From an uncultured Microbacteriaceae bacterium (GTDB lineage Bacteria > Actinomycetota > Actinomycetes > Actinomycetales > Microbacteriaceae): a stretch of DNA of 50,044 nucleotides. Below the pieces are notes generated by a model. That model was given only the letters and a program-made list of their open reading frames with translations, had not been told where the DNA came from and made no database searches. Position numbers and translations under genes: made by a program. The DNA lies in contig CALMSL010000148.1 in NCBI GenBank assembly GCA_937872445.1, forward strand, positions 1 through 50,044, written 5' to 3'. Every line of letters starts with the position of its first letter. The stretch's first letter is position 1. Positions 1-50,044 of the stretch are shown in pieces.

Positions 1-506
1 AGGAGGGAGCCACCGACGATGAGCAGGGTGCCCTGCCCGCGGGGGGGGGGGGGGGCGGCGGGGGGGGGTGGGGGGGGGGGGGGGGCGCGGGGCCGGAAAT
101 CGGGGGGAGCGACCCCCGCCGTTGCCGGCTCCGGAATCGGCACGGGCCGGGCCGCGTCGGCGGCAATGCCCGGCGCGGCTGGCTCGGCGACGTTTTCTGA
201 GGCCGAGGGCGCTGCTACTGGCGTTGCGGCCGGTGTAACGGCTGGCGCCGGTGTGCGAGCAGTCTCGTACCGAATTTTACCGATGACGGCGAGACGCTCG
301 TCGAGCGCACCCGCTGCCGCGACCGAGGCGTCGTAGAGCCGCGCGGCATCCGGATGTCCCAGGTCGAGCCCGCACGCCGCACACACTGTGCTGGAGAGCA
401 CAGTGAAACACGCGGGGCAGCTGCTGGTGCTGAGGAGATCCTGTGGGGAGCGCGGGAATGAAACCCGCCCGGCGTGCTGGCTGTAATTGATGCTGTCCTC
501 GGCCAT
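1..506 (-). CDS. SCO7613-like multispanning membrane protein, N-terminal part (runs off the window)
   Basis: Reading leftwards from ATG at 504-506, the frame is open to the window edge. The first part looks like a zinc-ribbon-type N-terminus with paired cysteines (CPAC near residue 34 and CAAC near residue 47). A Pro/Ala-rich linker follows, and the last visible residues (GTLLIVGGSL) look like the start of a membrane helix. This layout matches the large actinobacterial membrane proteins with an SCO7613 C-terminal domain; that assignment is from memory of the family, not a search. The linker crosses three long G runs (41-55, 60-68, 70-85, coding poly-Pro). The frame before and after the runs agrees, which favours a real continuous gene, but the run lengths could be sequencing error. 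Function unknown. Confidence 0.6.
   Translation of the reverse strand, partial: MAEDSINYSQHAGRVSFPRSPQDLLSTSSCPACFTVLSSTVCAACGLDLGHPDAARLYDASVAAAGALDERLAVIGKIRYETARTPAPAVTPAATPVAAPSASENVAEPAAPGIAADAARPVPIPEPATAGVAPPDFRPRAPPPPPPPPAAPPPPRGQGTLLIVGGSL
41..85. repeat. Poly-G homopolymer tract (poly-Pro on the minus strand)
   Basis: Three G runs of 15, 9 and 16 bases are separated by only one to four other bases. On the minus strand they encode a poly-proline linker within the membrane protein. Runs this long are prone to slippage in the cell and to sequencing error. Confidence 0.85.
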
Positions 507-676
507 GACGTCCCCCCGGGGTTGGTTTCGGTTCAGGGTAGCGGAGGGGCGCATCCGGTGAGCACCATGACGCGGTTCATTTCCCGGGATGCCGAACGTT
601 CGACCTCACCGGGTACACGCTGCGTCATGGTTCCTGGTCCACGGTGGGAAGCCCAGGATGCCGAGGCAAATGTTCG

Positions 677-961
677 TCAGGCGAGCGACAGGAACAGCTT
701 TTCCAACTCGTCCGACTGAGGGGTGCCTTCCGCGTCGGGGTCCGCGAGGCACTCCTTCAAGGCGGAGGAGATTACGAGGTAGCCGGCGCGATCGAGGGCT
801 TTGGACACTGCGGAGAGCTGCTGAACGATGTCACGGCAGTGGGCTTCATTTTCGACCGCGCCGATCACCGCTCCCAGCTGGCCATAGGCTCTGCGCAGCC
901 GGTTGAGAATTTTGCGCTGAGCATCGTCACGAGGTTGGGGTTTCATTTCATCGGCTGCCAT
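677..961 (-). CDS. CsoR/RcnR/CstR-family repressor (DUF156), CstR-like ligand residues
   Basis: A 94-aa all-helical metal- or sulfur-sensing repressor. The family hallmark helix (CRDIVQQLSAVSKAL) starts at Cys42. Copper-sensing CsoR proteins use Cys, His and Cys; here the second Cys is Cys71 (SSALKEC) but the His four residues before it is Ala67. Two cysteines without the His is the pattern of the persulfide sensor CstR rather than of a Cu(I) sensor. This is inferred from motif comparison only. The start at 961 has an AAAGG element seven bases upstream. A family-type palindromic operator lies upstream at 997-1012 and is shared with the divergent 62-aa Cys-rich gene. The regulator is probably autoregulated through it. 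Confidence 0.85.
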   Translation of the reverse strand: MAADEMKPQPRDDAQRKILNRLRRAYGQLGAVIGAVENEAHCRDIVQQLSAVSKALDRAGYLVISSALKECLADPDAEGTPQSDELEKLFLSLA

Positions 962-996
962 GGGTATCCCTTTCGCGTCCGGACTCTCACAATAGG

Positions 997-1015
997 ATAC
1001 TCCAGGGGGTATAGT
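997..1015. promoter_or_regulatory. CsoR/CstR-type operator overlapping the divergent promoters
   Basis: ATACTCCAGGGGGTAT (997-1012) is a near-perfect palindrome of the ATACCCC..GGGGTAT type bound by CsoR/CstR repressors. A good -10 (TATAGT, 1010-1015) for the rightward gene overlaps its right arm. A leftward -10 candidate (TATCCT on the minus strand, 998-1003) overlaps its left arm, so one repressor dimer pair could silence both genes. Confidence 0.75.
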
Positions 1016-1075
1016 GAGCGAATACTTCCCACGGTATCCACAGCGCGATATCGACGAACATGCGAAAGGCGTTTT

Positions 1076-1264
1076 ATGTGCGGACCAGCGAGATGTCGGG
1101 TGTGCGGGAAAACGACATGGTCAGGATGCGGGCAGCACGTGCAGGAGGTGCGGAGATCGGTGCCCGCGGCGAACTGGTGCGGCGGGAACCACACCCAGGC
1201 GCAAATTGATGAATCGAAAGCGAACTCGACAGGATTCCTGAGCCGCCTCTTCTCGCGCGGCTAG
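1076..1264 (+). CDS. Small Cys-rich protein with CxxCGKTTWSGCGxH motif
   Basis: A 62-aa protein that begins MCGPARCRVCGKTTWSGCG and ends in a basic FLSRLFSRG tail. Cysteines are at 2, 7, 10, 18 and 35, with His21 right after the GCG motif, which suggests one small zinc- or thiol-based site. Short proteins with this CGKTTW.GCGxH core occur in many bacteria and have no established function as far as I know. ATG 1076 was chosen because the motif starts there and GAAAGG lies seven bases upstream. Further upstream the frame reads through the operator and is not credible coding. It is driven by the promoter at 1010-1015 and therefore probably controlled by the CstR-like repressor. Confidence 0.7.
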   Translation: MCGPARCRVCGKTTWSGCGQHVQEVRRSVPAANWCGGNHTQAQIDESKANSTGFLSRLFSRG

Positions 1265-1276
1265 AGCGACGAAGCT

Positions 1277-1356
1277 ACGGCACCGCGCAACGACGGCACC
1301 GCGCAACGACGGCACCGCGCAACGACGGCACCGCGCAACGACGGCACCGCGCAACG
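1277..1356. repeat. Tandem repeat, five identical 16-bp units
   Basis: The unit ACGGCACCGCGCAACG is repeated five times without interruption (starts 1277, 1293, 1309, 1325, 1341), followed by a degenerate partial copy. It lies between two convergent small genes (ending at 1264 and 1419) in a stretch with no other feature. There are no spacers, so it is not CRISPR. Confidence 0.95.
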
Positions 1357-1418
1357 ACGGTGCGGCGAAGCGGTCGCCGCGACGGTTGCCGAGACGACCG
1401 CCCCTGGGCGGATGCCGG

Positions 1419-1499
1419 CTAGCAGCAGCCGCCGGAATTGCAACAGCCCGCGGTGCAGGCTTCGGGGCAGCACGCCCCGGACATGCAGTCCTCGTTCAT
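1419..1499 (-). CDS. 26-residue Cys-rich metallothionein-like peptide
   Basis: Open frame of 26 codons from ATG (1497-1499) to TAG (1419-1421). Eight of 26 residues are cysteine (5, 10, 11, 15, 19, 20, 25, 26), arranged as C..CC..C..CC..CC, and there are no aromatic residues. A perfect Shine-Dalgarno AAGGAGGT (minus strand of 1505-1512) sits five bases before the ATG. A consensus -35 (TTGACA) and -10 (AATAAT), 18 bases apart, lie further upstream, overlapping the ArsR operator. Expression signals this good for so short a frame argue that it is a real gene. I infer binding of soft metals or arsenite, under control of the divergent ArsR repressor. I do not recognise it as a named family. Confidence 0.7.
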   Translation of the reverse strand: MNEDCMSGACCPEACTAGCCNSGGCC

Positions 1500-1512
1500 C
1501 GAGCACCTCCTT

Positions 1513-1580
1513 CATCGATCATTGTCGATGCGTTCATTATTCAGGAGGATATCGACGATTGTCAATATATGTGGGATAAT
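1513..1580. promoter_or_regulatory. Divergent promoter and operator region, arsR-like gene and Cys-rich peptide
   Basis: Leftward promoter: TTGACA (minus strand of 1560-1565), 18-base spacer, AATAAT (minus strand of 1536-1541), start of transcription near 1529. Rightward promoter: extended -10 TGG-GATAAT (1572-1580), which puts the transcript start on ATG 1587, giving a leaderless arsR mRNA. An imperfect 20-bp palindrome (ATATCGACGATTGTCAATAT, 1549-1568) covers the leftward -35 and lies directly before the rightward -10, the expected position for an ArsR operator. A second palindrome, CATCGA-N6-TCGATG (1513-1530), lies at the leftward transcription start. Confidence 0.7.
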
Positions 1581-1586
1581 TGCCGC

Positions 1587-1937
1587 ATGACCATGACCGA
1601 GTTGCTTCCGATCCGCGACCTGCAGTCGTGCTGCGCGCCGATCACGCGCGAGTCGATATCCGTCGATAATGCGGAGAGCCTCGCGGTGTCGTTGAAGGCG
1701 CTCGCCGATCCGGCACGTCTTCGCATCCTGTCGATGGTGGCCGCACACGCAGACGGCGAGACGTGCGTGTGCGACCTTACCGAACCGCTCGGCCTGTCCC
1801 AGCCGACGGTTTCACACCACTTGAAGGTGCTCGTGGATGCCGGATACCTCGACCGCACGAAGCGCGGCACGTGGGCCTACTTCCGCCTCGTGCCCGGTGC
1901 GCTCGACTCGGTGGCCGGGCTCCTCGCTACGGTGTAG
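1587..1937 (+). CDS. ArsR/SmtB-family metalloid-responsive repressor
   Basis: A 116-aa winged-helix repressor. The DNA-recognition helix is LSQPTVSHHLKVL (about 70-82). Two cysteine sites are visible. Cys15-Cys16 near the N-terminus resembles the CC pair of actinobacterial As(III)-sensing ArsR proteins. Cys60-x-Cys62 (ETCVCDL) is the classic ArsR alpha-3 site. Having both suggests As(III)/Sb(III), or possibly Cd/Pb sensing. ATG 1587 was chosen over ATG 1569 because 1569 lies upstream of the -10 element and could not be in the mRNA; 1587 would be the first transcribed base. No arsenite pump or arsenate reductase lies nearby. The only evident target besides itself is the divergent 26-aa Cys-rich peptide. 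Confidence 0.9.
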   Translation: MTMTELLPIRDLQSCCAPITRESISVDNAESLAVSLKALADPARLRILSMVAAHADGETCVCDLTEPLGLSQPTVSHHLKVLVDAGYLDRTKRGTWAYFRLVPGALDSVAGLLATV

Positions 1938-1958
1938 TCGCTCCCCGGCTCGGTACGG

Positions 1959-2723
1959 TCATTGTTGACCGATGACCCATTCAAACGCTCCGTCGTTGCT
2001 CGTCATGGTCACCGTGATGTCGAAGACGGTACCGCTGGAGTCCCTTCCCGTGCAGGTGAACGTGGTGCCATTCGCCGGTAGCGCAGTACCGGGGCAATCC
2101 ACCCTCATGGGCTCGCCGGTCACCGTGCGAACACTGTCTGCCAGTCTGACTTCGAGGTTAGTCGGGGCTGAGGCTTGTACGAGGGCAGCCATCCCTACGG
2201 CGAATATGCCAAGGAGGGATGCCATGAGGGCCACGACCCCGACAATCAATCCAACGATGGCTGTCACACTGCTTCCGCGAATGCGGCGGGCGCGGGCAAT
2301 CCCCACAATTCCGAAAACGATGGAAGCAATCGCCAGCGCGAGCCCGACGATCAACCCCACGGGCGCGAACCACCAGATCACGGCAAAAGGTAGAAGGGCG
2401 AATACGAGCGATAGTGTTCCCGGCGTGTTTCGCGGTGTACCTGGCCGCTCGAACGGCGAATCGAAGAACCCGCGACGGGCAACCGGCTCGGGTCCGGCGA
2501 TTGCGGGACCGTCAAAGGTGGTCTGGCCCGGTGCCGCTTCGGATGCGTGATCCGGTTGTGGTGCACCGGTCGAGGTCGGGGAACTTGGCGCCGGCGCATA
2601 TGGGGCGGGCGTGGGCCGAACGTGCTCGCCCCATGCTGCACCAGTCCACCACCGCTGCTGCTGTGGATTCTGCGGTTCGGCGTACCAGCCCGCGGGTGGG
2701 AGAACGGGTGGTGCATCGGTCAT
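1959..2723 (-). CDS. DUF2510 / DUF4190-like / DUF4333 membrane protein
   Basis: A 254-aa protein. An N-terminal DUF2510 motif (PAGWYAEPQNPQQQRWWTG, about 10-28) is followed by a Pro/Ala-rich cytoplasmic linker to about residue 95. Two long hydrophobic segments at about 105-175 surround a short basic RARRIRG turn, as in DUF4190 proteins. A C-terminal exported domain of about 70 residues has paired cysteines (VDCPG and FTCTG), as in DUF4333. Proteins of this build are common cell-envelope proteins of actinobacteria without a known function. It converges with arsR, separated by 21 bases. Confidence 0.8.
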   Translation of the reverse strand: MTDAPPVLPPAGWYAEPQNPQQQRWWTGAAWGEHVRPTPAPYAPAPSSPTSTGAPQPDHASEAAPGQTTFDGPAIAGPEPVARRGFFDSPFERPGTPRNTPGTLSLVFALLPFAVIWWFAPVGLIVGLALAIASIVFGIVGIARARRIRGSSVTAIVGLIVGVVALMASLLGIFAVGMAALVQASAPTNLEVRLADSVRTVTGEPMRVDCPGTALPANGTTFTCTGRDSSGTVFDITVTMTSNDGAFEWVIGQQ

Positions 2724-2961
2724 TGCGGCTCCTCGACATCCTGCGGCTGGCTAGTCAAAGTGTGACGGAATGTCAGAACAGCAGGTATCCCCACTCTGGG
2801 TGGGAAATGGGGGCAGTCAGGGTCGCGCGCAGTATCGCCGCGTGGTCTGCGGCACTACGGAAACCTCCACAGCGGTCCAAGCGCACGCGAAGTTGCGCCT
2901 CGGCACCCTTTCGTCCGAATGGCCATCTCTCGACGGGTCAACCCGACCCGGAGCGGCGATA

Positions 2962-4017
2962 ATGGACGGCGTGAAGAGCCTGAAGCATGTCGGAGTGCAA
3001 GCTGCCATTGCGGCCGCAGTTCTGTTCGGGGCCGGCACGCCGTTCGCGAAGGTTCTTCTTGACAATGCGAGTCCGTGGCTGCTTGCGGGCCTTCTCTACA
3101 CCGGATCCGGTCTCGGCCTGATGGCGTGGCGCATCATCCGTCGCGCACCGCGAGTCCGAATCACCCGCCGAGAAGCCGCGCCGTTGGTGGGGGCGGTGTT
3201 CTTCGGCGGATTGGTCGCACCAGTCCTTCTTATGCTCGGGCTTGCAAATATGCCAGCGTCAGGAGCGTCCCTCCTCCTCAATGCGGAGGCCGTGTTCACT
3301 GCGACGCTCGCGTGGTTCGTTTTCCGAGAGAACTTCGACCGGCGGATCGCGTTGGGAATGGTCGCGATCGTGGCGGGCGCCGTGGTGTTGAGCGTCCCAT
3401 CCGGAGCAAACTTCGGTTCCCCGTGGCCTGCTCTGGCCATCCTCGGCGCATGCCTGTGTTGGGGGCTGGACAATAACCTCACCCGCAAGGTCGCACTCAA
3501 CGACGCAACATGGCTTGCCGCGGTCAAGGGCTCCGTGGCCGGCCCGATAAACCTCGTCCTTTCGTTCCAACTCGGCGCAACTCTCCCGTCGGTCTGGGTT
3601 GTCGCGGGAGCCATGACCATCGGCTTATTCGCCTATGGAGTTTCCCTTGCGCTCTTCATTGTGGGGATGCGACACATTGGCACGGCCCGCACCGGCGCAT
3701 ACTTCTCGATTGCGCCGTTCTTCGGCGCACTCATCGCAATCGCCATGGGAGAGCCGCTCACCTGGCCACTGGTGATCGCCGGCGTTTTCATGGGGATCGG
3801 CGTCTGGCTGCATCTGACCGAACGGCACGAACACGAACATACTCATGAACCGGTCACGCACGACCACTGGCACACTCACGATGACCACCACCAGCATGAA
3901 CACGACGGTGAAGTGTTGGTAGCGGCTGGCACGTGGCACCGACACGAGCATTCGCACGAGGCATTGACGCATTCGCACGAGCACTATCCGGACTCACACC
4001 ACCGACACGCCCATTAG
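2962..4017 (+). CDS. DMT-superfamily (EamA) permease with His-rich C-terminal tail
   Basis: A 351-aa protein with about ten membrane helices in two EamA repeats (roughly 8-140 and 150-285), the fold of drug/metabolite exporters. From about residue 288 the sequence becomes extremely His-rich: 23 His in the last 63 residues, in HEH, HTH, DDHHQHEH and SHHRHAH patterns, ending in His. The tail is expected on the cytoplasmic side and would bind Zn, Ni or similar ions. This suggests either a metal exporter or one gated by metal; the substrate is not known. ATG 2962 was chosen because GGAG lies eight bases upstream and the protein begins just before helix 1. The 238 bases upstream carry no other gene. 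Confidence 0.85.
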   Translation: MDGVKSLKHVGVQAAIAAAVLFGAGTPFAKVLLDNASPWLLAGLLYTGSGLGLMAWRIIRRAPRVRITRREAAPLVGAVFFGGLVAPVLLMLGLANMPASGASLLLNAEAVFTATLAWFVFRENFDRRIALGMVAIVAGAVVLSVPSGANFGSPWPALAILGACLCWGLDNNLTRKVALNDATWLAAVKGSVAGPINLVLSFQLGATLPSVWVVAGAMTIGLFAYGVSLALFIVGMRHIGTARTGAYFSIAPFFGALIAIAMGEPLTWPLVIAGVFMGIGVWLHLTERHEHEHTHEPVTHDHWHTHDDHHQHEHDGEVLVAAGTWHRHEHSHEALTHSHEHYPDSHHRHAH

Positions 4018-4040
4018 CGGCCGTGGCGACGTCTTATTGG

Positions 4041-4111
4041 AGGGGATGACGGGAATCGAACCCGCGTAATCAGTTTGGAAGACTGAGGCTCTACCATTGA
4101 GCTACATCCCC
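4041..4111 (-). tRNA. tRNA-Gly (anticodon TCC)
   Basis: On the minus strand GGGGATG pairs with CATCCCC as a 7-bp acceptor stem. The D arm (GCTCAATGGTAGAGC), anticodon loop CTTCCAA (anticodon TCC) and T arm (GGGTTCGATTCCC) are all present. The 3' CCA is encoded (minus strand of 4038-4040). Confidence 0.97.
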
Positions 4112-4168
4112 GCGAGCGTCCAAACGGTCGACAGCGCGCTGCAATCCTAATGCATGGAGGTGGCCCGA

Positions 4169-4615
4169 ATGCCGAACTGGCGGGCGCACGTGCGCGAGCC
4201 AATGGTCACGGCGATGGTCTGTATCGCGCTCGCGTTGGCCGCCGTCATCGTGATGCTGCTCACCAGCGGCAATTCCGGGTATTTCGGGATCGCGTTCTTT
4301 CTCGGGATCTGGTACCCCCTGCTCATCGCGATCCCCTGGGTGTTGTTCACCGCGATCCTCTCCTGGCTGGTGCGCCATCGATCCGAGTGGTGGAGGCTCG
4401 CCATGGGCGGATGCGTAAGCCTCGCCTTCGCGACGCTGTCCCTCTGGCCGCTCTGGACAACCGCAACCCGGTCCGGCGCGGGCCTCAGCGGGCGCGATGC
4501 TCCCGGTCTGGCGTTCGCGGCCGCGGCAGTCATTGCGGTGAGCGCCGTACATCTCATCGTGCACCTGATATTTCGGGCGCGACGAGAAAAAGAGTCGATG
4601 CCAGAACTCGGCTAG
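4169..4615 (+). CDS. Hypothetical membrane protein, four helices
   Basis: A 148-aa protein with four predicted membrane helices (about 12-34, 42-70, 78-98, 115-135), a basic start (MPNWRAHVREP) and a basic end (RARREKESMPELG). I do not recognise the family. ATG 4169 is preferred to the in-frame ATG at 4154 because GGAGGTGG (4156-4163) lies five bases before it, an ideal ribosome site. It lies between two tRNA genes. Confidence 0.65.
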   Translation: MPNWRAHVREPMVTAMVCIALALAAVIVMLLTSGNSGYFGIAFFLGIWYPLLIAIPWVLFTAILSWLVRHRSEWWRLAMGGCVSLAFATLSLWPLWTTATRSGAGLSGRDAPGLAFAAAAVIAVSAVHLIVHLIFRARREKESMPELG

Positions 4616-4677
4616 ACTTGCCGAGGCCAATTTCTGTGGGCGTGCGCGCTATCCGATTCTCTGGCCGACATCCTTCG

Positions 4678-4753
<76 letters not shown>

Positions 4754-4804
4754 CACAATCCCCAGACCAGCACCGCAGAAACACCAACCAGGAGAAATCG
4801 AATC

Positions 4805-6139
4805 GTGAAGACCAATGTCGAGCGCCTGAGCCCCACCCGCGTGAAGCTGACCATCTCGGTCACCCCCGACGAGCTGAAGCCCAGCGTCGATCACGCCTAC
4901 AAGCACATTGCTGAGCAGGTCAACATCCCTGGCTTCCGCAAAGGCAAAGTGCCCGCGCCCATCATCGACCAGCGCGTCGGACGCGAAGAAGTACTCAACC
5001 ACGCGGTGAGCGACGGCCTCGACAAGTTCTACCGTCAGGCAGCGGATGAGGCGAAGGTGCGCCCGCTCGGCCGTCCCAGCGCCGACATCGTCGAACTGCC
5101 GAACCTCAAAGACTTCAGCGGCGACCTCACCGTCACCGTCGAGGTGGATGTGCGCCCCGAATTCACCCTCCCCAAACTGGACGGCCTGAAACTCACCGTC
5201 GACGCCGTCGAGGTCACGGATGACGAAGTTGAACAGGAGCTGCAGGAATTGCTCAGCCGCTTCGGCACCCTCGTCACCGTTGACCGACCGGCGGCCACCG
5301 GCGACTTCGTCCAGATCGACCTGAACGCCACCATCGCGGGCGAAGAAGTCGACACCGCGAGCGGCATCTCCTACGAGGTGGGCAGCGGCGAACTCATCGA
5401 CGGCATCGACGAAGCTCTCGACGGGTTGAGCGCTGGCGAGGACACCACGTTCGAGGCACCGCTCATGGGCGGCGACCACGAAGGAGAGAACGCGCTCATC
5501 GCCATCCACCTCACCGCGGTGAAAGAACGCGAACTTCCCGCCGCGGATGATGACTTCGCCCAGATCGCGAGCCAGTTCGACACGATCGACGAACTGAAGG
5601 CGGACATCCGTGAGCAGGTCGGACGCTCCAAGGTGTTCGGCCAGGGCGCGCAGGCCCGCGACCAGATCGTGGACAAGCTGCTCGACCTGGTCGAAATCCC
5701 CGTTCCCCCGCAGCTCGTTGAAGACGAGGTGCACCGACACCTCGAAAATGAGCAGCGCCTCGAAGACGACGAGCACCGCGCCGAAGTGACCGTGTCGAGC
5801 GAGAAGACGTTCCGCAGCCAGATTCTGCTCGACGCCATCGTGGAAGCCGAGGAGGTCAAGGTCAGCCAGGAGGAACTCACCCAGTACCTCATGCAGGGCG
5901 CAGCCCAGTACCAGATGGAGCCGGGCGAGTTCATCAAGGTGCTTGACGAGAACGGCCAAATCCCCGGCATGGTCGCCGAGGTCGCCAGAGGCAAGGCGCT
6001 CGCCACGGTGCTGGCGAAGGCGAAAGTCACCGACACCGACGGCAAGGCCGTCGACCTCAGCGCGTTCACGGCATCCGCCACGGCAGACGGCGGCGACATC
6101 ATCGACGCGGATGCCGGACACGAAGGCCACGACCACTAA
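4805..6139 (+). CDS. tig: Trigger factor
   Basis: A 444-aa ribosome-associated chaperone and peptidyl-prolyl isomerase that shields nascent chains. The N-terminal ribosome-binding domain carries the signature GFRKGKVP (43-50). An FKBP-like domain occupies about 155-240 and the helical C-terminal substrate cradle about 250-425, with a short acidic/His tail (HEGHDH). The length is normal for actinobacteria. GTG 4805 follows an AGGAG element. tRNA-Pro lies 51 bases upstream. It is followed by the clpP1-clpP2 pair, the usual actinobacterial order, with a 340-bp gap that holds a tandem repeat. Confidence 0.97.
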
Positions 6140-6246
6140 AGCCATTCACGGCGCGCGGGCGTTTCCGTCGCGCGCCGGTGTCAAAACACCGGCGTTCGGC
6201 GCAATCACCCGCGCGGAGCAACGATCGGGTCGGCGCGCCGACGATC

Positions 6247-6408
6247 TGCCCACGGCGGCTGTGTTCTTTCGTTCGCGCGGGCCTTGCCCACGGCGGCTGT
6301 GTTCTTTCGTTCGCGCGGGCTTTGCCCACGGCGGCTGTGTTCTTTCGTTCGCGCGGGCTTTGCCCACGGCGGCTGTGCTGTTTCGTTCGCGCGGGCTTTG
6401 CCCACGGC
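6247..6408. repeat. Tandem 38-bp repeat, four full copies plus a partial, upstream of clpP1
   Basis: Units begin at 6247, 6285, 6323 and 6361, with a broken fifth at 6399. The core is TGCCCACGGCGGCTGTGTTC followed by a TTTCGTTCGCGCGGGC segment. Copies are identical except for one base in the first and two in the fourth. The repeat fills most of the 340-bp gap between tig and clpP1 and ends about 70 bases before the clpP1 start, so it lies in or just upstream of the clpP promoter region. No spacers, so not CRISPR. No coding sequence is credible here. Confidence 0.95.
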
Positions 6409-6481
6409 GAACATGGCAGTTCGAGCTCCCGCGCTCCGATAGATTCGACTCACAGCGATAACGGAAACGGAGCTCTACAGA

Positions 6482-7096
6482 ATGGCCCAACCGGCACTGG
6501 TCAGCAGCATCTTCGACCAACTCCTCAAGGACCGCATCATCTGGCTTGGATCAGAGGTGCGCGATGACAACGCCAACGAAATTTGCGCCAAGATTCTGCT
6601 CCTCGCAGCGGAGGACTCCAAGCGCGACATTTTCCTCTACATCAACTCGCCCGGCGGCTCCATCACCGCAGGGATGGCGATCTACGACACCATGAAGTTC
6701 GTGCCCAACGACATCGTCACCGTCGGCATCGGCATGGCCGCATCGATGGGCCAGTTCCTGCTGTCCTCCGGGAACAAGGGAAAGCGCTACATCACGCCCA
6801 ACGCCCGCGTGCTCCTGCACCAGCCGTCCGGTGGATTCGGTGGAACCGCTGCAGACATCCAGACGCAGGCGAACCTCATCAACGACATGAAAAAGCGAAT
6901 GGCGGAGCTCACCGCCGAGCAGACCGGCAAGACGGTCGAGCAGATCATCGCTGACGGCGACCGCGACAACTGGTTCACCGCGCAGGAAGCGCTCGAATAC
7001 GGTTTCGTCGATCACTTGCGCGAATTTGCGACGGATGTCGTGGGCGGCGGCGGCACGGACGATTCCGGCAAGTCCAGCGACTCGGCGAAGAAGTAG
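6482..7096 (+). CDS. clpP1: ATP-dependent Clp protease proteolytic subunit 1
   Basis: A 204-aa serine peptidase subunit of the Clp protease. The catalytic triad is visible: Ser88 in GMAASMGQ, His113 in LLHQPSGG and Asp162 in GDRDN. The oxyanion-hole region [10 protein letters not shown] lies at 55-64. Actinobacteria make a mixed ClpP1P2 tetradecamer with both genes in an operon, and clpP2 follows after 11 bases. The C-terminus carries a Gly/Ser-rich tail. ATG 6482 follows GGAG. In relatives the operon is activated by ClgR; I could not identify a convincing ClgR box here. Confidence 0.97.
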
Positions 7097-7107
7097 GGAC
7101 ACGACAC

Positions 7108-7779
7108 ATGGAATTCACGAACCTGAACCCCGGCGGACTGGCCCGCCCCACCGCGGAGTCCCGCTACATCCTCCCCACCTTCGAGGAGCGCACCGCCTAC
7201 GGTTACAAGCGCCAGGACCCGTACGCGAAACTGTTCGAGGACCGCATCGTGTTCCTCGGCGTGCAAATCGACGACGCCTCGGCGGATGACGTCATGGCGC
7301 AGCTCCTCGTGCTGGAAAGCCAGGATCCCGACCGCGACATCGTCATGTACATCAACTCGCCCGGTGGTTCCTTTACCGCGATGACCGCGATCTACGACAC
7401 GATGCAGTACATTCGCCCGGAGATTCAGACGGTGTGCCTCGGCCAGGCCGCGTCCGCGGCAGCCGTGCTGCTGGCGGCAGGCTCGCCCGGCAAGCGCCTC
7501 GCGCTGCCGAACGCGCGCATCGTCATCCACCAGCCGGCGACCGGCGATGCCGGCCACGGGCAGGCGTCGGACATCGAGATTCAGGCCAGGGAGATCCAGC
7601 GGATGCGCACCTGGCTCGAGGAGACGATCTCGCACCACTCGAACCGCACGCCGGAGCAGGTCAACAAGGACATCGACCGCGACAACATCCTGAGTGCGGC
7701 GGAGGCGCTCGAGTACGGTCTCATCGACCAAGTGCTCACGAGCCGCAAGAACACCCCGGCGGCCATCACCGCAAGCTGA
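7108..7779 (+). CDS. clpP2: ATP-dependent Clp protease proteolytic subunit 2
   Basis: A 223-aa ClpP paralogue with a longer N-terminus than ClpP1. Triad: Ser116 in GQAASAAA, His141 in IHQPAT and Asp192 in [15 protein letters not shown] lies at 83-91. It is expected to co-assemble with ClpP1 and to dock ClpX or ClpC. It is the second gene of the clpP1P2 operon (11-base gap) and is followed by a strong hairpin at 7786. Confidence 0.97.
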
Positions 7780-7785
7780 CCGTGA

Positions 7786-7822
7786 CCGTTGTCGGTGTGC
7801 GAATCGTGCACACCGACAACGG
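7786..7822. terminator. Bidirectional hairpin between convergent clpP2 and copC
   Basis: A perfect 15-bp inverted repeat (CCGTTGTCGGTGTGC / its complement, 7786-7800 and 7808-7822) with a 7-base loop, placed exactly between two convergent stop codons. There is no T tract, which is common for actinobacterial terminators. Confidence 0.8.
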
Positions 7823-7832
7823 ATGCACGCAA

Positions 7833-8468
7833 CTACTCGTCGGTGCCCGCCTCGTCGTCTGGCCCTGGCTCTTCGGCTTTCCGGCGCGGCCGGATCAGCA
7901 GAACGGTTGCGAGCGCGGCAAGAGCGATCGCCACGACGGCGCCGCCGATCCACAGGATGTCCGTCGACGTGGTGTCGGCAGAAACCGATGCAGGAGGTGG
8001 CGAGTTGAGCGCATCCGCACCGCATGTCGGCGCGGTCGGCGAACCCTTCGCGGCCGACTCCGCACCCGCGGCGGGCTGCCAGCGGAACGGGATCGTGTCG
8101 GAGACCGTGTGGCCATCCGTGGACACCACCTGCCAGGTCAGCGTGTAGTCGCCGGCCGGACCCAGCGCGGCGGGAGTCGACACGGATGGGCCGTTCACGG
8201 TCACGCAGCCGTCCCCGTAGTAGAGCCCGTCGGGCCCGGTGACTTCCATGAAGAAGCCGCCGCCCGCCCTGCCCAGATCGAGAAGGTTGTCGTTGGTGGT
8301 GACGACGAACTGATCCGGGAGGGTTGTGAGCGTCTCATTGATGCCGGGGGTGGATGACACATAGAAGTTGTGTGCCACCGCGGGCACGGCAAACGCTACG
8401 GCAGCGGCGGTGGCCATGATCCCGGCGATGCCGATAATTGCCGCCGCGCGGGAGACTCTGCGTCCCAT
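7833..8468 (-). CDS. copC: CopC-domain copper-binding protein, membrane-anchored
   Basis: A 211-aa secreted protein. A signal peptide ends at about residue 32, so His33 (AHNFYVSSTP) becomes the mature N-terminus, the residue CopC-type proteins use for Cu(II). The second conserved His is His120 (VSTDGHTVSD). The CopC beta-barrel spans about 33-128. A Ser/Ala-rich linker follows, then one C-terminal membrane helix (about 170-192) and a basic/acidic tail. It follows the YcnI gene by three bases, forming a copper-handling operon with the membrane protein further upstream. Confidence 0.88.
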   Translation of the reverse strand: MGRRVSRAAAIIGIAGIMATAAAVAFAVPAVAHNFYVSSTPGINETLTTLPDQFVVTTNDNLLDLGRAGGGFFMEVTGPDGLYYGDGCVTVNGPSVSTPAALGPAGDYTLTWQVVSTDGHTVSDTIPFRWQPAAGAESAAKGSPTAPTCGADALNSPPPASVSADTTSTDILWIGGAVVAIALAALATVLLIRPRRKAEEPGPDDEAGTDE

Positions 8469-8471
8469 GGC

Positions 8472-9164
8472 CTACACCGTTGCCTTTCTCCGCAAGGCGG
8501 TCACAGCCACGACGATACCAATGACGCCGACGACGAGCCCGCCGATGCCGAGACCGCGCGCGAGCGCATCCGAGGTGCCGGCGGCTGCGGCGTCAGAGTG
8601 CGTGTCGCCGTCCGCGGCTCCGGCGTGGTGGTCGCCAGCGGGTGCGTCATTCACATAAATGATGGGGGCGGGATGCTCTGCGCCGCTCTCGGTTCCCGCC
8701 CACGAAACAACCGTGCCATCGCTGTAAGTCTGGTCCGCCGGCAGAACGATTGATCCGGTATTCGGTATCGGGCCGAGCGACAGCGGAAACACCTGGAGCT
8801 GGCCGGCGCTGATCTCGTGGCCGGGCGTCGCCGTCCAGACGACCTTGGTGACAGCCTCAGTGATGGTGTTGTCGCCGACCTTCACCGGGGCGGGAAGCGT
8901 GGTGCGAACCAGCTCGGCGTCCCAGCCCGCGACGGGCACGTAGCTCACCGAGAGAATCGGGGTATCGGTCGGCAGCGACACTTCGATCTTGTTCGTCACC
9001 GTGGTGGCCGACTCATTGGGCACTGTGATGTCGATGAGCGCGTACGAGCCGGCCGGTGCCGTATTCGGGCTCACCGTGACGTGGGCGGATGCGGACAAGG
9101 GCGCGGCAAGGGCCAGCAGCAGTGCGGCGGCCCCGGCCGCGGTAAGTGCGGCGGTGCGGTTCAT
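8472..9164 (-). CDS. YcnI-family (DUF1775) copper-associated protein
   Basis: A 230-aa exported protein. The signal peptide ends at SASA-28, leaving His28 (HVTVSPNTAPAGS) at the mature N-terminus, which in YcnI proteins ligates Cu(II) together with a conserved Trp (here VAGWDAE is the likely one). The DUF1775 domain spans about 28-160. A His/Asp-rich linker (GDHHAGAADGDTHSD) and one C-terminal helix follow. Start ATG 9164 is preferred to ATG 9182 because AAAGGA lies five bases before it and the signal peptide begins there. It is cotranscribed with copC (three-base gap) and probably with the membrane protein upstream. Confidence 0.88.
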   Translation of the reverse strand: MNRTAALTAAGAAALLLALAAPLSASAHVTVSPNTAPAGSYALIDITVPNESATTVTNKIEVSLPTDTPILSVSYVPVAGWDAELVRTTLPAPVKVGDNTITEAVTKVVWTATPGHEISAGQLQVFPLSLGPIPNTGSIVLPADQTYSDGTVVSWAGTESGAEHPAPIIYVNDAPAGDHHAGAADGDTHSDAAAAGTSDALARGLGIGGLVVGVIGIVVAVTALRRKATV

Positions 9165-9242
9165 GAAAATCCTTTCGGCCATGCCGGAGGCAGGCGGAAC
9201 GTGGGTGGTGCGTAACGGCGCGGTTGCGCGAATGAGCGTTGA

Positions 9243-9836
9243 TCAGAAGGCGGCGCGCGGCGGAGGTCCCCGGTAGCGAAGTCCCGAAAAGTCGATGCGG
9301 GATAGCAGGCGGAGGCGGCGCTTCGACTCGGTCGGGCACAGCGGTGCCGGCCATCGGGTGCCCGGCGCATCCGCGAATGCAGGGAAGAGGGAGAGGATCG
9401 CTTTCCGGGCGACGCGCACGGTCGCCGCCATGCTGCGTTCGCCGAATGCCAGCACGACAATCGTGACGGTCGCGGCGCCGATGTGCGCGAGAACCATGTT
9501 CTGGGCCGCATGAACGTGGATGGGGACCGCGTTGAAATCGATGGGCGCGTTGTGGACGTGCCCGAGCGCCCCCGGTGCCGCGACGGATGCGGAACCGAGC
9601 GAACCGAAAAGCCCGTGGTAGAGAGCCTGACTCGCAACGACGGAGGCGACCAGGCGCGTTCGCGGCATCCTTCGGCCGGCGAGCGCCGTGCACGCGATCA
9701 CCGAGAACACGAGGCAGAGGGCGATTCCGGCGAAACCGGGCAAAGGTCCTCCGGCCAGCGAGTGCCAGAACGCGGCAATGAAGAGCGAGACGGTGGCGGC
9801 GACGGTTCCCCGGGCAACTCTTGCCCACCGTGTCAT
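9243..9836 (-). CDS. Membrane protein of the copC-ycnI cluster, function unknown
   Basis: About 197 aa with four to five hydrophobic segments (about 8-32, 34-55, 65-85, 110-135), one of which carries a His-rich loop (GHVHNAPIDFNAVPIHVHAAQN, in two parts) likely facing out. The end is basic (GLRYRGPPPRAAF). Proteins of this type accompany ycnI/copC in actinobacteria. I infer a role in copper handling but do not recognise a named family. The start chosen is ATG 9836 with GGGGTGA five bases upstream; ATG 9878 in the same frame is possible. It is followed by ycnI after 78 bases. Confidence 0.6.
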   Translation of the reverse strand: MTRWARVARGTVAATVSLFIAAFWHSLAGGPLPGFAGIALCLVFSVIACTALAGRRMPRTRLVASVVASQALYHGLFGSLGSASVAAPGALGHVHNAPIDFNAVPIHVHAAQNMVLAHIGAATVTIVVLAFGERSMAATVRVARKAILSLFPAFADAPGTRWPAPLCPTESKRRLRLLSRIDFSGLRYRGPPPRAAF

Positions 9837-10009
9837 GTACGTCACCCCAAGTATTTCGGCCACACTCTTCGCCTCCATTCTAGGCGGCGCGCCGAGGGCG
9901 TAAATCGTCACGTTGCAGCGACTGTCCCTGCCGCGGGTTAGGCTCGTACCTGCACAGTATTCGGCGCGAACTGCCTGACGGATTGGGCGGGAAACTACGG
10001 GAGGCGAGC

Positions 10010-11287
10010 ATGGCACGCATCGGCGAGAGCGCAGACCTGCTCAAGTGTTCGTTCTGCGGCAAGAGCCAAAAGCAGGTTCAGCAACTGATCGCAGGACCCG
10101 GCGTTTACATTTGCGACGAGTGCGTCGAATTGTGCAACGAGATCATCGAGGAGCGCCTCGCGGAGTCCGGCGAGGAGGCCGCGAGCGAGTTCGAGCTGCC
10201 GAAGCCGAAGGAGATTTACGCGTTCCTCGAGGAGTACGTGATCGGGCAGGAGCAGGCGAAGCGCGCGCTGTCCGTCGCGGTGTACAACCACTACAAGCGG
10301 GTTCGCGCGGAGAAGACGATCGTGCCGGCCGAGTCCGTGGGCGACGACATCGAGATCGCCAAGTCCAACATTCTTCTCGTCGGTCCGACCGGTTGCGGCA
10401 AGACGTATCTGGCTCAGACGCTCGCCCGCCGCCTCAACGTGCCGTTTGCCGTGGCGGATGCGACGGCGCTCACTGAGGCCGGCTATGTAGGCGAGGATGT
10501 CGAGAACATACTCCTGAAGCTCATTCAGGCCGCCGACTACGACGTGAAGCGCGCGGAGACCGGCATCATCTACATTGACGAGATCGACAAGATCGCGCGC
10601 AAGGCCGAGAACCCGTCGATCACCCGCGACGTGTCGGGGGAGGGCGTGCAGCAGGCGCTGCTGAAAATTCTCGAAGGCACTGTCGCCTCTGTTCCGCCGC
10701 AGGGCGGCCGCAAGCATCCGCACCAGGAGTTCATCCAGATCGACACGACGAATGTGCTGTTCATCGTCGCTGGCGCTTTCGCAGGGCTCGAGGAAATCAT
10801 TTCCCACCGCGCGGGCAAGAAGGGCATCGGGTTCGGTGCGCCGTTGCACATCAAGGGCGACGAGATCAACATCTTCAGCGAAGTGCTCCCGGAGGACCTC
10901 CACAAGTTCGGCCTCATCCCCGAGTTCATCGGCCGGTTGCCCGTGGTGGCGACGGTCGCACCCCTCGACCAGGCCGCGCTCATGGAAATCCTCACGGTTC
11001 CGAAGAACGCCCTCATGCGCCAGTACCAGCGGATGTTCGAGATCGACGGCGTGAAGCTCGAGTTCGAGCCGGATGCCCTGGAGGCGATCGCGGATCTCGC
11101 GGTCCTGCGCCAGAGCGGCGCCCGTGGTCTTCGCGCGATCATGGAAGAGGTGCTCGGTCCGATCATGTTCGAGGTGCCGTCGAACGACGACGTGGACCGC
11201 GTGATCGTGACGAAGCAGGCGGTGCTGGAGAACGCGGCGCCGACGATCGTGCCGCGCAAGCCGGAGCGCCGCGAGAAGTCCGCATAA
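10010..11287 (+). CDS. clpX: ATP-dependent Clp protease ATP-binding subunit ClpX
   Basis: A 425-aa AAA+ unfoldase that feeds ClpP1P2. The N-terminal zinc-binding domain has Cys13, Cys16, Cys35 and Cys38. Walker A is GPTGCGKT (125-132), Walker B IIYIDE (186-191), the pore loop GYVG (158-161), and the ClpP-docking IGF loop is in KKGIGFG. The length is normal. GGGAGG precedes ATG 10010. It sits 2.2 kb downstream of clpP2, separated by the oppositely oriented copper genes, so it has its own promoter in 9837-10009. Confidence 0.97.
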
Positions 11288-11375
11288 CGGGGCAGACCGG
11301 CGTCGTTCGCCCCTAGGCTTGCGTACAACTAGTTGGCGTGACGCAAAGGACCGATAGCCCATCCTGCAACCCCTG

Positions 11376-12596
11376 GTGACCGGCGTTGTGGCCTCCGTGT
11401 CCGGATTTGCCACCTCGTTCGCCCTCGTCATCGCCGGGCTCGTCGCTGTCGGCGCAACCGATGCCGAGGTGTCCTCCGGGCTCCTGGTGCTGTGCATAAC
11501 GGTGGGCCTGACATCCATCGCGTTTGCGTGGATCTTCCGGATGCCCATCACGACGGCCTGGTCGACTCCGGGTGCGGCCCTGCTCGTTGCGGCCGGGCAC
11601 AGCGGGGCAAACTTCGCCGCCGCGGTTGGCGCCTTCATCGTCTGCGGCGCGCTGATCCTGCTTTCCGGCCTGTGGCCATGGCTTGGTCGCATGATCGGCA
11701 GTATCCCGAAGCCCATTGCCAGCGCGATGCTGGCAGGAATACTGTTCCCTATCTGCCTTGCCCCAGTGACCGCCGTCGTCCAGTTCCCGCTGCTCGCCGC
11801 CCCCATCCTCATCGCCTGGCTGGTTGTCCTGAAGTTCTCTCCCCGATGGGCGGTTCCCGCCGCCATGCTTGTCGCCGTCATCGTGATCGCGATTTCGGCC
11901 GGATCGGAGTGGATTGGGTATGCGCAGATCGCCCCTCAGCTCAGCTTCATCGCCCCGCAGTTCGATCCGGTTGTCATTGTGAGTCTCGGCGTACCACTGT
12001 TTATCGTGACGATGGCCGGCCAGAATGTTCCGGGGTTTGTTGTCCTTTCGACATTCGACTACACGGTTCCGCCGCGGCCAATCCTTATCGGCACCGGTGC
12101 CGCTTCCGCTGTCGGTGCATTCTTCGGCGGCCACGCCATCAACCTTGCGGCGATCAATGCGGCAATAAATGCGAGTCCCGGCGCACATCCGGATGCCAGC
12201 AGGCGGTGGATCGCCACCGTCACGGCAGGGGTGGTTACCCTGACCCTCGGGCTCGGAGCCAGCGCGGCAACCGCACTGTCTGCGGTGTCCCCACCCATAC
12301 TCATCGTCGCTGTTGCCGGCCTGGCCGTCGTGGGCGCCCTGATCACGTCGATCACCACGTCCCTCGATGATCCGAACCACCGAACGACTGCCATCGCGAC
12401 CTTTCTGGTCACTGCATCCGGACTCACGTTCCTCGGTATCGGCTCCGCGTTTTGGGGGCTCGTTGTCGGGGCACTGTTCCTGACCTGGCTGGGGATGCGC
12501 CGTCGTCGAGCGCCCTCGCCGCACAGCGCAGCGGCGGGCGTTTCGGTCGCAGAGGACGCGCCCGACGGGGGCGTGCCGCCCGAACCTACTCGGTAG
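11376..12596 (+). CDS. BenE-family (benzoate/H+ symporter type) transporter
   Basis: About 406 aa with about eleven to twelve membrane helices. The family fold is recognisable from GFATSFALVIAGL near the N-terminus and the conserved QNVPGFVVL and GGHAINLAAINAAI segments in the second half. The named family transports benzoate, but no benzoate genes are nearby; next door are a GntR regulator and ACC deaminase, so the substrate may be a small amino or carboxylic acid. Start uncertain: GTG 11376 is the first standard start, but family members begin a few residues earlier (LQPLVTG). AAAGGA at 11345-11350 would suit a non-standard start at 11361-11364. The 3' end overlaps the convergent gntR by 11 bases. 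Confidence 0.8.
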   Translation: MTGVVASVSGFATSFALVIAGLVAVGATDAEVSSGLLVLCITVGLTSIAFAWIFRMPITTAWSTPGAALLVAAGHSGANFAAAVGAFIVCGALILLSGLWPWLGRMIGSIPKPIASAMLAGILFPICLAPVTAVVQFPLLAAPILIAWLVVLKFSPRWAVPAAMLVAVIVIAISAGSEWIGYAQIAPQLSFIAPQFDPVVIVSLGVPLFIVTMAGQNVPGFVVLSTFDYTVPPRPILIGTGAASAVGAFFGGHAINLAAINAAINASPGAHPDASRRWIATVTAGVVTLTLGLGASAATALSAVSPPILIVAVAGLAVVGALITSITTSLDDPNHRTTAIATFLVTASGLTFLGIGSAFWGLVVGALFLTWLGMRRRRAPSPHSAAAGVSVAEDAPDGGVPPEPTR

Positions 12597-13239
12597 CGGT
12601 GTAGCGGAGGGAAAGCCAGTTCTCCCGGCACGCGACAGCCGTTCCATCAGCATCGCGACGACGGGCCAGGCGAAGTATTCTGGCGTGCTGCGCGACCGAA
12701 TCGCGGGCGCCAAGGCTCGCGAACCTCACCCACTCCACCCGATGCAGAATAGGGGTGACTTGCTCCAGCAATTCCGCAATGAGCTCGTTTCCGCTTTCGG
12801 CCACAAACGTCGAGTGGAAGGCGTCGTCTGATTCAATTGCAGCTGCCACGTCCGCTGCGGCCAGAGCCCTGGCAAATCGATCATTTGCACTGGCCATTTC
12901 GTCGAGTTGGGCGTCCGTGATCGTCGGGACGGCCAGTCGGGCAGCGAGCTCGTGCAGTGCGGCCACCACGTGTTGTGCGCTGAGCGTCGCCGCCGGATCA
13001 AACGGCGCAACTGTGGTGACCCGGCCCGGGATGGCGCTGACCAAACCGGCCCGCTGCAGCCGAAGCAGAGCTTCCCTGATCGGAGTGCGGCTCACACCGA
13101 GCCAGGCCTCCAGCTCGGAATCCTTCAACCGTTCGCCGGGCGCAAGGGTGCCGGTGACGATGGCGTCGCGGAGTGAATCGTAAACCTCATTGCGCAGCAG
13201 GATGCGTCGGTGAATCTGAGTGGTTGCGGGAACTGGCAT
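12586..13239 (-). CDS. GntR-family (FCD/FadR-type) regulator, probable acdS regulator
   Basis: About 217 aa. The N-terminal winged helix contains the typical GntR signature (YDSLRDAIVTGTLAPGERL, then SRTPIREALLRLQRAGLV). The C-terminal all-helical FCD ligand domain carries the metal-site residues in DAFHSTFVAES and AQHARILRLARRRD. ATG 13239 was chosen at the natural N-terminus; no Shine-Dalgarno is visible and a TATATT element lies nine bases upstream, so it may be leaderless. It is divergent from acdS. GntR regulators are the usual partners of acdS in actinobacteria, so an ACC- or amino-acid-linked effector is inferred. Confidence 0.88.
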   Translation of the reverse strand: MPVPATTQIHRRILLRNEVYDSLRDAIVTGTLAPGERLKDSELEAWLGVSRTPIREALLRLQRAGLVSAIPGRVTTVAPFDPAATLSAQHVVAALHELAARLAVPTITDAQLDEMASANDRFARALAAADVAAAIESDDAFHSTFVAESGNELIAELLEQVTPILHRVEWVRFASLGARDSVAQHARILRLARRRDADGTAVACRENWLSLRYTATE

Positions 13240-13247
13240 ATAACATA

Positions 13248-13293
13248 CAATATATTGCAACGTGTTGTTGGCGAGCAGGCGCACCCATAAAAT
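13248..13293. promoter_or_regulatory. acdS promoter and palindromic GntR-site candidate
   Basis: TTGTTG (13265-13270), a 17-base spacer and TAAAAT (13288-13293) form a good rightward promoter with a transcript start near 13300. CAATATATTG (13248-13257) is a perfect 10-bp palindrome just upstream of that -35 and next to the gntR start, a plausible GntR site able both to act on acdS and to autoregulate gntR. A second short palindrome (CAACGTGTTG) follows at 13258-13267. Confidence 0.6.
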
Positions 13294-13318
13294 CCTCAAC
13301 CAAACGACGGGAACCACC

Positions 13319-14326
13319 GTGGCGCTCTCCGATTTCGAACGCTATCCGCTCACCTTTGGGCCGAGCCCGATCCATCAGCTTCCCCGGCTCACCAAGCATC
13401 TCGGGGGTGCGCAGATCTGGGCCAAACGTGAAGACGTGAACAGCGGACTCGCTTTCGGCGGCAATAAGACCCGCAAACTCGAATACCTGGTGCCGGACGC
13501 GCTTGCGGAAGGCGCAGACACGCTCGTGTCGATTGGCGGATACCAGTCCAATCACACCCGTCAGGTCGCCGCTGTTGCGGCAAAGCTTGGCATGAAGGCC
13601 GTGCTTGTTCAGGAAAACTGGGTGGACTGGCCAGACCCGCTAAACGACCGGGTGGGGAACATCCAGCTCTCTCGCATCATGGGCGCCGAGGTGCGGCTCG
13701 ACAGTGCAGGGTTCGACATTGGCATCCGCGACAGCTGGAAGCAGGCGATCGCCGATGTCGAGGCTGCCGGCGGCAAGCCGTACCCGATTCCCGCCGGCGC
13801 ATCTGAGCACCGCCTGGGCGGGCTCGGATTTGCGAACTGGGCATACGAGGTTGAGCAGCAGGAACGTGAGCTTGGGGTCTTCTTCGACACCATCGTCGTG
13901 TGCACCGTCACCGGCTCTACGCACGCGGGAATGATCGCCGGGTTCGCAGGCCAGGATCGCCCGCGCAGGATCATCGGAATAGACGCATCCGCGACGATTG
14001 AAAAGACGCGCGATCAGGTTGGCCGCATCGCCCGCAATACCGCTGAACTAATCGGGCTTGGCCGGGAACTGCGCGACGAAGAGATCACTGTGCTCGAAGG
14101 CTGGGCAGGCGATTACTACGGGATCCCGGTTGACTCAACGATGGAGGCAATTCGTCTCGCCGGCTCCCTCGAAGGCATGATCACCGACACGGTGTATGAA
14201 GGCAAGTCAATGGCGGGACTCATTGACCTGGTGTCGAGCCGAGATATTCCGGACGACAGCACTGTGCTGTACGCGCACCTCGGTGGTCAACTCTCACTCA
14301 ACGCTTACAGCGCGCTGTTCCGGTAG
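13319..14326 (+). CDS. acdS: 1-aminocyclopropane-1-carboxylate (ACC) deaminase
   Basis: A 335-aa PLP enzyme that cleaves ACC, the plant ethylene precursor, to 2-oxobutyrate and ammonia. The N-terminus ([19 protein letters not shown]) and the [17 protein letters not shown] segment are highly typical. PLP lysine is Lys50. The residues separating true ACC deaminase from D-cysteine desulfhydrase are all present, shifted by one from the Pseudomonas numbering: Ser77, Tyr293, Glu294 (VYEGKSM) and Leu321 (YAHLGG). GTG 13319 gives the family length; the Shine-Dalgarno is weak. It is divergent from a GntR regulator and 0.7 kb from a BenE-type transporter. It lets the bacterium use ACC as nitrogen and carbon and could lower ethylene in an associated plant or alga. 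Confidence 0.93.
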
Positions 14327-14350
14327 CGGCGCGATCGCGTCGGCTCGACT

Positions 14351-14367
14351 GATACCAGAGTGGTATC
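14351..14367. promoter_or_regulatory. Operator of the CopG-like/Doc toxin-antitoxin operon
   Basis: GATACCA-GAG-TGGTATC is a perfect 7-bp inverted repeat with a 3-base centre, ending eight bases before the antitoxin ATG. This is the expected place for an autorepression site of a ribbon-helix-helix antitoxin. Confidence 0.75.
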
Positions 14368-14375
14368 ATTTCCTC

Positions 14376-14582
14376 ATGGCCATGACCGTTCGCATAACTC
14401 CCGAACTCGACAAACAGTTGCAGGCGATCGCCGACGCCCACCACACCTCCAAACACGCACTCGTGCTTCACGCCGTCGAGACACTGGTGAAGTCAGAGTC
14501 CAAGACGGAACGAGTGTTGGCCAGCGTCGAGCGCACTCTGGAACGCGACGCGGGTCTCCTTGCCCGGCTCGAAGACGCGTGA
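14376..14582 (+). CDS. Ribbon-helix-helix (CopG/Arc-type) antitoxin
   Basis: A 68-aa protein. The start MAMTVRITPELDKQLQAIA is a classic ribbon-helix-helix beta strand and first helix, followed by SKHALVLHAVETLV and a charged C-terminal helix (SKTERVLASVERTLERD) that would wrap the toxin. Its stop overlaps the start of the Doc gene (GTGA), the usual antitoxin-first order. ATG 14382 is an alternative start. It is probably autoregulated through the palindrome at 14351-14367. Confidence 0.8.
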   Translation: MAMTVRITPELDKQLQAIADAHHTSKHALVLHAVETLVKSESKTERVLASVERTLERDAGLLARLEDA

Positions 14583-14953
14583 CGACGTACCTTGACCCCG
14601 AGCAGGGTCTTGCCGTTCTCGCCCGGCTGGGGCTGCATGTCAGAGACGAAGGGTTGTTCTTTTCCGCGCTGGCCCGCCCGTCGACGAGCGCGTTTGGCAA
14701 CGATGCGTACGACTCGCTGGAGCTGAAAGCTGCGGCGCTCATGAGTTCCCTCGCCCAAAACCACGCCTTGTTCGACGGAAACAAGAGGACGTCGTGGGTG
14801 ATTGCGGTCGCTTTCCTCAACATCAACGGCTGGGATCTCAAGATGAGCGAAGACGAAAAATTCAACCTCATTCTTGCCGTCGCCGAAGGGCAGATCGCCC
14901 TGGAGGAACTCGCTGAGACCTTCTCTCGGCACTTGGTGGTGACCGCTCCCTGA
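14579..14953 (+). CDS. Doc-type (Fic-fold) toxin, death-on-curing family
   Basis: A 124-aa Fic-fold protein. The signature HALFDGNKRT (62-71) matches the Doc motif HxFx(D/N)(A/G)NKR, with the catalytic His and the phosphate-binding GN present. Doc toxins phosphorylate EF-Tu and stop translation, which the antitoxin prevents. GTG 14579 overlaps the antitoxin stop. No inactivating change is visible. The C-terminus (TAP-stop) lies inside the left arm of a long palindromic repeat, so the repeat supplies its last codons and stop. Confidence 0.88.
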   Translation: MTTYLDPEQGLAVLARLGLHVRDEGLFFSALARPSTSAFGNDAYDSLELKAAALMSSLAQNHALFDGNKRTSWVIAVAFLNINGWDLKMSEDEKFNLILAVAEGQIALEELAETFSRHLVVTAP

Positions 14954-15039
14954 GGACGGCGATGCCCGTCTCGAAGGGAGCATGCGAGTGACTTGCCGGC
15001 TCCCTTCGAGACGGCCCTTCGGGCCTCCTCAGGGAGCGG
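14943..15039. repeat. Long palindromic repeat element between doc and the M3 peptidase gene
   Basis: Left arm 14943-14981 and right arm 14999-15039 are complementary over about 39 bases, apart from an internal stretch of 7 to 10 bases. Perfect blocks are CCGCTCCCTGAGGA at the outer end and CCGTCTCGAAGGGAGC at the inner end, with a 17-base loop. It sits between convergent genes and can act as a terminator. The same sequence occurs inside ileS at 30783-30820, and CCGCTCCCTGA recurs at 15051-15061 on the minus strand, so it behaves as a dispersed repeat. Confidence 0.9.
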
Positions 15040-15061
15040 GGGAGCGGAGTTCAGGGAGCGG

Positions 15062-17083
15062 TTACTCTAAACCGCGGCGCTTCAGCAATGGCTCGATGAC
15101 CGCGTCGCGGCCGCGGAAGTCGCGGTACGCATCCAGCGCATCCATTTTCCCGCCGACGCCCAGCAGCTTCTCGCGGAACCGGTCGCCGTTCGCGCGGGTC
15201 AGCCCGCCGTTCTCCTTGAACCACTCCACGGTATCGGCATCCAGAACCTCGCTCCAGATGTAGGAGTAGTACCCCGCGTCGTACCCGCCAGCGAACGTGT
15301 GCGCGAAGTAGGTGCTCGAGTAGCGCGTCGGCACTGCCGGGTTGTCGAGTCCGACCGCTGCGAGCGCCTTCGCCTCGAACTGGGCAACGTCCGTCACCGA
15401 CTCGTCCGCGGTGATCGAATGCCAGGCCTGGTCGAGCAACGCCGCGGCAAGGTACTCGCTCGTCTGGAATCCCTCATTGAACTGGCGCGACGCCTCAAGC
15501 TTGTCGACGAGTTCCTGCGGCATCGGCTCGCCCGTCTCATGGTGCACCGCATAGTTCGCGAGAACCTCGGGCCACAGCATCCACATCTCGTTCACCTGGC
15601 TCGGAAACTCCACAAAATCGCGGAACACGCTCGTCCCGGTGAACTTCGGATACGTCACGCGCGCGAACAGACCATGAAGCGCATGCCCGAACTCGTGGAA
15701 GAACGTGTTCACCTCGTCGTACGTGAGCAACGTGGGCTCTCCGGCCGCGGGTTTCGGAACATTAAGGTTGTTCACCACGACAACCGGCTGTCCAAGCAGG
15801 TCATTCTGCCCGACAAGCTCGTTCATCCACGCACCGCCGCGCTTGGAGTCGCGCGTGTACAGGTCGCACACGTACAGCCCGACCGGCGAGCCGTCCTCAT
15901 TCGTGACCTCGAACACACGGGCATCGGGGTGGTACGCCACGAGGTCGGGCCGTTCGGCAAACGAAATTCCGTACAGCTGGTTCGCGGCGAAGAACACACC
16001 GTCGCGCAGCACACGCTCGATCTCGAAGTACGGGCGCATCGCCGCCGTGTCCACGTCGTACTTCTTCTGGCGCACCTTCTCCGTGTAGAACGCCCAGTCC
16101 CACGGCTCGATGCTGTGGCCGGCGATCTCTTCCAGGTCCTTCTGTTCCGCGCGCGCATTGCGGGCGGCAGGGGGCGCGAGCTTGCCCAGCATGGCAGCGA
16201 CGGCCTCTGGCGTCTTCGCCGTTTCATCTGCGGTCACGAATCCGGCGTGCGTGTCGAAGCCGAGCAGGCGGGCGCGCTCGGCCCGAAGCTTCGTGATCTC
16301 CAGAACCAACGCCGTGTTGTCGTGGTCGCCGCCACGATTCCCCCGCGAGCGTGACGCCGCCAAGATCCGCTCGCGCACGTCGCGGCGCGTGAGGCTCGCC
16401 AGGTACGGATGCCCGGTCGGCAGCACCAGGGTCACGAGGTACTTGCCGTCGAGACCGCGCTCCTTCGCCGCCTCCACCGCGGCGGAGATCTCGCCCGCAC
16501 CGAGGCCGTCGAGCTCCGCCACGTCGTCGAAGATCACGGCGAGGTCATTCGTGTCCGCGAGAAGGTTCTTCTCGAATCGGGTCGTGAGCGTCGAGAGCTT
16601 CTGGTTGAAGTCCTTCAGCTTCTCCTTCTGGTCGTCGTCGAGCCCGGCGCCGGCGAGCGTCATTTCCGTGTAGTAGCGCTCCACGAGGTAGCGCTGCTCC
16701 GCCGTGAGGTCAAGGGAGTCCAGCTGGTCGTGGATTGTCTTGATCCGCCAGTAGAGCTGCGAGTCGAGTTTGATGGCATCCTCGTGCGCGGCCATGCGCG
16801 GGGCGATCTGCTCCTCGAGGTCGTTCGTGAAGTCGCTCGAGTCGGAGGAGGACTTGTTGTAGAACACGCGGGCCACGCGGGTGAGCGTCTGGCCACTCTG
16901 CTCAAGAGGCACGAGCGTGTTCTCGAACGTCGGCATGTCCCGGCGTCGCGTGATGTTCGACACCTCGGCGAGCTGCTCCTCGAATCCTTTCTCAAACGCG
17001 GGCAGGTAGTGCTCATCGGTGATGTCCGCGAACGGCGGCAATTCGTAGGGGAGGGTGCTCGTCTGGAAAAACGGGTTCATCAT
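15062..17083 (-). CDS. dcp: M3-family metallopeptidase (peptidyl-dipeptidase Dcp type)
   Basis: A 673-aa zinc oligopeptidase of the thimet/oligopeptidase A/Dcp family, cytoplasmic, cutting short peptides. The active-site helix FFHEFGHALHG lies at about residue 463, with the downstream zinc Glu expected in DFVEFPSQVNEMW, and the substrate-loop motif YVCDLYTRDSKRGGAWM is present. The C-terminal TRYSSTYFAHTFAGGYDAGYYSYIWSE block is typical (described here in overlapping parts) and length is normal for Dcp. ATG 17083 is followed by a second ATG. Only 25 bases separate it from the divergent methyltransferase. Confidence 0.93.
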   Translation of the reverse strand: MMNPFFQTSTLPYELPPFADITDEHYLPAFEKGFEEQLAEVSNITRRRDMPTFENTLVPLEQSGQTLTRVARVFYNKSSSDSSDFTNDLEEQIAPRMAAHEDAIKLDSQLYWRIKTIHDQLDSLDLTAEQRYLVERYYTEMTLAGAGLDDDQKEKLKDFNQKLSTLTTRFEKNLLADTNDLAVIFDDVAELDGLGAGEISAAVEAAKERGLDGKYLVTLVLPTGHPYLASLTRRDVRERILAASRSRGNRGGDHDNTALVLEITKLRAERARLLGFDTHAGFVTADETAKTPEAVAAMLGKLAPPAARNARAEQKDLEEIAGHSIEPWDWAFYTEKVRQKKYDVDTAAMRPYFEIERVLRDGVFFAANQLYGISFAERPDLVAYHPDARVFEVTNEDGSPVGLYVCDLYTRDSKRGGAWMNELVGQNDLLGQPVVVVNNLNVPKPAAGEPTLLTYDEVNTFFHEFGHALHGLFARVTYPKFTGTSVFRDFVEFPSQVNEMWMLWPEVLANYAVHHETGEPMPQELVDKLEASRQFNEGFQTSEYLAAALLDQAWHSITADESVTDVAQFEAKALAAVGLDNPAVPTRYSSTYFAHTFAGGYDAGYYSYIWSEVLDADTVEWFKENGGLTRANGDRFREKLLGVGGKMDALDAYRDFRGRDAVIEPLLKRRGLE

Positions 17084-17096
17084 GCTCCAACCTTAT

Positions 17097-17102
17097 TAGG
17101 CT
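17097..17102 (+). promoter_or_regulatory. -10 element giving a leaderless methyltransferase mRNA
   Basis: TAGGCT (fits TANNNT) ends six bases before ATG 17109, so the predicted transcript starts on the start codon. There is no Shine-Dalgarno in the 25-base gap to the divergent peptidase gene. Confidence 0.45.
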
Positions 17103-17108
17103 GTAGAT

Positions 17109-17918
17109 ATGGCGGCACCGTCAGAGAACTACAGTCACGGGCACCACGAGAGCGTTCTCCGCTCCCACAGTTGGCGCACCGTTCAGAACTCTGCCGCCTA
17201 TCTGGCGCCCCATCTCACCTCGGGCACGACGGTCCTGGATGTCGGATGCGGTCCGGGCACGATCACGATCGACATTGCGGCGATGGTGAGCCCTGCCAGA
17301 GTGGTTGGCGTCGATGCGTCGGAACAGGTCATCGAACGGGCCACCGAGCTTGCGGCCGAACGGGATATCGACAATGTCGAGTTCGTCGTTGGCAATGCGT
17401 ACGAGCTCGACTATGAAGACGAGTCCTTCGACGTGGTTCACGCCCACCAGGTGCTGCAACACCTCTCCGACCCGGTGCGGGTGCTGCGCGAATTCCGCCG
17501 CGTACGCACGGCGGCCGGCATCGTCGCCGCGCGGGATGTCGACTACGGCGCGTGCTTCTGGTTCCCGGACTCGGAGGGCCTCGATCGCTGGCTGGAGCTC
17601 GTTCGCGCCGTGTATCGCAGCAACAACACCCAGCCGGATGCCGGACGGCGATTGAAATCGTGGGCCATGGATGCCGGCTTCTCCGAGGTCGCCTCGACAG
17701 CATCCGTGTGGGGGTTCAACTCGGAAGCGGATCGCGAGTGGTGGGGGAGCATGTGGGAGACCCGGATTCTGCAGTCGGCGCTCGCGGTCGACGCGATCGA
17801 CGCCGGCCTGGCCCACCAGGACGATCTGATCGATATTTCCCGCGCCTGGCGAGACTGGATCAACGAACCGGATGGCTGGCTCGCCATGCCGCATGGCGAG
17901 GTGATCTGCCGGGGCTAG
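17109..17918 (+). CDS. SAM-dependent methyltransferase (class I, type 11)
   Basis: A 269-aa Rossmann-fold methyltransferase. Motif I is VLDVGCGPGTITIDIA (about 42-57), with the acidic ribose ligand in GVDASEQVIERA, a motif II-like VVGNAYEL and the post-motif FDVVHAHQVLQHLSDPVRVLRE. The C-terminal third (FWFPDSEGLDRWLELV and ARAWRDWI-like segments) resembles UbiE/Coq5-type small-molecule methyltransferases. Substrate unknown. The start has no Shine-Dalgarno and is likely leaderless. The stop overlaps the convergent NAD-epimerase gene by four bases. Confidence 0.85.
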   Translation: MAAPSENYSHGHHESVLRSHSWRTVQNSAAYLAPHLTSGTTVLDVGCGPGTITIDIAAMVSPARVVGVDASEQVIERATELAAERDIDNVEFVVGNAYELDYEDESFDVVHAHQVLQHLSDPVRVLREFRRVRTAAGIVAARDVDYGACFWFPDSEGLDRWLELVRAVYRSNNTQPDAGRRLKSWAMDAGFSEVASTASVWGFNSEADREWWGSMWETRILQSALAVDAIDAGLAHQDDLIDISRAWRDWINEPDGWLAMPHGEVICRG

Positions 17919-18853
17919 CGATTATTGTCGCTGAGCGCATTCCGGGCGGCCTCGAGCGAGCGCGTGATACCCGTGCCGTAGGGTGTCGGCGCTGTCAAGA
18001 ATGTCGATTCGAAGCGTGTTGAGTCGAACAGGTACGGCAAGGAGTTTTGATAGCTCATTTCCAGCGCTTCGCGGGCGATAGGCGAGAATAGCGCGCCCAG
18101 ACGCATGGTGTTGAGAGTCATCGTGCGGTGCCGGACATTCTTGCCGGTCGCGATGGTCATATACTCCTCGCCCGTGAGAGGCGGGGCAGTGGGGAGATGC
18201 CACACCTTGCCGCGCGCTCGATCATCGGTGCCGAGAACGGCGAGTGACGCGCCGATATCCGGCGTGTAGGTCATGGAGTGGGGCAATGTCGAGTTAATGA
18301 GCCAGGTCGGGCTCTTTCCCTTTGCCACAGAATCAATACACATCGAGTTGAATACCCCCGTCGATGCGCCCGGCCCATAGAAGTCGGCGCTGCGCGCGAC
18401 GGTGACCGCGAGCCCACTTTCGCGTGCGGAGTTAAGCCTGTCCAGCATGTGCGCTCGAACTTCACCTTTTCTGCTGCTTGGCCGAATGGGCGAGTCTTCT
18501 GTCATCGGAGAATCGGTCATTCCGTAGGCGTAGACGTTGTCGAAATAAACAAGATGCGTCCCCTCGGCGGTTGCCGCCGCGATGACGTTGTCCACGATCG
18601 TGGGGAGATCCCGGCGCCAGACCGACAGTCGGTACGGGAGGCCGAGGACAAGATAGGCCACGTCCGCCCCGTGAAGAGCTCGCGCGGCGGCTTTCCGATC
18701 ACGGAGGTCGGCACCGAGAAATGCACCGTCGGAGCTTGCGTGTTCCGATTCGCGGCGCACCCCGGTGACGTCGTGGTTTGCCGAGCGCAACGCCGCGATG
18801 GTTTCCCGTCCAACGACTCCCGTTCCTCCGAGTACGACATGTCGCAGTGGCAT
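17915..18853 (-). CDS. NAD(P)-dependent epimerase/dehydratase-like protein (atypical SDR)
   Basis: A 312-aa protein. The N-terminal dinucleotide-binding motif GGTGVVGRETIAAL (9-22) follows the first beta strand (RHVVL). YFDNVYAYG (about 103-111) contains the Tyr position of extended SDRs but lacks the standard YxxxK spacing, so catalysis may differ. ARSADFYGPGAS is typical of the epimerase family. Substrate unknown. It is driven from a minus-strand promoter with TTGACA (18939-18944 on the plus strand), overlapped by a strong palindromic operator. It is divergent from the winged-helix regulator at 19046. Confidence 0.8.
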   Translation of the reverse strand: MPLRHVVLGGTGVVGRETIAALRSANHDVTGVRRESEHASSDGAFLGADLRDRKAAARALHGADVAYLVLGLPYRLSVWRRDLPTIVDNVIAAATAEGTHLVYFDNVYAYGMTDSPMTEDSPIRPSSRKGEVRAHMLDRLNSARESGLAVTVARSADFYGPGASTGVFNSMCIDSVAKGKSPTWLINSTLPHSMTYTPDIGASLAVLGTDDRARGKVWHLPTAPPLTGEEYMTIATGKNVRHRTMTLNTMRLGALFSPIAREALEMSYQNSLPYLFDSTRFESTFLTAPTPYGTGITRSLEAARNALSDNNR

Positions 18854-18918
18854 TTCTTCTCTTCTCAGTTTGTTTCCGCACGCCCCGTGCGGATGGACAA
18901 GTGGGCGTTCAATATCCA

Positions 18919-18944
18919 GATAGTCTAACTATCGATAGTGTCAA
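18919..18944. promoter_or_regulatory. Palindromic operator in the NAD-epimerase promoter
   Basis: GATAGT-CTA-ACTATC (18919-18933) is a perfect 6-bp inverted repeat. Its right arm is immediately followed by another GATAGT, so ACTATCGATAGT (18928-18939) is a second perfect palindrome sharing that arm. They lie directly downstream of the leftward -35 TTGACA (minus strand of 18939-18944), a classical repressor position. The motif differs from the TTGCAAAGA sites further right, so a different regulator, possibly TetR-like and unlinked, is inferred. Confidence 0.65.
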
Positions 18945-18981
18945 TATCAATACTAACGTTTGGATGTGGAGGGCGATCGGC

Positions 18982-19041
18982 TCGCAAAGAAATGATTGCA
19001 AAGAGATAGTTGCAAAGAAGTCTTTGCAATGGTATCTTTGT
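18982..19041. promoter_or_regulatory. Phased operator array and promoter of the winged-helix regulator
   Basis: Three direct copies of (T)TGCAAAGA start at 18982, 18996 and 19010 (14-base period; the first is TCGCAAAGA). Two inverted copies start at 19021 (TCTTTGCAA) and 19035 (TCTTTG), again 14 bases apart. Copies at 19010 and 19021 form a perfect 20-bp palindrome with a 2-base centre. The promoter is embedded: -35 TTGCAA (19010-19015), 17-base spacer, -10 TATCTT (19033-19038), transcript start on GTG 19046. Confidence 0.75.
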
Positions 19042-19045
19042 ATAC

Positions 19046-19687
19046 GTGAGCAACAACGACGATCAGAGGCAGATCCTTCGGGAACGCACGATCGACCTCG
19101 AATCCCTCAAGGCCCTGGCGCATCCGCTTCGGGTCAAGATCTTCGATGTGCTCTCAACGTATGGAGAATTCACGGCCAGCGGGCTCGCCGAACGGCTCGG
19201 AGAGTCCAGCGGCGCCACCAGCTACCACCTCCGCCAGCTCGAAAAGCACGGATTCGTGCGCGAAGTCGAGGGCAGGGGAGTCGGGCGCGAACGCTGGTGG
19301 GAACGCACGCCAGGAGGAATCACCCTCGGCTCAGCCGAGATGAAGGAAACGCTGGCCGGCCGCGAGGCGAGCCAGCTCGTCATGCGCGAATGGTCCAGCA
19401 ACCGGGAGCGCACGCTCGCCGATTTCATGGAGCGCGGATACGACGAACTCGCCCCGCAATGGATTGAAGCCAGCGTCGTGAGCCTCACGAACGTTTTCGT
19501 CACTGCTGAGGAACTGGGGGAGTTCGCGGAGCGATACATGGCCATGGTTGCCGAGTTCGCCGATCAACATCGCGACCAGCGCACCCCAGGATCCCGCCCG
19601 GTGCAAATCCAGTTCCACGCGTTCCCCGTCATCGACGGGGAAGAAATCCCCCACAACGACACGCAAGAAGAAGGAACCGAATCATGA
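19046..19687 (+). CDS. ArsR-like winged-helix transcriptional regulator
   Basis: A 213-aa regulator. The N-terminal winged helix (LESLKALAHPLRVKIFDVL, then TASGLAERLGESSGATSYH and a wing at GRGVGRERWWE) is of the HTH_20/ArsR type without metal-binding cysteines. The C-terminal 130 residues are mostly helical (WSSNRERTLADFMERGYDEL and similar) and may bind a ligand or dimerise. GTG 19046 has no Shine-Dalgarno, and its -10 element ends seven bases upstream, so translation is probably leaderless. The phased TTGCAAAGA array over its promoter points to autoregulation. The 81-aa protein downstream overlaps it by four bases. Confidence 0.85.
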   Translation: MSNNDDQRQILRERTIDLESLKALAHPLRVKIFDVLSTYGEFTASGLAERLGESSGATSYHLRQLEKHGFVREVEGRGVGRERWWERTPGGITLGSAEMKETLAGREASQLVMREWSSNRERTLADFMERGYDELAPQWIEASVVSLTNVFVTAEELGEFAERYMAMVAEFADQHRDQRTPGSRPVQIQFHAFPVIDGEEIPHNDTQEEGTES

Positions 19688-19929
19688 CCATGACGGCCCC
19701 AATACCGACCATTCACCGGCACGACCTGCCCATGCCCAGAACCAGCTACGTCCACGGAATCGACGGCGTCGTGGCGAATGTCGCCGTGGCCATGCTCAAG
19801 TGGTCCCATGACCGCGAAGCACGTGCCACGCTGAACCACGCCGAGCACTCCCGCCGCCGCGAGGCGTGGGATTCCCAGCAGCGCCGCGAGGTGGCAGCGT
19901 TCCGCTTCACCCAGCGCCTCGGGCTCTGA
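19684..19929 (+). CDS. Small hypothetical protein coupled to the winged-helix regulator
   Basis: An 81-aa soluble protein whose ATG overlaps the regulator's stop (ATGA), so translation is coupled. The first third is Pro/His-containing (IPTIHRHDLPMPRTSYVHG). A hydrophobic-to-amphipathic segment (GVVANVAVAMLKWSHDREAR) follows, then a basic helix rich in Arg, His and Glu (AEHSRRREAWDSQQRREVAAF). I do not recognise the family. The arrangement suggests a partner or target of the regulator. Confidence 0.55.
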   Translation: MTMTAPIPTIHRHDLPMPRTSYVHGIDGVVANVAVAMLKWSHDREARATLNHAEHSRRREAWDSQQRREVAAFRFTQRLGL

Positions 19930-19983
19930 TCCGTCGGTCCGCCTGAACAGACTCGACCCCGACGAAGCGTGGTGTGCGGCTAC

Positions 19984-20265
19984 CTAGAGCCCTTCCTCAA
20001 TCCACACTTCGTCGGGGTCGCCTGACCTAATCGTAGCCGCGCTGTCGCCCGGTGCTGCGGAAATTGTCGTGATGTGCCCGGTCGTCGGGTCCGGATCAAG
20101 CTCGACAACCGGTCGACCCTCCAGCCAGGTCAGCGTCCAGCGGCGTCCGGATTCGGCCAACCCGTCGCGCTGCGTTGCTTCGAATTCCAGGATGGCGGAG
20201 ACAATGGCGTCCGGCAACCGTGCCGGCGGCGCGTCCCCCGGTGTCCAGCGTGTGCCCAGTTGCAT
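19984..20265 (-). CDS. Conserved hypothetical protein downstream of valS
   Basis: A 93-aa acidic soluble protein whose ATG shares its A with the valS stop (TAATG), so it is translationally coupled to valS. It reads GTRWTPGDAPPARLPDAIV near the start and WTLTWLEGRPVVELDPD in the middle, ending in DEVWIEEGL. Proteins with this WTLTWLEGRPV core follow valS in other Microbacteriaceae, as I recall. Function unknown. Confidence 0.7.
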   Translation of the reverse strand: MQLGTRWTPGDAPPARLPDAIVSAILEFEATQRDGLAESGRRWTLTWLEGRPVVELDPDPTTGHITTISAAPGDSAATIRSGDPDEVWIEEGL

Positions 20266-22838
20266 TACTCCGTCACCTCCGCGAGGACGATCTCGGTTAC
20301 CGCGACGTCGTCCGCTTCGGTGAACGTCAGGTCGGTGATCCGACCGACAGCGCACAGGTCGCCACGGGCCTCCTGAAGCAACGCCGGTCCGGCGATCGTC
20401 GCCGACGCAACCTCGGTTTTTTGGGAAGCCTTCGCATCCGTCTTCGCGCGGCGGATGCCGATGAGCGCCTCGCTCACAAGGCCGAGAAGACCCGTCGAGG
20501 CGGCGTCCACCGGCGGGGTTGGCCACGGGGCGGTGTGCACTGACGAGTCGTGGGTCCACGACCACACTTCCTCCGTCGCGAAGGCGATCACGGGAGCAAG
20601 GAGGCGCAACTGGACATCCAGAGCAATGCGCAGCGCTGCCACAGCGGATTCCTGCCCCGCTTCGCCGGAAGCGCCATAAGCCCGTTCCTTCACGAGCTCG
20701 AGATAGTCGTCGCAGAACGTCCAAAAGAACTGTTCGGCCGCTTCGAGAGCTCGCGCGTGGTCGTACGCGTCGTAGGCCTTCGTAGCGATGTCGACGACGG
20801 CGCCCAACTCCGCCAGCATGTCGCGGTCCAGAGGGTTGGTGACCGTGGCGATGTCCACCGGGTCCGGCGCAGCGAAGGAATACGCGAACTTCGACGCGTT
20901 GAGGATCTTGATCGCGAGCCGCCGGCCAATCTTGATCTGCTTCGGGTTCTGCGGGTCGAACGCGGCATCCGTGCCGAGCCGTGACGACGCGGCCCAATAT
21001 CGGACGGCATCCGAACCGTGATCGTCGAGCATGCCGGACGGGGTGACGACGTTCCCCTTCGACTTGGACATTTTTTTGCGGTCCGGGTCGACGATGAAGC
21101 CGCTGAGTGTCGCGTTCTTCCACGGCGCGACGCCGTGCTCCAGTTCGGAACGCAGGAGGGTGGAGAACAGCCACGTACGGATGATGTCCTGGCCCTGGCT
21201 GCGCAGGTCGTAGGGGAACACGAGGTCGAACAACTCGGGGTCGCGCTCCCAGCCTCCGGCGATTTGCGGGGTGAGCGACGAGGTCGCCCAGGTGTCCATG
21301 ATGTCCAGTTCGCCCACAAAACCACCGGGCTGGCCGCGGTCACTCTCCTCGTAGCCTGGGGCGGCATCCGAAGAGGGATCGACCGGAAGCGCATCCTCGG
21401 TGGCGGCAATCACGGCGCCCGGCTCACCGTTCTCGTCGAGCTCGTACCAGACCGGGATCGGCACACCGAAGAAGCGCTGACGGGAAATCAGCCAGTCACC
21501 GGTGAGACCGCCGACCCAGTTCTCGTAGCGCACGCGCATGAAGTCCGGGACGAAGTTCACGTCGCGGCCGCGCTCGAGCAGCGTATCGCGCAACGCTTCG
21601 TCGCGGGCCCCGTTCCTGATGTACCACTGCAGGGTGCTCACGATCTCGAGCGGCTTGTCGCCCTTTTCGTAGAACTTCACGGCGTGGGTGATCGGTTTCG
21701 GTTCGCCATCGAGGTCGCCGCTGTCGCGCAGCAGCTCGACCATGCGCGCCTTCGCGCTGAACACCGTCTTGCCGCTCAGTTCGGCAAAGGCGGTCTTTCC
21801 GGCGTCGGAGGTGATCGCCTCCGGTGCGTCCTCGATGATGCGGCCGTCGCGTCCGAGAATCGTGCGGTTCGGCAGATCGAATTCACGCCACCACACCACA
21901 TCGGTAACATCGCCGAACGTGCAGATCATGGCGATGCCGGAGCCCTTGTCCTGCTGGGCGAGTCGATGGGCAACGACCGGCACCTCTACATTGAAGATCG
22001 GCGTGCGCACGGTCGTGCCAAACAGCGGCTGGTAGCGCTCGTCGTCCGGATGCGCCACGAGCGCCACACATGCCGGCAACAGTTCCGGCCTGGTCGTTTC
22101 GATGTACACGGGGGCGCCGTCCGGCTTGCGGAATGCGACGCGGTGAAACGCCGCCGGCATGTCCTTGTCCTCGAGCTCGGCCTGCGCGACGGCAGTCCGG
22201 AACGACACATCCCAGAGGGTGGGCGCCTCGGAGCGGTATGCCTCGCCCCGGGCGAGGTTGCGCAGGAACGCGCGCTGCGCTGCGGTCTGCGATTCGGGGC
22301 CGATCGTGCGGTAGGTCTGAGCCCAGTCCACGGACAGGCCGAGCGTGCGCCACAGCGCCTCGAATTGTTTCTCATCCTCCACCGTGAGGGTCTCGCACAG
22401 TTCAATGAAGTTGCGGCGGCTGATCGGCTTCTGATCTGCCGCCTTGCTGCTCTTGTTGTCCCCGCCCTCGAACGGCGGTGTGAAATCCGGCTCGTACGGC
22501 AGGGTCGGGTCGCACCGCACACCGTAGTAGTTCTGCACGCGGCGCTCCGTGGGGAGCCCGTTGTCGTCCCACCCCATCGGGTAGAACAGACTCTTCCCGC
22601 GCATCCGCTGGTAACGCGCGGCGAGGTCCATGTGCGTGTAGCTGAAAACGTGCCCGATGTGCAGCGAACCGGATGCCGTGGGCGGCGGGGAGTCGATCGA
22701 ATAGATGTTGTCGCGCGGGGTGGGGTGGGCGAGCGCCGCAGCGCGATCAAACCGGTAGGTGCCGTCGGACTCCCATCGATCACCCCACTTGCTTTCCAAT
22801 CCTTCGAGGACGGGCTTGTCGGGGATGGCATCGGCCAT
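20265..22838 (-). CDS. valS: Valyl-tRNA synthetase
   Basis: An 857-aa class Ia synthetase charging tRNA-Val. HIGH motif HIGH at 60-63 (SGSLHIGHVFSY). KMSKS at about 588-592 (DRKKMSKSKGN). The editing (CP1) domain lies between them, with TTRPELLPACVALVAHPDD typical of Val editing. The anticodon domain follows. It is the shorter actinobacterial/archaeal-like form without a long C-terminal coiled coil. ATG 22838 is preferred to ATG 22868 because CCGGAG lies six to seven bases upstream and homologues start at this point. Confidence 0.96.
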   Translation of the reverse strand: MADAIPDKPVLEGLESKWGDRWESDGTYRFDRAAALAHPTPRDNIYSIDSPPPTASGSLHIGHVFSYTHMDLAARYQRMRGKSLFYPMGWDDNGLPTERRVQNYYGVRCDPTLPYEPDFTPPFEGGDNKSSKAADQKPISRRNFIELCETLTVEDEKQFEALWRTLGLSVDWAQTYRTIGPESQTAAQRAFLRNLARGEAYRSEAPTLWDVSFRTAVAQAELEDKDMPAAFHRVAFRKPDGAPVYIETTRPELLPACVALVAHPDDERYQPLFGTTVRTPIFNVEVPVVAHRLAQQDKGSGIAMICTFGDVTDVVWWREFDLPNRTILGRDGRIIEDAPEAITSDAGKTAFAELSGKTVFSAKARMVELLRDSGDLDGEPKPITHAVKFYEKGDKPLEIVSTLQWYIRNGARDEALRDTLLERGRDVNFVPDFMRVRYENWVGGLTGDWLISRQRFFGVPIPVWYELDENGEPGAVIAATEDALPVDPSSDAAPGYEESDRGQPGGFVGELDIMDTWATSSLTPQIAGGWERDPELFDLVFPYDLRSQGQDIIRTWLFSTLLRSELEHGVAPWKNATLSGFIVDPDRKKMSKSKGNVVTPSGMLDDHGSDAVRYWAASSRLGTDAAFDPQNPKQIKIGRRLAIKILNASKFAYSFAAPDPVDIATVTNPLDRDMLAELGAVVDIATKAYDAYDHARALEAAEQFFWTFCDDYLELVKERAYGASGEAGQESAVAALRIALDVQLRLLAPVIAFATEEVWSWTHDSSVHTAPWPTPPVDAASTGLLGLVSEALIGIRRAKTDAKASQKTEVASATIAGPALLQEARGDLCAVGRITDLTFTEADDVAVTEIVLAEVTE

Positions 22839-22998
22839 GGCGTACTCCGGTTTCGCTATATGCGGCACCGTGTCACATGCTGAGGTGCCTGAGTGTGGGT
22901 TGTGCGCTCAATCGTACCTGAGCGGTGTTCTCGAATGCGCGCAGGCCGTCGCCTCCTGAGACCCCAGTTGTTCCGGACATCGTGGCCGGTCGGGTTGG

Positions 22999-23619
22999 TC
23001 AGCGTTTGAGCGTGACGGTCTTGTTGGTCTGACCGCTCGTTCCGCGGATACTCACCGTGTAAATCTGCGATGCCTCGCTGCACTGGTAGTTGAGCGTGTA
23101 GGAGCCTGACGGCGACAGCCCTGTTTCAAACGGGCCCGCGAACGCGTCGGTCGTGCCCACGCCGATCGCCGCTTCGGTCGCGCCTGTGCTCGCCCACGCG
23201 AAGGTCACAGAGACCGGGTCGCTGTTGTTCGTGCAGCCGACCGAGGTGTTGTTGGCGGGCGAGAACGACGTGAACACCGGACCGGTTGTCGGAGGTGACG
23301 TGCTCGGGCTCGCACTCGGGGAAGCGCTCGGGCTCGCGCTCGGCGTGCTGCTCGGAGTTTCGCTCGGGGAAGCGCTTGGCGTCTCGCTCGGGCTCGACGA
23401 CGTCGTGGGCGTTGCCTCCGGGGTGGGGCCACCGAATCCGCGGGAAAACAGCAGGGTGAGGAGCACCACAACGGCGATGAGCAGGATGCCGCCGATGATG
23501 GAGAGCACAACGACGAGCGTTTTCGACTTCTTCCCGCCATCACCGCCGCGTCCCCCACTGCCGCTGCTTTCCGCATCCGGAGTCTGTTCGAACCGCACGG
23601 TCGGAGTGTCGTCGCTCAT
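22999..23619 (-). CDS. Single-pass membrane protein with PTS-rich stalk and Ig-like domain
   Basis: A 206-aa protein. A short cytoplasmic part (1-33) is followed by one membrane helix (about 34-60), then a stalk of Ser/Pro/Thr repeats (ETPSASPSETPSSTPSASPS, about 68-112). A C-terminal extracellular domain of about 90 residues has two cysteines (VGCTNN and YQCSEA) and an Ig/fibronectin-like beta pattern ending NKTVTLKR. The stalk DNA is internally repetitive. It is probably surface-exposed; function unknown. Confidence 0.75.
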   Translation of the reverse strand: MSDDTPTVRFEQTPDAESSGSGGRGGDGGKKSKTLVVVLSIIGGILLIAVVVLLTLLFSRGFGGPTPEATPTTSSSPSETPSASPSETPSSTPSASPSASPSASPSTSPPTTGPVFTSFSPANNTSVGCTNNSDPVSVTFAWASTGATEAAIGVGTTDAFAGPFETGLSPSGSYTLNYQCSEASQIYTVSIRGTSGQTNKTVTLKR

Positions 23620-23737
23620 GGTGTCCCCGAAATGTCAGTGAATGCCGGCACGTACGTTTTTCGAGGGAAAGTGTAGGGGCGAGGAGCCCGGTTGCGCCAG
23701 AGCCAAATTCGCGCGCCTGGCCGGGCACGCGGTGTGG

Positions 23738-25060
23738 CTATGACTCGGCGATGACCTCGTCGCGCACGCGGATTCGCTGTGCGATGAGCGAGGCCGCGAG
23801 AGTGAGGACGGAAAGAAGTGCGAGCACGATTCCCGGATGCCACCATGCTGAGCCGGTGGCGTTGGCCAGCGCCTGGGTGGCCAGCGGGATGAGCCCGGAA
23901 ATGACCGCGGCGACACTGTAGGCAATCGACAGTGCGCTGTAGCGCACCGGCCCGGAGAACAGGTCGGACATGAGTCCACCGAGACCCGCCCAGGCCAGCG
24001 TCGGCAAAATGCCGCCGATGATCATGGTCCCGACGAGAATCGGGAACGTCGCGAACTGCAGCATCCAATACATGGGGAAGGTGATGAGCAGCGTGCCGAG
24101 GGCGCCGATCGCGACGACGCGAGCTGAGCCGATGCGGTTCGCCAGGATGCCGAAAGCGGGAATCGTCACGAGCTGGAGGAGGCTCCCGATGAGTGTCGCC
24201 TGGAACAGTTCCTGGTAGGAGAAGCCCAGGGTGGTGACCCCGTAGGCGAGCGTGTACGTGTTCATGAGCGAGTACGAGCCGATTCCCAGCAGTGCGGCGC
24301 AAATCGCAACCACCACCGCAAACGGATGCGTGCGGAACACATCCAGAACCGGGATTCGCGCGCGGCGGTTCGTGGTGACGAGAGCCTTGAAGATCGGGGT
24401 CTCGTCGATCGCGAGCCTGAGGTAGAGCGACACCCCGAGCAGCGGGAACGCCAGCAGGAACGGCAGCCGCCAGCCCCAGGCGAGCATGTCCTCGTTGCTG
24501 AGTGTGAAGGTCAGGAGCAGGAACAGCGCTCCGGTGAGAATGGTGCCGACGGGCGAGCCGAGCTGGGGGAGTGCTGCGTAGAATCCGCGCCGGCGATAGG
24601 ACGCGTGCTCGGTTGCGAGAAGGATGGACCCGCCCCACTCGCCGCCGAGGGAGAGTCCCTGAACAATGCGAAGAACCGCGAGCAGGATCGGGGCCAGAAT
24701 GCCGAGCTGTGCGAAATCCGGGAGCAGGCCGATCGCGCCGGTGGCAATGCCCATGATGCCGATGGTCCACAGGAGGGTGCGTTTGCGGCCGATGCGGTCG
24801 CCGAGGTGGCCGAAGATGATGGCGCCGAGTGGTCGCACGAGGTAGGACATGGCCAGGAGGAGGAAGGAGAGGATCGTTCCCGCAGCCAGGTCCTGTTCGG
24901 GGAAGAAGAGTGGTGCGCTGAAGATGGCACTAAAGTACGCGAACACATAGAAGTCGTAGGACTCGAGGGAGGTGCCAACGAACGACGCAATGACCACCTT
25001 TCTCGCGACCTTGCGATTGGATGGAGGAACAACTACCGGTTCAAGGTCTGTCGCTGTCAC
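23738..25060 (-). CDS. MFS transporter, metabolite:H+ symporter (MHS) family
   Basis: A 440-aa twelve-helix major facilitator. The MHS-type start (ASFVGTSLESYDFYVFAYFS) and the loop 2-3 motif GHLGDRIGRKRTL are diagnostic; RIVQGLSLGGEWGGS is the helix 5 region seen in ShiA/KgtP/ProP-like symporters. The substrate is not deducible, probably an organic acid or osmolyte. GTG 25060 has AAGGA seven bases upstream. A TetR-type regulator is divergent across 73 bases and is the likely controller. Confidence 0.88.
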   Translation of the reverse strand: MTATDLEPVVVPPSNRKVARKVVIASFVGTSLESYDFYVFAYFSAIFSAPLFFPEQDLAAGTILSFLLLAMSYLVRPLGAIIFGHLGDRIGRKRTLLWTIGIMGIATGAIGLLPDFAQLGILAPILLAVLRIVQGLSLGGEWGGSILLATEHASYRRRGFYAALPQLGSPVGTILTGALFLLLTFTLSNEDMLAWGWRLPFLLAFPLLGVSLYLRLAIDETPIFKALVTTNRRARIPVLDVFRTHPFAVVVAICAALLGIGSYSLMNTYTLAYGVTTLGFSYQELFQATLIGSLLQLVTIPAFGILANRIGSARVVAIGALGTLLITFPMYWMLQFATFPILVGTMIIGGILPTLAWAGLGGLMSDLFSGPVRYSALSIAYSVAAVISGLIPLATQALANATGSAWWHPGIVLALLSVLTLAASLIAQRIRVRDEVIAES

Positions 25061-25133
25061 GCTGCGTCCTTCGTGTTGAGGATGAGAGGATTGTTGGACT
25101 GAGTGCAGAAATAAATCTTAGTGGGAGAAATGC

Positions 25134-25694
25134 ATGACTCGCGAACCAGGTTCGGTCGGTCGGCCGAGGGCGTCATCCCGCGACACAATTGAAGAGGCCG
25201 CTGCCGAATTGTTCCTTGAGCAGAGCTACGCGGGGACGACGGTTGAGGAGATCACGCAGCGCGCCGGCGTGAGTAGAGCGACGTTCTTCAACTACTTCGC
25301 CTCAAAGAGCGACTTGCTGTGGATCGATGCGGACCGCGCGATCGAGCGCTTCTCGGAATTTCTGGACTCGGGGATGCCCGTTCATGACGCGATTACGCGG
25401 GTGGCCTCGGAAATCGGGCCCGAACGAGTCCCGCTGTCCGTTGCACAATCGGAGGTCATGGGCACGCGAGAGGAACTCGTTGCCTCCGGGCTCGTGAGGG
25501 TTGCACACGTCACCGCGCTCATTCGCGGTGCGCTCGCTGACCAGTCGGGCGAGGACCGGCACTCGCTCAGTGTGAATGTGCGCGCAAACACTCTGGCCGG
25601 GGCGATCATTGCGGCCTGGGGCGCGTGGGTCCTGGATGGCATCGAGCGGCGGACACTCCTGGAGTATCTTAGCGACGCACTTGCACTAGTGTAA
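25134..25694 (+). CDS. TetR/AcrR-family regulator
   Basis: A 186-aa regulator. The N-terminal helix-turn-helix is clear (DTIEEAAAELFLEQSYAGTT and EITQRAGVSRATFFNYFASK with DLL), followed by a ligand-binding helical domain. The start has GGGAGA upstream. Divergence from the MHS transporter suggests it represses that gene. It is followed after 21 bases by a YtrA-like GntR gene that has its own promoter inside the end of this frame. Confidence 0.9.
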   Translation: MTREPGSVGRPRASSRDTIEEAAAELFLEQSYAGTTVEEITQRAGVSRATFFNYFASKSDLLWIDADRAIERFSEFLDSGMPVHDAITRVASEIGPERVPLSVAQSEVMGTREELVASGLVRVAHVTALIRGALADQSGEDRHSLSVNVRANTLAGAIIAAWGAWVLDGIERRTLLEYLSDALALV

Positions 25695-25709
25695 TTAGAA
25701 CAATATACT
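25681..25709 (+). promoter_or_regulatory. Promoter of the YtrA-like GntR gene, leaderless
   Basis: TTGCAC (25681-25686), 17-base spacer, TATACT (25704-25709), then six bases to GTG 25716, so the transcript would start at the start codon. AGTGTA (25688-25693) and the -10 TATACT form an imperfect inverted repeat of the YtrA-operator kind. The -35 overlaps the last codons of the tetR gene. Confidence 0.65.
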
Positions 25710-25715
25710 CGGATC

Positions 25716-26069
25716 GTGCTTATCCGAATCGACCCGGCATCCGGCGTCGCACTGTTCGACCAGATTGCGGGCAGTCTGCGCGCATCCGCCATCGCAGGAA
25801 CCCTTGCCGTCGGCGAACGCCTGCCATCAGCGCGGGAGCTCGCTGCCTCGCTTGATATCAACGTGCACACGGTGCTTCGCGCTTACCAGTTGCTGCGTGA
25901 TGAGGGGCTCATCGAATTGAGGCCTGGCCGTGGGGCGATCGTGACCGGGCGCATTGCTGGCGACTATGACGCCCTCAACTCGGCCGTCGCGAACGTCATC
26001 GCGGAGGCACGAAAATTGAACATCGCGCCGCCCGCGCTCGCGGCGCTCATCAGAGAGACGTATCAATGA
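25716..26069 (+). CDS. GntR-family regulator, YtrA subfamily
   Basis: A 117-aa protein: one winged helix (VALFDQIAGSLRASAIAGTL, then LPSARELAASLDINVHTVLR and AYQLLRDEGLIELRPGRGAIV) plus a short C-terminal dimerisation helix pair, the length of YtrA-type regulators. These usually sit in operons with membrane or ABC transport genes, here the DUF1648 protein overlapping by four bases (ATGA). GTG start without Shine-Dalgarno. Confidence 0.9.
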   Translation: MLIRIDPASGVALFDQIAGSLRASAIAGTLAVGERLPSARELAASLDINVHTVLRAYQLLRDEGLIELRPGRGAIVTGRIAGDYDALNSAVANVIAEARKLNIAPPALAALIRETYQ

Positions 26070-27082
26070 ACGACATCCGACCGGAATCCACATCGCAGGC
26101 ACCCTCATCGAGGGCGCGGGTCGTCTCGATCGGGGGCCTGCTCCCGGTTGCCATTGCCGTGGTCGCCACAGTTCTCATGCTGAGTTGGCTGCCCCAACTG
26201 CCGAACCCCATCGCGGTCCACTGGAATGGCGCGGGCGCCGACGGATTCGGTCCCGCGATCCCGTTCGTTTTCGCGCCGCTGGCCATCACCGCGGTGTTCA
26301 GCGTGTTCGCCGTCGCGTGGTCGTGGAAACCGCTGCCGTCAGGGCGGCTCACGTGGAACCAGAAGATCCTCCTTGCCGCAAGCCTGTGGATGGCGGTGCT
26401 GCTGGGCTTCGCTTTCACCGCCAGCATTGCGCTCCAGCGCGGTCTTGCCGACGCTCGCACCGCGCCGGATGTCGGACCGTGGCTCGCACTCGGCGCGGGC
26501 GCCGGGCTGGTTCTTGCCGTCGCCGCGTGGTTCCTGCTTCCTGCCGGGGAAACCGTGAGCGAACCGGGCACGGAGCCGAAGTTCGTGGATGTTCAGGGTG
26601 ATGAGCGCGTGTCCTGGTCGCGATCCACGAGACTTGGCGGAGCGCCGCTGATCGTGGTCGCACTGGCCATTCTCGTGGCGCTCGGAACCGCGGCAGTGAG
26701 TGTGCTCGCGGTATCGGATGCGGTGCTGATCAGCATGATCGTCCTGGTTGTCGTCGGCCTCCTCGTTCTCACCAACTTCTGGTGGCGCGTGTCGGCGGAC
26801 CGTCGAGGGTTCATCGCGAAGGGGTTGTTCGGGTGGCCGCGCAAGCGCATCCCGCTGTCCGAAATCCGCTCCGTCGCGGTCGTCGATGTTCACCCCACGC
26901 GGGATTTCGGCGGCTGGGGGTGGCGGTGGGCCGGTGGCGGCCGCAGCGGAATCATTCTCCGTGCCGGATCCGGGATCGAAGTGACCCAGTCGAATGGGAA
27001 GCGGTTCATCGTGACGGTGGCGGATGCAGCGACGGGAGCCGGCGTGCTCGTGGCGCTTCTCCACCAGAACGCACCCACCTGA
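26066..27082 (+). CDS. DUF1648-domain membrane protein
   Basis: A 338-aa protein with an N-terminal DUF1648 signature (LPQLPNPIAVHWNGAGADGF, about 42-61) between the first two helices. About six membrane helices occupy 20-245, followed by a soluble C-terminal domain of roughly 90 residues (WWRVSADRRGFIAKGLFGWP...RIPLSEIRSVAVVDV) with a bacterial-PH-like strand pattern. This family commonly pairs with YtrA-type GntR regulators. A role in envelope-stress sensing is suggested but not known. The start overlaps the regulator's stop. Confidence 0.8.
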   Translation: MNDIRPESTSQAPSSRARVVSIGGLLPVAIAVVATVLMLSWLPQLPNPIAVHWNGAGADGFGPAIPFVFAPLAITAVFSVFAVAWSWKPLPSGRLTWNQKILLAASLWMAVLLGFAFTASIALQRGLADARTAPDVGPWLALGAGAGLVLAVAAWFLLPAGETVSEPGTEPKFVDVQGDERVSWSRSTRLGGAPLIVVALAILVALGTAAVSVLAVSDAVLISMIVLVVVGLLVLTNFWWRVSADRRGFIAKGLFGWPRKRIPLSEIRSVAVVDVHPTRDFGGWGWRWAGGGRSGIILRAGSGIEVTQSNGKRFIVTVADAATGAGVLVALLHQNAPT

Positions 27083-27320
27083 TTCGGTTGCGCAGCACGC
27101 GCGGAGCGGAACCCGTTTGGCGGTTGCGCGGGCGTTTTCATCGCTCGCGGGCGTCGAGGCACCCGCTCTCAAGAGAAACTCCCGCGCATGATGTCGCGCG
27201 CGTCTCTCAACACGTCGCCCTGCGTCTGCTCCTGTCGCCCACAGCCGACTTGAGCACGGGGTACTCCCGAATTCTGATCCAGGGCACATCACCACGGAAG
27301 CGAGCGGTCACGATGGGGAG

Positions 27321-28289
27321 ATGCACACCGATCCCGATTTCCTCATCAGGCGACGCGACCTTGAGTTCCTCGGATATCCGGACGTCGGATTGCGACGGGC
27401 ATTGCGTCGAGGAGAACTGGTACGTGTTGCTGCAGGCACGTATGCAGACGCCTCAAGCTGGCAGGAGCTTGAGCCCATAGAACGGCACAAAGCGCGGGTA
27501 TTCGCAACCGCTGGTCGATTGCGCTCGACCCCGGTCTTCTCGCACTTTGCGGCGGCCGCGCTGTGGGACATCAGAATCCTCGGGCAGTGGCCGACTTTAG
27601 TTGACGTAACAATGGAGCGGGCGACCGGTGGCCGATCGGACGGCGCGCTCCGACGCCATTGCACCGGCCTCGACAATGTCGACGTCGTGGAATTCGACGG
27701 ACTCTTCGTGACGTCTCCCGAACAAACTGCAGTTGATCTTGCGCGAATTCTTCCATTCCCGGATGCCGTTGTTGTCATGGACTCTGCGCTCTGGCGAAGG
27801 CGCAAGCCGCATCCGCTCACGTCACAGGACGACATCCTTCGGCTTGTGGATGCCGCAGCTGGGCGAAAAGGCTTTCGCGGGGCCCGTGCCGCCTCGCGTT
27901 TCGCCACAAGTCTCTCAGATTCGCCTGAGGAGTCCCACAGCCGGGTGCACATAATGTTGCTGGGATTTCCCAGTCCTCTGCTGCAGCACTGCTTTGACCT
28001 CGCACACGGCGGGCGCGCAGAAGTGGACTTTTATTGGGAGGAATTCAAGCACGTGGGGGAATGCGACGGGCGGGGCAAGTATCGAGATCCGAAGATTCTT
28101 CAGGGTCGGAGCAGTGACGAAGTATTCTTCGCGGAAAAGGGGCGGGAAAACGAGATACGCAGCCAGGTGCGTCAGTTTTCACGTTGGGAACCTCGGGAGC
28201 TTTATCCCCCGCAGCAACTGTATGACCGGCTGGTCCGGGATGGGCTGCCGTCGTCGCGACCCAGACCCAGGGGAAATCGCAGTCTCTAA
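27321..28289 (+). CDS. AbiEi-like winged-helix protein with DUF559/nuclease-like C-terminus
   Basis: A 322-aa protein. The N-terminal region (DFLIRRRDLEFLGYPDVGLR, RALRRGELVRVAAGTYADAS) matches the AbiEi antitoxin winged helix, and SPVFSHFAAAALWDI-like residues fit the AbiEi core. The C-terminal part (GGRAEVDFYWEEFKHVGECD, GRGKYRDP, EKGRENEIR) resembles the PD-(D/E)xK-like half found in many actinobacterial members. No AbiEii nucleotidyltransferase toxin is next to it, so this is an orphan, as is usual for this subgroup. It may be a regulator rather than an antitoxin. The 238 bases upstream (27083-27320) carry no recognisable feature. A hairpin follows the stop. Confidence 0.72.
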   Translation: MHTDPDFLIRRRDLEFLGYPDVGLRRALRRGELVRVAAGTYADASSWQELEPIERHKARVFATAGRLRSTPVFSHFAAAALWDIRILGQWPTLVDVTMERATGGRSDGALRRHCTGLDNVDVVEFDGLFVTSPEQTAVDLARILPFPDAVVVMDSALWRRRKPHPLTSQDDILRLVDAAAGRKGFRGARAASRFATSLSDSPEESHSRVHIMLLGFPSPLLQHCFDLAHGGRAEVDFYWEEFKHVGECDGRGKYRDPKILQGRSSDEVFFAEKGRENEIRSQVRQFSRWEPRELYPPQQLYDRLVRDGLPSSRPRPRGNRSL

Positions 28290-28310
28290 CGCGCGTGTTC
28301 TTGTCCTAAG

Positions 28311-28330
28311 CGGGTGTTGCAACACCCGCG
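28311..28330. terminator. Perfect palindrome after the AbiEi-like gene
   Basis: GCGGGTGTTG / CAACACCCGC is a perfect 20-bp palindrome 21 bases after the stop. It can form a GC-rich hairpin, without a T tract, and separates the AbiEi-like gene from the ileS leader. Confidence 0.6.
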
Positions 28331-28410
28331 CGCGGCGAAATTTCGCACGCTCGAGGGCAGTTGGGGGTCTTCACACAAACGCCAGTCAATTGATTCACCG
28401 GATGCGCGGA

Positions 28411-28645
28411 GATGGTTGTGCGCCCTGTATCCTTGGGGCAGAGGCATTGATCCGGCCATCACCGGGGAGCATTCGGAAGAAGGCGTGCTGGTCATTCCAC
28501 AGCGCTGGTAGAACCGAACGATTGGGCTCGTCATCGTCCACAATGAGTGGCCAGTTCCGGCAGCAACCGGTTCCGGCAAGCGAGGTGGTACCGCGGCATC
28601 CGTCGCCCTCGTGTTGATCCAGCGCACAGACGCCCAGCACGAGGA
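28411..28645 (+). ncRNA. T-box riboswitch of ileS (translational type)
   Basis: The T-box core AGGTGGTACCGCG (28583-28595) is unmistakable; its TGGT (28586-28589) pairs with the ACCA end of tRNA-Ile. GGAGCATTCGGAAGAA (about 28466-28481) is the conserved element after Stem I. Stem I is short: GATGG (28411-28415) pairs with CCATC (28456-28460), enclosing a GCCC/GGGC hairpin. Isoleucine specifier candidates are ATC at 28450-28452 (3' side of the internal loop) and 28429-28431 (terminal loop). Near the start codon CCTCGTG (28607-28613) can pair with CACGAGG (28638-28644), which contains the ileS Shine-Dalgarno. Uncharged tRNA-Ile would therefore free the ribosome site; no terminator is seen. Confidence 0.88.
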
Positions 28646-28654
28646 ATGACACCG

Positions 28655-31600
28655 ATGACCTACCCGCTCTCCGCACCGGACGACGACCAGTCCGTCGAGC
28701 CGCTGAGCCCGAGCCCGCGCTTCCCGGAACTCGAAGAACGGGTACTCGCGTTCTGGGCGAAGGACGACACGTTTCGGGCCTCCGTGGAGCAGCGCGAGGG
28801 TTCCCCCGAGTGGGTGTTCTACGATGGCCCCCCGTTTGCGAACGGCCTGCCGCACTACGGTCACCTGCTCACCGGATACGCGAAGGACCTCTTCCCCCGC
28901 TTCCAGACGATGCGCGGCAAGCAGGTGCACCGCCGATTCGGCTGGGACACCCACGGCCTCCCTGCCGAACTTGAGGCCGAGCGCCAACTCGGGATCACGG
29001 ACAAAAGCCAGATCGAGGAAATGGGCATCGCCGCTTTCAACCAGGCTGCCCGGGATTCGGTCCTCAAGTACACGAAGGAATGGGAAGAGTACGTCACCCG
29101 CATGGCCCGCTGGGTCGACTTCGAGAACGACTACAAAACGCTCGATGTCACGTTCATGGAGTCGGTGATCTGGGGCTTCAAACAGCTATACGACAAGGAT
29201 CTCGCCTACGAGGGCTATCGCGTCCTTCCGTACTGCTGGCGGGACCAGACCCCGCTCTCGAATCACGAGCTGCGCATGGACGACGACGTGTACAAAATGC
29301 GGCAGGACCAGTCGGTGACGGTGACATTCCCGCTCACCGGAGAGAAAGCCGATGTGCTCGGGCTCGCCGGCGTCCGTGCACTCGCGTGGACGACGACGCC
29401 ATGGACGCTTCCCACGAACCTCGCGCTCGCGGTAGGCCCCGCCATCGACTACGCCGTTGTCCCCTCGGCGGATGGCGCGGCAAGCTATCTGCTCGCCGCA
29501 GATACGATCGCCGCCTACGCCAAGGATCTCGGCTACGACTCCGTCGAGGAGGTGCGCGCAGCAACGACGCGCACGATCACGGGCGGCGAGCTCGCCGGTG
29601 TCCGATACGAGCGGCTCTGGGAGTTCTATGCGGATGCCGAGGAGTTCGGCACGCAGAACGCCTGGCAGATCCTCGTGGCGGATTACGTGGAGACGGGCGA
29701 GGGCACCGGCATCGTGCATCAGGCGCCCGCCTACGGCGAGGACGACCAGATCGTGTGCGCCCAGGCGGGCATCCCGGTCATCCTGTCGGTCGACGACGGC
29801 GGACGGTTCCTGCCCGCCATCGAGGGCGTCGCCGGGTTGCAGGTGTTCGACGCGAACAAGCCGCTCACGCAGCAGCTGCGCGCCATGGGCCGCCTGCTCA
29901 AGGTGGCAAGTTACGAGCACAGCTATCCGCACTGCTGGCGTTGCCGCAACCCGCTCATCTACAAGGCGGTGTCGAGCTGGTTCGTGAAGGTGCCCGAGTT
30001 CCGCGACCGCATGGGCGAGCTCAATCAGGAGATCACCTGGGTCCCCGACAACGTAAAGGACGGCCAGTTCGGCAAGTGGCTGTCCAACGCGCGCGACTGG
30101 TCGATCTCCCGAAACCGTTACTGGGGTTCGCCGATCCCGATCTGGAAGAGCGACGACCCGGAGTACCCGCGCGTGGACGTCTACGGTTCGCTCGCCGAAC
30201 TCGAAAAGGATTTCGGGCGGCTTCCCGTGAATGACGCGGGCGAGCCCGACCTGCACCGCCCGTTTATCGACGAACTCACCCGCCCGAACCCGGATGACCC
30301 CACGGGCGCGTCCACGATGCGCCGCATCGAGGATGTGCTCGACGTGTGGTTCGACTCCGGGTCCATGCCGTTCGCGCAAGTGCACTACCCGTTCGAGAAC
30401 CAGGACTGGTTCGACAGCCACAGCCCCGCCGACTTCATCGTCGAGTACATCGGCCAGACGCGCGGCTGGTTTTACACGCTGCACGTGCTCTCCACCGCGA
30501 TCTTCGACCGCCCGGCGTTCAGCAATGTGCTCAGCCACGGCATCGTGCTCGGCAGCGACGGCCAGAAGATGTCGAAAAGCCTGCGCAATTATCCGGATGT
30601 CTCCGAGGTGTTCGACCGCGACGGCGCGGATGCCATGCGGTGGTTCCTGATGTCGTCCTCCGTCATCCGCGGCGGGAACCTCGTCGTCACGGAGGAGGGC
30701 ATCCGCGGAGGGGTGCGCGAATTCCTGCTTCCGCTCTGGAACACCTACTATTTCTTCGCCCTCTACGCCAACGCGGCATCCGCGCTCCCTGGGGAGGCTG
30801 AGGGCCGTCTCGAAGGGAGCAGTTCCGGCTACCAGGCGAAGCGCCGCATCGACTCCGCCAACGTGCTCGACCGCTACCTTCTCGCGAAGACGAGGCAACT
30901 CATCGAGGAGGTGACGGCAGACCTCGACGCCCTCGATTCCCCGCTCGCCGCGGCCAAACTGCGCGACTTCGCGGACGTCCTCACGAACTTGTACGTGCGG
31001 CGAAGCCGCGACCGGTTCTGGGCTGGCGATGACGCCGATGCGTTCGACACGTTGTACACCGTTCTGGAGACCGCAGTGCGGGTGGCGGCGCCACTGGTGC
31101 CGCTCGTCGCCGAGACCGTGTGGAAGGGCCTCACGGGCGGGCGCAGCGTCCACCTGGAGGACTGGCCCGACGCGAACGAGTTCCCGACCGACGATGCGCT
31201 CGTGCGCACCATGGACCGGGTGCGGGAGATTGCCTCCGCGGGCCTCGCGCTGCGCAAATCGACCGGCCACCGCGTTCGGCTGCCGCTTGCTCGGCTGACC
31301 GTTGTGGGGGAGAGCGCAGGGCTGACCGAATTCACTGAAATCCTGATGGACGAACTCAATGTGAAAGCGGTCGAGTTCGCCCCGATGGCGGAAGACGGTT
31401 TGGCCGGCTTCGGAATCACCCGTCGACTGTCCGTGAATGCCAGGGCACTGGGCCCGCGCGTGGGCAAGGATGTGCAGCGCATCATCCAGGCGTCGAAATC
31501 CGGCCAGTGGAGCGTCGACGGCGGCACCGTCACCGCGGGTGGCACCGTGTTGCTCGACGGCGAGTTCGAGCTCGTGCTGGAGTCGGCCGACCCGGCCAAC

Positions 31601-32011
31601 GCAGTCTCCTTCCTGCCGTCGGAGGGATTCGTCATTCTGGATACCGTGACGACTCCCGAGCTGGAGGCGGAAGGGCTCGCCCGGGATGTCATCCGCGCCG
31701 TGCAGGATACGCGGCGGTCGGCGGCGCTGAACGTCAGCGACCGAATCGACCTCCGCCTGTACTTCGCCGATCCCGCAGAGTCGGAGAGCGTCGCAGCGTT
31801 CGCGTCCGAGATTGCCGGCGAAACGCTCGCGACGACCCTGGAGGTCCGCACGGCCGCATCCTTCGACGGTACTTTCGACACGCTCGAGGAACTTGCCGCC
31901 GTCCACGGCGTCGGCGATGCCTACCGCGCCACGGTCGCGGCGGGCCAGTTCTCGAATGTCGGCGCTGTGCTCGTCGAGCTCCGCCGCCACGGAAAGGGGA
32001 TCGATGTCTAG
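28655..32011 (+). CDS. ileS: Isoleucyl-tRNA synthetase (type 2, long form)
   Basis: An 1118-aa class Ia enzyme charging tRNA-Ile. HIGH box is HYGH (67-70, [11 protein letters not shown]), KMSKS is 638-642 ([13 protein letters not shown]), the editing domain is between them, and CWRC (near residue 427) is a metal-type pair. Overall length and HYGH mark the eukaryote-like type 2 IleS, a form known for low mupirocin sensitivity. ATG 28655 is preferred to ATG 28646 because GAGGA (28641-28645) is then nine bases away and is sequestered by the T-box stem. Oddity: residues about 710-723 are encoded by a copy of a palindromic repeat. The stop overlaps folC by eight bases. Confidence 0.96.
30783..30820 (+). 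repeat. Palindromic-repeat copy inside the ileS coding sequence
   Basis: Bases 30783-30820 match one arm of the 14943-15039 element: CGCTCCCTG, one mismatch, GGAGG, a short variable part with a 2-base gap, then AGGGCCGTCTCGAAGGGAGC identical over 20 bases. In ileS it is read in frame as about 14 residues ([14 protein letters not shown], 710-723) between YANAAS and [11 protein letters not shown]. It lies at the junction between the catalytic core and the anticodon-binding domain. Confidence 0.85.
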
Positions 32012-33395
32012 GTCGAAAGCGGACGACGATCCGGAGATCGGCAACAACGCCCTCTTCCAGGCGCAGGCGGATCGGGTCTACGCGGAACTGCTTGCGCGCG
32101 TCGGCGAGGCGAACCCCCAGCCGCGGCTCGGCCCGACCCGCAGGGTTGCGGAATTGCTCGGCGACCCGCAGCGGTCGTATCCGGTCATCCACATCACCGG
32201 CACGAACGGAAAGACGAGTACCGCGAGGATCGCGGAAAGCATCCTGCGCGCGCACGGCCTGCGCACCGGTCTCATGACCAGCCCGCACCTGGTGCGCATG
32301 AACGAGCGCATCGTGATCGACGGCGAACCGATCGGCAACGAGGCGCTCGTGGCGAACTGGGATGACATCCACCCGTACCTGCGCATGGTGGATGCCGAAC
32401 TCGAGGCGGCAGGCGAACTTCCGGTGACCTACTTCGAGGCGCTCACCGTGCTGGCCTTCGCCTGCTTCGCGGATGCCCCCGTCGACGTCGTCGTTCTCGA
32501 GGTGGGGATGGGCGGGGAGTGGGACTCCACGAACGTCGCCGACGGGTTGGTGGCCGTGTTCACTCCGATCGCACTGGACCACATGCACCGGCTCGGCAGC
32601 ACGATCGCCCAGATCGCCGCCACGAAAGCAGGCATCATCAAACCGGCGGCGAGCATCGTCTCGGCCAGGCAGGTTCCCGAGGCGATGGCGGCGATCGACC
32701 GGGCAGCGGCCCTCACCGAATCGTCGCTTGCGATCGAAGGCGACGCGTTCGCCCTCGAATCCACGACCGTCGCCGTCGGCGGCCAGGTCATTTCGGTTCG
32801 GGGGATCGCGGGGCGGTACCCCGAACTGTTCCTGCCGCTGTTCGGCGACCATCAGGCCGTCAACGCGGCCGTCGCGATCGCCGCCGTGGAGTCTTTCCTG
32901 GGCGGCGGCAGTCAGGCGCTCGATCAGGATGTTCTCGCGGAGGGTCTGGCGACGGCCACGTCGCCCGGGCGCCTGCAGACGCTGGGTACCGATCCGACCG
33001 TCATCATCGACGCCGCGCACAATCCTCATGGCGCCCGCGCGCTGGCGACGGCGCTTCGCACCTACTTCCACTTCCGCGAACTCGCGCTTGTGGTGGGAAT
33101 TCTGGAGGACAAGGATGCTCGAGGAATCGTGGATGAGCTGGCGCCTCTGGCGACGCGCATCCACGTCACCCAGTCCCACTCCGACCGCGCGATTCCCGCC
33201 GCCGACCTGGCGGAAATGGTCGAGGAGTGGGCTCACGGGGCGGAGCGTCTCGAATTCGACACGCTGGATTCCGCACTCGCGGAGGCCCGGGAATGGGCGG
33301 GCGATTCCGAGGGGCGCGCGGTCCTGGTGACCGGTTCGATCACGCTCATCGGTGAGGCGATCGAGTTGGCCACTGTGCAAGGCTGGAGCCGATGA
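32004..33395 (+). CDS. folC: Bifunctional folylpolyglutamate synthase / dihydrofolate synthase
   Basis: A 463-aa Mur-ligase-like enzyme adding glutamates to folates. The ATP-binding loop is ITGTNGKTS (64-72). LTSPHL-type [27 protein letters not shown] and [12 protein letters not shown] are the other family signatures. ATG 32004 lies inside the end of ileS (eight-base overlap) with GGAAAGGGG upstream. The stop overlaps the DUF4233 gene (ATGA). Confidence 0.96.
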
Positions 33396-33820
33396 CCGCC
33401 CAGCAGAATGAGCAGCAGAGTGCTCCTGCGACCCGCTTGCGCCGCACCAGAAGCGCGACCGAGTCGCTCCTGTCGATCGTGCTCGGCCTCGAAGCGGTAC
33501 TCCTGTTCTTTGTGACGGTGACCGCTTTCGGCCTGCGTGTCGTCCCGGCCCCGATGGCGTTCGGCGGCGGAGCCGCACTGCTCGTCGTGTTCCTCGCCGC
33601 CGCGTGGCTCGTACGATACCCAGCAGGGGTGTGGCTTGGCTGGATCCTGCAGGCCGTGCTCATTGCCGCCGGCGCCCTCATGGTTCTCATGTACTTCATC
33701 GGCGCGGGGTTTGCCGCGTTGTGGGTTTACTGTTTTGTGACCGGCCGACGACTGGATGCCCGAAAGGCCGCGACCGACCAGGCCGCGCGCTCCGATTCCG
33801 AACCGAAGGAGAACTCGTGA
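33392..33820 (+). CDS. DUF4233 membrane protein
   Basis: A 142-aa protein with four helices (about 25-50, 52-72, 78-95, 97-118), a basic N-terminus (TRLRRTRSATESLLSIVLGL) and a charged tail. DUF4233 proteins lie between folC and ndk in many actinobacteria. Function unknown. It overlaps folC at its start and ndk at its stop (GTGA), so all are translationally coupled. Confidence 0.88.
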   Translation: MTAQQNEQQSAPATRLRRTRSATESLLSIVLGLEAVLLFFVTVTAFGLRVVPAPMAFGGGAALLVVFLAAAWLVRYPAGVWLGWILQAVLIAAGALMVLMYFIGAGFAALWVYCFVTGRRLDARKAATDQAARSDSEPKENS

Positions 33821-34239
33821 ACGACCCCGTCGAAGAAACCCTGGTCCTCGTCAAACCCGACGGCGTGGCCAGAAGCCTCACCGGCGAGATCCTTCGCCGC
33901 ATCGAGGCCAAGGGATATCAGCTGGTGGACATCCGGCTCGTTCAGGCCGATCGAGATCTGCTCGCCCAGCACTACGAAGAGCACCAGGGCAAGCCGTTCT
34001 ACGAACCGCTCGTGGAGTTCATGGAAAGCGGGCCGGTCGTGGCCATGCGGGTGGCCGGAAACCGCGTCATCGAGGGGTTTCGCATTCTCGCGGGTACGAC
34101 CGACCCGACCACGGCGGCGCCCGGGACGATTCGCGGCGATCTCGGGAGGGACTGGGGGCTGGCCGTGCAGCAGAACCTCGTTCACGGTTCGGATTCTCCG
34201 GAGAGCGCAGCGCGCGAACTCGCCCTGTGGTTCCGCTGA
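33817..34239 (+). CDS. ndk: Nucleoside diphosphate kinase
   Basis: A 140-aa enzyme transferring phosphate between NTPs and NDPs. The phospho-accepting His123 is in NLVHGSDSPESA. The N-terminus ETLVLVKPDGVARSLTGEIL is canonical. GTG 33817 overlaps the DUF4233 stop, and GAAGGAGAA is the ribosome site. It is the last gene of the ileS-folC-DUF4233-ndk run. Confidence 0.97.
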   Translation: MNDPVEETLVLVKPDGVARSLTGEILRRIEAKGYQLVDIRLVQADRDLLAQHYEEHQGKPFYEPLVEFMESGPVVAMRVAGNRVIEGFRILAGTTDPTTAAPGTIRGDLGRDWGLAVQQNLVHGSDSPESAARELALWFR

Positions 34240-34610
34240 AGACCACTCAGGTAACGAATAGGCAACATCCTCACCCATCGGGCGACGATAGGATCTGTTG
34301 CAAAAGATGCTCTGATCTGGTGTTTCGTTCAGTCATGCCCGCGCCGTAGCACACCCTGGGCGGTCTGCGAGCCTTTGCTACTGTGGGGAACGCAAGTTTA
34401 GACCGCGCTCGTGCCTGACTTTCGCGCAAGCGAACGTCCCACGATCGTATGGTTGGCGCGATGAAGCTGATCCCATGATCGCTTCGGCCCTGGCCGGCCA
34501 CCGAATGACCATTCTCGGTGTGCCGATGAGAAGGAGGGGGCAGTTGGCGACAACCCGGGCGTGACCAAACCACCGCGCAGGCGTGCGTCGCTGCGGGGTG
34601 CGGAGGAACA
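34240..34610 (+). promoter_or_regulatory. Long leader of the proVWX operon
   Basis: A 371-base gap without a credible gene. An extended -10 (TGC-TACTGT, 34376-34384) would give a leader of about 220 bases. Within it, CGGC (34495-34498) + ACCGA (34500-34504) pair with TCGGT (34515-34519) + GCCG (34522-34525) as a hairpin. A purine-rich GAGAAGGAGGGGG (about 34528-34540) with a 12-codon frame after it follows. I cannot match it to a known riboswitch class. Confidence 0.4.
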
Positions 34611-35939
34611 GTGACCGAACCCGACAGAATCGCCGTCAAGGCCCACAAGCTTTACAAAGTTTTTGGACGTCGACCACTCGACGCAGTTCGAGGCCTCGAA
34701 GCGGGGGCGAGTCGCGATGACGTCGCCGCACACGGCACCGCCGCGGTGATTGACGCGAGTTTCGAAGTCAAAGCTGGCGAGATTTTCGTTGTCATGGGCC
34801 TGAGCGGGTCCGGGAAATCCACCCTGATCCGGATGCTCAATGGGTTGCTCGAGCCGACTTCGGGCACCGTCACGATTGGGTCCACCGACATTTCGGGAAT
34901 ACCGGCAAGGGAGCTGCGCGACGTTCGCCGCAAGAAGATCTCCATGGTTTTCCAGCACTTCGCACTGCTCCCGCATCGTACCGTTCTCGACAATGCGGCC
35001 TACGCGCTCGAGGTGCAGGGGATGCCGAAGGCTGAGCGCGAAGCACGCGCACAGCGCGTGATCGACGTCGTCGGACTCGGTGGCTGGGGAGACAAGCTGC
35101 CGGACGAGCTCTCCGGTGGAATGAAACAGCGCGTTGGGCTCGCACGGGCACTCGCCGCGGAGACCGACATCCTGCTGATGGATGAAGCGTTCTCCGCTCT
35201 TGACCCGCTGATCCGACGCGAAATGCAGGAGCAGCTCGTCGAACTCCACGCGGACCTCGGCAAGACCATAATCTTCATCACGCACGACCTGAACGAAGCG
35301 ATGTTCCTCGGAGACCGGATCGCGGTGATGCGCGACGGCCGCATCGTCCAGGTCGGCACGCCGGAAGACATCCTCACCGACCCGGCCAACGACTACGTCG
35401 CCCAGTTTGTACAGGATGTGGATCGGGCGCGAGTGCTCACGGCGGCCAGCGCCATGGAGCCTGCGCGATCCGTGGTTTCCCACACTGCGGGGCCCCGCGC
35501 CGCTCTTCGCGAAATGCGTGACCTTCAGACCTCGGCAGCGTTCGTTGTCGGGCGCGGGCGGAAGCTCCTCGGCGCGGTGCGCGACCGGGACGTCATGAAG
35601 CTCGTAACGAACAAGCAGACCGAACTTGAATCCGCCATCGACACGGACGTCGCCGCGGTCGCGGGAGACATCGCGCTCGCCGATCTGTATGAAGTCGCGG
35701 TGGAGAATGATCTCCCCATCGCCGTCGTCGACGATGAACGGCGCCTCCTCGGCGTCATTCCGCGAGTGACCCTGCTTGCCGCGCTGGGCAACATCGACAC
35801 CACGAACGGCGATCCGAACCCGCTGGAGCCGCCGTCCACGATTCCCACTGATGTCATCACGGAGACCCTGCTGGAGACTGCGCCGAACGGAGTTGACGAT
35901 TCCGAGGGAGCGGATCGCGCGAGGGAAGGGGCCAAGTGA
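34611..35939 (+). CDS. proV: Glycine betaine/L-proline ABC transporter ATP-binding protein
   Basis: A 442-aa ATPase. Walker A is GLSGSGKST (63-71), signature LSGGMKQR (about 167-174), Walker B ILLMDEAFSALDP (about 187-199) and the H-loop in FITHDLNEA. The C-terminal third holds a CBS-domain pair, the ionic-strength-sensing part of OpuA/ProU ATPases. It powers uptake of compatible solutes under osmotic stress. GTG 34611 has GGAGGAA upstream. The stop overlaps proW (TGATG). Confidence 0.95.
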   Translation: MTEPDRIAVKAHKLYKVFGRRPLDAVRGLEAGASRDDVAAHGTAAVIDASFEVKAGEIFVVMGLSGSGKSTLIRMLNGLLEPTSGTVTIGSTDISGIPARELRDVRRKKISMVFQHFALLPHRTVLDNAAYALEVQGMPKAEREARAQRVIDVVGLGGWGDKLPDELSGGMKQRVGLARALAAETDILLMDEAFSALDPLIRREMQEQLVELHADLGKTIIFITHDLNEAMFLGDRIAVMRDGRIVQVGTPEDILTDPANDYVAQFVQDVDRARVLTAASAMEPARSVVSHTAGPRAALREMRDLQTSAAFVVGRGRKLLGAVRDRDVMKLVTNKQTELESAIDTDVAAVAGDIALADLYEVAVENDLPIAVVDDERRLLGVIPRVTLLAALGNIDTTNGDPNPLEPPSTIPTDVITETLLETAPNGVDDSEGADRAREGAK

Positions 35940-36868
35940 TGGTCGACGTGCGAATTCCCCTTGGCGCCTGGGTTCAGGACTTCGTCAACTTCATCACCGA
36001 GTACTTCTCGATCGTTTTCGACGCCATCAAGAACGTGTTCAAGGTGTTCTATGACGCCGTCGACTGGGTGGTCACGGCTCCACCGTTCTGGGTGATCATC
36101 ATCATCCTCGTCGCCCTGTCGGTCTATGTGCGCGGCTGGAAATTCGGGATCGGCGTCACCGTCGGCCTCCTGTTGATCGAGTTCGTCAACCAGTGGAACA
36201 ACGCAATGGACACCCTCGCCCTGACCCTGGTTGCCGCATTCATCGCCGTCGTCATCAGCATTCCGCTGGGGATCTGGGCCGCGCGCTCCGACACGGTGTC
36301 GAAAATCGTGAAGCCCATCCTCGACTTCCTGCAGACCATGCCGGCGTTCGTGTATCTGATCCCCGCGATCATGCTGTTCCGGGTGGGCGCCGTGCCCGGC
36401 ATCGTGGCGACGATCGCGTTCGCGCTGGCACCCGGCGTTCGGCTGACGGAGCTGGGCATCCGCGGCGTGGACAAAGAGGTCGTGGAGGCGGGCCAGGCGT
36501 TCGGGGCATCGCCCGGCCGCATCCTGCGCCAAATTCAACTTCCGCTGGCGAAGCCGAGCATTCTGGCTGGCGTCAACCAGGTGATCATGCTCTCGCTGTC
36601 CATGGTCGTCATCGCCAGCATGGTCGGCGCGCCCGGCCTCGGCAAGGACATCATTCAGGCCCTCAGCCGGATCGACATCGGCCTCGGGTTCGAGGCGGGC
36701 CTGGCCGTGGTGATCCTCGCGATCATCCTGGACCGCGTCACGGCGACGCTCGGCAGCGGGAGAACCTCGGGCTCTTTCCTGAAGCTCATGAAGAACAAGG
36801 CTGGCGAAACGTCAGCCACTGTGAACTCGGTCGACACCTCGTCGACTGACACGGTGCCCGTCCGGTAG
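35939..36868 (+). CDS. proW: Glycine betaine/proline ABC transporter permease
   Basis: A 309-aa permease with about six to seven helices. The EAA loop (GVDKEVVEAGQAFGASPGRI, then LRQIQLPLAKPSILAGVNQ) contacts ProV. TMPAFVYLIPAIMLF and SLSMVVIASMVGAPGLG are typical of ProW/OpuAB. ATG 35939 shares bases with the proV stop and has GGAAGGGG eight bases upstream. ProX follows after 77 bases. Confidence 0.95.
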   Translation: MVDVRIPLGAWVQDFVNFITEYFSIVFDAIKNVFKVFYDAVDWVVTAPPFWVIIIILVALSVYVRGWKFGIGVTVGLLLIEFVNQWNNAMDTLALTLVAAFIAVVISIPLGIWAARSDTVSKIVKPILDFLQTMPAFVYLIPAIMLFRVGAVPGIVATIAFALAPGVRLTELGIRGVDKEVVEAGQAFGASPGRILRQIQLPLAKPSILAGVNQVIMLSLSMVVIASMVGAPGLGKDIIQALSRIDIGLGFEAGLAVVILAIILDRVTATLGSGRTSGSFLKLMKNKAGETSATVNSVDTSSTDTVPVR

Positions 36869-36945
36869 ATGGCGCGAGCCATCCATACTGACGCGGTGCA
36901 ACACCACCAATCACCCCCTCTCGAGTGGGGCCGAAAGGAACATGT

Positions 36946-37848
36946 ATGAAGAAGCGACTACTGGCGGCACTGGCAATTGGTGCCGTCGCGACACTGGGCC
37001 TTGGCGCCTGTGCAACGGGTACCGGCACCGACACCGGCAACCAGGGGCAGACCGGCGACAAGAAGTCCCTCACGATCGGTGTCTTCAACGGCTGGCCCGA
37101 GGGTGAAGCCGCCTCGATCCTCTGGAAGCTCGCACTGGAGAAGAAGGGCTACAGCGTCAAGCTCGAGTACGCTGACGCCGGCCCCGTATTCCTGGGCCTG
37201 AGCCAGGGCGACTACGACGTAGCGTTCGACGGCTGGCTTCCGCGCACGCACGCCACCTATATGAAGCAGTATGGCGACAAGCTCACCGACCTCGGCGCCT
37301 GGAACGATGAAGCTGCGCTCACGATGGCCGTGAATGCGGATGCTCCGATCGATTCACTCGACGAGCTTGCGGCCCACGCCAGCGAATTCGGAAACCGGAT
37401 CGTCGGGATTGAGCCGGGTGCCGGACTGACCGAGGCAGTGCAGAAGGCGGTCATGCCCGAATACGGTTTGGAGAAAATGGACTTCGTCACGTCGTCCACT
37501 CCGGCGATGCTCGCCGAACTGAAGTCGGCTCTTGACAAGAAGGAAAACATTGTTGTGACGTTGTGGCGTCCGCACTGGGCGTACGACGAGTACAAGATCA
37601 AGGACCTCAAGGACCCGAAAGGCACCCTGGGAACCGCCGAGTCGATCCACTCGATCGCCCGCGGCAGCTTTGCGACGGATTATCCGCAGCTCACGAAGTG
37701 GATCAACAACTTCACGATGAGTTCCGACCTTCTGTATTCGATGGAGAACGCGCTCTACAACAGCGGGGCAGACTCCAGCGACTACGAGAAGATCGTCGCC
37801 AGCTGGATGGCTAACCACCAGGACTACGTGGACGGACTGACCAAGTAG
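36946..37848 (+). CDS. proX: Glycine betaine-binding lipoprotein of the ABC transporter
   Basis: A 300-aa substrate-binding protein. A signal peptide with lipobox LGAC (Cys22) anchors it to the membrane. The OpuAC domain follows from about residue 45 (SLTIGVFNGWPEGEAASILW). Trp residues that could cage the betaine cation are in FNGWPEGE, FDGWLPRTH and LWRPHWAY. ATG 36946 has AAAGGA seven bases upstream. It is third in the operon, with a 77-base gap from proW that carries a short CCCC/GGGG hairpin. A strong terminator follows. Confidence 0.95.
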   Translation: MKKRLLAALAIGAVATLGLGACATGTGTDTGNQGQTGDKKSLTIGVFNGWPEGEAASILWKLALEKKGYSVKLEYADAGPVFLGLSQGDYDVAFDGWLPRTHATYMKQYGDKLTDLGAWNDEAALTMAVNADAPIDSLDELAAHASEFGNRIVGIEPGAGLTEAVQKAVMPEYGLEKMDFVTSSTPAMLAELKSALDKKENIVVTLWRPHWAYDEYKIKDLKDPKGTLGTAESIHSIARGSFATDYPQLTKWINNFTMSSDLLYSMENALYNSGADSSDYEKIVASWMANHQDYVDGLTK

Positions 37849-37864
37849 TAGATGCGTCACGAGC

Positions 37865-37900
37865 AGGGCGGGCACCTCCGGGTGGCCGCCCTGTTTCTTT
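37865..37900. terminator. Terminator after proX
   Basis: AGGGCGG-CACC pairs with GGGTG-CCGCCCT across a short loop (37865-37892), followed by TGTTTCTTT. It ends the proVWX operon and faces the convergent VKOR gene. Confidence 0.9.
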
Positions 37901-37916
37901 CCTGGCTGCTTGCCCC

Positions 37917-38519
37917 TTAGTGGAACAGGGAGTTGATGACATCCAGCTTGAGCTGGGCGATAACCGCGACCACGAGGTAACTCGCGAGCGTGAGGAGGGG
38001 AACCCACCCGTATGCTGCGGCGAAGAATTTTCTGGCCCGTCCTGCCGCACTGTTCCCCTGCGAGAGGTTGTACAGCGTGACGGCCCAGAACAGGGGAATC
38101 GTGACGCTCCAGACGACCATGCACCACGGGCACAGCGTGAACAGGTGGAAGATGCTCTGGTAAATCAGCCAGCACACGAACGCGAGGGCTCCCGCGATCC
38201 CGGCATTGAACAGGATCCAGAACCAGCGCGAGAATCGGGCGCCGGCGAGAAGTCCGACGCCAACGGCGATGGGTGCCACGAATCCGCAAAGGCCGAGAAG
38301 CGGGTTGGGAAATCCGAACACCGACCCCTGCCACGCATCGAGGTTTTTTCCGCACTGGACGAGCACGCTGAAGTCGCAACCCAGATTCGTGTCGGGCTGG
38401 AGGAGAGTCTGGAACTTCGCCAGGGTCAGTTCCCATGATGCGTACAGGCCGATCCCGCCTGCGACGATGAGGAAGACTGCGAGAACAATCGGGCGATGCG
38501 CTTCACGGTTCTGGCTCAC
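37917..38519 (-). CDS. Vitamin K epoxide reductase (VKOR) family protein
   Basis: A 200-aa membrane oxidoreductase with about five helices that reoxidises DsbA-like partners using quinone. The CxxC redox centre is Cys130-Pro-Trp-Cys133 in the fourth helix region, and the loop pair Cys48/Cys56 (LGCDFSVLVQCGKN) is present. VKOR replaces DsbB in actinobacteria. No thioredoxin-like partner is next door. GTG 38519 start. It is divergent from rne. Confidence 0.92.
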   Translation of the reverse strand: MSQNREAHRPIVLAVFLIVAGGIGLYASWELTLAKFQTLLQPDTNLGCDFSVLVQCGKNLDAWQGSVFGFPNPLLGLCGFVAPIAVGVGLLAGARFSRWFWILFNAGIAGALAFVCWLIYQSIFHLFTLCPWCMVVWSVTIPLFWAVTLYNLSQGNSAAGRARKFFAAAYGWVPLLTLASYLVVAVIAQLKLDVINSLFH

Positions 38520-38563
38520 CTCGTGATTATTGCACGCGCCGGAATCGGGTTTGCGGCAAGGCG

Positions 38564-38780
38564 TGCGATAATGGCTTCAGTCAGCCGGGCCGCGCTCGGA
38601 TGACCAGAAAAAGCTTCCCGGTCTGTGAACCGGGCAACGGCGGATCGCGTGGCGGTTCGTACGAGAAAGCGTGTAGACGCAAAGGATTTGTGGTTGCCGA
38701 CCGAGGTTGGCGACTGCACGAGAACATTACCCGGCGGGGTGGCGCGGCTTCCCGCGGAGGGCACTAGGAGTGCACCAGCA
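38564..38780 (+). promoter_or_regulatory. rne promoter and long 5' leader
   Basis: An extended -10, TGC-GATAAT (38564-38572), places the transcript start near 38579 and gives a leader of about 200 bases. The leader contains a CCCGGT / ACCGGG hairpin (38617-38634) and a purine-containing AGGAG ten bases before ATG 38781. A structured leader would fit RNase E autoregulation as known in E. coli; that it happens here is inferred. Confidence 0.5.
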
Positions 38781-41318
38781 ATGGTGGAGACAAACGAAAA
38801 CAAGAAGAAGTCCCGCATTTTTGGCAGCCGCAGGGCGAAAAGCGCGCCCACGGCAGCGGAGTCGGCAGCGCCTGCTCCCGCGGAGTCCGGTTCAGTAGAG
38901 GCAGCTACTGGTGCTGCAGGCGGACCGCCAACCGCGACGCAGGATTCGGCGTCGAAGCCTTTGGCGGAAAAGAAGTCCGCGCCGGCACGGGCGGTGACCG
39001 CGAACGCGCACACCGCGACGGCGCCGGCCGCGAAGACTGCACCTGCGAAGAGTGCGACCGCGAACAGTGCGACCGCGAAAACAAAAGCCGCAAAGGCCGC
39101 TCCGGCGAAGGCCGCACCGAAGAGGACTGCGCCGCCCAAGTCAGCTGCAAAAGCGGAGGCATCCAAGCCGCGGACTACCGCGGGCGCGTCCGGCCTGGAC
39201 AAGGCCGCCTCTCCGGCGAATCCACCGCAAGCTCCGCTGGTCCCGTCCACGCCTCTTGCACCGCTCTTCCAGGCGCCGGACCTGCCGCCCATGACCGGCA
39301 AACGGAACCAGAATGCCAGCGGCGACGGTCAGGAGCAGTCCACGGTGCGGCGCCGCACCCGCCGCCGCTCGGGCGAAGAGGGCACAGAGGACTCGGCGCA
39401 GCCCAATACCGTCGTGAAGGTCCGCCAGCCGCGCCAGCAACCGGCGCCGAGCAATGAACCGCAGCGGGTCAAAGGGTCCACGCGGCTCGAGGCCAAAAAA
39501 CAACGTCGCCGCGACGGGCGGGATGCGGGCCGCCGCCGCCCGGTCATCACCGAAGCGGAGTTCCTGGCTCGACGCGAAAGCGTCGACCGTGCGATGGTGG
39601 TGCGCGCGAAAGAGGACCGCATCCAGATCGCCGTTCTGGAAGACGACGTTCTCGTCGAGCACTACGTCGCGAAGGCGCAGGAGGCGTCTCTCATCGGCAA
39701 CGTGTACCTGGGGCGCGTCCAGAATGTCCTGCCCAGCATGGAAGCAGCGTTCGTGGACATCGGCCGCGGCCGCAACGCCGTGCTGTACTCCGGTGAGGTG
39801 GACTGGGATGCGGCCGCAGAAAATTCGAGCGACGGCAAGCAGCAGGCGCGCCGCATTGAGCTCGCTCTAAAGCCGGGCGACAAGGTGCTCGTGCAGGTGA
39901 CGAAGGATCCGGTCGGCCACAAGGGCGCCCGGCTCACGAGCCAGGTGTCCCTGCCGGGCCGTTTCCTCGTGTATGTGCCGAACGGTTCCATGAACGGAAT
40001 TTCCCGCAAGCTGCCCGACACGGAACGCGCCCGGCTGAAGAAAATCCTGAAAGAGGTTCTTCCCGAGAACGTCGGGGTCATCGTTCGAACGGCGTCCGAG
40101 GGCGCCACCGAAGAGCAACTCACGCTCGACGTGAATCGCCTCACCCAGCAGTGGACCCACATCAGTTCTGCGGTGGAGAATTCGCAGGCACCCGCGCTCT
40201 TGCACAGCGAGCCGGACCTGCTCATCAAGATCATCCGCGACGTTTTCAATGAGGACTTCCACAAGCTCGTTGTGTCCGGGGATGACGCGATGACAACGAT
40301 TCAGGCGTACCTGAGTGCCGTCGCGCCGGATCTCGCCGACCGTGTCCTGCGTCACGAAGGTCCCGCCGACCCCTTCGACGAGTACCGCGTGACGGAGCAG
40401 ATCGAGAAAGCTCTGGATCGCAAGGTGTGGCTCCCATCCGGCGGTTCGCTCGTGATCGACCGCACCGAGGCGATGACGGTGGTGGATGTCAACACCGGCA
40501 AGTTCGTGGGCTCCGGCGGCAATCTGGAGGAAACCGTCACGAAGAACAACCTCGAAGCCGCCGAGGAGATCGTGCGGCAGTTGAGGCTGCGCGATATCGG
40601 CGGGATCATCGTGGTCGACTTCATCGACATGGTTCTCGAATCGAACCGCGACCTCGTCCTTCGCAGGCTCGTGGAGTGCCTGAGCCGCGATCGCACCAAG
40701 CATCAGGTCGCCGAAGTGACCTCGCTCGGCCTGATTCAGATGACGCGCAAGAAACTGGGCCTCGGACTGATCGAGTCGTTCAGCGAACCGTGCGACGTGT
40801 GCGCGGGGCGAGGAATCATCGTGCACCATGACCCGGTCACGAAACACCGGCAGTCTCCGCAGCCCGAGCCCAAGCGCCAGGGTCGCAAGGGCAGCCAGCA
40901 GACCCAGAAGAGCTCGAACGGGGCGGGCGCAGGAACCCATGCGATCACGGACGACGTGAAGAATGCTTTGGCGAAAATCGCCGCGAGCACGATCGCCCCC
41001 GTCGTCGAGTTGGCCGATCAGGCACCGCCGGAAACCGATACCCCGTCGATTCTGGACATTCCGATCACGAAGTCGCCTCGTCCAGCGCGAAAGATCGATG
41101 CGAAGGATGCGGAGCAATTGCTCGACTCGGTGCTGAATTCCCTTCCGGGATCCGCGAGCGCTGCTCCGACGAAGGACGACTCCGCGCGCGACGAGTCGGC
41201 CCCCGTTGAGGACCCGCCACGCGTGCAGGATCCGGAACCGGTCGCAACCGGAGCCCCTCGCGCCCGCACCTCGCGCCGGGCCTCCTCGGACGGGGTTACG
41301 TCGACGTCGACCGAATAG
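38781..41318 (+). CDS. rne: Rne/Rng-family ribonuclease (RNase E/G)
   Basis: An 845-aa endoribonuclease for mRNA decay and rRNA maturation. The N-terminal 190 residues are disordered and very Ala/Lys/Pro-rich, as in actinobacterial RNase E, where this arm precedes the catalytic core. The S1 domain lies at about 275-365 (IQIAVLEDD, GNVYLGRVQNVLPSMEAAFV). The DNase I-like catalytic residues are Asp569 (TVVDVNTGKF) and Asp613 (IIVVDFIDM). The zinc-link pair is Cys671-x2-Cys674 (CDVCAGRG). The C-terminal tail is disordered. The start was chosen at ATG 38781 with AGGAG upstream. The 3' end overlaps the convergent DUF4031 gene by 23 bases. Confidence 0.95.
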   Translation: MVETNENKKKSRIFGSRRAKSAPTAAESAAPAPAESGSVEAATGAAGGPPTATQDSASKPLAEKKSAPARAVTANAHTATAPAAKTAPAKSATANSATAKTKAAKAAPAKAAPKRTAPPKSAAKAEASKPRTTAGASGLDKAASPANPPQAPLVPSTPLAPLFQAPDLPPMTGKRNQNASGDGQEQSTVRRRTRRRSGEEGTEDSAQPNTVVKVRQPRQQPAPSNEPQRVKGSTRLEAKKQRRRDGRDAGRRRPVITEAEFLARRESVDRAMVVRAKEDRIQIAVLEDDVLVEHYVAKAQEASLIGNVYLGRVQNVLPSMEAAFVDIGRGRNAVLYSGEVDWDAAAENSSDGKQQARRIELALKPGDKVLVQVTKDPVGHKGARLTSQVSLPGRFLVYVPNGSMNGISRKLPDTERARLKKILKEVLPENVGVIVRTASEGATEEQLTLDVNRLTQQWTHISSAVENSQAPALLHSEPDLLIKIIRDVFNEDFHKLVVSGDDAMTTIQAYLSAVAPDLADRVLRHEGPADPFDEYRVTEQIEKALDRKVWLPSGGSLVIDRTEAMTVVDVNTGKFVGSGGNLEETVTKNNLEAAEEIVRQLRLRDIGGIIVVDFIDMVLESNRDLVLRRLVECLSRDRTKHQVAEVTSLGLIQMTRKKLGLGLIESFSEPCDVCAGRGIIVHHDPVTKHRQSPQPEPKRQGRKGSQQTQKSSNGAGAGTHAITDDVKNALAKIAASTIAPVVELADQAPPETDTPSILDIPITKSPRPARKIDAKDAEQLLDSVLNSLPGSASAAPTKDDSARDESAPVEDPPRVQDPEPVATGAPRARTSRRASSDGVTSTSTE

Positions 41319-41586
41319 CGGCGCGGCGCTCCCTCTGGGTGACGCGCAAACCGCTGGATTGCAGGCGTTTCACGAGTTCTCGATTGCTGACCGGCAGCGC
41401 ACCGGCGGCAACGAGTTCGTCGTACCGGTGCTCTGGGGCGTCGTAGTGGTCGAGGTCGAAGGATCGCGGAGGCAGGCCGACGGCTCGTGCGAAGGTGTGC
41501 AACTCCTCAAGGGATTCGTCGCTCACGACGTGCGACCAGAATGTGCCGTGCGCCGGCCAACGGGGCTGGTCGATTAGCACGGTCAT
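41296..41586 (-). CDS. DUF4031 protein
   Basis: A 96-aa protein starting MTVLIDQPRWPAHGTFWSHV, the DUF4031 hallmark, with ELHTFARAVGLPPRSFDLDH and YDAPEHRYDELVAAGA in the middle. Function unknown. No Shine-Dalgarno; TAGACT (minus strand of 41594-41599) ends seven bases before the ATG, so it is probably leaderless. Convergent with and overlapping rne; divergent from the 195-aa membrane protein across 18 bases. Confidence 0.85.
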   Translation of the reverse strand: MTVLIDQPRWPAHGTFWSHVVSDESLEELHTFARAVGLPPRSFDLDHYDAPEHRYDELVAAGALPVSNRELVKRLQSSGLRVTQRERRAAIRSTST

Positions 41587-41604
41587 GGGTGAGAGTCTAG
41601 AAGG

Positions 41605-42192
41605 ATGAAACGGTTCCGACGCTTCGCCAGTTTGTTTGGTCGCCGCGGAGTTCTGGCAGCGGCAGCAGCAGCTCTCATCGTGCTGGGCACGCGGGTTGTG
41701 CTGCAGCTGCTCACCACCGCCGTCGATGCGGGACTGGCGCTCACCCAGAGCAACAGCAGTCAGGTTCTCTCCCAGTTGTTCCCGTATTACGCGTGGGGAC
41801 TCGTGCTCGGGATTCTCCCGTTCGCCATCGGAGTCTTCCTCTGCTTGTGGCTGCTCGCGCCGATTGCGGCGGAGCTGCACATCGCCCACGTCATCACGAG
41901 ATCGTTGCTGGCGGCCGCCGCGGGCGCGGTCGTCGTGTTCCTCGTGCAACTGCTGGGATCGCTGTTCCAAAACTTCGACGACTCTGCCGGGCGAGTATTC
42001 GGCTGGGCGCAGGGCTTTTTCACGACCGTCTCGTCGAACGCGGGATGGGCGTTTTCCAATTCGCTCTATACGGCGCTGTCAACGGCGATCAACCTCATCC
42101 CGCTCACGGTGCTCGCCGGAGTTCTGCTCTGGGTGTGGCTCCGCGCGCACCCCGCAAAACATGAGGTCTCCGGCCTCATCGACCAGGTTTGA
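41605..42192 (+). CDS. Hypothetical membrane protein, four helices
   Basis: A 195-aa protein with a basic N-terminus (MKRFRRFASLFGRRG), four helices (about 16-40, 62-90, 100-122, 155-180) and a short charged tail. The family is not recognised. AGAAGG lies directly against the ATG, a poor spacing; with only 18 bases to the divergent DUF4031 start, signals are cramped. Its stop lies inside the rplU promoter -35. Confidence 0.65.
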   Translation: MKRFRRFASLFGRRGVLAAAAAALIVLGTRVVLQLLTTAVDAGLALTQSNSSQVLSQLFPYYAWGLVLGILPFAIGVFLCLWLLAPIAAELHIAHVITRSLLAAAAGAVVVFLVQLLGSLFQNFDDSAGRVFGWAQGFFTTVSSNAGWAFSNSLYTALSTAINLIPLTVLAGVLLWVWLRAHPAKHEVSGLIDQV

Positions 42193-42218
42193 CCGCTCAC
42201 CGGAGAATCCAGTAGTAT
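42189..42218 (+). promoter_or_regulatory. Promoter of rplU-rpmA
   Basis: TTGACC (42189-42194), 18-base spacer, TAGTAT (42213-42218), giving a leader of about 80 bases before rplU. The -35 overlaps the stop of the upstream membrane protein gene. L21 operons often carry a structured leader; I see no clear motif match. Confidence 0.6.
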
Positions 42219-42303
42219 TGACCCTTGGTGTGTGCTGGGCTGAGCCCGCTTTCAACGCCGCAGTCTGGATTTTGGACAGTCTTTTCAACAGTTAGGGTTC
42301 CAC

Positions 42304-42612
42304 GTGGTTTACGCAGTTGTGCGCGCCGGCGGTCGGCAGGAAAAGGTCGAGGTCGGCTCGATCGTCGTTCTCGACCGCATCAAGGCGGACAAGGACGGCA
42401 ACGTTGAGCTCGCACCCGTGCTTTTCGTGGATGGTGACAAGATCACCCACGATGCCAAGGCGCTCGCGAAAATCACCGTGACGGCCGAGGTCGTCGGCGA
42501 CCTGCGCGGACCGAAGATCAACATCCAGAACTACAAGAACAAGACCGGGTACAAGCGCCGCATGGGGCACCGCTCCGAGCTCACCCGCGTCAAGATCACC
42601 AGCATCAAGTAA
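42304..42612 (+). CDS. rplU: 50S ribosomal protein L21
   Basis: A 102-aa L21. [17 protein letters not shown] at the start, ADGDKI-type [13 protein letters not shown] and the C-terminal [20 protein letters not shown] are canonical. GTG 42304. It is cotranscribed with rpmA (14-base gap). Confidence 0.97.
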
Positions 42613-42626
42613 AGGGGCTCGCACTC

Positions 42627-42881
42627 ATGGCACACAAAAAGGGAGCAAGCTCCACTCGCAACGGACGCGACTCGAACGCGCAGCGTCTCGGCGTCAAGCG
42701 TTTCGGCGGCCAGGTCGTCAGCGCCGGCGAGATCCTCGTTCGGCAGCGCGGAACGCACTTCCACCCCGGCGTGAACGTCGGTCGTGGCGGCGACGACACG
42801 CTGTTCGCCCTCGCGGGCGGTGCGGTCGAGTTCGGCGCCAAGGGCGGCCGCAAGGTCGTCAACATCGTTACCGCCGAATAG
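42627..42881 (+). CDS. rpmA: 50S ribosomal protein L27
   Basis: An 84-aa L27 starting directly [17 protein letters not shown], whose N-terminal tail reaches the peptidyl-transferase centre. There is no extra N-terminal cleavage sequence of the Firmicutes type. AAAGGGG upstream. Confidence 0.97.
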
Positions 42882-42898
42882 CACATCATTTTTCCCGT

Positions 42899-42916
42899 GG
42901 GCGAGCTTCGGCTCGC
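42899..42916 (+). terminator. UUCG hairpin between rpmA and obgE
   Basis: GGCGAGC-TTCG-GCTCGCC is a 7-bp stem with a stable TTCG tetraloop, preceded (not followed) by a T run (42888-42892). It probably attenuates or processes the message between the ribosomal protein genes and obgE. Confidence 0.6.
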
Positions 42917-42945
42917 CTTACGGCGTTTAAGGGCAAGGAGAACCC

Positions 42946-44487
42946 ATGGCGACGTTCGTCGATGAGGTGACCCTGCACCTTCGCGCGGGCAACGGCGGCG
43001 ATGGTTGCGTTTCCGTCCGCCGCGAGAAATTCAAACCGCTCGCCGGTCCGGATGGCGGCAACGGGGGAAACGCGGGTGACGTCATCCTCGTGAGCGATCC
43101 GCAGGTCACCACGCTGCTGGGATACCACCGCGCCCCCCACCGCAGGTCAGACAATGGCGGACCGGGCATGGGAGATAATCGGAGCGGATTCAGCACGCCG
43201 GATGTCATCCTGCCCGTGCCGGTGGGCACCGTCGTCAAGGATGTGGACGGAAACGAACTCGCCGACCTTGCCGAACCTGGCATGCGGCTGGTGGCCGCCG
43301 CCGGCGGCCAGGGGGGACTCGGCAACGCGGCCCTGGCGAGCACGAAGCGCAAAGCCCCCGGTTTCGCTCTGCTCGGAACCCCCGGGTGGCAGGGCGACAT
43401 CGTTCTCGAGCTCAAGGTCGTCGCGGACATTGCGCTTGTGGGTTTCCCCTCTGCGGGCAAGTCGAGTCTCGTCGCGGCCATGTCGGCGGCGAAACCGAAG
43501 ATCGCCGACTATCCGTTCACGACGCTGCACCCGAACCTCGGGGTCGTGCAGGCGGGGGACACGAGGTACACCGTGGCGGATGTCCCCGGCCTCATCGAGG
43601 GTGCAAGCGCGGGGAAAGGGCTCGGCCTGGAGTTCCTTCGCCACGTCGAGCGCTGCTCTGCGCTCGTGCACGTTCTGGACTGCGCGACGCTGGAGCCGGG
43701 CAGAGATCCGATCAGCGATCTGGATGTGATCCTGAAGGAACTCGCCGCGTATCCGGTGCCCGAAGGTCAGCTTCCCCTGCTCGAGCGTCCGCACGTCGTC
43801 GCACTCAACAAGATCGACGTCCCGGAGGCGCGCGACCTCGCAGAATTCGTGCGCCCGGAACTGGAGGCGCGCGGACTGACGGTGTTCGAGATCTCCACCG
43901 TGAGCCGGGAGGGTTTGAAGCAGCTCTCCTTCGCGCTCGCCGAGCTCGTCACGACCGCCAGGGCATCAGTCGAAACGGCAGGTCCGCGGATCGTGCTGCG
44001 GCCGAAACCCGTCGATGATGGTGGCTTCCACGTTCGAGTGGAGGGCGGTTCCGGCGGTAACACCTACCGGGTGATCGGGGCGAAGCCCGACCGCTGGGTC
44101 GCGCAAACCGACTTCAACAATGATGAGGCGGTGGGCTTCCTCGCCGACCGGCTCGCGAAACTCGGCGTCGAAGACGAGTTGTTCAAGGCGGGAGCCGTCG
44201 CCGGGTCTACAGTGGTCATTGGCGCTGGCCACGGTGTCGTCTTCGACTGGGAGCCGACCCTGACGTCGACAGCCGAGCTGATCACAAGTCCGCGCGGCGC
44301 AGATGCCCGCCTGGACGCATCGGAGCGTCCGACTCGGAGCAAACGCCGCGACGACTACTTCGCCCGCATGGATGCGAAGGCCGATGCCCGCGCGGAACTC
44401 ATTCGCGAGCGCGAGGCCGGCCTGTGGACCGATGACGAAGGATTTGCGGTGGAGCGAGAAAAGGACGACACGAACGAACATGACTGA
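42946..44487 (+). CDS. obgE: Obg GTPase
   Basis: A 513-aa GTPase acting in 50S assembly and stress control. The Gly-rich Obg fold lies at 1-158 ([31 protein letters not shown]). G1 is GFPSAGKSS (166-174), G3 [10 protein letters not shown]4 NKID. The OCT domain is at about 345-425 ([20 protein letters not shown]). An acidic/basic tail of about 80 residues is typical of actinobacteria. AAGGAG precedes ATG 42946. The stop overlaps proB by eight bases. Confidence 0.97.
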
Positions 44488-45349
44488 TCAGATCACGACG
44501 CGCGCGCAGATTCCTCTGGCGCGAAGAATTGTTGTGAAGGTCGGTTCGTCCTCGGTGAGCGGGGCAAATGCTGCGCAGATCCCACTTCTTGTGGATGCGC
44601 TTGCCGCCGCTCACGCGCGAGGCACCGAGGTCATTCTCGTTTCCTCGGGCGCGATCGCCACGGGCATGCCGTATTTGAAGCTCAATGGGAGGCCGAGCGA
44701 CCTCGCGACGCAGCAGGCTGCGGCCGCCGTGGGGCAGAACGTGCTCGTGTTCCGCTACCAGGAAAGCCTCGACCGATACCGAATAGTCGCGGGTCAGGTT
44801 CTCCTCACCGCGGGGGACCTGGAAAATCCGGCGCACCGCTCGAACGCGCAGCGAGCGATGGAGCGACTGCTGTCTTTGCGCATCCTGCCGATCGTGAACG
44901 AGAACGACACTGTTGCGACGCATGAAATCCGGTTCGGCGACAACGATCGCCTCGCGGCCCTCGTCTCCCAGCTGGTCGGCGCCGACCTTCTCTTGCTGCT
45001 GTCGGATGTCGACGCACTGTATACGAAGCCGCCGCGCGATCCCGGCGCGGAACGCATCGAGGACGTGGACGTCGACGATGCACTCGAACGGGTCGAATTC
45101 GGCGGCATCGGGGACACCGGTGTGGGAACCGGCGGGGCGAGAACGAAGGTGTCCGCGGCCAAACTGGCGGCCTCCTCCGGGACGCCCGTGCTGCTGACGT
45201 CGACGGATCTCATCGGGGAGGCTCTCGCCGGGCACCACCTCGGTACCTGGTTCGCGGCCGAAAACGAGCCGAGCCAGCCCGTTCACGATAGATTAGTGAG
45301 GGCGCGAGGCACCCAGCCGGCCGCGCCGGCCGAACGGAGAGAGAAATGA
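44480..45349 (+). CDS. proB: Glutamate 5-kinase (short form, no PUA domain)
   Basis: A 289-aa amino-acid kinase for the first step of proline synthesis. [11 protein letters not shown] (P-loop-like), [18 protein letters not shown] and [20 protein letters not shown] are canonical. The PUA domain found in longer enzymes (about 367 aa) is missing; the protein ends shortly after the kinase fold. ATG 44480 overlaps obgE. proA does not follow; instead a 71-aa membrane protein overlaps the stop. Confidence 0.94.
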
Positions 45350-45561
45350 TTCAGCTTGCTGTCGCTGCCGCCGAGGAGCACGCAGCCCCCCTGTTGATGC
45401 CGAACTGGGCCTTCGCGCTGACCGCGTTCATCGTCTTCCTCCTGCTCGGCATCGTCACCTGGAGTTTCCGTGACGTCGCCAACCGTCACGCCCAGAAGGT
45501 GGATGCGGCTGGCGCCGACCACGGTGCACACTCCGGCGCAGGCGAGCGCAGCGGCCACTAG
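45346..45561 (+). CDS. Small single-pass membrane protein
   Basis: A 71-aa protein: a short N-terminus, one membrane helix ([19 protein letters not shown], about 20-39) and a hydrophilic His/Gly/Ala tail ending GERSGH. ATG overlaps the proB stop (ATGA). Similar small proteins sit at this place in relatives; function unknown. Confidence 0.75.
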
Positions 45562-45572
45562 GGCCCGTTTCG

Positions 45573-46175
45573 ATGTCCGCCATCGCGCATCCGCGTGCTC
45601 GCATCGGCGTGATGGGCGGAACTTTCGACCCGATTCACAACGGCCACCTCGTCGCCGCGAGCGAAGTGCGGCAGCACTTCGACCTTGACGAAGTGATCTT
45701 CGTGCCCACTGGCCAGTCGTACCAGAAGCGCGACGTGTCGGCCCCGGAGCATCGATACCTGATGACGGTGATCGCCACCGCGTCGAACCCGGATTTCACG
45801 GTGAGCCGAATCGACATCGAACGGGGCGGACCGACCTACACTTTCGATACGCTGACCGAAATTCGTGCAACGCATCCCGACGCCGATTTGTTCTTTATTT
45901 CCGGTGCGGATGCGGTGGCGGAAATTCTGGAATGGAAGCACGCGCCCGAGCTTTTCTCGCTTGCACACTTCGTTGCTGTGAGCCGGCCGGGACATCCGCT
46001 CACCGTTTCCGGATTGCCGGAGGAGCACGTAAGCTTGCTGGAAGTGCCTGCGCTGGCTATATCGTCCACTGACTGTCGTAGCCGGGTCAGCCGGGATTTC
46101 CCGGTGTGGTACCTGGTTCCCGACGGCGTCGTGCAGTACATCGCCAAGTACCATCTGTATCGGAGTTCCACGTGA
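45573..46175 (+). CDS. nadD: Nicotinate-nucleotide adenylyltransferase
   Basis: A 200-aa nucleotidyltransferase making deamido-NAD. The nucleotide-binding motif [11 protein letters not shown] (15-25) and the ISSTDCR motif near residue 170 (family ISSTxIR) are clear, and the length is normal. It is followed by a Pro/Ala-rich membrane protein whose GTG overlaps the stop (GTGA). Confidence 0.96.
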
Positions 46176-47782
46176 CAACCTGGCAAGATCAGCAGCCGAT
46201 GAGTCGGCGAGCGCTTCGCGAGAGCGAGCGTGCTCACGCCCAGGTCGTGATGTCCGATTCTCATGAGCTTGAAGAACCGGAAACCGGTTCTGATCAGCAA
46301 ATTTGGCCCAAGGAATCCTTCGCGGAACCTTTGGATTACACCACGCAGGCTCGGCAGCCCGTCACGCCACCGGTCGCGCCCCTTCGGCGCCCGCGACCAA
46401 CCCCCACGGATCAGCCAGCCACCGAATCGGCCAGCTACCGATTGCGCGATTTCTCACCCGAGTCGCGCGGATCCTCCTTCTCCTCGACGCAACCAGCCCC
46501 CTGGACTCCGCCCTCGGCAGGCAGCGAGGACCTGAATTATCACACCTCCGTCGGCGCCGAGAGACCGGGCCAACCGGGCTACTCAGCCCCGGTTTCCGCC
46601 CCCCCAGTCGTAGTCACACCCGAAGAGGTGCCACCGGCACGTTCCGAGTCGGCAGGCGCACCGCAGAACAACCCGGAAGAGCACACACTCACGCGTCGGG
46701 AACTTCGGGAAATGCGAAATGCCGCAGCACCGAGCATGCCTGCCGAAGCTGCAGCCCCCACCCAGCTTCCCGAGGAGTTCAAGCCTGCGCAGAACGAGGA
46801 ACTGACTGCGGCGATGGCGGAGTTCGACGCCATGTTCCAGGCGCGGAGTATCCCGCCGCTTGTTGAACCGCCAGCCCCCCAACGGCCAAGCACACCGCCG
46901 GTTTCTGAAACTCCAGCACGGCCAGTAGCAGCGGAGCCTCCCAGTTTCGAGGATCGTCTGGAGGCTCCTCGAGCCGAGGACCGTCTGACGACACCGAGTC
47001 CCGAGAATCGTGTCGAGGCCCCTGTGGCCCGGGAATCCGCACCACCAGCACCGTCGGCACCTCCGGCACCGCTTGCGGCACCGGCACCCACCGCCGCGCC
47101 CGCGCCGTACGCGGCACCGGCACCCACCGCCGCGCCCGCGCCGTACGCGGTACCGGCACCCGTGGCACCACCGGTCCCGGATGCTCAGCCCGCCTCCCAC
47201 CCGCTGCCCGAACCTCCCGTGTCGGAAACACCAGCACCAGCGGCACCCGAGGCGCCGGCAGAGCCGTTGCGCGAAGTGATTTCGGCACCGGAAGTGTATG
47301 CGGCCCCCGCCGGGCACTGGTCCAATCAGGTCGACATCGATGAGAACGTGAACAAGTCACGCGGGCCGCACAAGCGGGATCTTGCCTCCAGCGATGCCAT
47401 CACGACGAGTGCACTGATTCTGCCGGGGCTCCCCGCAACTGGCCCTCTCACCGGTCCCATCAACGGAACCGGCCAGCTGCTCATGACCGGGTCCATTGAA
47501 TTGCCGCGCAGCCTCGGCATCAGCGGGCTGCACCCGTCGCGTTACGATCGCGCCGACATCGACTCCATCATCGACGCGGGTGATCGCGAGGATGCCGCAC
47601 CGGATTCCGCGCCGGTTCGCGCAGTGAGGGCGGTGAGCACCTACACCTCGTCAGAGGGAATCATTCAGACCAAAGAGCCTCGTGGAAACAACCTTCCGAT
47701 GGTGCTCTCCATTACGGCAGGGGTCATGATGATTGGTGTCGTTGTGCTCGTTGTCGCCGGAATGATTTTCAAGATCTTCTGA
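46172..47782 (+). CDS. Pro/Ala-rich membrane-anchored protein between nadD and rsfS
   Basis: A 536-aa protein. The start [14 protein letters not shown] and the motif [12 protein letters not shown] near residue 170 are the only ordered-looking parts of a long disordered Pro/Ala/Glu-rich region (about 50-375). A conserved-looking block ([20 protein letters not shown], about 405-424) and [17 protein letters not shown] follow. One C-terminal membrane helix ([20 protein letters not shown]) lies at the very end, so most of the protein is cytoplasmic. Function unknown; position between nadD and rsfS is typical for Microbacteriaceae. GTG 46172 has CGGAG six bases upstream. Confidence 0.75.
47075..47161 (+). 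repeat. In-frame 36-bp tandem repeat
   Basis: Two identical 36-bp units (47075-47110 and 47111-47146) and a partial third encode repeats of about 12 residues ([12 protein letters not shown]) in the disordered region of the Pro/Ala-rich protein. Confidence 0.9.
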
Positions 47783-47820
47783 TTCGTGATCATTTCACTG
47801 ACTTTCGGATTCTCTTCCCT

Positions 47821-48177
47821 GTGACCGCATCCGACCACGCTCGCGAACTCCTCGCGGTTGCCGCAAAGGCCGCGGACGCGAAAGGGGCCGAAGATCTGGT
47901 CGCATTGGATGTGTCAGGACCGTTGCCGTTCGCAGATATCTTTCTGGTCGTCAGCGGGCGCAATGAGCGCCAGGTCCAGGCCATAGCGGCGGAGATTGAG
48001 GACAAACTCGTTGGGCACGGTGCGAAGCCGCTGCGACGCGAAGGCAGAACGCAGGGGCGATGGGTGCTCCTCGATTTCGGGGACCTGGTCGTTCACGTTT
48101 TCCATGATGAAGAGCGCATGTTTTACTCGCTCGAACGACTGTGGAGCGACTGTCCGGTAATTCCGTTCGGCCCGTGA
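47821..48177 (+). CDS. rsfS: Ribosomal silencing factor RsfS
   Basis: A 118-aa protein that binds L14 and blocks subunit joining when nutrients are low. ADIFLVVSGRNERQVQAIA and the WVLLDFGDLVVHVFHDEERMFY region are the family signatures. GTG 47821, 38 bases after the Pro/Ala-rich gene. The stop overlaps the next gene's GTG (GTGA). Confidence 0.95.
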   Translation: MTASDHARELLAVAAKAADAKGAEDLVALDVSGPLPFADIFLVVSGRNERQVQAIAAEIEDKLVGHGAKPLRREGRTQGRWVLLDFGDLVVHVFHDEERMFYSLERLWSDCPVIPFGP

Positions 48178-49157
48178 GCACGATCGAGCTTCCGCGGTGG
48201 GACGGACGGCCCGGCGACTCGCAGCGCTGCCTCACCCTCGTCGACTCGTGGGCCGAGGCCCTGCTTTCCACTGGAATCGTTGACGCGTTCTCGCCGACGG
48301 AGGGCGCCAGGCTGGCAACGCTCACGGGTTCGCCGCTTTTCGATCGCCTTGACGATGTTGCGGCGGAGTTCTGGGATTTTCGTCGCGGCCGGGAGCGAAA
48401 CCTCGCGATCGTGCCGCAGTTTTCGTCGGCGCAGCAACGGGCAATAGTTCGCGCAGCGGCGGATCTCGGACTCGATGGCACCCCACCGCCAACCCGCACC
48501 CACTATGACGCTGTCATCCTTACCGGCGGGATGGTGCGGGCCGGGATTGTGAAGCCCCGATTCCTCCGCGAGCTGCACGATAACGGGCTCGGCTGGCGTG
48601 AGGGCGTGTTCCTCGGTGCATTCCGCACGTTTGCGGGGGATGAAGCAGCTCTCGCGGCTGCCCTCGGAGTGGAGGGGAACGACGAGTTCGACGCCATGGT
48701 CACCGGGATGCGCGGCGCATTCGACCTGGGTGCGCCCGACCACGTGGAGGGGTCGGATGAGGTGGGGTCGGCTCGCCGCGGTACGTCAGCATGGCGAGTG
48801 GAAAGCTGGACCGTGAACGACCGGATGCTTCGCGTCATCGCCGCCCCATCATCCGATCCTGAGCATCGCCGCGCGAACACCGTCGACACCTACCGGTTCT
48901 GGGCCCGCCGCGCCCACTCCATCCAATCCGTGCTCGTCATCACGACTCCCGTGTACGTGCCGTATCAGGCTGCGGGCGCGATCGAGGTGCTGGGGCTCGA
49001 GTTCGGCCTTTCCGTGGAGACGGTCGCCGTGAGCAACACCGCGAGTGACCTTGGAGAGCACACGCAGCCGTTCCTGCCCATGCATCAGGTGCAGGAACTG
49101 CGCTCGGCGGTGCACGGCTTCCGGCAATTGCGGCGGCAGCTGGCGGACAGCATCTGA
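48174..49157 (+). CDS. Conserved hypothetical protein, translationally coupled to rsfS
   Basis: A 327-aa soluble protein. A central segment THYDAVILTGGMVRAGIVKP followed by a helical part, and a later VLVITTPVYVPYQAAGAIEV, look like a Rossmann-type alpha/beta fold and faintly recall DUF218/YdcF proteins, but I do not recognise the family. GTG 48174 overlaps the rsfS stop. Confidence 0.7.
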   Translation: MSTIELPRWDGRPGDSQRCLTLVDSWAEALLSTGIVDAFSPTEGARLATLTGSPLFDRLDDVAAEFWDFRRGRERNLAIVPQFSSAQQRAIVRAAADLGLDGTPPPTRTHYDAVILTGGMVRAGIVKPRFLRELHDNGLGWREGVFLGAFRTFAGDEAALAAALGVEGNDEFDAMVTGMRGAFDLGAPDHVEGSDEVGSARRGTSAWRVESWTVNDRMLRVIAAPSSDPEHRRANTVDTYRFWARRAHSIQSVLVITTPVYVPYQAAGAIEVLGLEFGLSVETVAVSNTASDLGEHTQPFLPMHQVQELRSAVHGFRQLRRQLADSI

Positions 49158-49239
49158 AACAAGCCTGGCCGGGCAGGCGGTGGACATGGGATGATGGACC
49201 CGTACGACACACGAACTCCATAAAACCTGAGGGCACATA

Positions 49240-49824
49240 ATGAAGTTCCGCGCTGCTGTTGTCCCCCTTGCCGTTGTGCTGGCGATTTCTGGTTGTGTTC
49301 CGCGGGCCGATGAGCCGGCACGGAGTCCGTCTCCTGCTGCGCCGACGCCTTCTGAGAGTGTGAGCGAATCACCCGCGGCGCTCGAGCTTCGTTTACCCGG
49401 TTCCTGCGACGCTCTGGTGCCGCTCGCCACTATCCGAGCGCAGTTCGAGGTGAGTTTCGAGCCCATTGCTCTTCACTCCCTCTCCGGATACGAGGGTGCA
49501 CAGGATTTCGCAGCTCGCGGTGGGATCACGTGCCTGTGGGGGATCCCCAATTCGGATGGCGGCACTGTCACGGCATTTGCCGCGGCGCGCGCGACGGACA
49601 CCGATGAACAGCAGGTCGACGCGTGGCGGAGCGCAGGGTTGTCGGAGTGCCCGCCGTTCCTCGATGCCTGCTTCTTCGAGCAGGTGGTGTTCGAGGAGGG
49701 CGAGTATTGGACGGCTCACGTGCTCGTCAAAGGATTCGAGTTGTGGATTCAGGGGTCATCAAGATCGCTTGACCCGTTGCTCGTGGTAGCTCGGGCTGTC
49801 GCAACCAGCATGGGTTACGTGTGA
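49240..49824 (+). CDS. Putative lipoprotein
   Basis: A 194-aa protein with a signal peptide and lipobox AISGC (Cys19), then a Ser/Pro linker (PARSPSPAAPTPSESVSES, split here from a longer stretch). The exported domain of about 140 residues has four cysteines (SCDAL, ITCLW, SECPPF, DACFF) that could form two disulfides. Function unknown. ATG 49240 is preceded by GAGGG. Confidence 0.78.
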   Translation: MKFRAAVVPLAVVLAISGCVPRADEPARSPSPAAPTPSESVSESPAALELRLPGSCDALVPLATIRAQFEVSFEPIALHSLSGYEGAQDFAARGGITCLWGIPNSDGGTVTAFAAARATDTDEQQVDAWRSAGLSECPPFLDACFFEQVVFEEGEYWTAHVLVKGFELWIQGSSRSLDPLLVVARAVATSMGYV

Positions 49825-49891
49825 CCCGTACCGATCGAACCCTCGCGGTGTAGTAATCTGAGGAAGTTGTGTGCGAGCGATCGCACGCTGC

Positions 49892-49964
49892 GGGGCTGTG
49901 GCGCAGTTGGTAGCGCACCTGCATGGCATGCAGGGGGTCAGGGGTTCGAATCCCCTCAGCTCCA
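49892..49964 (+). tRNA. tRNA-Ala (anticodon GGC)
   Basis: GGGGCTG pairs with CAGCTCC (one G-U) as the acceptor stem. The D arm (GCGCAGTTGGTAGCGC), anticodon loop ATGGCAT (anticodon GGC) and T arm (AGGGGTTCGAATCCCCT) are complete. CCA is not encoded. Confidence 0.97.
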
Positions 49965-49971
49965 CAATGTG

Positions 49972-50008
49972 ATGTCTCGCGACATAGGTCTCATATGTCG
50001 CGAGACAT
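49972..50008. repeat. Perfect 15-bp inverted repeat just after tRNA-Ala
   Basis: ATGTCTCGCGACATA (49972-49986) and its exact complement (49994-50008) flank the 7-base loop GGTCTCA. GACAT(A/T)GGTCTC also occurs as a direct repeat (49981-49992 and 50004-50015). It may be a tRNA terminator hairpin or the end of a mobile element continuing beyond the window. There is no T tract. Confidence 0.85.
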
Positions 50009-50044
50009 TGGTCTCTTGTTGGGCCATCTGCCGGCGGGTTTGAG

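Follow-up and report, generated by a model that had tools for sequence, protein, structure and literature searches.

The window analysed here, a 50,044-nt stretch of DNA, contains ileS (28655–32011, plus strand, stop codon included; 1118 residues), an open reading frame that encodes isoleucine--tRNA ligase (IleS; TIGR00392 over residues 21–886, E 2.9e-242) and has relatives 54–96% identical over the aligned part. A 39-nt hairpin unit lies in frame within ileS (30782–30820, plus strand) and encodes 13 residues (710–722). The original prediction was of an extra segment of about 14 residues (710–723), derived from an arm of the intergenic palindrome at 14943–15039. The in-frame extra residues and their derivation from the repeat are borne out; the segment is one residue shorter than proposed, and it matches a whole unit rather than an arm, since at 14943–15039 two whole units stand as an inverted pair. 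Specifically, ileS 30783–30821 matches intergenic 14944–14982 at 85% over 39 nt, and ileS 30801–30820 is a perfect complement (20/20) of intergenic 14999–15018. The sequence GGCCGTCTCGAAGGGAGC with up to three mismatches has 3 matches in the window versus 0.18 expected, a number reached by none of 100 shuffles. Covariance model R1 gives the ileS copy a score of 50.5 bits (E 2.1e-9), the copy itself being among the 41 training sequences of the model. The fold of the ileS hairpin alone is unexceptional (z −1.57; −1.21 for its counterpart in the sister genome, G003).

The intergenic pair comprises unit 1 (14943–14981, plus strand; 54.0 bits under R1), a 17-nt spacer (14982–14998; pairs of this orientation have spacers of 9–20 nt), and unit 2 (14999–15039, minus strand; 57.0 bits; fold −13.7 kcal/mol, z −3.31), and unit 2 lies between convergent open reading frames. 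The TGA of unit 1 (14951–14953) is the stop codon of the upstream open reading frame, a putative Doc/Fic-like gene by eye; the convergent open reading frame beyond the pair (15062–17083, minus strand) is putatively M3 peptidase-like, also by eye. Adjoining the pair is a remnant-like arm sequence, GGGAGCGG...CAGGGAGCGG (15040–15062), recognised by its letters and having no R1 call. An Rfam search of positions 14700–15300 gave no match at E up to 1, and identity of the pair with an Rfam RNA family was dropped.

Other repeats are present in the window. A second, unrelated palindromic repeat of about 62 nt occurs at 27126–27187, 28289–28350, and 6153–6214 (copies 65–71% alike), and two such copies flank an open reading frame (27321–28289) with a sub-threshold AbiEi_4 match (22.1 bits versus 25). 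Tandem repeats are present at 6209–6436 (38-nt unit, about five repeats) and 1254–1381 (16-nt unit), and at the start of the contig a long low-complexity run rich in G (41–96) is possibly a reason for the contig break there.

A family of hairpin repeats

The genome is a 3.06-Mb draft of 214 contigs, 96.5% complete, with an estimated contamination of 4.6%. It contains 36 exact copies of GTCTCGAAGGGAGC and no copy of the reversed control. Inspection of 30 copies, and then of all, gave the unit layout CGCTCCCTGAG-GAG-(variable inner hairpin)-GTCTCGAAGGGAGC. The unit is an imperfect hairpin of 39–45 nt in which the arms GCTCCCT/AGGGAGC and the inner step GAGG/TCTC are conserved and the inner hairpin is interchangeable. 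In an alignment of 41 distinct units, all from this genome, the 17-pair hairpin has 95.0% of cells paired (86.9% in shuffled alignments) and a covariation score of 0.217, a value reached by 0 of 500 shuffles, compared with 0.090 for shuffled alignments and 0.022–0.053 with the partners slid. The count of pairs changed on both sides is less striking (6, a number reached by 18 of 500 shuffles). Folded singly, the consensus has a z of −2.94 and the intergenic copies have −2.86 and −3.31.

Model R1, built on this alignment, identifies at least 101 units in the genome at E up to 0.01, 41 of them training sequences; the number is a lower bound because 150 of 4767 candidates were scored. The units are mostly 37–44 nt long under R1 (34 of 38 nt, 25 of 42 nt, 15 of 40 nt, and 13 of 41 nt; five are 26 nt and one is 48 nt). 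Counting neighbours no more than 60 nt apart, there are 27 inverted pairs and 8 direct pairs, and 35 units are single. In the 5′ flank only position −1 is conserved, with C in 76% of 100 units, so that the commonest form of the unit, 38 nt plus this C, is 39 nt; the 3′ flank is weakly conserved around CC.GT.AC.

R1 also identifies units in relatives: 54 in G003, 60 in G001, 15 in G002, 10 in G004, 7 in G006, and none in G005 or G007. At E up to 1e-5, 13 genomes out of 199 from the bacterial family have matches. Among named genomes, the exact-arm pattern occurs in 34 stretches: 22 in Janibacter species, 10 in JAFKIY01 (the metagenome-assembled genome Micrococcales bacterium SCN18_25_1_16_R5_B_65_20), and 2 in JAHBST01 (Cryobacterium sp. 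ACE_ACT7). The core pattern TGAGGAG..GTCTCGAA is present in 29 of 297 Micrococcales genomes and its reversed control in 11, so single matches to it are chance; five or more matches are present only in the genome under study (G000), G265, G280, and G371. The aspartate--tRNA(Asn) ligase AspS of G002 carries PLPEEAAGRLEGS. In Janibacter, too, units occur in coding-like frames, and two loci (L145 and L158) have in-frame units (TLPEEFAQQASRRES and TLPEELAQQASRREP) in a gene that by eye is putatively cobyrinate synthase-like. These matches place the repeat family in Janibacter and in one Microbacteriaceae-like genus, a patchy spread over two bacterial families that would suggest transfer or many losses.

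In-frame copies and their ages

All 101 units were placed in loci, and open frames across them were scored for coding likeness. This gave 28 coding-like open reading frames, of which 13 were accepted as hosts (24 units) and 15 were dropped: one antisense (L020), one with a doubtful 30.3-bit match (L128), and the rest with the unit at an end or with no homology across it. Counting each open reading frame that crosses a unit as a host was rejected, and 77 units were counted as non-genic. Homology is present on both sides of the unit in 11 genes with 21 units, encoding IleS, TrmD, GcvP, Mfd, PheT (3 units at 2 sites), MshD (3 units), HrpA (3 units), an MsbA-like ABC exporter (2 units), DnaX (2 units), an ABC-F ATPase (2 units), and a DEAD helicase with DUF3516 (2 units). 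The two weaker hosts, Nei/Fpg-like (L024, 2 units) and HerA-like helicase (L080, 1 unit), have a family match on one side only. IleS, PheT, TrmD, and DnaX are generally known as essential proteins. The solved GcvP nearest in sequence lacks about 12 residues of the insert region, and the best match among solved structures for MshD, the Mycobacterium tuberculosis protein, aligns as two stretches flanking the insert. A further segment in HrpA (L029, near 2663), VPLADKAEGRLEGG, is matched by a loose pattern and not by R1, and may be an old decayed unit.

One reading frame dominates among the genic units that lie on the same strand as their host. The TGA in CCCTGAGG shuts one of the three forward frames; another, with a basic product (RSLRR...), is hardly used, and the remaining frame reads xLPEE...RLEGS. 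Fifteen of 16 same-strand genic units read xLPEE..RLEGS (42-nt units start alike) and the remaining one reads RSLRRPKAVSKGA. In addition, all 9 single same-strand genic units have a length of 2 mod 3, as do 38 of 77 non-genic units, so that these genic units, with the leading C, are 3n nt long ("single" is defined by R1; Mfd and DnaX also have partial arms nearby). The p-values for frame (binomial against two open frames, 2.6e-4; about 9e-4, by hand, for the 13 of 14 units left without the Nei/Fpg-like and HerA-like hosts) and for length (0.003) are optimistic, because units clustered within one gene are not independent. The eight reverse-strand genic units use all three frames (5 xLRD, 2 xFET, 1 PSRR).

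A search of 149 genomes, this one included, found IleS in every one, and the best 30 of the 149 loci were used for comparison. Among the 29 aligned relatives, the insert is present only in sister G003 (IleS 96% identical), where it is near-consensus (PLPEEAEDRLEGS, 57.0 bits under R1); it is absent in the next relatives, G006, G007, G005, and G004. The contig of G002 starts past the site (IleS match from residue 757), which places this genome outside the comparison. The stretch from Tyr704 to Ser734 comprises 29 residues in G000 and G003 and 11–25 residues (median 14) in 27 other relatives (L049, which has an in-frame TGA, was excluded from the lengths; no insert is seen in its alignment). The expectation that other IleS proteins have no residues here therefore needs correction. 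Among the aligned relatives the 13-residue insert is confined to the sister pair, and a segment shared by all relatives with unrelated DNA is not seen. These lengths indicate that the insertion entered a linker that varies in any case; it is probably tolerated because the site is such a linker, and part of the linker length could have another origin. An AlphaFold model of IleS (29 sequences) is of little use, its mean pLDDT being 57.4 with 500 of 1118 residues below 50; residues 706–724 are predicted as coil (pLDDT below 50), which agrees with a flexible linker and is no demonstration of one.

Comparison of other hosts across the genus points to insertions of different ages. A tree from GcvP, PheT, ABC-F, and TrmD has the topology (G006,(G002,(G000,G003))), with local supports of 0.995–1.000. 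At PheT site 1 the unit is present in G000 only, and sister G003 is 54 nt shorter. The TrmD insert is present in G000 and G003 and absent in G002, G004, G005, G006, and G007. The GcvP insert is present in G000 and G003, not in G006, and uncertain in G002 and others. PheT site 2 is occupied by a pair in the two sisters, G000 and G003, by a shorter APLPEGAAGRPEES in G002, and by other residues elsewhere (PheT was not found in G005). The ABC-F site has 15 codons in G000 and 13 in G003, where the inner hairpin is a different one; the form in G002 is decayed, and G004–G008 have no insert. Only for ABC-F is the reading of the G002 segments as decayed copies firm; it is fair for PheT and weak for GcvP, because at the loops of GcvP, PheT site 2, and G001 the segments in other relatives vary in length and are unrelated or uncertain. 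The simplest reading of these empty sites and the tree is that insertions followed one another once G006 had split off; at PheT site 1, loss in G003 is a possible alternative.

At the TrmD loop, two lineages have received insertions independently: in G001 TrmD (L166) the same loop holds a repeat with different arms, TGCTGGTTGAGGAG..GTCTCGAAACCAGC, together with its inverted partner. The TrmD of the genome under study (L114/L163) also has about 9 extra residues before the unit (DPLSSAPRGDGDPLPEE), absent in G003, and GATCCGCTC is repeated there. As insertions in the same genes are absent, fresh, shared, or decayed, the path from hairpin to protein segment can be followed.

Origin of the ileS segment

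We are highly confident that the ileS segment belongs, as one of many copies, to a REP-like miniature repeat that has been inserted at new sites and kept in a tolerated frame and in tolerated loops. A unit, single or in an inverted pair, would enter new sites, mostly between genes. Within a gene, the xLPEE...RLEGS frame would give a soluble proline/glutamate/glycine peptide; insertions into a surface loop or linker in this frame would survive selection, which would act as a purifying filter, and others would be lost. The ileS copy would have entered the variable linker that joins the catalytic core to the anticodon-binding domain, at a time before G000 and G003 diverged. The predicted mobility of the palindrome gains support from the genome-wide repeat, the copy shared with G003, the empty sites of the next relatives, the dozen other host genes, and the PheT site 1 copy that the sister lacks. 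The scattered copies and the empty sites argue for movement; no transposase was found and no copy was seen moving. The 13-residue peptide is evidently tolerated by the host proteins and may well be neutral.

A possible, though clearly less probable, account is that the repeat spread by gene conversion or by template switching between hairpins in replication, the genic copies being carried in this way. Such a process would fit the lack of a Y1 transposase in a 96.5%-complete genome, although a transposase may be missing from the assembly or unrecognised, and it would fit an ABC-F site at which the inner hairpin spans 15 codons in G000 and 13 in G003. However, conversion needs a resident copy and does not alone explain how an empty site, PheT site 1 for example, came to be occupied. 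The same ABC-F difference raises the possibility, which we consider unlikely, that genic copies, those in essential genes included, stay live: exchange with other copies would replace their inner hairpin on the spot, by whole codons, and the mobile family would continually supply the core proteome with a standard loop peptide of 13 to 15 residues and edit it there.

It is improbable that xLPEE..RLEGS is a selected protein module that benefits its hosts beyond mere tolerance, for example as a flexible spacer. The dominance of one frame (15/16) would fit such a module, as would the G002 ABC-F protein, and less clearly PheT and GcvP, in which a related peptide is kept though the DNA palindrome has decayed. 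However, the host proteins are functionally unrelated, the reverse-strand units use all three frames, and the ileS insert differs between G000 and G003 at 3 of 13 residues, compared with 42 of 1105 in the rest of IleS, which, in small numbers, suggests relaxed constraint.

Growth of the ileS linker by ordinary slippage, with an accidental resemblance to the repeat, has a negligible probability: linker lengths do vary among the 27 other relatives, and an unrelated form of 25 residues is seen in L051, but the window shuffles, the 36 core copies against none in the control, and the R1 E-value led us to reject a chance match, the sister copy is closer to the consensus, and the same peptide recurs in many unrelated genes. 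An assembly or binning artefact, conceivable in a fragmented draft with 4.6% contamination, is just as improbable: the window contig and G003 agree, the G003 assembly having the same ileS and TrmD inserts, and related copies are present in G001, G002, and Janibacter isolates.

The preferred reading, insertion of a miniature repeat followed by selective retention, would extend in-frame invasion by palindromes to a Gram-positive actinobacterial lineage with ordinary genomes (1.9–3.1 Mb in the genus); given these genome sizes, such invasion is not peculiar to intracellular bacteria. It also carries a warning for annotation: a recurring xLPEE..RLEGS in unrelated proteins is derived from the repeat and is not a shared domain.

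Relation to known palindromic repeats

The units have the general features of repetitive extragenic palindromes (REPs), a class of high-copy palindromes of 20–40 bp, in that they occur singly and as inverted dimers and lie mostly between genes. Repeats of the GTAG and CGTC super-families (Di Nocera et al. 2013) are described as 20–40-bp hairpins, high in copy, single or in inverted dimers, and mostly intergenic, and can give flanking open reading frames their stop codons (PMC3733652). The units described here resemble them as short high-copy hairpins, in their singles and inverted dimers, in the presence of some copies in genes, and in supplying a stop codon. They differ at the foot of the hairpin, where an unpaired GTAG or CGTC tag is lacking (CGTC is internal only), and in the stem, which is interrupted, has 17 bp, and carries an inner hairpin that is interchangeable. 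MITEs are marked by terminal inverted repeats, a target-site duplication, and a parent insertion sequence. In the units here the arms are inverted repeats; PheT site 1, with diverged flanks, shows no evident target duplication, and the search for a parent element covered PF01797.

The units share the hairpin and the paired arrangement with REPs mobilised by RAYTs (IS200/IS605-type tyrosine transposases), but no such gene was detected: a profile search of this genome for Y1_Tnp (PF01797) gave no match, with the control positive in 5 of 14 genomes. A RAYT origin was rejected on this search of the one genome, in which a Y1 gene may have been missed because the assembly is 96.5% complete. Other Micrococcales repeats, as described from their letters, have the same core TGAGGAG..GTCTCGAA and a variable inner hairpin; the arms are different in the G001 repeat (GGTGGTTGAGGAG..GTCTCGAAACCACC) and the same in the Janibacter repeat. 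We found no paper on either.

Rickettsia palindromic elements (RPEs), the parallel named in the original prediction, are described as palindromes of about 150 bp in ten families, each with its own peptides, inserted in frame in unrelated genes, essential ones included, and between genes (PMC10969869; PMC3733652). The kinship holds for the in-frame palindromes inside protein genes (21 units in 11 genes here), for the variety of unrelated and essential hosts, and for the copies between genes. It does not extend to the sequence: compared with RPEs as known from these descriptions, the unit here is 39–45 nt, belongs to Actinomycetota (Micrococcales), and is unrelated in sequence to the roughly 150-bp Rickettsia families. 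RPE-4 and RPE-6 have been classed as CGTC REPs (PMC3733652), and the unit here is without the terminal CGTC.

Insertion of a palindrome into an essential gene had been predicted to be rare. The ileS insertion is real, but it is not isolated in this genome, and rarity is further tempered by the intragenic GTAG/CGTC REPs described in several other phyla, many in DNA repair genes and others in genes for RNA helicases and some tRNA synthetases (PMC3733652). The main text of that survey does not contain the word Actinobacteria, and our literature search, mostly of titles and abstracts, found no report of this repeat family or of intragenic REPs in Actinobacteria. Since intragenic REPs and RPEs have been described (PMC3733652; PMC10969869), the phenomenon of intragenic palindromes is already known; what is new is the family, the lineage, and the structure.
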